A DNA stretch of 64,000 nt from Sanderia malayensis (lineage: Eukaryota; Cnidaria; Scyphozoa; Semaeostomeae; Pelagiidae), in contig RQOL01000374.1 in the NCBI GenBank assembly GCA_013076295.1, positions 5,446,743-5,510,742 on the forward strand. Direction: 5' to 3'. Numbering within the stretch: position 1 is the first letter of the stretch; every line of letters begins with the position of its first letter. The position numbers and the translations under genes are program-made. The notes below the pieces were generated by a model. That model saw only the letters and a list, made by a program, of their open reading frames with translations, was not told the DNA's origin and made no database searches. This document shows, piece by piece, positions 1 through 64,000 of this stretch.

Positions 1-1
1 T

Positions 2-234
2 TGTCATTATAAATTAAAGAACAGACATCAGTACTATTTTCAATGTCAAGGTGTGATGGCAATCACAGAGCTTCCATGGATAGACTTTGTTACTTTCACA
101 TCAAATGACAAGGCAATTGAAAGAATAACTTATGATCCAATGTTATGGGAAAATGTTATGGGAAAATGCTATGTTGCCCAAACTGACTACATTTTATTTT
201 GACAATATTTTACCATATCTAGTACTAGAACCTT
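2..234 (+). pseudogene. YqaJ-like exonuclease, C-terminal fragment
   Basis: The reading frame from base 2 gives a segment with YYFQCQGVMAIT, then WIDFVTFTS and an IERITYDPMLWEN stretch. This is the usual end of the lambda-exonuclease/YqaJ viral-recombinase fold found in many eukaryotic DNA transposons. A 13-bp direct duplication at 143-155 and 156-168 shifts the frame. Skipping one copy would continue the protein in the expected PKL...FYFDNILPYL style to a stop near 234. The gene runs off the left edge of the window. It converges on the THAP/DDE transposase on the other strand, the arrangement I recall for ISL2EU elements, so it is probably the second gene of that transposon. Family call is from sequence pattern only. 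Confidence 0.6.
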
Positions 235-260
235 AGCTAGGTTTCTTATAAAAATATGCA

Positions 261-767
261 TCATGTTAAATTGTTATTTGTCTTTCTCCACAAGAATTGG
301 TGGCAAAAGTTAGTTAAATAGCAGCATGTCACCCATATTTTGTTCAGGTCTGCTGACATACTAATTGGCAATATTGTTTTTAAAATCCTGAATGGCTTCA
401 CTCTAGCAATCGCTCTTTCAACATGAATGCGTACAGCAGCTATGCGTCTTGCCTCGGTTTCTTCAATCAGATCTAGTTGCTCCTTTCCATTCATAAAGGA
501 AGGAATATGTAAATGAACTCCATCTGGTAAATCCAAATCAATGTCAAATCCTCGGTCTGCCATGACCCTGTCCCCTGCCCCGAAAAAATTATAAATTCCA
601 CATTCCTTGGTTGCCTTCTGGTCACTGACTCTCCCTGCAAATAAATCTGAGACAAATGTGATTGCAGCAGATGGAGCAATCCCAATGAGCCCTTTTGCAG
701 TGTTGTGGTGCTTATAAGAAGAGTATGTTATGCTCTGAGATCTCAAAGAATTTGGTTTTTCAATAAC
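261..767 (-). pseudogene. THAP/DDE transposase (ISL2EU-like), C-terminal half
   Basis: This is the C-terminal part of a DDE_Tnp_4-type (IS5/ISL2-like) transposase. It opens at the insertion border with IEKPNSLRSQSITYSSYKHH, followed by the second catalytic region MADRGFDI and the conserved HVERAIARVKPFRIL stretch that holds the third acidic residue. The N-terminal half lies at 6495-7458 on the same strand. The two halves are separated by the TA-flanked element at 770-6492. Removing that element with one TA joins the halves in frame (…CTEL to VIEKP…). The transposase was therefore open when the Tc1 element inserted. The stop codon is at 261-263 and the gene faces the YqaJ fragment tail to tail. 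Confidence 0.8.
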
Positions 768-769
768 TA

Positions 770-1048
770 CAATAGGGGACAAAAGTCGTGGGACACCCAG
801 GATTTTAGCAAGTTTTACACGCATACTTCATCCCCCTCCCCCCCATAACAATGTTGTTTGTAGAGGCGGTGTTTTTCAATATCGCCGAAATTCTTTTGGC
901 CCGACGACAAGAAAGGACTGGCGCACAAGACAACATTGTTTTGGGGGGAGTGGGGGGTCGCATTCTGCTGACAGAGAACAAAGTGTGCAGAAGCACAGCA
1001 TTATGGGATGAAATTTTCAGGTGTCCCAAGGACTTTTGTCCCCTATTG
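770..1048 (+). repeat. Left terminal module of the Tc1 composite
   Basis: This 279-bp module begins with CAATAGGGGACAAAAGTC and ends with its reverse complement, so it looks like a MITE. A near-identical copy lies in the same orientation at 6215-6492. Differences seen are one C/G change near the acagagaac stretch and the length of a C-run. Directly inside each module lies TCTGGTAT (left) or ATACCAGA (right), an inverted pair. That suggests the ends were once simple long inverted repeats and that one module has flipped. Confidence 0.8.
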
Positions 1049-1525
1049 TCTGGTATGAAAATCGAAGTACAATAGATATTAAGGTGCTTTTTAGGGGTTT
1101 TAGGGGGTTTTCCGGGGTGCTGATCACGATGCTGCAAATATTTTTTTCCTCCAGTGTACCAGTGACGTCATAGGTACAGAATGGCCCTATTTTCATGGGG
1201 TTTTTGCCTTTATGGTGATTGAAATGGTTTGTTATGTTTACAGCTGGTGGAATTTAAATTAATTAATTGAAAGGTTATGGTTGTACGGTAGAGTTAAAAA
1301 AAAAAGACGCTCCTACCATGTTTCGTTAGTGTGTAGTGTATTGTTAAAGTTAAAACTCTTGTTTTAGCCTCGTTTTGATGCATTTACGTAATTAGAGAAC
1401 GACGGTTACAAATTGTTGCCCCGAGAGACGTTCGACGAATTTCTTCGAAAATATTCCGATCGCAGAAGATACTGAGAATTTTTGATTTATTTTCTGTGGT
1501 TTTCATTGCTTGAAGAGGCTTTATA

Positions 1526-2605
1526 ATGTCGAAACAAGTGGTTATCAGCGAGAGAAAGAAGGCGTACGTGTATTTAATTCGGCAGGAGTCGAAGCTCTCC
1601 TATCGAGAGATCGCTAGACGTTGTAAGATCTCAAAGTCTAGCGTGGAGAGGATCTGCAAGGAGGGATTGGAAGAGAAAGTCCCTAAGAAAAGGAGTGGCA
1701 GGCCGGAAATTCTAAGCCGCAGGGACAAAGATCGCTTCCTTCGCAAGTTTAAAACTATGAGGGAAAGCAATCCTAATGTCCATGTGATGCATGTGGCGAA
1801 GGAGTGCGAAATCACGGAGGTAAGTAAAAAGACCTTGTGCCGAGTCTTTACTAACTCCGGCTATCAGTATATTCGCCCTCGAAGGAAGGGCCTGCTGACT
1901 CTGAAAGACAAAAAGAAGAGGGTGGCATATGCCCTGAAGGCGTTGAAAGACACCAGCCCTGCTTTTTGGACAGAGGATGTGTTGCTGTACCTGGATGCAG
2001 TATCCTGCGTCCATAAGTCGAATCCATACGAGGATGCTTTGTCCCCAGCAGGCAGAGTATGGAGGAAGCCGGGTGAAGGCCTGGAAATTACTGCGAAGGG
2101 GAGCAAGGATCTGCCAGGTGGAAGGGTATGTCACTATGTGGTAGGTATTTGCCATGGTGCTGGGGCTGTATTGGTGGAGGAGTATTCCACCATGAATGGC
2201 AGGTATTTTTCTAATTTTATTGAATCGACACTGCACCAAGTACTTTTAGATAGAGCGAGATTAACAGGAAAAGAGAAGCTTTTATTTTTGCAGGACAATG
2301 ACCCAAGCCAGAACAGTGCCATGGCAAGAGATGCAATGAAGAACATTGGAGCAGAAGTCGTCAAAATTCCACCAAGGTCCCCGGACATCAACCCGATAGA
2401 GAACTTTTTTCACAACGTTAAAAGACAATTGAAGAAGGATGCATTGGAAAGAAGGATAACAAGAGAGACTTTTAATGATTTCAAACTCAGAATTATAGAT
2501 ACTATCACTAATTATGATACAGATATAATAGACAAGACAATTCAAAGCATGTACAATCGTTTAACTATAATTTCTAAGAATAAAGGTTGTAGAACTAAGT
2601 ATTAA
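1526..2605 (+). CDS. Tc1/mariner transposase, DD34E, intact
   Basis: This is an intact 359-residue transposase, the usual Tc1 length. It cuts and pastes DNA at TA sites. Residues ~23-45 form a helix-turn-helix (LSYREIARRCKISKSSVERI), followed by a GRP linker at 58-60 and a second DNA-binding half. The catalytic triad is D157 (YLDAVS), D257 (LQDNDPSQNS) and E292 (SPDINPIENFF), with 34 residues between the last two. All three acidic residues are present with no stop or frameshift, so the enzyme may be active. It is the only transposase inside the TA-flanked element and points toward the convergent Rep gene. The start is the first ATG, about 480 bp inside the left terminal module. Confidence 0.93.
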   Translation: MSKQVVISERKKAYVYLIRQESKLSYREIARRCKISKSSVERICKEGLEEKVPKKRSGRPEILSRRDKDRFLRKFKTMRESNPNVHVMHVAKECEITEVSKKTLCRVFTNSGYQYIRPRRKGLLTLKDKKKRVAYALKALKDTSPAFWTEDVLLYLDAVSCVHKSNPYEDALSPAGRVWRKPGEGLEITAKGSKDLPGGRVCHYVVGICHGAGAVLVEEYSTMNGRYFSNFIESTLHQVLLDRARLTGKEKLLFLQDNDPSQNSAMARDAMKNIGAEVVKIPPRSPDINPIENFFHNVKRQLKKDALERRITRETFNDFKLRIIDTITNYDTDIIDKTIQSMYNRLTIISKNKGCRTKY

Positions 2606-3284
2606 TGAAATTTTTGTATATACAGTTGCAGAATTGGGTAAAAAATTTATCCACGGAATATTCTTGTTTGTAGATTGCAGCAGCAGGGGATAAAGTTATT
2701 GAAATAAACGTAGAAGTTCTCGTATTATTGTAAGTACAAATTGACTATTGTCAATACGTGATATCTCACATTATTTGAAACGGTAGAAATTGTTGTCAAC
2801 CCGTGAGTATGTTCAAATGAAATGAACTGACGTGTCAAAAAATATTGTTTGTTTTCACTCTCCAGCTTCCACTAATATTTTGAATACAATGCACTTGTCT
2901 TCTGCAAATGAGACATCCACGAATCAAATACACGCGGTGCAAGGGATCATACCAGGAAGTCAGGCTCACGGCAAATAGTATGCATCCCTACGATTTACAC
3001 TACAATTTACAGTATACAATAATTAAAAACAGGGTGTTCTCCTTCACAGAGAGGAATGAAGATGTTTTCAAAAGATGTACATCACTAATGTACATAATCT
3101 ACACATTTTTATTTGTTTCTTTTTAACACTTTCACAGAGATGTGAAGGAAAGATTGGACAGTTTAGAAAATCTTTGAATAGAAAGTCACATGACTTGTCT
3201 TTTAATCTCTTGGAAATGTAAACCGTGGAGGTTATTTGGATATTTCTCAGCAATTGGAAAGGTCGTATGTTCACTTATTATCTC

Positions 3285-3315
3285 AAAAGATGTACATAAA
3301 TTGTGTACATCTTTT
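3285..3315. other. Perfect hairpin near the Rep gene
   Basis: A 12-bp perfect stem (AAAAGATGTACA and its complement) encloses a 7-nt loop, taaattg. It sits about 215 bp beyond the 3' end of the Rep gene. A related GATGTACATC palindrome occurs at ~3075-3084, so this motif is repeated in the region. It lacks the classic CRESS-virus nonanucleotide. It could be a Rep recognition site, a transcription end, or chance in A/T-rich DNA. Confidence 0.6.
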
Positions 3316-3531
3316 ATACATATTTCCAAAATTTATTACGAGATGTGAATGGAAATATTTGTCTTTTTCCTAGTGTAAACTGTTGTGTAAACTGTCCCAG
3401 CTTGGGAAGACACCAATACAATACATAGCGGGACACTGATTAGAACAAAAGGTAATGCAGCAAAATAATACAATTATAACAACAACAATTATGCGTGCTC
3501 GCGAGGCTGTCTATTGTTCATTTCGTTCAGT

Positions 3532-4815
3532 TTAGTCCATGTCCAAAAGCAGTCTGGCAAAACAACAACCACAAGAAGTGACGGTCTTCTGCTCACTGGC
3601 CTTGAACTGATGGTGAAAGGCGAAGTATCTCCAACAAACATCCATCATTTCAGTCTCCTTGTCATCAATAATGGAGCCTTTGATGAAAATGATGCGAGAT
3701 TTTGATGTTGCAAATACTGGAGTGTCGTTGGAGAACTCGATATCCTTGGCGTAACTGGTTTTAGGCGCAGCAAAATGAACAAGATGGCCTTCTAGTAATA
3801 ACATCATGTCACTCCAAGGCAAAATGGCTGGCGTATAACGAAAGTCATTCAAAAAAATGACCTCTTTCTCTTCAACCCCTAGCCACGCATACGAACATGT
3901 CGCAGGTGAGACAAAAGTGTTGTAAATCACTCTTAGAGGGTCAAGAATAAATGTTTTGCCGCAGTTCGCTGGGCCAGTAATATATAAATTACGACCCTTT
4001 CCTCGACCCATGGCAAGTAATTTAACAACAGCATCAGCAAATGTGCTTCGCTGGATGCTGTTTTTTTCTAGAATTTCCTTTGCACAAACCAACCACTCAC
4101 GTTGACAGACACACTTGTCGTTGTAGGCCATCTTCAAGAGGTCAATTCTTGACTTTGAACGTCTCTCCAACGTTTGCTGTGCTGTTTCCATTGCCCAGAC
4201 AGACTGCACAAGTTCACTGATTCGTTTCTCGCCTTTGTTTAAGACAAACTCATACAGCCTGCTGTCACCATCTGTTTTCTTCTTCTTGGCCAGTGCCAGG
4301 AAGTGTAACTTGGAGTCAATGCCGTTGGAGATGATCATATCAGAGACTTCCAAATTACCCAACCTGCTGCTCTTCTGTGTGGTATCCAAACCACAAGCAG
4401 ATGTCCTGCTTCGCTTCTTCATTGCTGGCAGGGTCTTTGGAGCACCTTTCAAGGTAGGATGACCTTCACTTCTCAAAACTTGGCTATCTAGCTTTGTGAC
4501 ATATTCATATGCTGTGCGATAGCCAGGATGTCCTGAGAAGTGTACGACAATGTCCTTTGTCTCTTGTAGGTGCTTCTTTACTTTCGACCAGCGCTGAAGT
4601 TTGTCCAGCAGGACACACATGTGGAAATGGACACCACCATCCTGATGACTTTCCATGCAGCAAGCCCACTGTAATATCATGGCTGTAGTGACTGCATGGA
4701 ATGCGGCCACAACTGTTTCAGAAAATGACCTCCTGTCATATTTTTCACTAACTGCCTGGCTATAAGTTATTAGGTAAGCCCTTCTAACATTGTCAATATT
4801 TAAAGATGATGCCAT
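3532..4815 (-). CDS. HUH endonuclease + SF3 helicase replication protein (Rep-like)
   Basis: This is an open 427-residue frame with the two-domain layout of rolling-circle or hairpin replication proteins. The N-terminal domain has an LITYSQ strand (residues 15-20) and an HUH-like motif VHFHMCVLL with H64 and H66. A tyrosine/lysine-bearing segment YRTAYEYVTK at ~99-108 is a candidate for the nicking motif. The C-terminal domain is a superfamily-3 helicase: Walker A GPANCGKT (281-288), Walker B VIFLNDF (319-325) and a TPVFATSKSRI sensor-like motif (365-375). This pairing is known from parvoviruses, CRESS-DNA viruses and related transposons; I cannot say which is closest. It converges on the Tc1 transposase within the same inverted repeats. 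No stop or frameshift is seen. Start ATG is at 4815. Confidence 0.8.
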   Translation of the reverse strand: MASSLNIDNVRRAYLITYSQAVSEKYDRRSFSETVVAAFHAVTTAMILQWACCMESHQDGGVHFHMCVLLDKLQRWSKVKKHLQETKDIVVHFSGHPGYRTAYEYVTKLDSQVLRSEGHPTLKGAPKTLPAMKKRSRTSACGLDTTQKSSRLGNLEVSDMIISNGIDSKLHFLALAKKKKTDGDSRLYEFVLNKGEKRISELVQSVWAMETAQQTLERRSKSRIDLLKMAYNDKCVCQREWLVCAKEILEKNSIQRSTFADAVVKLLAMGRGKGRNLYITGPANCGKTFILDPLRVIYNTFVSPATCSYAWLGVEEKEVIFLNDFRYTPAILPWSDMMLLLEGHLVHFAAPKTSYAKDIEFSNDTPVFATSKSRIIFIKGSIIDDKETEMMDVCWRYFAFHHQFKASEQKTVTSCGCCFARLLLDMD

Positions 4816-5205
4816 TATGATACTAATGTATGAGCAATGTAGAAAGGCTAGTGAGTATGCAGTTGTGAAAATGATAACAGTAATTGATTGTAACGGTCAT
4901 GATATGCGCAATAAATTTGAATTTGAAATTTCTTGCTGTTTTACTATTGTTTTCTTATGGTATTGACATTGCCAGGATTTCACCCCTTGCTGAGAGACAC
5001 CTTTAAAGGACTGGCATGTTTCAAGGACAATCACTGTTGACAGATATGCCACAATTAATCAGATTACATAGTTCAAGTATTACTATATCATGCAGGTAAT
5101 AAACAATATTTTGCTTGCAAGATTTACTCGTTTTCCATGTGACTATTCTCTACTTTTTTGTCCGGTGCACGTGTAGCATTGTTTTCATTTTTTGTTCCAA
5201 GTTAA

Positions 5206-6214
5206 CGAACATGCGTTTTGAAGACACTTTTATAACATTTTCAGACTCCTTTTTTTCAAAATATGTTCACAATACCTTGTTCTCTTTGCCAAAATCGTTT
5301 CCACCCAAAAAACAATTTGTATCGGACAACACGACCACTTTAGAGCGCCATTTGGGCCAAAAATGGGACAATCACTTAGTTTGATCTCATACGTAATAAA
5401 TAGAAAATTTTTGACATGCACATCGAGATCAGCGCCCTTGAAAATCCCAGAAAACACGAAAACCAGCTTTATAAGTGATGTATTTCAAGAATTTGATAGG
5501 GGACAAAAGTCCTGGGACACCCAGGATTTTACCAGGTTTTACACGCATACTTCAAGTTCACGAATATGCCTTTTTCAGACACTTTTATAACATTTTCAGA
5601 CTCGTTTTTTTCACAATATGTTCACAATACCTTGTTCTCTTTCCCAAAATGGTTTCCACAAAAAAAACAATTGGTTTCGGACAACACGACCACTTTAGAG
5701 CTCCATTTGGGCCAAAAATGGGACAATCACTTAGTTTGACGTCATGCGTAATATATAGAAAATTTTTGACATGCTCATCGAGATCAGCGCCCTTGAAAAC
5801 CTCAGAAAACACGAAAACCAGCTTTATAAGTGATGTATTTCAACAATTTGATAGGGGACAAAAGTCATGGGACATCCAGGATTTTAACAGGTTTTACACG
5901 CATGCTTCAAGTTCGCGAACATGCCTTTTTCAGACACTTTTATAACATTTTCAGACTCGTTTTTTTCACAATATGTTCACAATACCTTGTTCTCATTCCC
6001 AAAATGGTTTCCACAAAAAAAAACAATTCGTTTCGGACAACACGACCACTTTAGAGCTCCAAATGGGCCAAAAATGGGACAATCACGTGGTATGACGTCA
6101 TACGTACGATATAGAAAATTTTTGACATGCTCATCGAGATCAGCGCCCTTGAAAACCCCAGAAAACACGAAAACCAGCTTTATAAGTGACGTGTTTGAAG
6201 AATTTGATACCAGA
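5206..6214 (+). repeat. Tandem ~354-bp subterminal repeats, about three units
   Basis: Three similar units begin near 5206 (partial), 5498 and 5852. Each carries the stretches ACACTTTTATAACATTTTCA, TCGGACAACACGACCACTTT and GGGCCAAAAATGGGACAATC, ending with GCTTTATAAGTGA. The second and third begin with ATAGGGGACAAAAGTC, the element's terminal motif, followed by GGGACA(C/T)CCAGGATTTTA as in the true ends. The array therefore places extra end-like sequences next to the right terminus. Short frames read across it are periodic and not genes. Confidence 0.85.
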
Positions 6215-6492
6215 CAATAGGGGACAAAAGTCGTGGGACACCCAGGATTTTAGCAAGTTTTACACGCATACTTCATCCCCCCCCCCCCATAACAATGTTG
6301 TTTGTAGAGGCGGTGTTTTTCAATATCGCCGAAATTCTTTTGGCCCGACGACAAGAAAGGACTGGCGCACAAGACAACATTGTTTTGGGGGGAGTGGGGG
6401 GTCGCATTCTGCTCACAGAGAACAAAGTGTGCAGAAGCACAGCATTATGGGATGAAATTTTCAGGTGTCCCAAGGACTTTTGTCCCCTATTG
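6215..6492 (+). repeat. Right terminal module of the Tc1 composite
   Basis: Same-orientation copy of 770-1048 (see there). Its outer end is the reverse complement of the left terminus and abuts the TA duplication at 6493-6494. The inner side carries ATACCAGA, complementary to the TCTGGTAT inside the left module. Confidence 0.8.
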
Positions 6493-6494
6493 TA

Positions 6495-7458
6495 GTTCAG
6501 TACAATCAATTATGACTCTGGTATTCGAATAGTTTTCCTTGAAGCATTTTGGCATTGTCTCATCAATTGTCTGCCTTGTTGCCCATATTGGAAGAGCCCT
6601 GAGCCTTGAATGCAAGAAATCTATCCAATTTGAACAAATTCGAGAAACATGTGCCACAGAAATACCAAGTCGGAAAGCTAAATGCTTCTCAAGTAGAGCA
6701 CATCTCAACCTTGACAGGACAATGAACAACTCCTGTTTTGGAGAAAATGTCCTTTTGGGTCCCTTTTTGACAAAAGTTTCAGACTCAATTTTGTTTCTAT
6801 CTGTGTTTGATCCAACACACACTAAGTTATTAACAGCAGGCCCAAGATAATTGAAAAGGATCTCAAACGTTTGAATATCTGGCAAGTCTGTATAAAATTG
6901 AAGCATGTCATTATTCTCTTTTGCATTCTCAATGGAAAAACTTTGCTGAAAATTCTGTTTCTTTAATTCTTTGATCTGTTCTTGCAGAATGCTGATGCTC
7001 TTTTTGTGGCTAATTTCCATGCTCTGGATTTTCTGTTCTAAGAAGGCAATTTTATTCTCATATTCATTCGGGCTATTTTCGGTATTACTGAGCTGGTCAT
7101 CTTGGAGGTGGTTATCATCAATATTCTCTTTGCAAGTGTTGTTGTCTATCTCCATCTCAGCCAGTGGTTCTCCTCGTTTTCCTGACGATGCCAATGTTCG
7201 ACGAGGCTTTAGGATGGCTGGCTTGACGGTTTTAGGCACTATGGTTGGCACATTGTTCATATAAGTCTTTTTACCATCGACAAAATGAGCAGAACAAACT
7301 CTGTTTCCATCAGTTGGTTGGAAGTTCTTTCGTGAAATCTTGTGCAACCAAGCTTTTCTCAAAGTTTTATCTTTTGGGATACGATAAAACGACAGCGTTT
7401 TGTTTTGTTTCGAGTTGTTGAAACATTCAGGGACACAACATGTGAATCCACCTCTCAC
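6495..7458 (-). pseudogene. THAP/DDE transposase (ISL2EU-like), N-terminal half
   Basis: The N-terminus (from 7458) is a THAP zinc finger: C8 and C12 in CCVPEC, the conserved W in KAWLHKI, then CSAHF and a proline-rich VPTIVP exit. An acidic linker follows. Next are a coiled-coil-like segment around residues 135-175 (FLEQKIQSMEISHKKS) and the helix-turn-helix (LAFRLGISVAHVSRICSNW) that precedes DDE_Tnp_4 domains. The first catalytic aspartate is in VIIDCTE, immediately before the break. The Tc1 composite inserted at CTA-GTT here, and only the first codon inside the element is read before a stop. The rest of the protein is at 261-767. Together with the YqaJ fragment this looks like an ISL2EU-type transposon. 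Confidence 0.85.
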
Positions 7459-7765
7459 AGCTCCAAGATTCTCTTCTGTTCTTGGTACTCCATCAACCGA
7501 TTCGGCCTGCTCGCTGTCAATGTTATTACCCGGGCAAGAGCTTTGAAAAAAGCAAGGGCTTTATTATTGTTGCAGTAGTATCATCCATTTGACATCTATA
7601 TATTTATTTTCCCTTAACGTGGCCTAACATGTAAACAACTGAAAACAGCTGATCTTTTGTGGCGCGTTACTACCAAAACCACAATGCATTGCGCGCCAGT
7701 CCGAAATGTCATAAGGTAGATGGGCTATTGCGAATGCACGATATCTGTTACAGTAACTACACACG

Positions 7766-7842
7766 AATGGGAAGTGAAAAAGAGGTACAGGAGACACAAA
7801 ATAATATAATGGGAAGTGAAAAAGAGGTACAGGAGACACAAA
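7766..7842 (+). repeat. Two-copy 42-bp-period direct repeat
   Basis: A 35-bp sequence beginning aatgggaagtgaaaaagagg occurs twice with a 42-bp period. The surrounding 7459-8070 stretch holds no convincing gene. It probably contains the upstream region and outer end of the ISL2EU-like element, but the partner end lies outside the window. Confidence 0.7.
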
Positions 7843-8070
7843 GGAATTTTTGATGCAGTTGAGGCACTCATTCGCCAGAACATTCTGTTGTTGAATCAGG
7901 CAGTCTCTATTGAAAAGCTTCATGGGATATATGGTGGTGGTAACGTAAAAGATACAAGCTAGAGATACAGACACAAACTGAAAAAGAAGATCGTAGAATG
8001 TTTTGGAGATTATATTAAATTCTTAACGATAGACAAAGTAACACCGCAAGTTTTAATAAGTGTAAGGAGC

Positions 8071-10666
8071 TTGAATGAAACAGCAATAGTTAGAAACAGA
8101 GAAGTCATTGTAAATCTTGCCGCAAAATATTTAAAAGAAGATATCCAAAGCTATGCAGAAAGAACAGACAATTTTAATATGCTGTGTGATACTGTCTCGA
8201 GTAAAACATTTCTTGATATAACGAACATTGTGGCCTTTCAGGAAAACGAATCATCTTTTGCATCACTGAGGAATACTTTATCAGTGCCAAAAAGTAAGCA
8301 AAGGTCCATTCCTTATGAACAAAACAGAGCAACAGATATGCCGAATGTTGACCCGAAAAAAGGGCCAAGGGTATTTTCTACAGTTGAAACCACTCAGAGC
8401 TTCAAGGATATCGAGACTATGAAAAGAACAATAGAAATATGGTGTTTACAGTGACTCCTCATGTCCAACGATCAAACAATTCCAATGCTTTCAGGCTGGT
8501 TGACAAATTTGAGAAACTGGAACCCAGAATTAACCATACAAAAACGTTTGAAACATTTCTACCACCAATAGCAACCTCTATCACAGAATATGGTACAATT
8601 TACAAGCTGTTTCAACAATTGCAGGAGCTTTCAATGAAAATGAACATGCCATACGTGAACATAGCAATGGACGTTGGTGCAGCAATGACTGCATATAAAG
8701 TGTTGTGGAATTTCCCAAATCATTTCAAGAACGTGATACTACATTTGGGAGATTTCCACTTCATGAAGGAGAATTTTGCGGTGATTGGAAACACCATATC
8801 AGGTTCAGGATTCAAAGATGCTGTATTTCAGGCGAACCTGTGTTCTTCAGGTTGTCTTAATGGCATCATAAGCGGATCACATTACAACCGATGCTGGTCC
8901 ATACATGAAGTATTCTACAAATGTTTACAGAGATTGCTGCTTGAAGCTTTTATGTTAATACAGGTATGTTACGTGTATTAACCTCCGAGTACATCAATCC
9001 CTTTGACCCTGGTTTAGACAAAGATAAGCTTTACAACCTCAGTTCTGGAATCCCAGTCAACTTCGAGTTGCCGAACGAGACCCTCAACGTTCTACCTAAT
9101 GGCAAGAGAGCACATTGCCAATTTGTCAACAGCAGGCTTGAATCGACTAACATCAAATTTCACGAGCCAATTAAAAGACAAAAAAGCTTTCTCTTTTCGA
9201 ACTGTGGCAAGAAAATTGAGATTAAGGTTAACGGAAAGTCGAAAGTTGTTGAAGCCAACAGAGATGTATTAGGGAAATTGCTCGCTGCCTCAACAAAACA
9301 CGAACGAACAATAGATTTTAAAAAAGCCTTGGAATATCCACTGACTTCTGTACCATTAAGTCTTGCAAAAGCAGATGGCTCAAGGCGAATGACGCAAAAA
9401 AGTGCATTAATGGATGTGTTTGTTAAAAAGTGCTCGCGAGATAACATAAACTTCAGAAGTGTTATACTTGCAAAAGAAACAGTTCTTGCTTACATTATAG
9501 ATTTGATGGCTCTCGTACGTACATTTACATCGGTTCCCAAAACCTTTGAAGCTCTGGCATTCAAGGTGCTTGACTGCATACCTAAAACTTACAAGAGAGT
9601 AGATATCGTTGCTGGCTGCTATACACCATACAGCATCAAGTCCATGGAAAAAAACAGGCGTGGAATGGCACCAAAAATCAAAGTGCAATCACCAAAATCA
9701 AAGGTACCTCGTGATTTTAAGATTTTTCTTGCTAATGGCGAAAACAGGACAAGGATGGTAGAGCTCATTCGTGATGTTCTAGTTGCGAACAGGCAAGCTG
9801 TATTTTCAACTCTCTGGAGTGAATCTGTCGTGTTTTCATCCTTCCAAGATTGCATCATGGTTTCACGTGAAACTGTGTATCAGATTCCTGACCTACATAC
9901 TTCACCGGAAGAGGCCGATACAAAAGTAGTTCTGCATGCAAATCATGTAGTAACAGGAAGTGAAGAAGGTGTAGCTGTAATTCGCTCTCATTCCGGGGAC
10001 ATTGATATAGTGGTGATTGCGCTATCCCACTTTCTCATTGATGCTGAACAAATAATTATTGATTCGAACACAGGTAGAAATAGAAAGACTTTCAAGATGA
10101 GTGACATTGATCTGACACCAGAACAACGGAAGTCTCTTATTGGCTTCCATGCATTTACCGGTTGTGACTACAACTCGGCGTTTTTTCGCAAAGACAAGCA
10201 ACTTTGTTGGAAACTTGTTGAGAAATAACCAAAATTCGTCACAACCTTCTGCAACTTGGGAAGAACTTCAAATTTTGAAGAAGGATTGAGCATAGAGCTA
10301 GAAGAGTACGTCTCACACCTTTACGGAATAAGGACACGGAATATCAACAAAGCGAGGTACGAAATTTTTAATGCAAAGTTGGAAAAGCAGAAGAAGATTC
10401 GCGATATTTCGTTGTTGCCACCATGCAAACAAGCACTTCACTTTCATTCCTTGCGTGCAATTTTTATCGCATATCAATGGCGGTCATCTCTCGTGCCTGA
10501 AAGTCAACTTGGCGACACTGTTGATAATGGATGGACAGAAGAATTAGAACCAAAGTGGTTTGAAAGAATGATGCCATATGACATTAAAGACCTTTTTGTT
10601 GATATGGAGTACGAAGAATTTTTAGAGGATAGTGAAGAAAGTGCGGACGAAGATGATGATGAATGA
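8071..10666 (+). pseudogene. PIN-like nuclease-domain protein, broken
   Basis: Four consecutive open pieces read as one protein. 8071-8454 and 8439-8981 are in different frames with the break near 8400-8440; a second frameshift occurs near 8966. The piece 8966-10228 continues in frame after a single TAA at 10226-10228 into 10229-10666. The C-terminal part has the pattern SPEEADTKVVLHA, HSGDIDIVVIALSHF, HAFTGCDYNSAFFRK. I recognise this as a PIN/FEN-like aspartate-rich fold present in large uncharacterised gene families of cnidarians and other invertebrates. The tail is strongly acidic (EESADEDDDE). The N-terminal part is unrecognised. It is probably a decayed passenger or gene of a mobile element; no ends are visible. 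Confidence 0.55.
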
Positions 10667-11039
10667 TTCATATGTGTTTTTGGAACTAACCTCCGGATTA
10701 TGACGTCATAGTATACTAAACAATGTTTTTTGAAGTTTCTTTGATTAAGACATGTTTTGTTCAAAGAGAGAGATTTTTGCTCTCCAGATAAGTTGTAATT
10801 CAGTTCTTTTTTATCTCTATCAGCTCAAACGCAATTTTTGTGAATCTGGGTATACATTACCCCCGTTCTCAAAATTTCTCAGAAATTCGGCTTTTTACCC
10901 CTGAAATTCGGATTCCTCATAAAAAAGTGGCTTAGAAAAACTATAAGACAATTTCTACCTCTCCGGGTGGCACCTCACTCAGGAGCCCGGTCTATAATGG
11001 ACGGAACCAACCTCACTAACTCAATTATATTATTGATCT
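10667..11039. other. Non-coding gap, nothing recognised
   Basis: I see no open frame, repeat or structural RNA here. A short GC-rich patch at ~10965-11000 is not assignable. Confidence 0.5.
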
Positions 11040-11557
11040 GACTCTAATTTATTTCAGGAACATTTGGAAACCCTGCAGCAGCTTGCAGCGAAGGAAAAAC
11101 CTTTGATGTTTCAGCAGATGGCTTTATTTTAAATTCTTTCACTGCTTTGATCACTTCTTCTATTTTAGCATTTAAAGACCGCAAATCGCTACTGGGTTGG
11201 CAGGAAATTGGATCCATTTTTTTGTGTTAGGTCTTCAACATTAGGATCATCAGTTGATAAATTGCAATCGGATTGTGCTGTATTTTCATCAGTGGGTGTG
11301 CTTAATTGTTTGGAAGATCCTATCACGGTTTGTGCTTTAAAGCAATTTTCGTCTTTTGAACCATTTCTGTTTTCATAAAACTTTTCTCTTGTTGCAGAAG
11401 CCACTTTGCTTTTGACATCAAAGTTTACCAGGCCTATCTGTGACATTGCAGAGTCTGGATGGTGCCGTAATATATGTCTTTCTCTGGTTGTCTTATCTCG
11501 TCTGGACATAACATATATTTCTGGATCCAAGCCACTGCTGTAACAAGAAAGACACAA
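11040..11557 (-). CDS. Uncharacterised zinc-finger-like gene fragment
   Basis: The 122-residue frame 11557-11189 begins with a possible C-x2-C…H-x3-H finger (CLSCYSS… then RERHILRHH) and continues into low-complexity acidic sequence. Beyond its stop another frame (11190-11040) reads a charged helix-like SLNAKIEEVIKAVKEFKIKP segment. That could be the end of the same protein after a frameshift or splice. I do not recognise the family. It converges on the PIN-like pseudogene and may belong to the same element. Confidence 0.35.
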
Positions 11558-11599
11558 GGAATTTGTTTTCCATTCATCTTTACTGCCAATTGTTATATG

Positions 11600-12162
11600 C
11601 GCTGTGTCATGTAACAGTGTCGAAGTTAAATAAGGGATTTCCCCTCGGTCAAAGGGAATTTACCCAAAATAACTTCATCACGAGTTTCCCACCAATCTTG
11701 AGTTTTTGTTAGTTTCTCGTTTACCTTTACGCCGCCATTTACGACTGTTCACACTACGATTTGGAATGTTTTAGACTGATTAATGTGCAGCTTCCAGGAT
11801 TCACAGCTTTTGTGAGTGACTTTATCCTTATTCTAAACTAATATTTGTTTTGTTTTGTTTTGTTATATAATGCTGAGGAAATTTATCAATTAATCACAGA
11901 CTAAACTGATCGCTCTTTCAATATTCATGCCTTTTGTGTTGTTATCGATAGCTTGTACGTTCTCCTACATTTATAGAGTATTTCATTGTTGTTATTATTA
12001 ATCTAAATTGTTGCCTTGGAATTTGTATTTTTATTTTCAGTTACCATTATAATCATTGCAGATAAACATTTGCGTGTTTATCTGAGGTTTATCTGCTCGC
12101 CAAAGGGATACCAAACTATCTTGGAGGGCGTGACAGTAAAAATGCTATCCTAAAACTGCAAA
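11600..12162 (+). other. Probable 5' LTR/leader of the BEL element
   Basis: There is no open frame here. By position, directly upstream of a BEL/Pao gag start, this should hold the 5' LTR and primer-binding region. No second LTR survives for comparison, so the borders cannot be fixed. Confidence 0.3.
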
Positions 12163-15100
12163 ATGTCAACAAGACAGGGAACAGTGCACGGCCCTCTAGG
12201 TGAAGACGTCGGTGCGTCATTATTAGTAACAAGTCACCAAAGCAGCATTTCGGGTCACCAAAGATCAACACTGAATTTAAGTCATATCGAAGAAGACCAA
12301 GCGAGTATGAGTTCGAGGAAATCTAGTCAAGCCTCCTCCTCCGCAGCATCGATCCGAGCAAAGGCAAAAGCAGAAGCAGCAAAAGCGAATCTACAATTTG
12401 CAAAGAAAAAAGCAGAGTTGGTATGGCAAGAAGCTCAAAGAGCAGCACAGCTAGAAGCTCAAGAAAAATCCTACCAGGCGCATTTTTAGGCCAACCTAAT
12501 GGTTCTCTAGGCAGAAAAAGAAGCAGCAGTCGCTAGTGCCGAAGAAAGAGTGTATGAAGCAGCAGAACTGGAGGGTTCAGAGCGAATTAACATAGACGTA
12601 GCACCAACCAACGTTATGGACAGAACTAGGGATTTTATTACAACTCATTTTTCAGAAAAGGATCATAAACATCCTAAGGATCCCCCAGTTACTAGTTTCT
12701 CTACCCAGTCAACAACGGCACACCCAACAGGATTTTCCGTTCCAGCTGGTTCAAGCCCAGAATTTATGAGCCCTCTGACGCATTTTAGTGAAAGCCAGAC
12801 TCTCCCAGTCGTTCAACAGCCAGTGCACCACCAAACCTTTTACAGTGCCCCGCCCATACGATCTGAGCACCCATTAAGAAATCAAGTTTCCAGTTTCCAG
12901 CAGCCAGGTATAAGCCACAGTCAGCCTGTGCCAACCGTTTATCAGCCTATGCCAACTGTTTATCAGCCCATACAGACACAGCAGCCTGACCCATTTATGT
13001 CGCTGACAAAACATCTCATGAAGAAAGAATTAATTTCAACAGGGCTTCTCAAATTTGATGATAACCCAGCAAATTTTAGAAGATCTTGAACTCACTGAAG
13101 CACAAGAGTTAAATCTTGTGGTGAAGTGGCTTGGGGAAAAATCATTAAAAACAGTGAACCCCGTACGTGCAATAAACATCGAAAATCCACAGCTTGGATT
13201 AAAAAGGGTGTGGGAGACTCTTGAAAAAAGATATGGAACTGCAGAAGTGCTAGAAGATAACTTCATGTCCAGGCTGGAAAGTTTCCGAAAATCAGCTCTA
13301 AAGACAGAGAAAAATTACAACAGCTGTCACACTTATTGCTAGAAATCCAAGCTGCCAAACAAGCCGGAATTTACTGAGGGTTAGCTGCACTTGACTCAGC
13401 TAGAAGCCTTAGGCTCATGGTAGAGAAGCTTCCTTACCCCTTGCAGGAGCGGTGGATAAGAGTTGGAACCAACTACAAAAGAGACTATAACGTCACTTTT
13501 CCGCCCTTTGAAGTATTCGTGGATTTCATCACCAAGGAAGCAGATATGAGAAATGACGTCAGCTTCATTCTATCGTCATCGACAGGAGAAAGAAATCCAC
13601 CATTAAGAGTTCTCCGAGCCAATTTCGCAAGTGTTAGCAAAACTGCAGTCGAGTTTAATCAGCGAGCCCAAGTCGAGACTGACCCTTCAAGAACTTGCCT
13701 TATCCATGGTACCAGTCATGCACTACGTGACTGCAGAGCCTTTCAGAAGAAATCAATAAATGAAAGAAAAAAGCTTCTTTTGAAGAACAATGTATGCTTC
13801 AAATGCTGCTCTTCCACTTCACACCGGGCTCGTGAATGCACTGTGGAGGTCAAATGCTTGACTTGCAACAGTGACAGACATCTCTTTGCTATGCATATTG
13901 GCCAAGCTCAACCTCGAACCCAGGGCCCTTCCAGCTTCGCTGACATGGCCCTGGTACCTACCTGCAAATTTGGTGTTAATTTATTCCATGTAATTATGCA
14001 AAAACATACATGAAGTTAAAATATCAGGGTAAATATAACATAATTAGCGTCGCTCTTGCCTCCACGCCATTTTGTTTCGTCTGCAACTTAGTTTTCTCTG
14101 TGACAATTTTGGAATTATTTGGGATTAATGTTTGTCAGAGAGTCTTTTTTTTAGTTCCTGAATTCCCCTGGGCATGTTGCTGGGCGAATTTTTTAAAAAA
14201 TATCAAAACACACGGAAATTGAAAGTAATTATATCGGTTTTATCAGAATTCAATCGTAATTTTTGAGCAACAGGTGCATGTAAATTCACATAATTAAAAA
14301 TAACATTCCAAGTTGAAGATTAGACCGGAAAGAATATTTATCAAAAGTGTTTGAAACTGAATTTCATAAATTGTCAAAGCAAACTTTCATTTTGGAGGAG
14401 TACAACAATTATTTATGTTGAGCAAAATTGGCCTTCACCTATGCCCCCGAACTATTTGTTTTCAGATGTGTAAAAAGCAAAATAACGCCTGAATGTAAAA
14501 TTTATATATAGCTTTAAACTTCATGTTAATAATAATTTTCAAAACTTTAAGCCTCAAAATTAACAACAAATCAGTCCAAAAATCATACGTTTTTGCTGGG
14601 CCTAGGCGCTGCAGACAGGCTGAAGTAAATTTGAAAATATCTCGGATTGAAAAAAGAATTGAAGCTATCACCTGTTTATAATTTTCTCCTGTCATCATCG
14701 AAAGGTTTTTAAAATTCTTGTTAGGGTTTTACTCGTGAAGCATAGTAAATAACAACAATGCAGGGTCACGTTTTCTCTCACATTGTCGGCACATTTTCCT
14801 TGCCTTTCATGAAAATTAATTCTTGAAATTCCCCGGGTCACTAACTTATGCCATTTCTATTGTTAATTGGTTAGCCAATCACAGCCAATTATTGCGAGGT
14901 AGGTACCAGGGCCATGTCAGCGAAGCTGGAAGGGCCCTAGGTTTGAGGTTGGGCCAAGGTAACAAGTCAAATTCCCGGCCACAGGATGGTGGGGAGGATG
15001 CTGAGAGTCAACACCAGCAACAGACAAATGACGTTTCTACTGCGGCAACAGAAGTCACTAATGCCTGTACAACTATCTGTGGAACAGTACCAGGAGGCAG

Positions 15101-15890
15101 ATCGTGCTCCAAGATTTGCAAAGTCGATGTATTGAATGACGCAACTGGTGACTCTATGACGGTTTATGCTGTTATAGATGACCAAAGTAATTCAACTATA
15201 GCCAAACCTGAACTGCTAGATAAGCTCAACATTACAAGCAACCCGGTTACCTACAAGATGAAAACTTGTGGAGGAGTATCAAGCATCACTGGACGAAGCA
15301 CGGAGTCTCTTTCTGTTAGCACCTGCGATGGTGGGCTCAGCATAAAGTTGCCATATGTAAGAGAGTGTAGCAACATACCAGACAATTACTCTGAAATACC
15401 AATACCAGAGATAGCAAAAGCCTATTCACACCTGTCTGACGTTGTTGACAAAGTAAAGCCCATCAAACCTGGCGTACCAATTGCGTTGCTTATAGGCAGA
15501 GATGTGCCACAAGCTCACAAAGTCAGAGAGCAAGTCGAAGGGCCTGACAGTGCACCATTTGCTCAGCGTCTTGACCTTGGGTGGGTTATTATTGGAGAAA
15601 GCTGCTTAGACATTACAGCAAAGAATGCAGCTACATCATGTGAAAGTTATGTAGGTAACGATTACGGAAGACATATTTGCAACTGATGAAGACGACAATG
15701 TTCCTGCAAATTCTGTTGAAGATCGGGAATTCATGAAAATTCTTGACACTGAAGCAAAGAAAAACGAGGCAGGGAACTGAGAAATGCCACTGAAACAAAA
15801 CTCCAAAACAGAACCAAACTCCTGACAGCCATGAAAGCATTGAAAAAGAATTCAGTTTGGTAGAGCCCAACGGTGATATAGAGGTATACC
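12163..15890 (+). pseudogene. BEL/Pao retrotransposon gag-protease, decayed
   Basis: The ATG at 12163 starts a gag-like protein with an Ala/Lys/Glu coiled coil (ASIRAKAKAEAAKANLQ). A stop at ~12487 and frameshifts near 13075 and 13340 break it. Gag-like segments follow (VRAINIENPQLGLKRVWETL, then KLPYPLQERWIRVG). Then come cysteine knuckles (CLIHGTSHALRDC, CFKCCSSTSHRARECTVE, CLTCNSDRHLFAMH). After the inserted element at 13909-14951, a BEL-type aspartic protease follows with the active-site motif VIDDQSNS and the LIGRDVP…LDLGWVIIGE signature. The link segment SVEDREFMKIL leads to a TGA where Trp is expected (near 15778), and no reverse transcriptase follows. The element is therefore 3'-truncated. 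Confidence 0.8.
13909..14951. mobile_element. Non-autonomous inverted-repeat element in BEL
   Basis: This 1,043-bp element interrupts the BEL polyprotein just after the zinc knuckles. The ends are ~60-bp imperfect inverted repeats starting CAACCTC(G/A)AACC(C/T)AGGGCCC and running through CTTCCAGCTTCGCTGACATG to GGTACCTACCT. It is flanked by a 9-bp near-perfect duplication, GGCCAAG(C/G)T, at 13900-13908 and 14952-14960. A 9-bp duplication with long inverted repeats fits a Mutator-type or foldback MITE, but I recognise no family. The interior is A/T-rich without a credible gene. Confidence 0.75.
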
Positions 15891-15973
15891 CTGAAGCTAC
15901 AACTTTGATGACAAACCTAGAGAGATCGCATCCATCTCAGCCTCCAAAAAATAGCATTCACAGTCACATTCTT

Positions 15974-16920
15974 TTACAGATAATTGCCAACTTTGTTTCT
16001 GGGTAAAATAAAGTATTCCCCTATATGTGGAGGGTCAAGATTAAAATATTCTGATGTCATGCTTTTATACAGGCAGCATCTAGCATTTTTAAGAAAAATG
16101 CAGACCCTATACATTGTCCCAACTGCACTGAGCTGAAGTTTTAAATTCTTTTTAAAATGAATAAACTTAAGATAATTAACTATGTCACCAAAAAGCCACT
16201 CCATACTAACTTTGACTGACCTCATCCCCGTATTCCACAGCTGCTGGTCAGGTGTCAGTAGTGCTCCTTTGAATGGTGCTTGTAGCTGGGGTCACAGTGG
16301 ATATGCTGGATCTCCATATCAACACAAAATCTCTCCATCTGGAGATACAGAGTACTGCTCAAGAAGTTGGAGTAGGCCTGAATTTCTTAGCATCTCACTG
16401 TCATGACTCTTTCCTTCATATGGACCAGAAAATAGAGCAACTAGTCCATCAGGTGTCGCAATAGACTGAAATTTTATGGCATGGACTCTTTTGCGTCCAT
16501 TATAAACAACTCTCTGGTTCCTACCAGGTCTGCAAATTGGTCACACTGTGCCATCAATAAACCCCCAACAATTTGTTAAAGGTGCACCCTTAACATGGAT
16601 GGCATTTGCATATGTGACCAAGTTTTCTCGAGACAAATAAGGCTGGTTAAAATCTGCTAGCAGAAACCCCCATCGTTTGTCGATGAGTCTCATTACATGG
16701 TTGGCAATTGTACATAATTCTGGAATTGGCCTTGCAAAGCGAGAGACAATCTGTTTGACCTGCCGATATTTTCCAGGTCAAACAGATCATACTGCCGGTA
16801 TGGAAATTGCAGACTTTTAGGACTATTTACATGATATAACAATGTGAGCTCCACCTCATCGATATATCCAAGATTATGCCCCAATAGCAAGGCATTAACA
16901 ACATATCTGTTGTTAGGCAT
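15974..16920 (-). pseudogene. PIF/Harbinger transposase pseudogene
   Basis: Read from 16920 down, a divergent N-terminus (NALLLGHNLGYIDEVE) is followed by DFNQPYLSRENLVTYANAI and CWGFIDGTV with the first catalytic Asp. Next come GRKRVHAIKFQSIATPDGL, GPYEGKSHDSEM and a YGDPAYPL motif with the second Asp, then SVKVSMEWLFGDI with the Glu. Several stops interrupt the frame, for example after GTV, before YGDPAYP and inside it. The order and motifs are those of DDE_Tnp_4 Harbinger nucleases. No terminal repeats or target duplications were identified. Confidence 0.75.
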
Positions 16921-17799
16921 TCCGATTTTACAACTATAATAAATAAAGGAAAGGAATTATCGATTAATTGCTTATTATCGATGGTTCGTGAGAAAATAAA
17001 TTTGCACGGGAACTGTTACAATCTCAAGCCCCAGTGGTCTGTTTAGCGTTTAGCACTCGATGCTTTTGCGTAATTCTATTTCACGACAACAGGAATGGAA
17101 ACGTTAGTCACCGTACCTCGTGACCCACTAAAGTTAATGTTGCCGTTATTGTTACGGTTGCGTAAAGTCCCTATTTATCATCTTGAGCCTGTTGCTTGAA
17201 TTTTGAGACATTTCAATCTGATTTCCAAAAAGAACCTCACCCATGGCCACAGGCCCAGAGGGGAGTTCATTTTCTTTCTTCGCCTTTTTTGCTTTTTATT
17301 TAAATATATAGATATTTTATGCTACTTTTTAATGTTCATACCTGAATGAAAAGATAAATATCTTTGCATCCACTGACCAGATGTTTAAAAACGTCTAAGG
17401 AAAGTTGCTGCAGAGCAACGACTGACAGCCCACAAGTTGCGGCAATATGACATGACAACAAAACATGACAAAAATAAGATGCCAGTTTGAATTCGGAGGG
17501 GAAGCATTTCAACAAAATAGCTATCGAATATTGTAAACAAAGTTTCACTAGCAATATTAAAAATGTTATGCTAAATTCTGAAGTTATGTCTAAATTTCGA
17601 ATATCTGAAAAAGGATGCCATGAGCGTGACAATCCAAAAAAGCATGCCATGAGCATGACAATCCAGTTCCATATATTTATCCATCAAAGTAAAAAAGCAG
17701 AATTAGGTATTTTATTTTTAACATGAGCGAAAATAAATATCCATACTAGTATATCAACTTGCCAAGAGGGAAAACTTGGTTATATTTTAAATAGTTCTA
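16921..17799. other. Non-coding, nothing recognised
   Basis: Short frames only. A stretch around 17625-17660 repeats a GCCATGAGC(G/A)TGACAATCCA phrase twice about 27 bp apart. No gene, terminal repeat or RNA is supported. Confidence 0.5.
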
Positions 17800-17829
17800 T
17801 TCAGGGAAAAACTAATCAAGGTGATGCAA

Positions 17830-18257
17830 GATTTGAACTTACAGCTGGAAGACAATGTGCATGCAATTCTCTTACTGCATTAGTATGGTCTGTTGTAAAG
17901 CATATACAGTGGTGGGATAGCTGGAATCTTGACCAACTTTCAATTGAAGGTGACAAATTGCATAAAGGATTAAACGATATCCTCAAGTTAGGGTATCCCT
18001 CAAGTTGTTTACCTTTTGGGACATACTTTTGAAGTTGAGCATCTCATTAACCACAGTGCTATCTTCAATAAAACAAATAACTTTAAATTATCTGACATAA
18101 TTTCTACTTCAGGTAATGGGACAGAAAATGGAATACTGTTATTTATTGATGGGTATTGCATTGCCCTGATATTTACTGAAGCTACTTTGTATGTATTTGA
18201 TTCACACAGCAGAAATACTATGGGACAACTTGTACCAAATGGATTTTCAATAGTTTA
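17830..18257 (+). pseudogene. OTU/C76-like cysteine peptidase module of the Helentron
   Basis: The segment GRQCACNSLTALVWSVV holds a likely catalytic Cys. After a frameshift near 18000, ILLFIDGYCIALIFTEATLY and VFDSHSRN give the expected later part with the FDSH motif that carries a catalytic His. This peptidase type is seen at the N-terminus of Helentron and some viral proteins. Its exact peptidase family is uncertain from motif alone. Confidence 0.5.
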
Positions 18258-19156
18258 AAATTTATAAATTTGTGTGAAGTGGAAAAGTATCTTATTCATA
18301 CATATGTTTTAAATAGCAATAACTGTGGTTTGCCATTTGAATTACAGTCACTATCCATACATGCAAATTCAAATAATATTGCAAATGCTCTTTCTAACTT
18401 GAAAAAGCACAGTAGGCAATGTAGGATTAAAAGGAAGCAAAGAGAATTATTATTTGGTGACAATATTAAACAGTCAAAATTATCACAACCGAGCAAAAAT
18501 TGTGCAGAAGCAATGATTTCCAATTTTAAGACAAACATTTTGCAAGGTCCATTTTACATATGTGTTGTATGTACTCGCTGTTTATACGAAAGAAGTGTTG
18601 TTATTTTTCAAAGAGAAAAATATGTTATGGAGTCAGCATTGTTATGTGCTGTATTAGATAGTTTTGATAGCAGGCAATAGATTTGCAAGACATGTCATCA
18701 AAAATTATGCAAGAAGAAAGTGCCATGCCAGGCAGTGTACAACAAGTTATATGTTCCAGAAATTCCTTCTGAAATTAAAACATTAAACAGGCTTGAAAAG
18801 ACTTTAATAGCAAAGACAGTTTTGCTCAAAAAAATTGTTATCATGCCAAAAGGTCAATCATTGAAAATGAAGGGAGCCATCTGCAATGTACCTTTACAGT
18901 CCGATGATGGATGCAATATTCTACCACAGGCTACTAAAAGCAATGGCCTTATATTCATAAAACTTAAGAAAAAATTAGTATATAAAGGTCACATAAATTT
19001 TGAGCCTCTTTGACCAGATTTTACATCAACTGCTATTCAATACTTGAAAATGAAGAATGAGTTGTATAGAGATATTATAATAGACATTAATAAAATAGAT
19101 AAACGTTTATTGAACTTGGTGATGAAATTTTAAATGTAGAAAACAGTGCAGAAAGT

Positions 19157-19225
19157 GACTTTCAAGTTCCAAGTTCAAGTTCAAGTTCAAGTTCAAGTTC
19201 AAGTTCAAGTTCAAGTTCAAGTTCA
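19157..19225 (+). repeat. AAGTTC hexanucleotide repeat
   Basis: About eleven copies of a 6-bp unit lie in frame with the surrounding Helentron coding remnant, where they read as a poly-serine run. Probable microsatellite slippage at a Ser-coding stretch. Confidence 0.9.
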
Positions 19226-19900
19226 CCCATAGAAGCGCAGGAAGATGACAATCTTTTTCATGTATTGAGAGTAAATACCAGCAAGACAATGCTTGTGGGT
19301 AACATTCCTTGTCAAATAGACAATGAAGAAATGATAACAATAGCACCATGTGAAGAAAAGAACCCTTAACCCATCTATTCTAATGAAACTTGTGAAGAAT
19401 TTGCCTTTCCATGCTTATTTCCAACAGGAAAATTTGGTTATCAGGCATCACATGATATAAAACTTAGCCCCACTAAGTACTTTAATCAAAGACTGTTGAA
19501 TTATAAGCAAACATATGCATCAGATGAAGACTACATTTTCTTTGCTTCCTTTGTTTTACAACAGTAGAAGCTTAATATATGCATCAATATTGCCATGAAA
19601 AAAGTTTTTTCCAACACAGTAACTGCAGGACAAGTGACATCAGACTACAAATCTTGATGAATTCCCTCATTGCTCAGGATAAAGGTTTTTCTTTCATGAG
19701 CTCTGTCAAAGGTACCCCAGCATATTTGAAAATTTTTTTTATGATGTTGTGGCTATGGTGAAACAGTAAGGCATACCAACCTTTTTCATGGCATTATCAT
19801 GTGCTGATTTGAGATGGAATGAATTATTATCAATAATTTCCAAGCTAAAAGAAGAAAATATGTTTGATTAGCAAATTAAGATTCTTTTATATTTTGAAAG

Positions 19901-20992
19901 ATGTGCAATTTTAAACAGCAGTCCTGCACTGTTAGGAAGGCACTTGCAATACCGTGTAGAAATTTTTTCAAAGATGTTGGTATGTGTAAGAATGGTCCAT
20001 TAGGAGATGTGGTACATTATGCAATACAGGTAGAACTTCAGGTGAGAGGGAGCCCTCACATTCATGTTTTTTTGGGGGTCAATGATGCACCCACTCTAAC
20101 CAGTGAATCAACAGATTCTTATACAACTCTAGTTGACAATGTAATAAAGCCAGATACCCCATGTCAAAATGAAAAGCCTGAATTGCACCATTTGGTGTGT
20201 TCATATCAAGTTCATAGTCGTTCAAAATCATGTAGAAAATATAAGAATGCAGAATGCAGGTATAACTTTGGTAAATTCTTCACAGAAACAACAATTATAG
20301 CCAAACCTATTGCAAAGGATTTAAGTGAGAAACATGCAATACTGCAAAAAAGGGACACAATTTTTGATATTGTGAAGAAATTCATTGATGAAAACCTTAA
20401 TCCCTCTATATCCAACCATGAAAAACAAATCGTAGAAATCGATGAAATTCTGAACTCACTGGGGATTTTCGAGCATGATTACTACAGTATACTTCAAATT
20501 TCCAATGATGATGATTTTCACATTCATTTTAAAAGGCACTCAAATTCGTGTTTTGTAAACAATTATTTTGAAACTGGTTTGCTTGCATGGGAAGCAAATA
20601 TCGATATTCAGCCAGTTTTTAACCATTATAACGCTGTTTCTTACATGTGTGCATATTTTTCAAAATCTGAAGATGCAACATCTGAAACAACGAAGCAACC
20701 TGCAAAAGAGGCATTTACTGAGAGGTTTCAAAATTTTGAGCAGATGAAAAAATTGCAAGAGCATATTCTACCAGTCGTGAATGCTCAGTTCAGGAAGCAT
20801 TTTATCATGCTATGCCCATGTTATGGCTTAGGAAGTGTTCACCAGCAGTTTTATTTGCTAACAGTAACCTACCTAAAATTCGTTAGAGAGTATTTCTTTC
20901 TGAAGATGAGATTAAAAAATTGCCAGAAGAGAGTTCTGATGCGTTTATCAATGATAAACAGATATATTGACAGGCCAAATACTACTTTTTAA
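19901..20992 (+). pseudogene. Helentron Rep (HUH) domain remnant
   Basis: This 363-residue open piece contains VELQVRGSPHIHVFLGV, the H-x-H metal-binding motif of Helitron Rep proteins. A cysteine/histidine segment follows (HHLVCSYQVHSRSKSCRKY, AECRYNFGKFF) of the kind found after the Rep start in Helentrons. A further part has FKRHSNSCFVNNYF, ANIDIQPVFNHYNAVSYMC. The second half is typical of the Rep-to-helicase linker. The start ATG here is only the first in an open piece, since the coding remnant clearly continues upstream from ~19370 with stops. Confidence 0.7.
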
Positions 20993-21679
20993 AATGGCCT
21001 GTATGGTATTCTTGACAATTTTCGCTTTGCAGAATTTCTTGCATATTTTTATGTACATCACTCTATAAAGGATATGCCTAATGACTGTCAGCCAGAAATT
21101 CCTGATGATAACATTGAAAATGATGCTTTTCAACCTTCAGGATATCCGGCAATCAATCCTTTGATATCATGCAAGGATAAATTAAAATGCAGGAAAAGAA
21201 GATCAGTTCTAGGGTACATGTTCCTAACAAAGTGACAGCACCAGAGAAATATGTTTTTATCATCATCTTCTGTTTTTATTGTTTCCATTTCACAATGAGG
21301 AAGATTATAAGAGCACTTTTGATGAATATTATGCAACAAAATTGAGAGAAGAAAATGTTGCTGAAATTGCTAATCACAACAAAACTAAGTTTCAGCCATA
21401 TGGTGATGTGGTAGATACTGCATTATACAATTGCTAAGGTCTTTTGTGCAACAAGACCAATCATCAGATGAAAACATGACTAATTGTGAAGCTGAAAATT
21501 CAGATACATCCGATGATTTACAACACAGCTATCCAAATGTTTCCCTTTTAAAATCTGATGAAGAAATAAATGCTATGATTCAAACTTTGAATCCCAAAAA
21601 AATGGAAATTTTTGTTAATACCTTGTTAATAAGTGGGGGTAGAGATCATATAAAATTTTTGCCACACGATAGCTCTAAG

Positions 21680-22380
21680 TTTTGCCATTACATCTTTTTA
21701 TCACTGGAAATGGTGGATGAGGAAAGTCCTATTTAATAAAAACAATTTACCATTCTTTGAGAAAAATACTTTGCTACCATGCAAAGGTCATTGAAAGAGA
21801 ACAGGTTTGGCTTATGGCCCCAACAGGAATTTAGTCAAACTATTCCAAAACTGAGTGATAAATCTGGATCATTGTTGGGAGTTCACCTCTCTGAAGTGTG
21901 TGCACTAATTATAGATGAGATATCCATGGTTTCAAACAATTTATTGTTACACATAAATCATTGATTACTAGAAATATTTGGACCTATGGATATTGTCCCG
22001 TTTGCTGGGAAGTCTGTGATTGTAGTGGGTGATTTTTTTCAGCTTCCACCAATTCAGAGTAAACAAGTATATTCAGAAATCAGAATTGTTCAACACATCC
22101 TCCATCATTCTTTCAAGAAACAGAATAAAGAGGACAGGAGACAGCAGACAACCTTGCCGAACTCAATCAGACGTCTTGAAATATTCACTGAAATTATTGT
22201 CCACAAGCACTTTGGATCTAGCCTTTGAGCTAAGAATGCAAAAATGCTTTAACTACGGACACATGTATGTTGCATTAAGGAGAGCAACAGCATTGCAGGG
22301 TTTATTCCTTCTTGGTACTTATTGCAGACAAGCAATTAAATCTGACCCTAGAGCAGCAATGGAATATGAAACTTTGCGTC
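21680..22380 (+). pseudogene. Helentron PIF1-type helicase remnant
   Basis: A Walker A loop reads GNGG-stop-GKSYLIKTIYHSL near 21706-21750, so the P-loop itself carries a TGA. Walker B appears as ALIIDEISMVSNNLL (near 21905-21945), then VVGDFFQLPPI, and finally YGHMYVALRRATALQGLFLLG, the last helicase motif. Stops and frameshifts separate these. The protein could not be a working helicase in this copy. Confidence 0.75.
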
Positions 22381-22429
22381 AAACATCTGTCATGAAACCT
22401 GTACATGTTCATGATGAAATATGTAGATC

Positions 22430-22753
22430 AAACTTTACTGTCGTCCTGTCAAATGTTAGACCTTTAAAAAAACATTGTTTAGAAATCAAGTTAATTCCTT
22501 CACTAGTATGTTCTGATGTAATGCTTTTCACAGAGACTCAGTTAAAACCAGATTCTGATACAAACACTATTTTGAATTGTCTAAATGAATTTCAAATAAA
22601 CTTCAACAATGAACTTCACCGTTACAGTAGCACTGCTGCCTGTTTTTGTGATACTGTACCAGTGAAGCATAATGAGCACATAAAAAGTGGCTTTTCAGTT
22701 TTAGAGTTGACAAAGAATACATTTTCTGCTAATGCTACACTCACTTTTTGTTG
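22430..22753 (+). pseudogene. Helentron C-terminal endonuclease-like segment
   Basis: Directly after the last helicase motif the frame continues through VVLSNVRPLKKHCLEIKL and SDVMLFTETQL, which match the first motifs of the apurinic-type (EEP) endonuclease fold. The remainder is short and ends at 22754, so only the N-terminal part of the nuclease is present. Confidence 0.55.
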
Positions 22754-22756
22754 ATA

Positions 22757-22987
22757 ACGTATTTCCTCTAAAGAACGCCATGACGTTTAATAGAGGCTGG
22801 CATTCATTACAGGGTGGCGCTTTTTACAAAATAAAAAGTGAGATAGAAAGGGTAAAAACAGACAATGTCTTCTTTTCCCAAAACACGTAATAAAAGACTT
22901 CATGAAAAATGTTTTAAAGTTCACAAATGATGTGTTCACACTAAGAAATGGAAATTATGTGTTCACGCTAAATTATGTCTAAGGCTT
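22757..22987. other. Non-coding spacer after the Helentron remnant
   Basis: Nothing recognised; A/T-rich sequence between the endonuclease remnant and the MITE. Confidence 0.5.
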
Positions 22988-23242
22988 ACTTTATACGGCC
23001 ACATTTTGGTTGCGTCTAATTTAATTCATTAGATTTGACATAAGTGCGACATTCACTTTATATGTGTTTTGTTTGCCGCATTTAATTTAACTCCTCATAT
23101 CATCCTGATGTAGCAAAAAAAGATTGCACATACGAAGAGTGCTTGACTGGGAAAATTTGACATATTTCATCATTATATCACATGAAGTGATTTAATTTAA
23201 GGAGAATTGAATGAAATATGACCGAAATGCGACCGTATAAAG
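22988..23242. mobile_element. MITE with CTTTATACGG inverted ends
   Basis: About 255 bp with inverted ends CTTTATACGG(C/T)C(A/G)CATTT at 22988 and its complement ending at 23242. Related CACTTTATATG motifs recur inside (near 23054) and just to the right (near 23331, followed by GGCCGCATTTATGTCGCATT). That suggests a nested or rearranged pair. Target duplication is not clear. Confidence 0.5.
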
Positions 23243-23379
23243 CCACCTCGTATTTGTGTCGCACTTGTGCATTAAGTTCAGCAAATCCTGGTGAACTTAA
23301 TTCAAGTTGCTGCACTTAATTAAATGTTCACTTTATATGGCCGCATTTATGTCGCATTTCAAAATTCAAATTTACAATA

Positions 23380-23925
23380 ATATTCTCGACACATTGATAA
23401 CAGATTTAGAAGCAAGATTTAGCAACACAACGGTAGGAGTTTTGAAAGCAATGCAATGTATATCTCCTCCAAACATCATATCAGAGAAAAGTCACCATCG
23501 GCATCTGATTTCAAAGACTTCTCAACCCTGATGCAGTTGCTGATGCAGTTCTACGAAAAAGATCTTTCCCCTAAAGATACAGTGTCTCAAGAATATGAAA
23601 ATCTTTTCCTGGTTTTGAATACTTGGGAATTCGATGAAGGTGAAGCTGCCCTTTCTTCAGTGTCTGAAGAAGACTGAAGAAGACTTTCTTCAGTGTCTGA
23701 AGAAATTCAATCTCATGTCGTCCTTTGAGGATATGGCTACTTTGTTGCAATTAGCCCTCACATTTCCAGTATCATCATCCCATGATGAAAGAGCATTTAG
23801 CTGCTTGAAGTGAGTCAAAGCGTACTCGAGGAGTAAAATGTCGGTGGATTGAGTTTCCAACCTTTCTTCCATCTCGATCAATAAAGAAACTGTAGCTAAA
23901 ATTCATCTGAGGGATTTTTAAATGC
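23380..23925 (+). pseudogene. hAT transposase C-terminal remnant
   Basis: A fragmentary frame carries the dimerisation region of hAT transposases: MSSFEDMATLLQLALTFPVS, SSHDERAFSCLK, then SRSKMSVD, SNLSSISINKE and VAKIHLRDF. Stops replace expected residues after SCLK and MSVD. A local duplication of the TCTTCAGTGTCTGAAGAA phrase at ~23655-23705 breaks the frame. The N-terminal and catalytic parts are absent. Confidence 0.7.
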
Positions 23926-23929
23926 GCTT

Positions 23930-25181
23930 TTTAAAAGAAAAAACCTGAACAATATTTAAATAGATATGATCCTTGAAACTTCATGTTGAATTAATGACAA
24001 TATTTATCTTCTGTTTACGGTAATTTCTCGCTAATGTATCTTATATTCATTCATACTCTTGAAGAAAAAAATACTTATTACATTTTTGTCGAAAAATCTG
24101 AGTTTCTCGCCCCAACTATCAAATTTCCTGTCTACGCCACTTGATGCAACCAGACCTACTGGAAGGGAAAATCTTGAAGCTTAATTCTGTTGATGTCACA
24201 TATAACAAAAAGAATGTAATAACAGATTGCCATTAACGAAAAGGAAAACAGTGAAGAGGGAAGTGACTCATAAATAGCAAACTGTTGTCTTTCACTTTTT
24301 TAACCATTGAATTAACTCTTTCTTTATAATCAGTTCTGTTAAATAATTTCTTGAAGAAGTTGCAAGGAATCTGAGCTGTAAGTTATTGAGCCAAAACTGA
24401 ACTTTCAACTGTAGCACACAATCTGAACTTATACAGTGACACTTGCTCCAAAATAGTATGCCTTATTACTTTTAATGATATTGATTTCCCTCAAAAATTT
24501 ATGAAAATTCCAGAACTTTCATACTATTCCTGTAAAATTTTGAAATTTGCCTTCATATGTCCATGTTAAAATACTGCAACTATTCATGAAATATGTATAT
24601 ATCATATAATTATTTTTGGTATCCCACCTAGTAAGTACAAGAGCTCCTTCATCATAGCCAGGCGTTTCCTTGTTTTCCAATCTGTACCATCGTCCTCAAA
24701 ATTTGCATATTGATACAAGCACCAAACATGTTTCATATTCAGTTCTGTGCCTAATATTGGGGTGCTACTATTATATGTTATTCTTGGTTATACTTCATGT
24801 TCTGTTACTGTAAATATTTTCATGATTAAACAAAATAACAAATGTATTTTTTTCTGCTCGCTTGCTAACTACTGTCGGAAAATATACTTTAATATCTTGT
24901 AAAAGTGTTACGCTTTGTGCAGTGGCCTTGGTTCTTGAAGGCAAGAAACTTTTTTACGATTTGAAACTGTCATTGGGTTTTTTGCTCCTTGTTGTTGTAT
25001 CCTCATTAAAGTTATTTTGGCACATTATTTTAAATTAATAAAATCTAACCAATCCACAATACACAGTTTTGGGAATTCCATTGGCTCCACCCAAAAACTG
25101 GCAGAGCTGAACAGATTTACATGTAGTTACATTATCAGATTATCAACCCCACTGTGGGAGACAAGGAGTTAATCTAATCAT
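23930..25181. other. Non-coding, nothing recognised
   Basis: A/T-rich sequence without credible frames, terminal repeats or structural RNA. It ends where the duplicated block begins. Confidence 0.6.
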
Positions 25182-26149
25182 AATAAATCCAGGAAAAAGC
25201 TACAACTTCAGGCCAACAAAGAAATGTTGCCTTCTGTAGGCCATTGCCATCCCTTTCTTGTACTAATATACAAAGTTCATCCAGGCTGTTCCAGCTGATT
25301 ACCATAATCTGCACATCTCCACAGCGCACATATTTGGATTTGCTTTGGTTTGGGAGTCTTGTGCTTTAAGCTCCGTGCTTCCACTTGATATTTGGTAGCT
25401 CATGTCAGAGTTTTTTTAGAGGCTCAATTTAACAAGTATTACACACAAGTGTAGAGCCAAAACCTTCATCATATTTCGCATATAACATGAACTGGTTTTT
25501 TACAAGAAGAGCATGAATGCGCACGTGCTGTTTTTCTTCACAAACACAGCATGCTAAAGACGACATCTTTGCTCTAAATAATAAAAAAGTTAATATCTTT
25601 TACCCATCTTTTATTTCAGCAGAAGTGACGATTTATAAATCTAATGCCATCTGCAATGCTATTGCAATTGAAGAGCTGGTGGCAATAAATCTTTCTAAAT
25701 TAGATTTAGAATTCAGTTCAGATCTTTCTTAGTTGCGATATAATCCAATACTTATTTATTTACATAATTTTAAATCCATATAAGCACGACCAGAAATGTT
25801 GGCTTGAACTTAAATTTAAAAATATAATTTTTCAACATTGTGTAGAATTTATTAGTTACATATTATTACATAATTTGTCATGACAAAATTCATGCCTAGG
25901 CTTCTAAGAGGGCCCAGGGTATTATGGCCAAAATAAATTGCAGCCAGGAGAAAGACAAGTCAAAATAAATTTCATAATATGTGAAACCAATCTCACCTCT
26001 ACATTTTTGCCTTGCAACAACAGGTCAATGAGTATCAATCACAGTAAATTACTTGTTCTCTGTTTGTTTGTTTATTTGCGACAATGATTTTTGACAATCA
26101 ATGACAATGATAAGGGAGGGAAAAGTTTATGAAGTATATGCGTTGTAAT

Positions 26150-28470
26150 TTACAGACTGCTGTATATAAAGAAAGAAACTTTTCCAGGAATTCGGTGAAC
26201 TACTTGAGATACTTATTGCAAGTGAAAATACTATTCTTATCTATGTAGACTTTAATATTCATTTTGATATCATATCTGACCCCTTAACAAAGCAATTTAA
26301 TAAATTACTTTCCCTTTTTAACCTTTGTCAATATGTTATTATGCCAACCCATAGGCAGGGACATACCATTGACTTAGTCATTGCTCCTGAAAATGAACTG
26401 AATGTTCCAAACGTAACTGTAAAAGATGTGCTACTGAGCAACCATAAGTTAATTTCGTTTACGATAACAACTTTTTCATCAAAAAAGATTAAAAAGATAA
26501 TCACCTTTCATAAGCTTGTGCAGATAAATGATAACAATTTCAAAAAAAGATGTTCAGAAGGAAATAAGTACAATACCTTTTAATACAACCCTTCATAATA
26601 GTTAATACTTACAATTCGGAATATTTTAGACAAACATGCTGTTGTAATTGAGAAAACAGTAAACTTCAATAAAAACTCACCTTGGTTTGATAATGAATAC
26701 AAGCTGCTACGGGCAAATAAATGGAAAGCAGAAAAGTTGTTCAGAAAAAGTAAATTAAATATTGACAGAGAAAAGTATAGAAAATTGAGGCAGGAGTGTG
26801 TGCAGCTGGCTGAGTTGAAGAAGCAAGCATATTATGTAGACAGAATAAATATGTCAAGTAATAAACTCAAGACATTATTCCAAATAGCCAATGGTTTTCT
26901 TGATAAGGGCCAGGATAGTTGTTTGCCCAAAAGTGAAAATGATGTTGATCTTGCCAACAGCTTCAGCGATTATTTTCATGATCAAGTTAGAAGCCTGCAA
27001 CTGTCATTTAACAACTCCTCCTGCCAAACCATTTCTAACATGGCAATATCTGAACAGTTTGAGCAACTGAGCATGTTTGAACCGACAACTGCTGAAGAAC
27101 TCTTGGTTATAAAACATTCTCACAAAATGTTGTGCTCATCAGCAGACCCACTGAATGCTACATTGCTCTCAAAGCATATTGATATTCTTTTACCATTTTG
27201 GGTTGATTTAGTAAATTTGTCACTGAAAAGTGGAAGGATTGATTGTCTTAAGTCTGCCGTTGTAGTTCCAATACCGAAAGATCTTCCTTCCAAAATTGAT
27301 AGTGATAACTATAAGAACTATCGTCCAGTGTCTAACTTGGTTTTTGTCAGCAAGCTTGTAGAGTGTTGTGTTGCAAGAAGATTGAAAATTCACATGGAGA
27401 ATAATTTGCTTCATTCCAGGTATCAGTTTGCATATAAACAATCTCACTCAACTGAACTCCTATTATTGAATGTAACAGGTGACATATTAAGGGGATTTGA
27501 AAACAAGCTAGCCACTGTTTTACTTTTTCTGGACCTCAGTGCTGCCTTTGATACTGTTGATCATGACATATTGCTAGAAATCTTGTATAGAAAAATTGGA
27601 ATTAGGGGAACAGCTCTGGATTGGATGAAATCTTTCTTGAAAAATCGGGACCAGCAAGTGAAAATCAGGCAACCATTATCAGAGCCAATTGAAATCAAGT
27701 ATGGAGTGCCGCAAGGATCAGTGCTTGGTCCAATTTTTTTCAATATCTATATAGAATCACTTTACAGTACTATTCATCCCAATTCCTTTTGTGTTTATGG
27801 ATTTGCTGATGATCACCAGCTTTACCATACTTTCCATCGAATGTTTCAGTCCTCTGTTTTAACGACAAGTATCTCTGACTGTCTCTCCTCTATAAGTAAT
27901 GGATGAAATCACATTTCCTCAAGCTAAACGAATCAAAAACTAAAATTATGTTATTGTCTCCTCCAACCATAAAATCTGAACTTGAGATACATGGAGCGAA
28001 GCTGAAGAAGGAAACAATACGATTTGTAGATTCGGCAAAGAGCCTGGGAGTATGGATAGATTCAGAGTTGAACCTTGAAAAACAAATTAATAAAGTTGTA
28101 TCAGGTTGTTTTTGTATTGTAAGAACAACAGCAAAAATTAAGCTTTTTCTCCCAACAGAATGCTTGAGTACCTTGATTACATCATTAGTCTCCTCAAAAC
28201 TAGACTATTGCAATTCTCTCTATTTTCATTTAACACAGCAACAACTTCAAGCCTTACAGTGGGTTCAAAATGCTGCAATTCGTCTCATCTTTAATAGAAC
28301 AAAATTTGATAGAACTTCCATCTCTCCCGTCTATGCAAAGCTTCAGTGGCTTAAAATCAAAAACCGTTTCGTATTTAAAATCTGCTTGACGGTACATAAA
28401 TGTATTTGGGGAAAGGCACCAATTGCCTTGCAAAAAAAGATAGAAATAGTGACCAATGACGAGATGCATT
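26150..28470 (+). pseudogene. LINE (CR1/L2-like) endonuclease end and reverse transcriptase
   Basis: Upstream fragments (TILIYVDFNIHFD, then MPTHRQGHTIDLVIAPEN) are the end of an EEP endonuclease. The reverse transcriptase follows with SDNYKNYRPVSNL, FLDLSAAFDTVDHDILL, YGVPQGSVLGPIFFNIYI and the catalytic YGFADD, all intact in the 26737-27906 frame. A one-base frameshift at ~27903 leads to the thumb and C-terminal region (LKLNESKTKIMLLSP, LDYCNSLYF, NAAIRLIFNRTKFD). Stops near 26580 separate endonuclease and RT. The 3' end is replaced at ~28470 by Copia sequence. Confidence 0.85.
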
Positions 28471-28472
28471 TA

Positions 28473-29150
28473 ACGGGTACTGTGATGCAGATTGGGCAAA
28501 CTCTGAAAGCAGAAAGAGTATTACTGGCTATACATTTCAGTTAGTGAGCAACGGAGCAATGATATCAACGAAAAGCAGAAAGCAAAGAGCAGTTGCTTTG
28601 CCTACCTGCGAGGCTGAGTACATGGCCTTAGCGGAGGCCACACAAGAGGCATTATTTCTTACGCAATTGTTGAAAGATATGACAAACTCTGATCTCTGCG
28701 ACAAATTCATTTTGTATTGCGATAACCAAAGTGCAATGGCTCTTGCCAAGAACGCAATGATACATCAGAGATCGAAACACATTGATATCAAGTATCACTT
28801 TGTGATATCAAAAATTGCAAGCGGTATTATGGAGTTGAATTATATTCCTACAGAGAAGAACATCGCAGATATCTTTAAAAAGTGGATTGCGGGTATTAAA
28901 CTGAAGAACTTTGTTGCAGAACTTATGGGTATGATGTGTATCTGAACTATAAACACTTTTCATGGATGCCTCAAGACATTATATAAGTTTTTTTTGTTTT
29001 GTTTGTTCGTTTTCACTACGCTTAGTTTAAAGGGGGGTGTTGTAGAGTAAACATTGCGTAGAGTAGTTTAATTTGTAGTTAAGGGACTGGGACCCAATTT
29101 AGATTTAGTCGTTCCTCGTGCGTTGCTTGGCCTAAGATGGCGACTATTTA
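28473..29150 (+). pseudogene. Ty1/Copia RNase H end plus start of 3' LTR
   Basis: A Copia-type RNase H begins in a frame different from the LINE with GYCDADWANSESRKSITGYT. It continues through STKSRKQRAVALPTCEAEY, LYCDNQSAMALAKNA and RSKHIDIKYHF to a stop at 28945, so only the C-terminal part of the pol protein remains. Then comes a purine run aaaggggg immediately before TGTTGTAGAG at 29038, which looks like the polypurine tract and 3' LTR start. The LTR is cut near 29150 by a minus-strand LINE. Confidence 0.8.
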
Positions 29151-30215
29151 ATCCTCTCGTATCTCTGTTATTTTATCCATCATCATGGGTAGCAGCTCAA
29201 CACAAGACAGTAAAGCAATACCCCTGTAGATTTCCTCATCTGATTTCGAGCCTTTTTTATGTAATGGTACAATTACACTATGGATCAATGTTGATGGAAA
29301 TATCCCAGTAGCCAATAATTTGTTAAAGAGATTTTTGAAAAGGTGAGGGTATCTATCTGCAGAGCATATAATCACTTCCTTGATTACCCCCATCAACTCC
29401 AGGGGATTTACCACTTTTTAGTTTTTTTAGTGAATACTTTACTTCTTCGATTGATATCTCTACATACGGAACTTTTTGCGGCTTATCCCGTTTTGCACCA
29501 CGATCACTCACGTTCTTAGAGTCATAAAGAAGCCCTTGAAACATTTCTATCCACTTTTTGGGCTCTATACGCTCTTTAACCGGAAATGAATTTTCATTGG
29601 CTAACACGATTTTTCTTGGCGGCGTGGTAGCAACGGGTCTGGCCAGGGATCTTGACAGTGAAAAGCCTATGGAGCTGCGCCAAACTCATGTTTTAAAAGT
29701 GGGTTTTATCACGTTATTTTGGCAAAATATTGAACAAAATATGTTTTTCTTGCGGGTTCGTATATGATATTTCAAATTTGTCAAGTTTTTTCAAACATTT
29801 TTCACTTTTGGGTTTTATTTTGCGCTTTGTCAAAACATACCAAATTTAGGCTCGTCCGCCAGTCAATTGGTCAGTAAACTCAATATTAGGGTTGTATACT
29901 TCATTTCAATATGGCAGCAATAAAGTCTGTTTGATCAGCGCATTCATTCTTTAATTGATCTAATAGCTTCCAAAATTGGATCAATTTCTGATTTCTTCAT
30001 ATCATTTATTATATTATCCTTATAGGCATGTTTCTTTTTCTGAATTAAGAGTTTGGATAACTTTTTCTTTTAATATAATGAGCCCTAGAAGGTGAATTTT
30101 TTGGTTCTCAAGATAAATCTTTACCAATTTTAAAAATTGTCTTTTCGTTTCCTTGCATTCTTTATCGAACCAAAGTTTGTCTTTAATATCTGAAGATCGA
30201 CCTTTCCTAGTTTAG
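29148..30215 (-). pseudogene. Second LINE fragment, reverse transcriptase start
   Basis: Minus-strand pieces read, in order, an upstream linker (LWFDKECKETKRQFLKL near 30170), then EPKKWIEMFQGLLYD, VEYSLKK-type helices and SGKSPGVDG, and after a frameshift NLFNKLLATGIFP and VIVPLHKKGSKSD. These are the first reverse transcriptase motifs of a LINE. Later motifs (the catalytic Asp pair) are absent. The ~300-bp stretch 29620-29930 within it reads no recognisable protein and may be an insertion. It is present in both copies of the duplicated block. Confidence 0.65.
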
Positions 30216-30579
30216 AATTTTGAGCTAAAACACAAAGAGATAATCAAATCTGTAAGTGTTTCTACAGCCTTATCGCATGATGAATTTGAGTTTGATTTGA
30301 GTGAATTTGACTCAATTATCTGTAAATTTACAGTCTGAATGCTGTTTTCCACTTCTGTTTCAATTAGGCTGCGTTTACACAAGAAATTTTGAACGGTTCC
30401 ATTCGGAACCATTTGGAACCGTTCCAATTTTGACTGCGTTTACACGGGATCGGTTCCATTTGGAACTGTTCGAAATTATTGTGCGAAGCGGTGCTGTGGA
30501 GGCGCGCTAAAGCGCGCCATTCTTGCGATTCTCTTATCTCTTTCCACTTTGATACATTTACTCCAAATTTGAAATTGAA

Positions 30580-31548
30580 ATGGCAGAAAATTCGCAGCAG
30601 CTGAACGGAGACAAAGCCGAAAAAAAGAAAACATTTAATTGGTTGGATGAGGAGACAGCTCTTTTGCTTCAGGTAGTCTTAGCATACAAAACTACAAAGC
30701 TGTCTGAAGGGAAGGACTGGGAAACTATTTGTGCCAAGTACGAAGATATAAAGCAAAATTTTGCGCTGCAGTACCCAAATGAAGTTAGTGAAGAGTTTCC
30801 CAGAGGAGAAGCTGTTATTCAAGAGCTTACAAAGGAAAGAACAAATACAAAGATTAAGAAAGTAAAAAACAGCTTTAGAAAAGCTGTTGCCAGTGGCAAA
30901 AGAAGTGGAGGGGGCAGAGTTGTGTACAGTCTCCATGACAAATGTTACCAGATTTGGGCTGGTTGCCCAGCTGCAGAGTGTGTAGATGATGGAATTGAAA
31001 CAGAATTTGTCAACAATTCAGAAGATAAGAATAATGTTGAAACAAACATGCCGGCAGAACCGTCAGATTCCATAAATAACATGCCTGAAAAAGATAGTGA
31101 CAGTGCAGAAGAAGATAACATAATTGAACCAATAAAAAAGAAGATGAAGCAGATTCGAGATACCATGATGGTTGACTTGAGAGCAAAAAGGAATTCCAGA
31201 TCAATAAAACAAGTCGGATTTCAAGATCAAATGTTAGCGCAAATGAAAGAAGAGGCAGAAATAAGCAAGGAAGAATTGAAAATTCAAAAAGAAATTGCCG
31301 AACAACTGAGAAATTCAGAAAAACAGTTTGTTGAAGCTATGCAGGCCATTTCTGCAAATGTAAACACAACCATGAATCAAGGTTTTGGAATGATCCAGCA
31401 AATGCTGCAGCAAACGTCCACCAATTATTGGCCCCAATATCAACAGCAAAGAAATTCTTGGCAACAGAGACAGGCTACAATTAATACAGTTAATTACGAA
31501 CAATTTGAACACAATGGCGATGACAGTATTTGTTATGAAGAACTTTAA
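30580..31548 (+). CDS. Myb/SANT-like partner protein of Harbinger
   Basis: This intact 322-residue frame is the DNA-binding partner typical of PIF/Harbinger transposons. Such proteins escort the transposase to the nucleus and to terminal repeats. The N-terminal third resembles a trihelix Myb/SANT-like domain (FNWLDEETALLLQVVLAYK, DWETICAKYEDIKQNF, KVKNSFRKAVASGKRSG). The middle is acidic, followed by a basic nuclear-targeting-like run (PIKKKMKQIR). A coiled coil (~215-245) leads to a Gln-rich tail (WPQYQQQRNSWQQRQ). It converges on the transposase gene ~195 bp away. A 99.8% identical partial copy starts at 63378. Confidence 0.75.
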   Translation: MAENSQQLNGDKAEKKKTFNWLDEETALLLQVVLAYKTTKLSEGKDWETICAKYEDIKQNFALQYPNEVSEEFPRGEAVIQELTKERTNTKIKKVKNSFRKAVASGKRSGGGRVVYSLHDKCYQIWAGCPAAECVDDGIETEFVNNSEDKNNVETNMPAEPSDSINNMPEKDSDSAEEDNIIEPIKKKMKQIRDTMMVDLRAKRNSRSIKQVGFQDQMLAQMKEEAEISKEELKIQKEIAEQLRNSEKQFVEAMQAISANVNTTMNQGFGMIQQMLQQTSTNYWPQYQQQRNSWQQRQATINTVNYEQFEHNGDDSICYEEL

Positions 31549-31742
31549 CATTCTGTATTGCAAAGAGCCATTAAATTTAAAGAAACAAGTGTAACATGTT
31601 AATAAATTACAGTGTACAGTATAGAACGCAAATGTTAGGTGTTTACTCAAAAGATGCTTTAAAAATGTTTCTGATATTCTTGGCCTCAGCCTCGCCATTT
31701 TGAATGTTCCTTCCCATTTGACATTCTGGCTGGATTTATTTT

Positions 31743-32930
31743 TTATTTCTCACTGTAGCACTTCCCAACTGCCTCATCTGCCATAAGATCATTGTTCATC
31801 TCGCAAAAATTATGCGAAACAAAGCAGCTATATATGACGTTTGGCAGATCGGAAATATTAATGTCCATCTCCCTTCGTAAAGCACCAAATCTCGCTTTCA
31901 TGCGACCAAATGAACATTCAATAGCCATTCTTGCAGAGGACAGCTTGTACGAAAATAGTTGCTCCTCAACATTACGTCCACCAGATGGATATTCTTTCAT
32001 AGCATAAGGAAGCAGAGGGTAAGCTGGATCTCCCAATAAACACACAGGTACTTCTGGGTAATCTTCCACGATTGACTTGTAACACTTTGGTATTTCACCA
32101 TTTCGAAGCTGATTATTAATTGATGAATTTGTGAAGATGCGTGCATCATGAACAGGGCCTGGCCATTTTATAACAACATCCATGAAACAATACTTAAAGT
32201 CACAAGTTGCCTGGATGTTCAATGAATACCTGCTTTTTCAATTGATAAAATCTGTTGGATTTTTAGCTGGTTGCTTTATGAAAACATGGGTTCCATCTAC
32301 TGCACCAAGACACTGTGGAAAACCATGCTTTTCATAAAACGTTGTTGTTAGGAATTCAACTTCTTCTACTGTTTTTGGAAGCTTGATATATTTTGGACCA
32401 AGCTCTTTTGTTATTATATAACACATTCTTCTTACTGTCTGGGAGACTGCTGCCCTTGACACTCCAAAGGCATTAGCAACCTTTCTATATCGACCTTCAT
32501 CTGACAAATAGTATAAGGTAATGGCTACTTGCTTTTCCACACTAATCGGCAATCTCATGTTTGTGATCTGCTTTCTTAAATATGGTTCAACTTGGTCACA
32601 AAGTTTATAAAAGTTTTCTCGAGACATCCTGAAATTTTCTCTACACCCTTCACGGACAACAATATCATTGACAAAATTGTCCCACCATCAACTTGTTCTT
32701 CCCGGTCTGACCTAAAATTTCCTCGCTGCAGGTTTTCTAACCTTCCTTTCAAGACTTGCAAAGACACTTCGTGCTGACTTTGGTCTTGTTCTTCTGTTGA
32801 TTACATTCAGCAAGCGGCTTTGTCTGTTTTTATGGATGCTGCAAAGCTGCAACATTGTCTGATACAATGACTGAACTTGCATCAAAAGCAAAACAAACAC
32901 TAAACTGAGTTTATTTTCCAACATTTTCAT
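31743..32930 (-). pseudogene. Harbinger transposase with three stops
   Basis: From an ATG at 32930 one frame gives a basic N-terminus (RLLNVINRRTRPKSARSVF). TAG (32712-32714) and TGA (32688-32690) stops interrupt it before [19 protein letters not shown]. The helix-turn-helix [20 protein letters not shown] and the first Asp in LGAVDGTHV follow. A TGA at 32238-32240 interrupts before the second Asp ([10 protein letters not shown]) and the Glu ([16 protein letters not shown]). All three catalytic residues are retained, so the decay is limited to single-codon stops. It cannot be made as one protein in this copy. Confidence 0.8.
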
Positions 32931-32934
32931 GATT

Positions 32935-33411
32935 TCAAAGCTTATCCTAGCATTAAAGTCTCCCTGTATTATAACGTCTCCTTTATTTTTATAAAAAACC
33001 ACCTCTTTTTCAAGGTTTGTAATGTAGTCTAAATCATTTTTGTTTTCATACCCTTCTGGACTATGGCACACCATCTGTAGCAATATTCAGTTTCTTGCAT
33101 TCAGACTTCAGTTTCTTGCGTTTAGACTTCATACTGTTACTCCATTCCATTACTCCATATACTCCATTTTCATGACTTGATCTCTCAGGTATAAAACTGT
33201 TTCTTGCTTGATGCTGAGGGTATCTTAACTCATATCTTTGGCTTACACTGTGTAATTCTCTTTCCTCGTTCCACTCTCTTGTGTTGTATCTTATATTATG
33301 ATTTAAACCTTGTTGCATAGAACTGTTGTTGAATAGGTTTTGAATTCCAAAAGCTGATCTTATTCCAGCTTTTAAATTTCCAGCAAGTCGTTGTACCCCA
33401 ATAGATTCTTA
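32935..33411 (-). pseudogene. LINE fragment: ORF1 tail and endonuclease start
   Basis: This is the continuation, on the far side of the IS3EU-like element, of the LINE at 38206-39005. From 33411 downward it reads GVQRLAGNLKAGIRSAFG, an Arg/Asn-rich tail (LRYPQHQARNSFIPERSSH), then a stop. A second frame carries NKGDVIIQGDFNAR, an EEP endonuclease motif. It is cut by the Harbinger near 32935. Confidence 0.65.
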
Positions 33412-33417
33412 TTTGTG
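33412..33417 (+). repeat. Target duplication TTTGTG, left copy
   Basis: TTTGTG abuts the TATGGTGGCC end of the IS3EU-like element. The matching copy is at 38200-38205. Confidence 0.9.
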
Positions 33418-33777
33418 TATGGTGGCCCAGGACTGCCATTGGTTTTTTTCTTGGTAGAATCTATAATTTTTAACTTTATTTTTATTTTTTCTATTTTATA
33501 TATAATTTTATTTATTTTTACTTCATTTTTATTTCAATTTTCCATTTTTTTAATTTTCAACAGTTTCAATTTTTATCTGAAGAAATTTTCTAATTAATTT
33601 CATTTTTTATTCTGCTAATTTCATTTTGAATTCTTTTTTAATTCTATTATCTCTTTTAATTCTATTATCTAGAATTTTTTCAGTTCGTTTAAAAAAAAAA
33701 CAAAAAAAGACAAAAAATGTTTTCGAAGAAGAAATTTTTTCAACCGCGAGCCCAGGATTGCCATAGTATACCACAAT
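33418..33777 (+). repeat. Left long terminal inverted repeat
   Basis: 360 bp, extremely T-rich over ~33460-33680 on the plus strand. It ends with a second copy of the tip-like phrase CCCAGGATTGCCATAGTATA, so each inverted repeat has related sequence at both its outer and inner borders. Confidence 0.9.
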
Positions 33778-33821
33778 ATACCTTGTTTCCCTGTAAACCA
33801 CGAGAAAAGTTCTTTTCCAAA

Positions 33822-36141
33822 ATGGCGTACTGCAGGAATGCTTCGTGGCGAGAAGATGAATCCCTCAAGCGAGACTTAACAGAATATAGCAGGCAGGGTA
33901 TGCAAAGGAACGAGATGCTAAGTTTTGTTTCAAATGATTATAGTCAGTATGCTTGGAGCCTCAGGACATTAGACAGAAGACTGCGCGAGTTTGGTATCTA
34001 TCGCACGGACAAGAATGTTTCCCTGGAAACTTTAAGGAATGCTCTTATTGAAGAGCTAGATGGTCCAGGCAAACTCCTTGGTTATCGAGCGATGGCAAAT
34101 AAGTTACGACAAGAGCATCATTTAAAGGTTCCAAGAAAACTTGTGCACGATATGATGTACGATGTTGACCCAGAAGGACTTGCACAGCGCGCCTTAGACC
34201 AAAGAAATAATCCAAGAGTGAAGGGAAAATTTACAACACGTGGACCTAATTGGGTCCACTCTTTGGATGGACACGCTAAATTAATGGGCTTCCAAAAGAG
34301 CACATTTCCACTTGCCATATATGGCTGCATTGACACAGCCAGTCGGAAACTGCTTTTTTTGAAAATTGGTTCTGGTAACTCTGACCCACGAGTGATAGGT
34401 CTTTGGTACCTTGAATATCTTTACGAAACAAAGTCAATTTCTTCTATGATAAGAATAGACAAGGGAACAGAGACAGGCATTATGGCCACGATGCATGCAT
34501 TTCTTCGTAGAGATGACAACGACATGGATCCTCTTGACACAGTGATATATGGCAAGTCAACCTCCAATCAGGTAAAGATAGTTGATGACCTAAAGCATTA
34601 ATCAGTGCCATAGTAGCCGTGGGTCCGTTGAAAATTGAAAAGTTTGTATGTGATCCGATCCAGACTTGGCCATTTGAGGCAGATGGTCACCCTGCTCCAC
34701 CCTAATGCCCTCCTCTTTAATCAAATTTTAAGGTAAGGAAATTGCCCGCCTCAATTTCACTAAAGAATAGCCTAACTGACATCAATGATGAGGGCTATCT
34801 ACTGCCCACCTGCTAAAATTCTCATAGCCAGGTCTGATTTGACCGCAGTTACACAAAGAGTTATAGATTGAAACTCGCACCACATATCAGCCCTACTCGC
34901 ACCTCGCAGGTCAAAATTGTCCCAAATCAATAACAAATTAAGAAATTTACACAATACCATGCAAATTTTTATATTTGAAAGATTGAAAGATGGTGGCGGG
35001 AGCTCCACGAACGCTTGGAGATCTATTATAAGCAAAAGTTGTCCTATCTAAAAGATCAAGGATACTACCACCCTGATGATGATCTGCATAGGTACTGTAT
35101 CTATTAAATATTGCTAATAATGGGCAAAATTAGGGGAAAGATCGCTATATACCTATAATAACTTACTGTTGCTAGTCTTCGCATTTTGGACAAAAACAGT
35201 TTCTATTGTTGATGTTTGTTGTTATGCAATTAAACATTGGAAATTTCGGTGTGGCCTCTGAATCGTGGCTACTTTTCCAAGCGATTACCGGGTACATCAA
35301 AATAAACTATGCACCTTTGACAGGCCATGACAGGCCATGAGAAGCTATAGTGAAATTTGTACATATTATGTCCCATGCATGGTGCATTTTAGATACTTAC
35401 TGGCATATCTATTCATCCCAATGATCCAAAAAGACTTGGATACATTCAGAAACTCTGTTTGGAATACACATAGGATCAGAAAACAGAAGAACACATTGTT
35501 GCCAGATGGTATTCCCAACCATATTTATGCTTTTCCAGGAGAATATGGTCTAACAGATTGCTGTGAGTATCCATAATTTGCTCTTTATATGTTGACTTTT
35601 ACATCTTTACAAAACAGTAAAAATTAATTCCTGCACAAAATTTGTTTTGTCCAAATTAGTTCCCGCAGAATTTGTGAGAAATTTGTCTGTGAGAGTTGGT
35701 GAAATTTCTATGAATAATCAGTTCCAAAAAAATTTTCATTTAAGGTAGCTTAGAACTTAGAATTGATAACTTAGAACTTAATATTCTAAGAAAAATTAAT
35801 TCCTATTTTTCCGTGAAATTTGGCAAAAATTAAATCTGCATAAAAAGTTCCCACAGTATCCAGTTACATATTTTTAGCTTAGTGGCAGGCCAAAACCTTG
35901 TCTAGTTTTCTAGAGATTGTCTAGTTTTCTAGATTTTGTTTGTTGTCCAGCATGGCAGATAAATGATGATCAGCTGAAAGAAGCAGCAGAACAGTCTGGT
36001 TTGCTTGATTTCAATGACAATTATATTCCTGATGAAGTTAGCCTGAGATGTCAACAGCTGGTGCCTCAACCACAAGATGTGAAACCAAGGGATTGTGTTG
36101 ATGCTTTTTTGTATCTCAAGGCTAATTATAACAATCTGTAA
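33822..36141 (+). CDS. IS3EU-like DDE transposase, four exons, intact
   Basis: I predict exons 33822-34571, 34982-35091, 35393-35562 and 35951-36141, all with GT…AG introns (donors GTAAAG, GTACTG, GTGAGT). Their sum is 1,221 nt, giving 406 residues with frame kept at each joint. The N-terminus has helical DNA-binding-like segments (MLSFVSNDYSQYAWSLRTL, LLGYRAMANKLRQEHHLKV). The catalytic core is integrase-like: D149 in HSLDGHAKL, D213 in IRIDKGTETG, and E252 in IERWWREL just after the first intron, 38 residues apart. A longer open frame starts at 33717 inside the inverted repeat, but the ATG at 33822 lies just outside it and is preferred. It converges on the alpha-kinase gene. Confidence 0.82.
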
Positions 36142-36417
36142 AGATTACTGTATAGCATCCATGCAGTCAGATAATGCTAAGACTACACATTCAGAAACAA
36201 TTGTTCGTATTAAATTTTATGATATCCTTTGTAAAATCTGATTAAATATGATTAAAAGGCTATGAGGTGGACACAAATTAATTTATTATAGCCATAAACT
36301 GCAATTTTAACAAGTTTAAACAAAACAGAAAACAGTATGATATAGTCGGTAAATATCCATTTTATTACATTATATGATTATATGAGACTATGAAAGTATC
36401 AAGTTTTTCTATGTATC

Positions 36418-37839
36418 TTAAACTGAATGTGTTATTGCTGTCAATCCAATAAGAGTGCAAAACCTATTGCACACATGTTGCTCAATAAAAACATCAATTG
36501 CTTGCACTGACAGATTTCCAGCGCCAAAAAGAAACTCTTCATTTGCCACCAAATTAGCTGATGCGATTTCGGGATCGAACAATGTGTACACACTCCCTTG
36601 TATGTCCAGAAGCATCAATCGATGTTCAGATTTTTCATAAGAGAAGTGAACTAAGCATTCAGCCTTTTGACTTACTTCACTTTGGTTACCACTGCACAGT
36701 GATCCGTTGTTGTTGATATACTTCTCAAAACAACCATCAATGAACTTCTCTATGGTTACGAACTCTCCACTTTCCATTTTGCCCATGATGCTTTCTGTGT
36801 AAACAAACACCTTGCCAAACTCATTCTTGCAACACTCTTCAACTCTGGCTTGAAGACATCCTGCAAAATGCTTTGCCAATGCTTGCATTTGCACAGTCTT
36901 CTTGGTGTGCTGTTCCATGGTCTGTTTCAATTGGGTGATGCAATCAACTGTACTTTGAAGGTACTTTTTGACAACCCAGGTAACATTTTCATATCCCTCT
37001 GTTGCACTAGTAGCTTTGAATACCTCACGAAACCCACCATTTGCAAAAGGTTTCTCATCTATTAGGAATTCTACTGCCTCTGTCAGTGAAGACCATGTCA
37101 TGGTTTCCAAATTGAACTTATACATATTTATTTTGGTTGTTGTTTGCTTCACTTCTTTTCCAAGATTCATCATTTGTGTAATTGAAAGGCTCTTTGGGAA
37201 GACCTTTGGCACCTTGCAAACTGGAACTTGAACTGAACTTGCATCAATTTTGGATCTTTCCTCACTTTCTCCTCTTCTTTTTTTCGTTGGTATAAAAGAA
37301 CTTATGCCTGAATCCAAATCTTCCAAGAAGTTCTTCTCAGACTCAACTATTTTTGTATTATACCTCCTACTTTGGTCAAAGGAATTATCAAGAAGTCTGA
37401 CATGTATAAGTTTCAAATTTGGTACCTGCTCTAAGTTATTACAAGAAGGTCCTTGTTCGCCTGCCAGCACATCGCACGAAACACGTCTATTAAGTCTGGG
37501 TGCAAAATGTGCCTCACAGGACTTTTTGATCCCTTCAAGGGTCAAATCGCCATGAGGATACGGCACGAATTCGCGAGGGCCTATCCTCGAAAACTTTTGG
37601 GCTTTACCAGAAACACTGGCACTCAAACGCTGGATCGTAAGCTGCTCTACTTTTACCTTTTCTGCTGGCTCTTTCTTCTTCCGATTGACGTTTATTTCTC
37701 GCTTGGCCTTCACCTTTTGCTCGAAATTTTTCCACTTCTGCTCCATGGCGGCGGAATAGGCCTTTATTGCAACTGTCCTATTGTCACTTGTGACGGCGAG
37801 GAAGCGTGTGTAGTTGTTGTGGTTGTGTGGTGTTTCCAT
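36418..37839 (-). CDS. Alpha-kinase domain protein carried by the transposon
   Basis: This is an intact 473-residue single-exon frame. Residues ~245-470 form an alpha-kinase, the atypical Ser/Thr kinase fold of eEF2K and TRPM7. The glycine loop is FANGGFREVF (265-274), and the ATP lysine is in WVVKKYL (K291 or K292). Later motifs are VYTESIMG, KFIDGCFEKYINNNG (365-379), CLVHFSYEKSEHRLMLLDIQG with H398 and D412, and FDPEI. GAGNLSVQAIDVFIEQHVCN ends the domain with zinc ligands H455, C457 and C461. The N-terminal ~240 residues are basic, lack a recognised domain and hold a nuclear-signal-like KKRR. All key residues seem present. It lies entirely inside the inverted repeats, tail to tail with the transposase. 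Confidence 0.83.
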   Translation of the reverse strand: METPHNHNNYTRFLAVTSDNRTVAIKAYSAAMEQKWKNFEQKVKAKREINVNRKKKEPAEKVKVEQLTIQRLSASVSGKAQKFSRIGPREFVPYPHGDLTLEGIKKSCEAHFAPRLNRRVSCDVLAGEQGPSCNNLEQVPNLKLIHVRLLDNSFDQSRRYNTKIVESEKNFLEDLDSGISSFIPTKKRRGESEERSKIDASSVQVPVCKVPKVFPKSLSITQMMNLGKEVKQTTTKINMYKFNLETMTWSSLTEAVEFLIDEKPFANGGFREVFKATSATEGYENVTWVVKKYLQSTVDCITQLKQTMEQHTKKTVQMQALAKHFAGCLQARVEECCKNEFGKVFVYTESIMGKMESGEFVTIEKFIDGCFEKYINNNGSLCSGNQSEVSQKAECLVHFSYEKSEHRLMLLDIQGSVYTLFDPEIASANLVANEEFLFGAGNLSVQAIDVFIEQHVCNRFCTLIGLTAITHSV

Positions 37840-37880
37840 ATTATTTTCCCGCGCTTTTACCCAAAATCAATGCGCAATGC

Positions 37881-38199
37881 ATTGTGGTATACTATGGCAA
37901 TCCTGGGCTTGCGGTTGAAAAAATTTCTTCTTCGAAAACATTTTTTGTCTTTTTTTGTTTTTTTTTAAACGAATTGAAAAAAATTCTAGATAATGGAATT
38001 AAAAAAGATAATAGAATTAAAAAAGAACTCAAAATGAAATTAGCAGAATAAAAAATGAAATTAATTAAAAAATTTCTTCAAATAAAAATTGAAACTGTTG
38101 AAAATTAAAAAAATGGAATAAAGTAGAAAAAATAAAAATAAAGTTAAAAATTATAGATTCTACTAAGAAAAAAACCAATGGCAGTCCTGGGCCACCATA
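37881..38199 (-). repeat. Right long terminal inverted repeat
   Basis: 319 bp, the inverted partner of 33418-33777. It is shorter by about 40 bp in the T-rich part. It ends …GGCCACCATA next to TTTGTG at 38200-38205. Confidence 0.9.
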
Positions 38200-38205
38200 T
38201 TTGTG

Positions 38206-39005
38206 TTTATTATCTCTGAAATTTTCCATTTTCCGAAGTGAGTGATGCTTGACAAGAGTGATTCCACTGTATTCATCCATCATTAATCTGATGTTTTGAT
38301 TTACCGAGAAAACATCTCTATCAAGTGCATCCATCCTTGGAGTAATCTCGGATAAAATTAACTGTGATCGTGGCAAAACTTGCTGAAAATGCTTGATGGG
38401 GGATTTGATTTCATTAGATAGCTGCTCCACAATTGGTGCTTCTATGTCATTGACATAGAAGCACGTATGGATCAAAACAGCTTTTGTATCCCCATTCAGA
38501 GAGTCTATTAACTCCTTTGCTCTACTGATAGTGTTGCATGGTATTATATCACAGTTGCGCCACAACCTGTCCTTATCCAGATGTCTACGGTTCGAATCTA
38601 TCAGTACAAGCAACAATTTTACTGCTGTACCTCTTTCACGTGCTTGATCTTTGAAATTTGATTCATTTCTTGAGTTAGTTGCACTTTCTGTCTGAAATTC
38701 TTCATTGGTAGGTGGTTTGGGTCTAAATTTAACAGCAGCGGCAAATGATTCATCTGTAGGCAGAGTAACTTTGTTTTGTCTTACGACATTTTTATCTCTG
38801 TCTACTCTATTTTCACTTCTTTTTTTCTACCAATCATTGGCTTTTTTCTCTAAACTTTCAATTAATTTTGTTTGTTCTTTCAATATTATTGCTTGATGAT
38901 GAGACTCCATTTGTATTTTTTCTATGATTGTTCTTTGGGCTTGTATTTTCGAATTTAGGTGTTCAAATGTACTATCTTTGTCAAGGTGCACTTCGATTTC
39001 TTAAA
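38206..39005 (-). pseudogene. LINE ORF1 fragment with SGNH-like domain
   Basis: From ~39005 downward a coiled coil (FEHLNSKIQAQRTIIEKIQ) is followed by a TAG after EKKANDW. Then comes an SGNH/GDSL-esterase-like domain: LLLVLIDSNRRHLDKDRLW (where other families have DSNG), AVLIHTCFYVNDIEAP and SQLILSEITPRMD. This ORF1 type accompanies LINEs in corals and other invertebrates, from my recollection. The frame meets the IS3EU-like element after KMENFRDNKHK and resumes at 33411 in the same frame after a TAA. Confidence 0.65.
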
Positions 39006-39406
39006 GAATGGAAGATTATAATTTTGATTTTTAGTAAAGAATGGATGATATAATTTCTAACACACTCACTCCAGTTCCTGACAAAAGAACTTGCCTGACA
39101 AAAATACAGAGCATACTATCTGGGTATTATTAATTAATGTTTTCCGTCTTGTAATTTGATTTCACTATCTATCTAACGCAAGTAACTACCTAGCCTGCGG
39201 GCAGACTTTACTGTGGAGGAGGAAAAAGAGAATAACGGGAAATGTAAAGTCTGCGCATTTGCATTCAAAAACTTGTTCACGTTGTTGTCAATTTTTCTTT
39301 GTTCTTGAGCCAATCACATTCGTTTCCAGAAAAGTCTGGAACCATTTCTTATTGGCTTGAAAACAACAATGGAAAACAACTTGTGTTGTTGCGTTGCCTA
39401 TTCAAC

Positions 39407-41811
39407 ATGGCGGAGTCGAAGCAAATAGCCGTGTTCGATTGCGTGAATGAAAACGTCTCAAAGTTCAGCGAAGAAAAGTTTGATGAAGCTTTGTCAATGG
39501 TGAAATATTTATTCAACCTTGATGTTCTTCGCGAGGAACAGGTTCTTGCCTTCAGACAATATTTTAAGGGTGCAAATATTTATTTTAGTGCCCCAACAGG
39601 ATTTGGAAAATCCTTAGTGTTTCAGGCAATTCCAGTCGTTGCAGATATGTTAATGGACGAGTTACCAGGAACAAGCATTCTGATAATAATATGCCCTCTT
39701 GTTTCACTGATGTTGGATCAAGTTGAATCCTTAAAGCGCAATGGATTTAATGCTGCTGCCATTTATCAAGGTCAGGATGAGAAAATTTTGTCTGACATCG
39801 AAAATGGTTTAATAAGTCATGTATTTGCTTCTCCTGAGTTGATGATGTCTTTAGGAAGATGGCGCAACATGGTGAACTCGTATGCTTATGCAAACCATTG
39901 TGTAGGCATAGCTGTTGATGAAGCCCACTGCATCAGTAGCTGGTAGGTATTAAAGTGATTTATATCACAACCAGGCACTGCGTATATACCCTTTTTGTTC
40001 TGCTTTTTACTGATTTTCTATTGAGGTGGGTAAAAACATTTCTGACAACAACCTGTGTGTTTAGTTTTAACATGCTTACATAATGAATGTAATCTGCAAC
40101 GAGTAGATAATTGTATGAATATTGGTATTTACATAAAACCTGGTACATAAAACCTGTGTCAAAATTATAATCACCAGCATTCAAGTTGGAAAATTGTGAG
40201 ACAAAGCAAATAATTTTTTTCTTGCACGAAAAGAAACTTATGAGTTATTAAAGGAAATAGACTAATAGTAGACCAATTGTTCTAACATCTTGTGCTTTAA
40301 CCCTTTCCATGTTGTGGGGGAGACATTTTAACATCATAAAATCATAACAAAATGTTGAGAAAGATCATGATAATGTGTGTTTTCTTTAGGGGCTTCACCA
40401 CTCAACCTAATAAGTCATCATTCTGAAAGAATTACAAGCAACTTGGAGAGCTACTGGGTCTGTTTAGCAAAACAGTTCAATTTGCAGTTTTCACAGCAAC
40501 TGCCACAACAACAACAAAATTAAGAATCTTTGAGTCATTGAATATAAATGCAATTAATACTTTTGTTATTGAAAGAAACCCAGTGAAGAAGAACATTTCT
40601 TTTTGTGTTCAATATGCAAACAAGGACTTGAAGCTGGAACAAATATTTGCCACATTGATTTCAGAGCTACTGGAGAAGAAACACTGTACCAAACGGACAA
40701 TGATATTTTGTCAGTCCAGGAAACAATGCTCTTTGCTTTGGAGAACATTTAAGATTAAATTGGGGCAAGATTTATTTTTGAACAAAATTGAATCTCCAGA
40801 AAAATGCCTTGTGCAAATGTACCATGCAGGCACACCCCCAACAGCAAAGGAACACATTTTGAAGGAAATGACCAAAGATGACAGCCATTTGCGAATATTG
40901 GTGTGCACACTTGCTTTTGGAATGAGAGTTAACTGCAAAAAATTACATCGTGTTGTATATTTTGGCCCCCCAGAAAATATAGAAGCTTTTGTGCAAGAAG
41001 TCGGAAGAGCTGGCCGTGATGGAGGACACAGTGTAAGCGTCCTTCTATATAATGGTTTGCTGTCCAGTCGCTCGTCAGCAGATATGCACAGCTTTATCAA
41101 TGAGACAAAATGTAGACGCAAGGTTTGGTGGAACATTTTCCATCCAAACAATTATTCAATTGTGGAAAATGTATGTGCTGTGACCTTTGTGCTGCCAATT
41201 GTTCATGTGACAATGACCAATGTAACTTTCTGAAAGCCAAATTTGTTGAGGCATGTGAAGAAGCTGTATCAGGAAGATCCAGACACTGTTCAGCTGAACA
41301 AAAAAATGGACTTAAAGAACTCCTTGTCATGTACAGCAACACATGCAAAGAAATATCAACAAAATATCATGCTGTTTCCTGCCCAAATATATGGTTGGAA
41401 TTTAATAACTGGCAAATTGAACAGGTGTTACGTAATTGCAAGTTTATTTTCAATCTTGAGGATGTTTTAAAATATGTAGAAATTTGGAGGGTTGTTCATG
41501 CCAATCATGTCATAACAGCTATTCACAGAGTATTCCAAGACACAGAAGTGAATGTAGATGAACTTTACACTATTATGGATATTGATGTTGAGGAAACTGG
41601 TGACCTAAATTCGACATGGGATGATATCCGAGAAGATTCATCCTTATACACTTTCAATTCTCGAAATGCTTCACTCATCTCTGCAGAGATTGAAGAAATG
41701 GATAAATCAGGCTGTTGTGATGAAGATGTCAGTGAAGTATTCAATTCATCAGTGGCACTACACAACTTTTCAGATGATTTAGACAATACTGCAGTTGACA
41801 TTGTAGATTAA
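39407..41811 (+). pseudogene. RecQ-like helicase pseudogene
   Basis: Exon 1 (39407-39942) has the Q-motif-like LREEQVLAFRQYF, Walker A SAPTGFGKSL, IICPLVSLMLDQV, and the DEAH box VDEAHCISSW split by an intron (GTAGGT…TTTAG, 39943-40389). Exon 2 continues GFTTQ but hits TGA at 40424-40426 where an Arg (CGA) is expected. It then gives FTATATTTTK, MIFCQSRKQCSLL, YHAGTPPTAKEHIL and motif VI VQEVGRAGRDG. A one-base deletion near 41125 shifts the frame into a Cys-rich zinc module (CGKCMCCDLCAANCSCDNDQC) and an acidic tail ending at 41811. Whether it is a host or transposon gene is not clear; many invertebrate RecQ-like copies travel with mobile elements. Confidence 0.75.
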
Positions 41812-41845
41812 GCAAACATTTGCATATACCAGCAGCTTTATGTAT

Positions 41846-41945
41846 NNNNNNNNNNNNNNNNNNNNNNNNNNNNNNNNNNNNNNNNNNNNNNNNNNNNNNN
41901 NNNNNNNNNNNNNNNNNNNNNNNNNNNNNNNNNNNNNNNNNNNNN
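41846..41945. other. Assembly gap (100 N)
   Basis: Exactly 100 N at the left edge of a tandem array; true length unknown. Confidence 1.
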
Positions 41946-42530
41946 TACCCTACGATACATACCCTACGATACATACCCTACAATACATACCTTATATACA
42001 TACCCTACAATACATACCCTACAATACAATACCCTACATTACAATACATACATACCCTACAATAAATACCCTACAATACATACCCTACAATACATACCCT
42101 ACAATACATACCTTACATATACATACCTACATACCCTACATAATACCCTACAATACTACCTTACATAACATACCCTACTATACATACCCTACAATACATA
42201 CCTTACAATACCTACCCTACAATACATACACTACAATACATACCCTACATTACTTACCCTACGATACATACCCTACGATACATACCCTACGATACATACC
42301 CTACGATACATACCCTACAATACATACCCTACAATAAATACCTTACAATACATACCCTACAATAAATACCCTACAATAAACACCCTACAATACATACCTT
42401 ACATAACATACCCTACTATACATACCCTACAATACATACCTTACAATACATACCCTACAATACATACCCTACAATACATACCCTACGATACATACCCTAC
42501 GATACATACCCTACGATACGTACTACGATG
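41946..42530 (+). repeat. 14-bp TACCCTACAATACA minisatellite
   Basis: About 40 units of TACCCTAC(A/G)ATACA with variants (CTTACA, ACTATACA) abut the assembly gap. Each unit contains CCCTA, the telomere-like core, but the period and spacing are not telomeric. The array is probably longer than assembled. Confidence 0.9.
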
Positions 42531-43990
42531 CAACATTTCTAAAGAAAGTAAAGGTGGGAGGTCGGATCCTCCCCCCTGGCAATCGACGGCCCAGCGCCCA
42601 CCCTGCCGCCCCCCTGAAAGCCGAAGGTTGATAGCTTCAGTGTGAAGTTTGAAAAAAAAAGTTGCCTTCAAAAATTTAATCAATCCTGGAAAATTTAAAC
42701 TCAATCTCTAATAAAAATTATATCATACTGTAGCTAAGAAAACAGCGAATCCGATAAAAATATTCACATTTCTTAACAGTGTTGTTTTGAATTTTAAGCG
42801 AGTATTTAGTGCAGCCCAAGACAAAAGCCGTGAAAAAATTTATTCATCAGCCAACTTTAAAAACACAAAAATTCCCCTAACTTGGTCAAACTTTGTCCAT
42901 TTTAACTCAAATCACACCAACATGAAGCTGATACCTTGGCGAATAAGTATCGAAAGTAATTGGGTGCATTTGAAATGCTTTTCGCAATTTTAGTTGTACA
43001 TTTTTGAAGTCCAAGACATGATTTTATTGATCAAAAATAGCCCTGAAATCAAACCCGTGAAAAAAATAGCATTTAAAACACGATTCACCAACTTTCAAAT
43101 TAAATTAACGTGGCCAATTTTTGTCCTACAGAACCCACGAAAATATCAACATGAAGCTAATAGCTTGGCGAACATTTATCGAAAGTATTTGGGTGAAAAA
43201 AACAAAGTTTTGGCAGGTTAAAAATTAATTTTCGCAAATGCAAAACACACGCGTGTTGCTTGAAAATTTCGTGTTTTCAAGCAAAACCCAAACTCGGCCA
43301 AAACTGTCCAAAATCAGAGGAAAATCGACAAAACAAAAAAAACAACCCCAGATAACTTTAGTTCTCGTGTAAACAAACAGTTATCGAAAGTTTAAATGGA
43401 GAAAATCGGCCCAGAACGACCCGAGAAAATCAAAATTGTCTTCGTGTTTTGGTTAGGCCCTCGAGCCGAAAGAAAAACGTGGGTCGAAACAAAACAAAAC
43501 TCGTGCTATTTAAAGCCAAAAACAATTGAATAAAGGAAATACCTTGAAATAATTGTCCACCAATTGTCTCCACAGGTCTTGACAACAATTGACACGTCTT
43601 TACAATTGATTTCCGGCAGGTATTTACGTTTAAACCCAAGCAACTTGCCGCCCGCTCAACGAAAAAAACACGTGCTTCTCCTTGCTCGTTTTGCATCTCA
43701 TTAACTCCGTGCTCGGAACTTTCTAGAAAGTCGGAACACAAAATGGGCCATAACTCCCGAACCGTTTGGAGTAGAAATTAGCGGAAAGCTTTACTGTGAT
43801 CAACGCAATGCAGCGATCATTTCTATACCCATTTCCACCCTTATTGACCCCCAGGAAAAAAGCCTTTTTGATCACAACGAAATTCCTTTGATCCCATTGT
43901 TTGGTCGAACGTCGATTGTTCAAAAGACAATGGGCATTGTTCACAGTCGGCGGGTCACGTGTGATCGTAGAATAGTATATATAGACCATC
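42531..43990. other. Non-coding region with a diverged ~215-bp duplication
   Basis: No credible gene. Two diverged copies at about 42795-43010 and 43015-43230 share AT(G/C)AAGCT(G/A)ATA(C/G)CTTGGCGAA and TATCGAAAGTA(A/T)TTGGGTG phrases. A TATATATA box-like run at ~43974-43984 may mark a promoter, with no clear gene downstream. Confidence 0.5.
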
Positions 43991-43997
43991 CTGCAGT

Positions 43998-44110
43998 GGC
44001 GGACACGTTGAGCAATCTGTTCTAATTAAAGTTGATCAAGTTGGGATGAGATCAGCTGGCGGACACGTTAAGCAATCGGTTGTAATTAAAGTTGCCTAGT
44101 TTGCGATAAG
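43998..44110 (+). repeat. Two-copy ~58-bp repeat (GGCGGACACGTT…)
   Basis: The phrase GGCGGACACGTT(G/A)AGCAATC followed by GTTCTAATTAAAGTTG or GTTGTAATTAAAGTTG occurs twice, each with GATCAG nearby. Confidence 0.75.
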
Positions 44111-44129
44111 ATCAGTGGTGGGACAGGCA

Positions 44130-44710
44130 AAGAAAAAGAACTTTGTTTGAAATCATTGATGTCCTCATACTGCCATCCATTCCCCACCATATGATCAATG
44201 GAATCCCCGAGTCCCCATTTCCATTCCAAGGTTGTTCCAGGTGCATGATGACCTAAATTGAAATCCTTGAAGTCGTCATAGTTAGAACCATTCCCCGACC
44301 ACATGGTCCATGGAATACCCGAGTTCCGACTTGCATTCCAAGGTTGTTCCAGGTCCATGTTTTCTCCTATGACTTAACTTGAAATCATTCAAATTTTCAA
44401 AGTTGCATCCATTGCCCCACAGCATGGTCCATGGGATCCCCGATCCCAGCTTCCATTCCAAGGTTGTTCCAGGTCCATGTTTTCTCCCATGACTTAACTT
44501 GAAATGATTTAAATCTTCAAAGTTGCATCCATTCCCCCATAGCATGGTCCATGGGATCCGCGATCCCAACTTTCATTCCAAGGTTGTTCTGGGTCCATGT
44601 TTTCTCCCATGATTTAATTTGAAATGATCCTGGTCCTCATATTTCCATCCTTTTCCCCACGGAAGCCCCGAGGTCTGATTCCATCCCAAGGTTGTTCCAG
44701 GTCCATTTTT
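44130..44710 (-). repeat. ~120-bp tandem repeat, five units
   Basis: The CCAAGGTTGTTCCAGG phrase recurs near 44228, 44338, 44458, 44578 and 44688, with periods of ~110-120 bp. The 120-bp units keep a 40-residue frame open on the minus strand (GPGTTLEWKLGSGIPWTMLW), but the 110-bp units break the periodicity. I treat it as a minisatellite. Confidence 0.8.
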
Positions 44711-44719
44711 TCCATGATG

Positions 44720-46466
44720 CCAATGTTCGTGCACTTCTGAGCGTGCCAGAAATGTCTCGATTTAAACCGAACAGAGAGAAGCATTGCGATCGAATAGTAT
44801 AGTATATCATAATTGGATCCATTTAATTCGAAATTTCGATTGGAGAATGTACAATATTAAAAATAGAACTCAAATTCATAAAAACATATTTAGGACTACA
44901 GGAATCCATGCAAGCAATACAAAAGCGCATTATGAAAATTTTAGAGGGGCACCAAAGTTAAATGCTTCTGAACACGCATTCGAAAATTCGTCGTGATATA
45001 AAAGGGTTTTAAATACAGCAAATCATGAAAGTTCTCAATCAATTCACTCACATGTGACACGCCAAATCGACGACTTTCGTGGTTTGAATTGCAGGTCAGT
45101 GAATCCATGTGAAGTGGGATTTGCCGTGGTTCTCCGCACGCCCTGCTTCAATGCAATATGAAAATAGCTGTTTTCGAGTCTGGCGAGTTAGAATTTAACA
45201 TCCAAATCTGCAAAAATCGAATTAGAATTTTAGTATTGATCGATCAGAGCTGTTTCAAACAAATCAGAGTCAATTTATAGAGAATACGATTGAGATTTTG
45301 AAAATATATTGCGCGGCTGGAGAAAGTTGAAAAGCGAGTTGTTGATCACGGAATCTGAGCTAAATAAAACAATACAACTGAGGGAAAAATATAGAAAAAA
45401 CGTACCCACTCACCAGTGAAGTTCTTTGGGAAACAGTTGCAAATAGCAAGTTGCAAGTAAAATTCCAGTTGATTGCAAGGAAGGGCAGAATAGCTTTTAG
45501 ACAACTGCATTACTTTGAATGGCTTTCGTTTCAGTGAAATCACAAAATTTTCGTTTCTGAAATTCGTTCTTTAGATGGTTGCATCCAGACCTGTAATTAT
45601 AAAAGCAGAAATTGACAATTCACGGTTTTAGCACTCGATTTAGTATTGAAAAGATTTGTAAAGCAAAAAATTATTCAGAATTTTAGATCGCCCAGAACGT
45701 TCTGTAAACAACGGATCATAATAAATCGAAAACAAAATAAGAAGGACACAGAGGAGTTTAGTAGAGGCAAATGGAAACAACTTAGCAACTTACCAGTCAA
45801 TTCCCGAGAAGCTTTTAGTTGGAAAACTCGAGTAAAACGGCATCAAAAATAAAACGCAGCAACACAACGAAAGCAATTTCATTGGGTTTGTCCCGTCCCA
45901 AATTCGAAAATGGACATCCACTGCACGTTCGCTCAAGGAAGGAAGGAACTTCCTCATCAATCAAAGGTCTCAGTAACAAAAGACGCAATGGGATTAGTGT
46001 CAAACGCAACAGGGATTCATTGTTTCGAAAACGGTAAACAACGCACGATCGATCTTTCCAGAAGCATGACATCATCCAGACGCAATAATTGTCAGGGGGT
46101 CGCACGGCACAACACGTTTTGTTCGACTCGATGCTTCAGTACGCATCGAAGCTCGAGACATCTCCCCTGGCACGCAAAACAAAAGCCTCGGCACGGCAGT
46201 AGCTGACAAAGTGCACAAAGCAAACTTGAAACGAAAACAAAGGGCGGAAGGATTTTCGAGGTAGAAACTGGAAAATATCTGGAAAACGAAAACGAATTTC
46301 GAAAAACAAAATAGATATTACAAATATACAGATTACTGGGAAGAATAATGCGTGGTTTTCGAAAAGAACAGATCGGGGAAATTTGAGGAGTAGTGTTCTC
46401 AAACGCCCGTCGCTGGGGGTCTTTGAGCGTTGTTTCCGTCACCGCTCACGTTTTAGTATATAGAGA
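44720..46466. other. Non-coding host-side region, nothing recognised
   Basis: Only short frames without recognisable domains. It ends at the Helitron 3' border. Confidence 0.5.
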
Positions 46467-46500
46467 CTAGGAAGGCTGGCGCGCTTCGCGCGCCACCTCC
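46467..46500 (-). other. Helitron 3' end: hairpin plus CTAG/T
   Basis: Minus-strand reading: stem TGGCGCGC, loop GAA, stem GCGCGCCA, then GCCTTC and CTAG with a T outside. Hairpin, short spacer and CTRR followed by T match the canonical Helitron 3' terminus. Confidence 0.75.
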
Positions 46501-46502
46501 CT

Positions 46503-46740
46503 AGTGTGTTGGCCTCGCAGTGAGTGGAACAGCGATTTTGAACAAAAGTGGGGTGGGTTTCTGTCGTTTTGGCCTTGCTTTGAGTGGAACAGCGGTCTTG
46601 AACAAAAGTGGGGTGGGATTCTGTTGTTTTGGCCTTCGACGTGAGTAGAACAGGGATCTTGAACAAAATTTGGGTGGGTTTCTGTTGTTTTAGCCTTCGA
46701 CGTGAGCGGGACAGCGATCTTGAACAAATAAGCTGTTGGC
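46503..46740 (+). repeat. 60-bp subterminal repeats, four units
   Basis: Four units of ~60 bp sharing GAGTGGAACAGCG and CTTGAACAAAAGTGGGGTGG sit just inside the Helitron 3' end. Confidence 0.85.
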
Positions 46741-46893
46741 GCATTAGAGCAGAGGTTCAACAAATAAAGCTGATTGTTTTGTTTGAAAAATGAAAATTGA
46801 AGAAAAATCGTTATAATTAAAGAAAATTATATATAATATTTTTAAAAAATGTACTTTCGGCATGAAAACATTCGCGGACTAAACCAGAGGTTT

Positions 46894-47450
46894 TTAGTCG
46901 TCGCTTTGTGTGCTTTCGTCGTTCCGCTCCTCATCAGCGTGGTCCTGCTCCTCATCAGCGTCATCTTGTGTATTAGTAGTGGGTTCTTCGTCGCGAGATT
47001 CATCTGGTGGCAAGAAATCTATGTCCATTTCTAGGACGTCTTGCAAACTTTTATTGATTGCCTCGTCCAGCTCCTGATCCATCCTGGACCGAATGACTTT
47101 TTTTAATTGCGTCAACCTGGCCATGGCCTCTTTGACTTTGGCCTTTGTTATTCTATTGGAATTCCTTATCTGCTCATAAGAGTGATAGGCATACTGCGTG
47201 TTTCTGTCGAGGAACTGGCATGTTCTCTCCAGCTTTCCAAGGCCCTCACTGGCCAACCTTGAAAAGTACTTTAAATCGTTCTGCATGCTAGAATTGTAGA
47301 AACAGTTGTGTCAGAATGGAAATCACATGTGTTTAATTGAGAAAAATGAAAGATGAAGTATACAAAATGAGTTTGAATTACCTTGGTTTATTAGTGTGTT
47401 TGTTCTCGTCGCTTTGAGGTTCCTTGTTGTATTCTAGTGTTTGTGAGAGT
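46894..47450 (-). CDS. Small coiled, acidic-tailed protein in the Helitron, probably two exons
   Basis: The main frame (47286-46894) gives 130 residues. A helical basic N-terminal part (LKYFSRLASEGLGKLERTC, TKAKVKEAMARLTQLKKVI) is followed by a strongly acidic tail (DESRDEEPTTNTQDDADEEQ). A GT…AG intron (roughly 47391 to 47289) would join it in frame to an upstream exon reading SQTLEYNKEPQSDENKHTNK. The same frame stays open through both, so the spliced form is plausible and the start would then lie upstream of 47286. I do not recognise the family. It lies between the Helitron 3' end and the helicase gene and could be an accessory or captured gene. Confidence 0.45.
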
Positions 47451-47592
47451 GGTTGATGCTGGCAGTGTTGATTTATAGAGTTGCAAAAAACTGGTTTTAC
47501 TGGTTTGCGCATTTACTTGTTGTTGTGTATTTGGGGTTGATTAATTGAAAAGGTAAGCAATTGTAAAGGGGTTGATTAAGTTCTAAAGGTCC

Positions 47593-47618
47593 GAATCAAA
47601 GGCGCGCGCCTTTGATTC
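47593..47618. other. 26-bp perfect palindrome
   Basis: A perfect inverted repeat centred on GGCGCGCGCC with GAATCAAA/TTTGATTC arms. No loop. It is inside the Helitron, upstream of the small minus-strand gene; role unknown. Confidence 0.9.
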
Positions 47619-47964
47619 AGACACTTTCACCGCTTTACAGCAGCTGCTTGAGCTGAGAAAAAACTCAAGTTCCAAGGAAAGCGAAAAGAAAATTGTGTAA
47701 AAAACGTATCTGATGACGTTGAACAATACTGACCATAAATGTATGAGAAGATTGTATTGAAACGGCTTGGTTGTATCTCCAGGAGCAAGTTCATTGTCCC
47801 TTAAAAAGAATCGAAAGAAAAAATAGGATGTGATAGTGTTAGAAATGCAAGACGGTTATATTATGTATGAGGAAGATGTTGAAAATAGCGTGTTAACAAT
47901 TGGGGAACCTGGGGTGTATTAAATTGGGTTGGCGCCAGTGCTACCCCCTTTGAGCAAATTTCCT

Positions 47965-49010
47965 CAAACTGAAGAAATGTAGCATGTTTAAGGAAATTTT
48001 AAAGGAAATGTATATTTTAGGGAAATTTTGAGGAAATATTGAATCTTATCATGTTATTATGATATTTCTTGATTTCATGTTGTTTAGGTTGTTGGAAGGG
48101 TGCTTTTGAACCTATTTGACACTTTGAATCATTGTTTTAATCCCTTATTTACTTCTATTGTTACTTGCTACACACCTTCGTGTTATTTATATTGTTAGAC
48201 ATTTACTGACGGGCTCTCTTTGTTCGGGAAATCACGTTCCGTAAATATATCAAAAGGGGCGCTATTGTGTCTCCAGTGACTTTCAGAGGAAATTTTGCGA
48301 AAATTCTGCCTCGTTTAAGGAATACCTCGTTTTCACTGGTGGAAGCACTGGGCTGTGTGTAACGTTGAATCCAATCGAATGTTTCATTTCATTCATTGTT
48401 GCGACGCGTAGGGATTTCTATCTATTTTTGGGATTTTTAGAAGTTTGTAGGTTGTAGGGAAAACCTGTGGGATAATTCATGGAAATTCAGGAAATTTAGC
48501 ACGTTTAAGGAAACTTTAAAGGAAATATATAGTGTAGGGAAACTTTGAGAAAATATTGAATCTTATTATGTTATCATGATATTTCTTGATTTCATGTTAT
48601 TTTGGTTGTTGGAAGGGTGCTTTTGAACCTATTTGACACTTTGAATCATTGTTTTAATCCCTTATTTACTTCTATTGTTACTTGCTACACACCTTCGTGT
48701 TATTTATATTGTTAGACATTTACTGACGGGCTCTCTTTGTTCGGGAAATCACGTTCCGTAAATATATCAAAAGGGGCGCTATTGTGTCTCCAGTGACTTT
48801 CAGAGGAAATTTTGCGAAAGTTCTGCCTCGTTTAAGGAATACCTCATTTTCACTGGTGGAAGCACTGGGCTGTGTGTAACGTTGAATCCAATCGAATGTT
48901 TCATTCCATTCATTGTTGCGACGCGTAGGGATTTCTATTTATTTTGGGGATTTTTAGAAGTTTGTAGGTTGTAGAGAAAACCTACGGGATAATTCAGGGA
49001 AAGTAGGTGG
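47965..49010 (+). repeat. Two-copy ~517-bp tandem duplication
   Basis: Copies at about 47965-48481 and 48482-49010 are ~95% alike. They share long identical stretches, for example TTGGAAGGGTGCTTTTGAAC, GACGGGCTCTCTTTGTTCGG and CACTGGTGGAAGCACTGGGC. No open frame. Confidence 0.9.
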
Positions 49011-49113
49011 ACATTTTCAAATTGTAGGGATTAAATTTTTTTACGGCCAACACAGTGAAGTTGTTTTTTCGGCTTTGAACATCAATTGTAACAGACTTCC
49101 CATGTGGCACTTC

Positions 49114-49207
49114 CCGAAAAGAGCACAATTAGACAATAGCAAGCTTGGAAGTCACACCTTCCGAAAAGAGCACAATTAGACAATAGCAAGCTTGGAAGTC
49201 ACACCTT
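49114..49207 (+). repeat. 47-bp direct duplication
   Basis: Two identical adjacent copies containing CACAATTAGACAATAGCAAG. Nothing coding. Confidence 0.9.
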
Positions 49208-49381
49208 AAAACAGCTGTTAGAGTTCTTTTCAAAGTCAACTTGTTTTTGCGGCGTCATTCCCCACTTGGGAGAATCTATTTCTGCAGGTGTGGTTAGGTT
49301 AAAGACTTATAAGCTTGGAGGGCAACATCAAAATCAAAACCTTCATTGCAATTGTACGAAGAATTGAAGTTGAAACGAAAA

Positions 49382-49671
49382 ATGGCGAGATTAAACGTAA
49401 CCGTTATTTACAAAGAAGAGAAAACGGTATGTACTCATTTGATGTATGTGAAGTGAATAGTTAGGTGGACAACTGTGAAGATATTTGGACCTAAGCGTTC
49501 GTTAGTTTTTTATATAATGAATTGATGTTGCTGTCTATTGTAGGTTGTTGAATGGGATAAGAGCAAGGGGATGCGTGGCCTGAAGTGGCAAATTGCGAAG
49601 AAGGTCGTGAAGGAGAAAAAATTGAAGTTCACCCTAAGAGATGGTGAAGGAAAGATGTTGCGGGAAGTGGG
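49382..49671 (+). CDS. Short two-exon candidate gene start in the Helitron
   Basis: ATG at 49382 opens a 15-codon exon (MARLNVTVIYKEEKT) with donor GTATGT at 49427. After acceptor TTGTAG, the frame resumes at 49544 (VVEWDKSKGMRGLKWQIAKK, then KLKFTLRDGEGKMLREVG) and meets a second GTATGT donor at 49672. The splice signals and the lysine-rich, strand-like pattern are suggestive. I could not place a third exon, and I do not recognise the protein. It is on the opposite strand to the Rep-helicase. Confidence 0.35.
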
Positions 49672-50974
49672 GTATGTAGCTGAATATTACTGCGTACTAT
49701 TTTTATTATAGAAACTGCTTTGCTGTGATGAATTATTAAGAGTTTGATGGATGTTTTGTTATTAGAGAAGAAACTGAGGTGCACATACACATGTTGTTGG
49801 GAGAAAGAGAGGGGAGATCAAAGAAAGGGAAGAAAGGAAGAAAAGAGCAAAGAAAGGAGGGAAGAAAAGAGGAAAGAAAAGAGCAAAGAAAAAAAGGAAA
49901 AGAAAATAGAATCGCAAAATATATATTCAATTTAAGATAAAATATTAAAAGAAACGTATGATGGTGTTTATCTTTGTCTTGAAATAATAACTTGAGGAAA
50001 ATGTTCTTGCGCAGTGGCTGAGTGTGCACACGCGGAAAGTAAAGAGGATGCGCGATTGTTGCAGGTAGACTGACAATGCAATTAAATTCAACTTTAAGTT
50101 TTAAAAAGTGAAAATGGTGTCTAAGTGTATTTGTGTGAAAGCCGCAGAGAGTGCGAAGCAAAGCGAGTGCTAATGTGTCTGCCGGAGCCCTGCAACGAAA
50201 GAGCGAATATTCCACCACAGGTAGATTTTCATTTTTGAAAGTCAAATTGATACTTCTTGTTACAAACCTCAAGGAACAATCTAATTTGGAAAGTGTTATG
50301 TTATGTTCATTTTATTAAATAGTTCTGATTGACTTTACAATGTACCACTACTTTATGAATTTAGTGTTCTTCTTTTGTGCAAGTAGGCCTTTTCATGTAT
50401 CCAAGGGTGGAGGTGATGAGCGGTAATTGAGAAAAAAATTACTGTTGTCATGGAAGCCAGAAGGAAAAGTGTGTGGAAGATTTCTACATGCAAGAAAGGA
50501 TGTTTATTATATATTATACAGTTTTGACCGCAAGATTCATACATAAGAGGGGATGAAATATTTCAGTAAATTTAACGTACCTGAGAAATTTTAACGCTAT
50601 GTGCATGGATATATATGAAAATCCTGTTGATCTGGGCTGTTCTGTGTGCGATTATAGATTCAGGCTGTAGAAAAAATTTGGGGTGTTGCCGGATGCATTA
50701 GTAAAAAGCTCAAACACCACGTCAAGGAGCATCCATTGTTTGAGTTTTCCTTTTTTGTGAAAGCTGCCATGGTGGTAGTAAATGACACAAAACTTGCATA
50801 TATTGGTAGGAATATTTTGTGTAGATTTTACACAGTAACTTAATTGTTCATGAATGGAGCGGATGTAGACAGCTTTCACAGAGAGAAAGGAAATCCATGT
50901 CCCCGTAGGCAACATCAAGGCACATGGCAAAGCATAACTCATGGAAAATTGTATATTATGTTATGTAAAATAAC
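49672..50974. other. Non-coding; GA-rich tract at ~49798-49905
   Basis: A ~108-bp nearly pure purine tract (GAAAGGAAGAAAAGAGCAAA style) is the only clear feature. The short frames here are not supported. Confidence 0.6.
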
Positions 50975-53900
50975 GTTATCTATGGGTTAGATAAAGCAAT
51001 ATTAAAAAGGATGAATGTATAGAAGTAGATGCTTGGTTAGCTTGGGGAGTTAGAATGACATTGTGTGGTGGGGAATGTTGGTGAGAGCTAGACTGATTGC
51101 AGGAAGTGGTTTCTGCCTATGCTGTTTGGTATCATTCATAGGTCTTGTGCCTGTGCTGTTTGGTATCATTCACAGGTCTTATCCCCATGCTGTTTGGTAT
51201 CATTCATGAGGATTGCCTATGCTGTTTGGTATCATTCATAGGTCTTGTGCCTGTGCTGTTTGGTATCATTGACAGGTCTTGTGCCTGTGCTGTTTGGTAC
51301 CATTCACAGGTCTTATCCCCATGCTGTTTGGCATCATTCATGGAGATTGCCTATGCTGTTAGGTATCATTCATAGGTCTTGTGCCTGTGCTGTTTGGTAT
51401 CATTCACAGGTCTTATCCCCATGCTGTTTGGTATCATTCATAGGTCTTGTGCCTGTGCTGTTTGGTATCATTCACAGGTCTTATCCCCATGCTGTTTGGT
51501 ATCATTCATGGAGATTGCCTATGCTGTTTGGTATCATTCATAGGTCTTGTGCCTGTGCTGTTTGGTATCATTCACAGGTCTTGTGCCTGTGCTGTTTGGT
51601 ATCATTCACAGGTCTTATCCCCATGCTGTTTGGTATCATTCATGGAGATTGCCTATGCTGTTTGGTTTCATTCATAGGTCTTGTGCCTGTGCTGTTTGGT
51701 ATCATTCACAGGTCTTATCCCCATGCTGTTTGGTATCATTCATGAGGATTGCCTATGCTGTTCGGTATCATTCATAGGTCTTGTGCCACACTCAGTCAAG
51801 GTCGTTGAATAACCGTGCTCTCTAAATGAGGTGAAGGGGCGTGTTAGTGTATTGACTTACCCTCTCTGGTTGGAGGTGATGTTGTTGGAGAGCTCACAGG
51901 ACTTCCTTGTAGACAATGTTTGCGGATTTGTTGCTGCCAGGTTATCTATGGGCTCGATAAAGCAATATATTAGTAAAGGATGAATGTATAGAAGTAGATG
52001 CTGGGTTAGCTTGGGGAGTTAGAATTACATTGTGTGGTGGGGATTGTTGGTGAGAGCTAGACTGATTGCAGCGAGTGGTTTTTGCCTATGCTGTTTGGTA
52101 TCATTCATAGGTCTTGTGCCTGTGCTGTTTGGTATCATTCATGGAGATTGCCTATGCTGTTTGGTATCATTCATAGGTCTTGTGCCTGTGCTGTTTGGTA
52201 TCATTCACAGGTCTTGTGCCTGTGCTGTTTGGTATCATTCACAGGTCTTATCCCCATGCTGTTTGGTATCATTCATGGAGATTGCCTATGCTGTTTGGTA
52301 TCATTCATAGGTCTTGTGCCTGTGCTGTTTGGTATCATTCACAGGTCTTGTGCCTGTGCTGTTTGGTATCATTCACAGGTCTTATCCCCATGCTGTTTGG
52401 TATCATTCATGGAGATTGCCTATGCTGTTTGGTATCATTCATAGGTCTTGTGCCTGTGCTGTTTGGTATCATTCACAGGTCTTGTGCCTGTGCTGTTTGG
52501 TATCATTCACAGGTCTTATCCCCATGCTGTTTGGTATCATTCATGGAGATTGCCTATGCTGTTTGGTATCATTCATAGGTCTTGTGCCTGTGCTGTTTGG
52601 TATCATTCACAGGTCTTGTGCCTGTGCTGTTTGGTATCATTCACAGGTCTTATCCCCATGCTGTTTGGTATCATTCATGGAGATTGCCTATGCTGTTTGG
52701 TTTCATTCATAGGTCTTGTGCCTGTGCTGTTTGGTATCTTTCACAGGTCTTATCCCCATGCTGTTTGGTATCATTCATGAGGATTGCCTATGCTGTTCGG
52801 TATCATTCATAGGTCTTGTGCCACACTCAGTCAAGGTCGTTGAATAACCGTGCTCTCTAAATGAGGTGAAGGGGCGTGTTAGTGTATTGACTTACCCTCT
52901 CTGGTTGGAGGTGATGTTGTTGGAGAGCTCACAGGACTTCCTTGTAGACAATGTTTGCGGATTTGTTGCTGCCAGGTTATCTATGGGCTCGATAAAGCAA
53001 TATATTAGTAAAGGATGAATGTATAGAAGTAGATGCTGGGTTAGCTTGGGGAGTTAGAATTACATTGTGTGGTGGGGATTGTTGGTGGGAGCTAGACTGA
53101 TTGCAGCGAGTGGTTTTTGCCTATGCTGTTTGGTATCATTCATAGGTCTTGTGCCTGTACTGTTTGGTATCATTCATAGGTCTTGTGCCTGTGCTGTTTG
53201 GTATCATTCACAGGTCTTGTGCCTGTGCTGTTTGGTATCATTCACAGGTCTTATCCCCATGCTGTTTGGTATCATTCATGGAGATTGCCTATGCTGTTTG
53301 GTATCATTCATAGGTCTTGTGCCTGTGCTGTTTGGTATCATTCACAGGTCTTGTGCCACACTCAGTCAAGGTCGTTGAATAACCGTGCTCTCTAAATGAG
53401 GTGAAGGGGCGTGTTAGTGTATTGACTTACCCTCTCTGGCTGGAGGTGATGTTGTTGGAGAGCTCACAGGACTTCCTTGTAGACAATGTTTGCGGATTTG
53501 TTGCTGCCAGGTTATCTATGGGCTCGATAAAGCAATATATTAGTAAAGGATGAATGTATAGAAGTAGATGCTGGGTTAGCTTGGGGAGTTAGAATTACAT
53601 TGTGTGGTGGGGATTGTTGGTGGGAGCTAGACTGATTGCAGCGAGTGGTTTTTGCCTATGCTGTTTGGTATCATTCATAGGTCTTGTGCCTGTGCTGTTT
53701 GGTATCATTCACAGGTCTTATCCCCATGCTGTTTGGTATCATTCATGGAGATTGCCTATGCTGTTTGGTATCATTCATAGGTCTTGTGCCTGTGCTGTTT
53801 GGTATCATTCACAGGTCTTGTGCCTGTGCTGTTTGGTATCATTCACAGGTCTTATCCCCATGCTGTTTGGTATCATTCATGGAGTTTGCCTATGCTGTTT

Positions 53901-54563
53901 GGTTTCATTCATAGGTCTTGTGCCTGTGCTGTTTGGTATCATTCACAGGTCTTATCCCCATGCTGTTTGGTATCATTCATGAGGATTGCCTATGCTGTTC
54001 GGTATCATTCATAGGTCTTGTGCCACACTCAGTCAAGGTCGTTGAATAACCGTGCTCTCTAAATGAGGTGAAGGGGCGTGTTAGTGTATTGACTTACCCT
54101 CTCTGGTTGGAGGTGATGTTGTTGGAGAGCTCACAGGACTTCCTTGTAGACAATGTTTGCGGATTTGTTGCTGCCAGGTTATCTATGGGCTCGATAAAGC
54201 AATATATTAGTAAAGGATGAATGTATAGAAGTAGATGCTGGGTTAGCTTGGGGAGTTAGAATTACATTGTGTGGTGGGGATTGTTGGTGAGAGCTAGACT
54301 GATTGCAGCGAGTGTTTTTTGCCTATGCTGTTTGGTATCATTCATAGGTCTTGTGCCTGTGCTGTTTGGTATCATTCACAGGTCTTATCCCCATGCTGTT
54401 TGGTATCATTCATGAGGATTGCCTATGCTGTTTGGTATCATTCATAGGTCTTGTGCCACACTCAGTCATGGTCGTTGAATAACCGTGCTCTCTAAATGAG
54501 GTGAAGGGGTGTGTTAGTGTATTGACTTACCTTCTGTGGTTGGAGTTGATGTTGCTGGAGAAC
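50975..54563 (+). repeat. Hierarchical satellite: 32-34-bp monomers in larger units
   Basis: Monomer types are A (GGTCTTGTGCCTGTGCTG + TTTGGTATCATTCACA), B (GGTCTTATCCCCATGCTG + same tail) and C (GAGATTGCCTATGCTG + same tail). A-A-B-C makes a 134-bp unit. Runs of these alternate with a ~290-bp spacer starting CCACACTCAGTCAAGGTCGT at 51786, 52821, 53356, 54022 and 54456, giving long units of 1035, 535, 666 and 434 bp. The spacer carries the complement of the helicase C-terminal coding sequence (NIVYKEVL, stop). The final spacer merges into the real helicase gene at 54564. The many overlapping frames here are periodic and not genes. Confidence 0.93.
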
Positions 54564-57500
54564 TCACAGGACTTCCTTGTAGACAATGTTTGTGGTTTTA
54601 TTGTTGCTGGGTGTGAACACCTTGAGTCCAGAGAACGATTTGCCTCTAGACATTGCAACGTACAGTTGTCCGTGGGAGAAAACAGGGTCTGGTAAGTAAA
54701 TGCCAACGTGTTTCAATGATTGTCCTTGTGCCTTGTTGATGGTGAGGCAGTAAGCAAGTCGGACTGGAAATTGTTTTCTTGCAATGGAGATCGGCAGTGA
54801 TGAATCTTGGCTGGTCAGAGTAATGCGTGGAAGCATAACATACTGGCCCTTGTTTTGAGTTGTGATGATCTCTGCAGTTATGACGTGTCGTTTGAGATCT
54901 CTCACAATTAGTCGTGTGCCATTGCATAGTCCTTTTGCAGGGTTGATGTTTCTGAGCAAAATTATTGTAGCTCCTACCTAAACAAAAATGAGAATGAGTG
55001 AGCCTAGATTGAGTGAGGCAAGGCAATTTTAAATCAACTGTTCAATTATAGTGTGCATACCTTCAATTGTAATGAATGTAGAGGCATTCCGCCCGGGGTT
55101 TGTGCATTGAGAAACTCCATGGGATATGCTGCAGCCTCTTCTGGATCATCTGTCTCGACTCTGTCAATGCTGAGATATTGCTGCCGAGCTGTTGGAAGTC
55201 TTTGCAGAATGAGCTCGTTGATGTGATGTGAGAACTCGTTCTTTGGTGTCAAACAACAACGCTCGGACATGGTGTTTGGATCCAGTAAGAGATGTGCATC
55301 TGCTGATTCGGCTTGAGGATAAATGGAGTTCATGAGATCTTCAAGTGACTTGATGCAGATTTGCTGTGGGAGGCTGATCTGATCTTGATCATCGTGAGGT
55401 TCTACTCCATTGCCTATTCGGAGAAGCCAGTCTGAGAATGCTTGGTAAGTCTCATCTTGAACAGCTTTCATGTTTGTAATGAGTCTGAATTGCTGGAACT
55501 GAGACCACAGATCCTCGACTTTTCGTGACTTGAGGCATTCTTGCACCACTCGTTCTCTGCCGGCTTTCTTGACGACTGGCAGTACTTGTCTGAAATCACC
55601 GCCAAGCATGAAGTATTTGCCGCCGAAAGGTCTGTCGACTTTGGTGATGTCTCTGAGCAAACGGTCAACTGCTTTGAGTGCTGTTGCTGGAATCATGGAA
55701 GCTTCATCCCAAATGAATAGCATTGTGTCTCGCAATTGTTGTGCTCTGAGACTTTGTGCTTTGATGTTGCAAGTGGAATCGTCGAGCAGGGGAATCGGTA
55801 TTTGAAATGTGGAGTGTGCAGTTCTGCCGTGAATGAGTAGCGTTGCTGCTATTCCAGAGTATGCTACACATTTGACTTTGTGTCCGGAAGCTTGCAGGTT
55901 GTGTACCAATGTGTTGTACAGAAAGGTTTTGCCAGTTCCTGCTGGACCGTCGAGAAAGAAACAGTTGTCTTGTGACTGCGTCTCGATGGCTTGCACAATG
56001 GTGTTGTGTACCTGCAGTTGTTCTGGATTGAGTTGCTCGAACATTCGTTGTCCTTGCTCTCGTTCTTGTTCGATGTTGATTTCGTCAGCTGCCTGTCGTG
56101 GCTGTGCATAGTCGGCAGGTAGCTGCGGCATCTCGGGGAAGTCCTTTAGGGAATTTCCGTGAATTTGCAGGTTTCTCTGGATGTCAGCCAGACACATGTG
56201 GATGTGTTGCTGCTGGAATGTTGCATTGGGATCCTGCAGCTGATCGTGTCTGACGTAATCTTCTGCCATGTCTTCTTGGAATTCTGTGAAGAGAGCATCA
56301 ATGTCGCTCGGAGTTTGAAACAGGATGAGTGTTGCAAACAATTGTCTCATCTGTGCGGGCATGTGTAAAACCACTGCATCTCGCAAGCAACGTCTGTGCT
56401 CTGCATCGTCTTCCAAGAGTGCCATTGCTCTTGCTGCATTCTTGAACGTGTTGTGAGTGACTCCGTCAACTGTTCGAATGTCTTCGAAGGAGGTTGCTCC
56501 TTTTCTGTGCAGCAATATCAGTCTGAGGGCGAAGCGTTCAGCATCTGAAGGTAGAACGTTGTATATTCTGCCTATGACGCACTTGGCCGCTCGACGCTTG
56601 CGTTGCTGCCACTGCTTGGTGGATTTGTTGAAAGTGTAGTGCTCTGGTATGTCTTGGTATAAATACTGGTGAGAATTCTGTTCCCTCTGGTTGAGGCTGA
56701 AGTATGCCATGAGCATGCTGTCATTGTTTCTCTGTGCAGCTTGCTCTGGGTCTGTGAAGCATACGGGCTGTTGGTCAGGCAGGTGAATTGCAAGTCGGAT
56801 GATCGTGTGACTCTTATCGTGCATCTCGTATTGCATGAGTTTGTACACTGCCTGATGCGGACCAACGTATCTGGAATTCAAGTACTGACGTATCTCATCG
56901 TGGACGATATCTTGTCGTGCATTTGCTTCTTCGCGACCTTCTCTGATTTCGACGTGTGCCATGTCATTGCCTTTGTGGATGTACTTGAAAATGTACTTGA
57001 CACTTTTGACGGTTGTGCAAACTTCCACGTTCATGTGGCAGTCGAACTTGAGAAGGAGTTTGATGTTGTGTGGCACAACCCAAGAATCGTTCAGTCTGTG
57101 TTGCCTGAGTTGAGCAGTTGTTTGGCCTGCAAGAAAGTGCCATGGTTACATTTGTGTACATTTCACGGAAAGTGTAAATCATAAGTACGAAATGCAATTC
57201 ATCTTGACATACCTCGTCGTCTGTACAATGGGTATCCATTGACATTGAATTCTGTTTGTTGTGCGAGGTCTTTTGGGAACTTCTTTTTGCATTTCCAACC
57301 TTGCATGCAAACGCATGAGGGATTGAGAACTCCACACGGGCCGTGCATCATGTGTTTCTTGACCATTCGGTGTTCGTGGACGTGGGTGTTCTCGTCTGGA
57401 ATCTCTGCCGATATGATGCGGTCAACATCCTCCGGTGTGCGTGGTTTGTCTTCGTTGGCAAGAGATATGATCATGTGAGTGTGCGGCAGTCCACGTTTTT

Positions 57501-57980
57501 GAAATTCTACCGTGTAGACGTAAGCAACCACTTTGCCAAAGAAGTTGAGATCCAGTATGTCACACAGCAGCTCTTTGAATTTCAAGTGAAAGACGCGTGT
57601 GACAATGTCTGGTCGGTCTTGTGGCTTCTGGTTAGGTAGCAAATTGTCCAAGACGTCTTGCCAGTTCGGATTCGCTGTGAATGTCAGGAATATGTCTGGC
57701 TTGCCGTGTTTTCTGACAATGGTCATGGCATCTTGGTAATTCTGCTGCATGCTTCGTTGACTGCCGGTAAATGTGGATGGTAAGATGACGACTCGTCCAA
57801 CGTCAATGTGCTGCGCTGTGCCTGGATTGTGGCCTTGAGCGAGCAGATTTTGGTGTTCAGCTCTTCTGTACAGGTGATCCATCAGTCCTTTGTACGACTC
57901 AGCTCTGAGCTCTTTCTGATGGGATCTGATGTAAGCGAGGTCGTTGCCTTCTATCTTGGTGAATGCGTCAACCAAGTACC
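54564..57980 (-). CDS. Helitron Rep-helicase, three exons, N-terminus missing
   Basis: The exons are 57980-57213, 57126-55061 and 54977-54564, with GT…AG introns of 86 and 83 bp. Frames join cleanly (…YRRR to GQTTAQ, …LQLK to VGATII). Exon 1 has the Rep HUH motif VEFQKRGLPHTHM and HQKELRAESYKGLMDHL. Exon 2 has YIFKYIHKGND and a two-tyrosine segment IRQYLNSRYVG, a candidate for the nicking site. The PIF1-type helicase follows: Walker A GPAGTGKTFL, FIWDEASMIP and LGGDFRQVLPVV. Exon 3 has AYCLTINKAQGQSLKHVGIY and LYVAMSRGKSFSGL, stopping after NIVYKEVL. No stop interrupts it. The frame before YLVDAF comes from the duplicated block and is not Rep, so the N-terminal part is lost. Confidence 0.88.
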
Positions 57981-58948
57981 AATAAATCCAGGAAAAAGCT
58001 ACAACTTCAGGCCAACAAAGAAATGTTGCCTTCTGTAGGCCATTGCCATCCCTTTCTTGTACTAATATACAAAGTTCATCCAGGCTGTTCCAGCTGATTA
58101 CCATAATCTGCACATCTCCACAGCGCACATATTTGGATTTGCTTTGGTTTGGGAGTCTTGTGCTTTAAGCTCCGTGCTTCCACTTGATATTTGGTAGCTC
58201 ATGTCAGAGTTTTTTTAGAGGCTCAATTTAACAAGTATTACACACAAGTGTAGAGCCAAAACCTTCATCATATTTCGCATATAACATGAACTGGTTTTTT
58301 ACAAGAAGAGCATGAATGCGCACGTGCTGTTTTTCTTCACAAACACAGCATGCTAAAGACGACATCTTTGCTCTAAATAATAAAAAAGTTAATATCTTTT
58401 ACCCATCTTTTATTTCAGCAGAAGTGACGATTTATAAATCTAATGCCATCTGCAATGCTATTGCAATTGAAGAGCTGGTGGCAATAAATCTTTCTAAATT
58501 AGATTTAGAATTCAGTTCAGATCTTTCTTAGTTGCGATATAATCCAATACTTATTTATTTACATAATTTTAAATCCATATAAGCACGACCAGAAATGTTG
58601 GCTTGAACTTAAATTTAAAAATATAATTTTTCAACATTGTGTAGAATTTATTAGTTACATATTATTACATAATTTGTCATGACAAAATTCATGCCTAGGC
58701 TTCTAAGAGGGCCCAGGGTATTATGGCCAAAATAAATTGCAGCCAGGAGAAAGACAAGTCAAAATAAATTTCATAATATGTGAAACCAATCTCACCTCTA
58801 CATTTTTGCCTTGCAACAACAGGTCAATGAGTATCAATCACAGTAAATTACTTGTTCTCTGTTTGTTTGTTTATTTGCGACAATGATTTTTGACAATCAA
58901 TGACAATGATAAGGGAGGGAAAAGTTTATGAAGTATATGCATTGTAAT

Positions 58949-61267
58949 TTACAGACTGCTGTATATAAAGAAAGAAACTTTTCCAGGAATTCGGTGAACT
59001 ACTTGAGATACTTATTGCAAGTGAAAATACTATTCTTATCTATGTAGACTTTAATATTCATTTTGATATCATATCTGACCCCTTAACAAAGCAATTTAAT
59101 AAATTACTTTCCCTTTTTAACCTTTGTCAATATGTTATTATGCCAACCCATAGGCAGGGACATACCATTGACTTAGTCATTGCTCCTGAAAATGAACTGA
59201 ATGTTCCAAACGTAACTGTAAAAGATGTGCTACTGAGCAACCATAAGTTAATTTCGTTTACGATAACAACTTTTTCATCAAAAAAGATTAAAAAGATAAT
59301 CACCTTTCATAAGCTTGTGCAGATAAATGATAACAATTTCAAAAAAAGATGTTCAGAAGGAAATAAGTACAATACCTTTTAATACAACCCTTCATAATAG
59401 TTAATACTTACAATTCGGAATATTTTAGACAAACATGCTGTTGTAATTGAGAAAACAGTAAACTTCAATAAAAACTCACCTTGGTTTGATAATGAATACA
59501 AGCTGCTACGGGCAAATAAATGGAAAGCAGAAAAGTTGTTCAGAAAAAGTAAATTAAATATTGACAGAGAAAAGTATAGAAAATTGAGGCAGGAGTGTGT
59601 GCAGCTGGCTGAGTTGAAGAAGCAAGCATATTATGTAGACAGAATAAATATGTCAAGTAATAAACTCAAGACATTATTCCAAATAGCCAATGGTTTTCTT
59701 GATAAGGGCCAGGATAGTTGTTTGCCCAAAAGTGAAAATGATGTTGATCTTGCCAACAGCTTCAGCGATTATTTTCATGATCAAGTTAGAAGCCTGCAAC
59801 TGTCATTTAACAACTCCTCCTGCCAAACCATTTCTAACATGGCAATATCTGAACAGTTTGAGCAACTGAGCATGTTTGAACCGACAACTGCTGAAGAACT
59901 CTTGGTTATAAAACATTCTCACAAAATGTTGTGCTCATCAGCAGACCCACTGAATGCTACATTGCTCTCAAAGCATATTGATATTCTTTTACCATTTTGG
60001 GTTGATTTAGTAAATTTGTCACTGAAAAGTGGAAGGATTGATTGTCTTAAGTCTGCCGTTGTAGTTCCAATACCGAAAGATCTTCCTTCCAAAATTGATA
60101 GTGATAACTATAAGAACTATCGTCCAGTGTCTAACTTGGTTTTTGTCAGCAAGCTTGTAGAGTGTTGTGTTGCAAGAAGATTGAAAATTCACATGGAGAA
60201 TAATTTGCTTCATTCCAGGTATCAGTTTGCATATAAACAATCTCACTCAACTGAACTCCTATTATTGAATGTAACAGGTGACATATTAAGGGGATTTGAA
60301 AACAAGCTAGCCACTGTTTTACTTTTTCTGGACCTCAGTGCTGCCTTTGATACTGTTGATCATGACATATTGCTAGAAATCTTGTATAGAAAAATTGGAA
60401 TTAGGGGAACAGCTCTGGATTGGATGAAATCTTTCTTGAAAAATCGGGACCAGCAAGTGAAAATCAGGCAACCATTATCAGAGCCAATTGAAATCAAGTA
60501 TGGAGTGCCGCAAGGATCAGTGCTTGGTCCAATTTTTTCAATATCTATATAGAATCACTTTACAGTACTATTCATCCCAATTCCTTTTGTGTTTATGGAT
60601 TTGCTGATGATCACCAGCTTTACCATACTTTCCATCGAATGTTTCAGTCCTCTGTTTTAACGACAAGTATCTCTGACTGTCTCTCCTCTATAAGTAATGG
60701 ATGAAATCACATTTCCTCAAGCTAAACGAATCAAAAACTAAAATTATGTTATTGTCTCCTCCAACCATAAAATCTGAACTTGAGATACATGGAGCGAAGC
60801 TGAAGAAGGAAACAATACGATTTGTAGATTCGGCAAAGAGCCTGGGAGTATGGATAGATTCAGAGTTGAACCTTGAAAAACAAATTAATAAAGTTGTATC
60901 AGGTTGTTTTTGTATTGTAAGAACAACAGCAAAAATTAAGCTTTTTCTCCAACAGAATGCTTGAGTACCTTGATTACATCATTAGTCTCCTCAAAACTAG
61001 ACTATTGCAATTCTCTCTATTTTCATTCAACACAGCAACAACTTCAAGCCTTACAGTGGGTTCAAAATGCTGCAATTCGTCTCATCTTTAATAGAACAAA
61101 ATTTGATAGAACTTCCATCTCTCCCGTCTATGCAAAGCTTCAGTGGCTTAAAATCAAAAACCGTTTCGTATTTAAAATCTGCTTGACGGTACATAAATGT
61201 ATTTGGGGAAAGGCACCAATTGCCTTGCAAAAAAAGATAGAAATAGTGACCAATGACGAGATGCATT
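58949..61267 (+). pseudogene. LINE endonuclease/RT, copy 2
   Basis: Copy of 26150-28470. The RT frame 59536-60552 is truncated by a one-base deletion in a T-run just after GVPQGSVLGPIF, so the catalytic FADD segment is out of frame. A second one-base deletion at ~60950 breaks the C-terminal part. It is more decayed than copy 1. Confidence 0.85.
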
Positions 61268-61269
61268 TA

Positions 61270-61948
61270 ACGGGTACTGTGATGCAGATTGGGCAAACTC
61301 TGAAAGCAGAAAGAGTATTACTGGCTATACATTTCAGTTAGTGAGCAACGGAGCAATGATATCAACGAAAAGCAGAAAGCAAAGAGCAGTTGCTTTGCCT
61401 ACCTGCGAGGCTGAGTACATGGCCTTAGCGGAGGCCACACAAGAGGCATTATTTCTTACGCAATTGTTGAAAGATATGACAAACTCTGATCTCTGCGACA
61501 AATTCATTTTGTATTGCGATAACCAAAGTGCAATGGCTCTTGCCAAGAACGCAATGATACATCAGAGATCGAAACACATTGATATCAAGTATCACTTTGT
61601 GATATCAAAAATTGCAAGCGGTATTATGGAGTTGAATTATATTCCTACAGAGAAGAACATCGCAGATATCTTTAAAAAGTGGATTGCGGGTATTAAACTG
61701 AAGAACTTTGTTGCAGAACTTATGGGTATGATGTGTATCTGAACTATAAACACTTTTCATGGATGCCTCAAGACATTATATAAGTTTTTTTTTGTTTTGT
61801 TTGTTCGTTTTCACTACGCTTAGTTTAAAGGGGGGTGTTGTAGAGTAAACATTGCGTAGAGTAGTTTAATTTGTAGTTAAGGGACTGGGACCCAATTTAG
61901 ATTTAGTCGTTCCTCGTGCGTTGCTTGGCCTAAGATGGCGACTATTTA
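61270..61948 (+). pseudogene. Copia RNase H end and 3' LTR start, copy 2
   Basis: Copy of 28473-29150: same CEAEYMAL and YCDNQSAM motifs, stop after MGMMCI, purine tract and LTR start, cut by the same minus-strand LINE. Confidence 0.8.
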
Positions 61949-63013
61949 ATCCTCTCGTATCTCTGTTATTTTATCCATCATCATGGGTAGCAGCTCAACA
62001 CAAGACAGTAAAGCAATACCCCTGTAGATTTCCTCATCTGATTTCGAGCCTTTTTTATGTAATGGTACAATTACACTATGGATCAATGTTGATGGAAATA
62101 TCCCAGTAGCCAATAATTTGTTAAAGAGATTTTTGAAAAGGTGAGGGTATCTATCTGCAGAGCATATAATCACTTCCTTGATTACCCCCATCAACTCCAG
62201 GGGATTTACCACTTTTTAGTTTTTTTAGTGAATACTTTACTTCTTCGATTGATATCTCTACATACGGAACTTTTTGCGGCTTATCCCGTTTTGCACCACG
62301 ATCACTCACGTTCTTAGAGTCATAAAGAAGCCCTTGAAACATTTCTATCCACTTTTTGGGCTCTATACGCTCTTTAACCGGAAATGAATTTTCATTGGCT
62401 AACGCGATTTTTCTTGGCGGCGTGGTAGCAACGGGTCTGGCCAGGGATCTTGACAGTGAAAAGCCTATGGAGCTGCGCCAAACTCATGTTTTAAAAGTGG
62501 GTTTTATCACGTTATTTTGGCAAAATATTGAACAAAATATGTTTTTCTTGCGGGTTCGTATATGATATTTCAAATTTGTCAAGTTTTTTCAAACATTTTT
62601 CACTTTTGGGTTTTATTTTGCGCTTTGTCAAAACATACCAAATTTAGGCTCGTCCGCCAGTCAATTGGTCAGTAAACTCAATATTAGGGTTGTATACTTC
62701 ATTTCAATATGGCAGCAATAAAGTCTGTTTGATCAGCGCATTCATTCTTTAATTGATCTAATAGCTTCCAAAATTGGATCAATTTCTGATTTCTTCATAT
62801 CATTTATTATATTATCCTTATAGGCATGTTTCTTTTTCTGAATTAAGAGTTTGGATAACTTTTTCTTTTAATATAATGAGCCCTAGAAGGTGAATTTTTT
62901 GGTTCTCAAGATAAATCTTTACCAATTTTAAAAATTGTCTTTTCGTTTCCTTGCATTCTTTATCGAACCAAAGTTTGTCTTTAATATCTGAAGATCGACC
63001 TTTCCTAGTTTAG
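61946..63013 (-). pseudogene. Second LINE fragment, copy 2
   Basis: Copy of 29148-30215 with the same SGKSPGVDG and VIVPLHKKGSK motifs and the same frameshift between them. Confidence 0.65.
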
Positions 63014-63160
63014 AATTTTGAGCTAAAACACAAAGAGATAATCAAATCTGTAAGTGTTTCTACAGCCTTATCGCATGATGAATTTGAGTTTGATTTGAGT
63101 GAATTTGACTCAATTATCTGTAAATTTACAGTCTCAATGCTGTTTTCCACTTCTGTTTCA

Positions 63161-64000
63161 ATTAGGCTGCGTTTACACAAGAAATTTTGAACGGTTCCAT
63201 TCGGAACCATTTGGAACCATTCCAATTTTGACTGCGTTTACACGGGATCGGTTCCATTTGGAACTGTTCGAAATTATTGTGCGAAGCGGTGCTGTGGAGG
63301 CGCGCTAAAGCGCGCCATTCTTGCGATTCTCTTATCTCTTTCTACTTTGATACATTTACTCCAAATTTGAAATTGAAATGGCAGAAAATTCGCAGCAGCT
63401 GAACGGAGACAAAGCCGAAAAAAAGAAAACATTTAATTGGTTGGATGAGGAGACAGCTCTTTTGCTTCAGGTAGTCTTAGCATACAAAACTACAAAGCTG
63501 TCTGAAGGGAAGGACTGGGAAACTATTTGTGCCAAGTACGAAGATATAAAGCAAAATTTTGCGCTGCAGTACCCAAATGAAGTTAGTGAAGAGTTTCCCA
63601 GAGGAGAAGCTGTTATTCAAGAGCTTACAAAGGAAAGAACAAATACAAAGATTAAGAAAGTAAAAAACAGCTTTAGAAAAGCTGTTGCCAGTGGCAAAAG
63701 AAGTGGAGGGGGCAGAGTTGTGTACAGTCTCCATGACAAATGTTACCAGATTTGGGCTGGTTGCCCAGCTGCAGAGTGTGTAGATGATGGAATTGAAACA
63801 GAATTTGTCAACAATTCAGAAGATAAGAATAATGTTGAAACAAACATGCCGGCAGAACCGTCAGATTCCATAAATAACATGCCTGAAAAAGATAGTGACA
63901 GTGCAGAAGAAGATAACATAATTGAACCAATAAAAAAGAAGATGAAGCAGATTCGAGATACCATGATGGTTGACTTGAGAGCAAAAAGGAATTCCAGATC
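63161..64000. mobile_element. Harbinger left part, copy 2 (runs off window)
   Basis: Copy of the Harbinger start at 30363, with the TGCGTTTACAC and GGTTCCATT repeats and the GGCGCGC hairpin. Confidence 0.7.
63378..64000 (+). CDS. Myb/SANT-like Harbinger partner, copy 2, cut by window end
   Basis: This has the same sequence as the gene at 30580 through its first ~207 codons: trihelix-like domain, acidic middle and the basic PIKKKMKQIR run. No stop appears before the window edge. The transposase partner would lie beyond. Confidence 0.75.
   Translation, partial: MAENSQQLNGDKAEKKKTFNWLDEETALLLQVVLAYKTTKLSEGKDWETICAKYEDIKQNFALQYPNEVSEEFPRGEAVIQELTKERTNTKIKKVKNSFRKAVASGKRSGGGRVVYSLHDKCYQIWAGCPAAECVDDGIETEFVNNSEDKNNVETNMPAEPSDSINNMPEKDSDSAEEDNIIEPIKKKMKQIRDTMMVDLRAKRNSR

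What the first reader, a model, noticed from the sequence alone, without database searches (positions are those of the whole stretch)
33412..38205. IS3EU-like transposon carrying an intact alpha-kinase
Seen: TTTGTG duplication, ~320-360-bp inverted repeats, an intact four-exon integrase-type transposase, and an intact 473-residue protein with the alpha-kinase glycine loop, lysine, KYINNNG, DIQG and H-C-C zinc motifs, all inside the ends. Known: alpha-kinases (eEF2K, TRPM7, VWKA) are host regulators. Inferred: the element captured a kinase, possibly to regulate the transposase, translation or the cell cycle during transposition.
Basis: partly seen in the sequence, partly recalled or inferred. 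Interest (0 to 1): 0.88.

Follow-up and report, generated by a model that had tools for sequence, protein, structure and literature searches.

The report
Jumping gene with inherited alpha-kinase
This is an intact "jumping gene" that carries, besides its cutting enzyme, a protein kinase which its close relatives in the same genome also carry and have kept intact for a long time; the pairing is already in print for fungi, but it probably explains a set of wrongly named kinase genes in corals and jellyfish.

Summary

It is an IS3EU transposon, but "this element captured a kinase" needs changing. In the same genome, 10 of 10 transposase loci with uninterrupted exon 1 (at least 230 residues, at least 40% identity) have the kinase downstream in the same convergent layout. 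Of 75 close loci, 46 have it on the opposite strand, none on the same strand; of 48 distant loci, 1. Kinase and transposase divergence correlate over ten elements (r 0.66; 1 of 20,000 permutations), and element kinases separate from seven host kinases (97/95). So the kinase is old in this lineage; its catalytic residues are nearly invariant.

The pairing is in print for fungal IS3EU (PMC12730594). Not found in my paper searches: its retention in an animal lineage, the co-divergence, inner copies of the terminal motif near both gene starts, a link to cnidarian genes misnamed TRPM6-like. Most likely the kinase regulates transposition; substrate unknown.

The parts
33412..33417 (.). target site duplication TTTGTG, left
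33418..33777 (+). left terminal inverted repeat, 360 bp, begins TATGGTGGCCCAGGACTGCCAT
33749..33764 (+). inner direct copy of the terminal motif (AGCCCAGGATTGCCAT), 2 mismatches of 16
   Evidence: 0 of 1000 shuffles as good
33822..34571 (+). transposase exon 1 (D149 at 34266-34268, D213 at 34458-34460); an in-frame ATG also lies upstream at 33717
34982..35091 (+). transposase exon 2 (E252)
35393..35562 (+). transposase exon 3
35951..36141 (+). transposase exon 4 with stop codon
36418..37839 (-). alpha-kinase ORF, 473 aa; conserved start probably Met32 at 37744-37746
37387..37644 (-). conserved N-terminal module of the kinase protein, about residues 66-151, no Pfam or PDB sequence match
37894..37909 (-). 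inner copy of the terminal motif at the right end
   Evidence: 0 of 1000 shuffles as good
37881..38199 (-). right terminal inverted repeat, 319 bp
38200..38205 (.). target site duplication TTTGTG, right

Best explanation
A complete two-gene IS3EU cut-and-paste transposon. Transposase and alpha-kinase start close inside the two inverted repeats and run towards each other, with 276 bp between their stop codons. Shown: the kinase is an old, recurring part of these elements in this genome, keeps its catalytic and zinc residues, and has diverged together with the transposase. Inferred: the similar repeats give both genes similar promoters, so that they are expressed together; the transposase binds the outer and inner copies of the terminal motif; the kinase, perhaps addressed by its conserved N-terminal module, phosphorylates the transposase or a host factor at the element to time or permit transposition. 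I put identity and old association at about 0.9, and this regulatory mechanism at about 0.4. The confidence given here is for identity, old association and selection, not for the substrate.
For: Anatomy. Association: 10 of 10 uninterrupted close transposase loci have the kinase; 46 of 75 close loci opposite strand, 0 same strand, 4 upstream; 1 of 48 distant loci. Co-divergence r 0.66, 1 of 20,000 (ten elements, five of them with only the C-terminal part of the kinase). Constraint: third codon positions differ at 0.56-0.69 and second at 0.18-0.46 in pairs other than the near-copies L014/L016; K291 kept in 93 of 95, E364 95 of 95, H398 94 of 94, D412 94 of 94, D422 93 of 94, H455 91 of 93, C457 90 of 93, C461 89 of 93 rows with a letter. 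Recent movement of kinase-bearing copies: three copies 99.7% identical at different places. Other species: neighbours Seg1936.5 and Seg1936.6; four shared contig lengths against 0.011 expected.
Against: 29 of 75 close transposase loci and 40 of 86 kinase loci lack the partner within 6 kb in these lists; at least 3 of the 29 do hold kinase fragments that the list missed. Recent copies L014/L016 show no clear constraint. The recently multiplied family (L037, L056-L058) has Phe at the last zinc cysteine, seen in L037, so full zinc binding may not be needed. No expression, activity or substrate data. The rows of the conservation count are 94 of the 120 listed relatives; I left out rows that were mostly shorter or had altered ends, such as P0042 and P0087, which lack the zinc end.
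Confidence: 0.85

Rival explanations
1. The kinase is a host-directed effector: it phosphorylates chromatin, silencing, repair or cell-cycle proteins so that the element escapes silencing or moves at a favourable time, rather than acting on the transposase.
For: Conserved active site. By analogy, fungal elements carry TET/JBP dioxygenases thought to counter silencing (PMC12730594, passages), and cleaved TRPM6/7 kinases enter the nucleus and phosphorylate histones (PMC13143021, passage).
Against: No substrate, localisation or expression data.
Confidence: 0.35
2. Recent capture of a host alpha-kinase by this element or its near relatives.
For: The kinase ORF has no intron, whereas the host eEF2K-like gene of this genome is hit in several pieces.
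Against: Co-divergence, kinase in elements as different as 29-37% in kinase identity, separate branch from host kinases.
Confidence: 0.03
3. A host kinase gene family beside which transposases happen to insert.
For: 40 of 86 kinase loci have no transposase hit nearby in the lists.
Against: Orientation is 46 opposite to 0 same; in the complete elements examined the kinase lies inside TIRs and duplications; copies 99.7% identical begin and end at the termini or within a few bases of them.
Confidence: 0.02
4. The kinase acts on translation as eEF2K does, lowering elongation during transposition.
Against: TRPM7 and MHCK-A align as well or better; no other Pfam domain over its cut-off; the branch is separate from eEF2K.
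Confidence: 0.07

Closest known systems
TET+ IS3EU elements of rust and truffle fungi (PMC12730594, passages and section 25 seen)
   Same: IS3EU transposase and alpha-kinase in opposite orientation, 6-bp duplications, TAYGG..CCRTA ends, TIRs over 30 bp.
   Different: Here there is no third gene between the two (276 bp between the stop codons); long 319-360-bp TIRs; animal host (inferred).
IS3EU/GingerRoot in general (PMC10045372, passages)
   Same: TA..TA termini, 6-bp duplications, DDD/E transposase related to IS3/IS481.
   Different: The passages seen do not mention a kinase.
Host alpha-kinases TRPM7, eEF2K, MHCK-A, ALPK1
   Same: Fold, and the catalytic and zinc positions where aligned.
   Different: 21-26% identity in structure alignment; separate branch for those in the tree (TRPM7, eEF2K, MHCK-A); no other Pfam domain over its cut-off in this protein.
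Cnidarian kinase-only 'TRPM6-like' genes (PMC13143021, passages)
   Same: Named Dendronephthya and Paramuricea 'TRPM6-like' proteins are among the relatives of this kinase.
   Different: That paper treats them as misannotations; the term 'transpos' does not occur in its text. Whether its sequences are the same ones was not checked.
Styx of Zymoseptoria (PMC10853768, passages)
   Same: IS3EU-type transposase with accessory genes.
   Different: Accessory genes are GATA, CCHC and DUF3577 proteins; the one mention of a kinase is of a neighbouring host gene.

Membership tests
IS3EU superfamily | DDD/E integrase-type transposase | tested here: met
   rva_4 integrase core E 3.5e-25; D149, D213, E252
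IS3EU superfamily | TA..TA termini | tested here: met
   TATGG...CCATA; feature from PMC10045372
IS3EU superfamily | usually 6-bp target site duplication | tested here: met
   TTTGTG here; L038, L039, L040, L057, L058 6 bp, L056 5 bp
IS3EU superfamily | transposase groups with Repbase IS3EU in a tree | not testable with these tools
   no Repbase sequences on hand
fungal TET+ IS3EU | transposase and alpha-kinase in opposite orientation | tested here: met
   feature from PMC12730594
fungal TET+ IS3EU | TET/JBP gene between transposase and kinase | tested here: not met
   276 bp between the two stop codons
alpha-kinase family | Alpha_kinase domain (PF02816) | tested here: met
   E 9.3e-34, whole profile 1-185
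alpha-kinase family | alpha-kinase fold with catalytic Lys/Asp and His-His-Cys-Cys zinc residues | tested here: met
alpha-kinase family | kinase activity | not testable with these tools
   needs an assay
TRPM6/7 channel-kinases | TRPM channel domains in the same protein | tested here: not met
   no other Pfam domain over its cut-off in the 473 aa

The most novel reading that the evidence does not exclude
An alpha-kinase with a module of its own (no Pfam name, predicted strand-strand-helix-strand-strand core) is the ancestral second gene of IS3EU, inherited since before animals and fungi split, and is needed for transposition; 'alpha-kinase expansions' in rust fungi and 'TRPM6-like' genes in cnidarians are then largely transposon genes.
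Probability: 0.4. Interest if true: 0.72.

Novelty: new member of a known kind. Interest (0 to 1): 0.5.

Why it matters
[quoted passage not shown] A retained kinase with a conserved active site suggests that phosphorylation is part of this element's life cycle, which can be tested directly. It also offers a simple account of kinase-only proteins named TRPM6-like, eEF2K or vwkA-like in cnidarian annotation, and possibly of the alpha-kinase expansion reported in rusts (PMC4469406, passage).

Tried and rejected
Considered and rejected: recent capture, and a host kinase family beside which transposases insert (see rivals). Distant rva_4 loci (under 40% identity) as a kinase-free branch: L051-L054 (4 of 48) gave no kinase hit and no inverted repeats enclosing the transposase hit; I did not search the terminal motif there, and do not count them as kinase-free IS3EU. 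Of the 29 close transposase loci without a listed kinase, 6 were extended by about 3 kb with no kinase hit (L009, L013, L015, L021, L032, L033); none showed a matching right end. L032 has an end-like motif, but it does not match its left end and there is no duplication. L003 has a left end and a kinase but no transposase or right end in the stretch held. Viral contigs: 6 stretches matched a pattern, none a relative of the kinase. The EukProt pair gene2289/gene2290 (transposase 99%, kinase 96%) is not independent: P0003 of a like-named set is identical over 401 aa to a locus of this genome, so it is probably the same or a very near species. The N-terminal module could not be searched by fold; the list tests model residues 231-473 only. 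By sequence it had no Pfam match at E 1 and no PDB match at E 10; one member had a below-cut-off Pfam match (Tox-MPTase3, E 0.0071) over residues 41-88, taken as chance.
Full report
Observation. The element lies at 33418-38199, flanked by TTTGTG at 33412-33417 and 38200-38205. Its inverted repeats are 360 and 319 bp long. On the plus strand the transposase has four exons with GT/AG borders and 406 codons without a stop, Pfam integrase core E 3.5e-25, and D149, D213, E252 with 63 and 38 residues between. On the minus strand lies one uninterrupted alpha-kinase ORF. Joining the flanks in a script puts the insertion two codons before the end of a 209-codon open frame without a Pfam match over its cut-off.

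Part of the element or a passenger? In the 184-Mb genome, transposase exon 1 gives 137 matches and the kinase 99; both searches score only the best candidates, so these are lower bounds. After merging neighbouring pieces there are 123 transposase and 86 kinase loci. Of 75 transposase loci at 40% identity or more, 46 have a kinase within 6 kb downstream on the opposite strand, none on the same strand, and 4 have one upstream; of 48 loci under 40%, one has it downstream and one upstream. Ten rows are uninterrupted over at least 230 query residues at 40% identity or more: 10 of 10 have the kinase, and in 8 of the 10 the kinase match is near full length without a stop; C824 has two stops and C571 matches residues 219-470 only. 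Against this, 29 of 75 transposase loci and 40 of 86 kinase loci stand alone in these lists. At least 3 of the 29 (L018, L035, L036) do have kinase fragments; 6 of the 29 were extended, and none showed a matching right end; the rest were not extended.

Anatomy recurs: L037-L040, the first four extended relatives, have long TIRs and a convergent kinase; L038, L039 and L040 have both ends and perfect 6-bp duplications, while L037 lacks about 31 bases of one end. Three further copies (L056-L058) are 99.7% identical in different contigs, with duplications of 5, 6 and 6 bp, so this family moved recently; they lack the transposase core (about residues 110-249 of the 406, including D149 and D213), while the kinase frame stays open. 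L037, 99.8% identical over 3.1 kb, has the core.

Age and selection. Pairwise distances of the two proteins correlate over ten elements (r 0.66, 1 of 20,000 permutations); for five of the ten only the C-terminal part of the kinase lay in the stretch held. Kinases of this genome are down to 29% identical, with third codon positions near saturation and second positions conserved; the near-copies L014/L016 show no clear constraint, as expected for recent transposon copies. In an alignment of the window kinase and 94 relatives the catalytic and zinc positions are nearly invariant. In a small tree (110 columns) 22 element-type kinases lie on one side of a 97/95 branch and seven host kinases on the other. 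The 22 include database proteins (among them Ciona, Phallusia and Clytia) that I call element-type by sequence alone, without having seen a transposase beside them, and the degraded L063 and L064. The seven are TRPM7, eEF2K and MHCK-A from the PDB and four pieces of this genome (L059-L062). The long TRPM7 and L064 branches make their places unsure.

Other species. Relatives are named TRPM6-like, vwkA-like, alpha-protein kinase 1-like or eEF2K in Dendronephthya, Paramuricea and Exaiptasia. Kinase P0079 and transposase P0225 bear neighbouring gene names (Seg1936.5 and Seg1936.6; that the prefix stands for Aurelia is my recall). Four contig lengths (64267, 85488, 196530, 3130359) occur in both lists, against 0.011 expected when lengths are jittered by up to 2%.

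Two further features. First, residues about 66-151 form a conserved module (GKAQK, REFV, CDVLAGEQGPSC) with confidently predicted strands and one helix, and no Pfam or PDB sequence match; its topology looks beta-grasp-like to me, but no fold search of it was possible. It is present in the Ciona and Phallusia proteins, in weaker form. Second, both ends of five families (10 of 10 ends tested) hold an inner direct copy of the terminal motif 205-332 bases in, with 2 to 4 mismatches of 16; 0 to 3 of 1000 base shuffles are as good. In the window it lies about 55-60 bases from both annotated starts.

What is known. PMC12730594 (passages and section 25) states that all TET+ IS3EU families of fungi hold transposase and alpha-kinase in opposite orientations, so the pairing is in print. 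PMC10045372 (passages) gives the IS3EU termini and duplication length. PMC13143021 (passages) notes cnidarian TRPM6-like sequences with only the kinase. PMC4469406 (passages) calls the alpha-kinase family highly expanded in rusts; its table row shows 79 and 39 in two columns, whose headings I did not see. PMC5295586 (passage) lists the alpha-kinase family in a table of wheat-rust protein comparisons. PMC10853768 (passages) describes Styx, derived from IS3EU. PMC3520738 (passage) reports a 2012 talk suggesting that host-derived proteins in transposons regulate transposition. I found no paper on an animal IS3EU alpha-kinase in searches (of one search only 12 of 12,108 hits were listed); Repbase entries and most subscription papers are outside that library, so an earlier record there is quite possible.

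Mechanism. Best guess: transposase and kinase are expressed together, and the kinase acts on the transposase or on factors at the element. The conserved active site suggests that phosphotransfer matters; nothing here shows on what.

Noticed in passing
33749-33764 and 37894-37909; also L038, L039, L040, L056: Each TIR holds an inner direct copy of the terminal motif, which varies partly along with the outer copy from family to family: candidate second transposase-binding site near both gene starts.
   Followed up: yes
L056, L057, L058 and similar kinases on C836, C726, C573, C403: A recently multiplied family with the transposase core deleted in the three copies read, but an open kinase frame in all seven.
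   Followed up: partly
L037 (same family as L056-L058): The last zinc cysteine of the kinase is phenylalanine (HVCNIYF), although this family multiplied recently.
   Followed up: no
protein P0007: A database protein of 482 aa joins a stretch like the transposase N-terminus (residues 39-82 of the 441-aa form, 48%) to a full kinase: a fusion or a wrong gene model.
   Followed up: no
L051-L054 and other rva_4 loci under 40% identity: A distant group of integrase-core genes, several with single open frames above 400 aa, 1 of 48 with a kinase nearby; four looked at had no enclosing inverted repeats. Another element group or host genes.
   Followed up: partly
G000:C686, 3387224-3405638: Three element copies with transposase and kinase at a constant spacing of 7640 bases: a tandem array or an assembly effect.
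   Followed up: no
window 32403-32687, minus strand: 95-aa open stretch resembling the HTH of a DDE transposase (HTH_Tnp_4, E 0.0013, below the cut-off): probably a remnant of another transposon.
   Followed up: no
L053: 2426-2470 and 4580-4624: Short inverted repeats with the same 8 bases (TATCTTTG) on the outer sides: looks like an unrelated small element.
   Followed up: no
rust fungi, literature: The reported alpha-kinase expansion in rusts (PMC4469406) and the alpha-kinase in rust IS3EU (PMC12730594) may be the same genes; not tested here.
   Followed up: no
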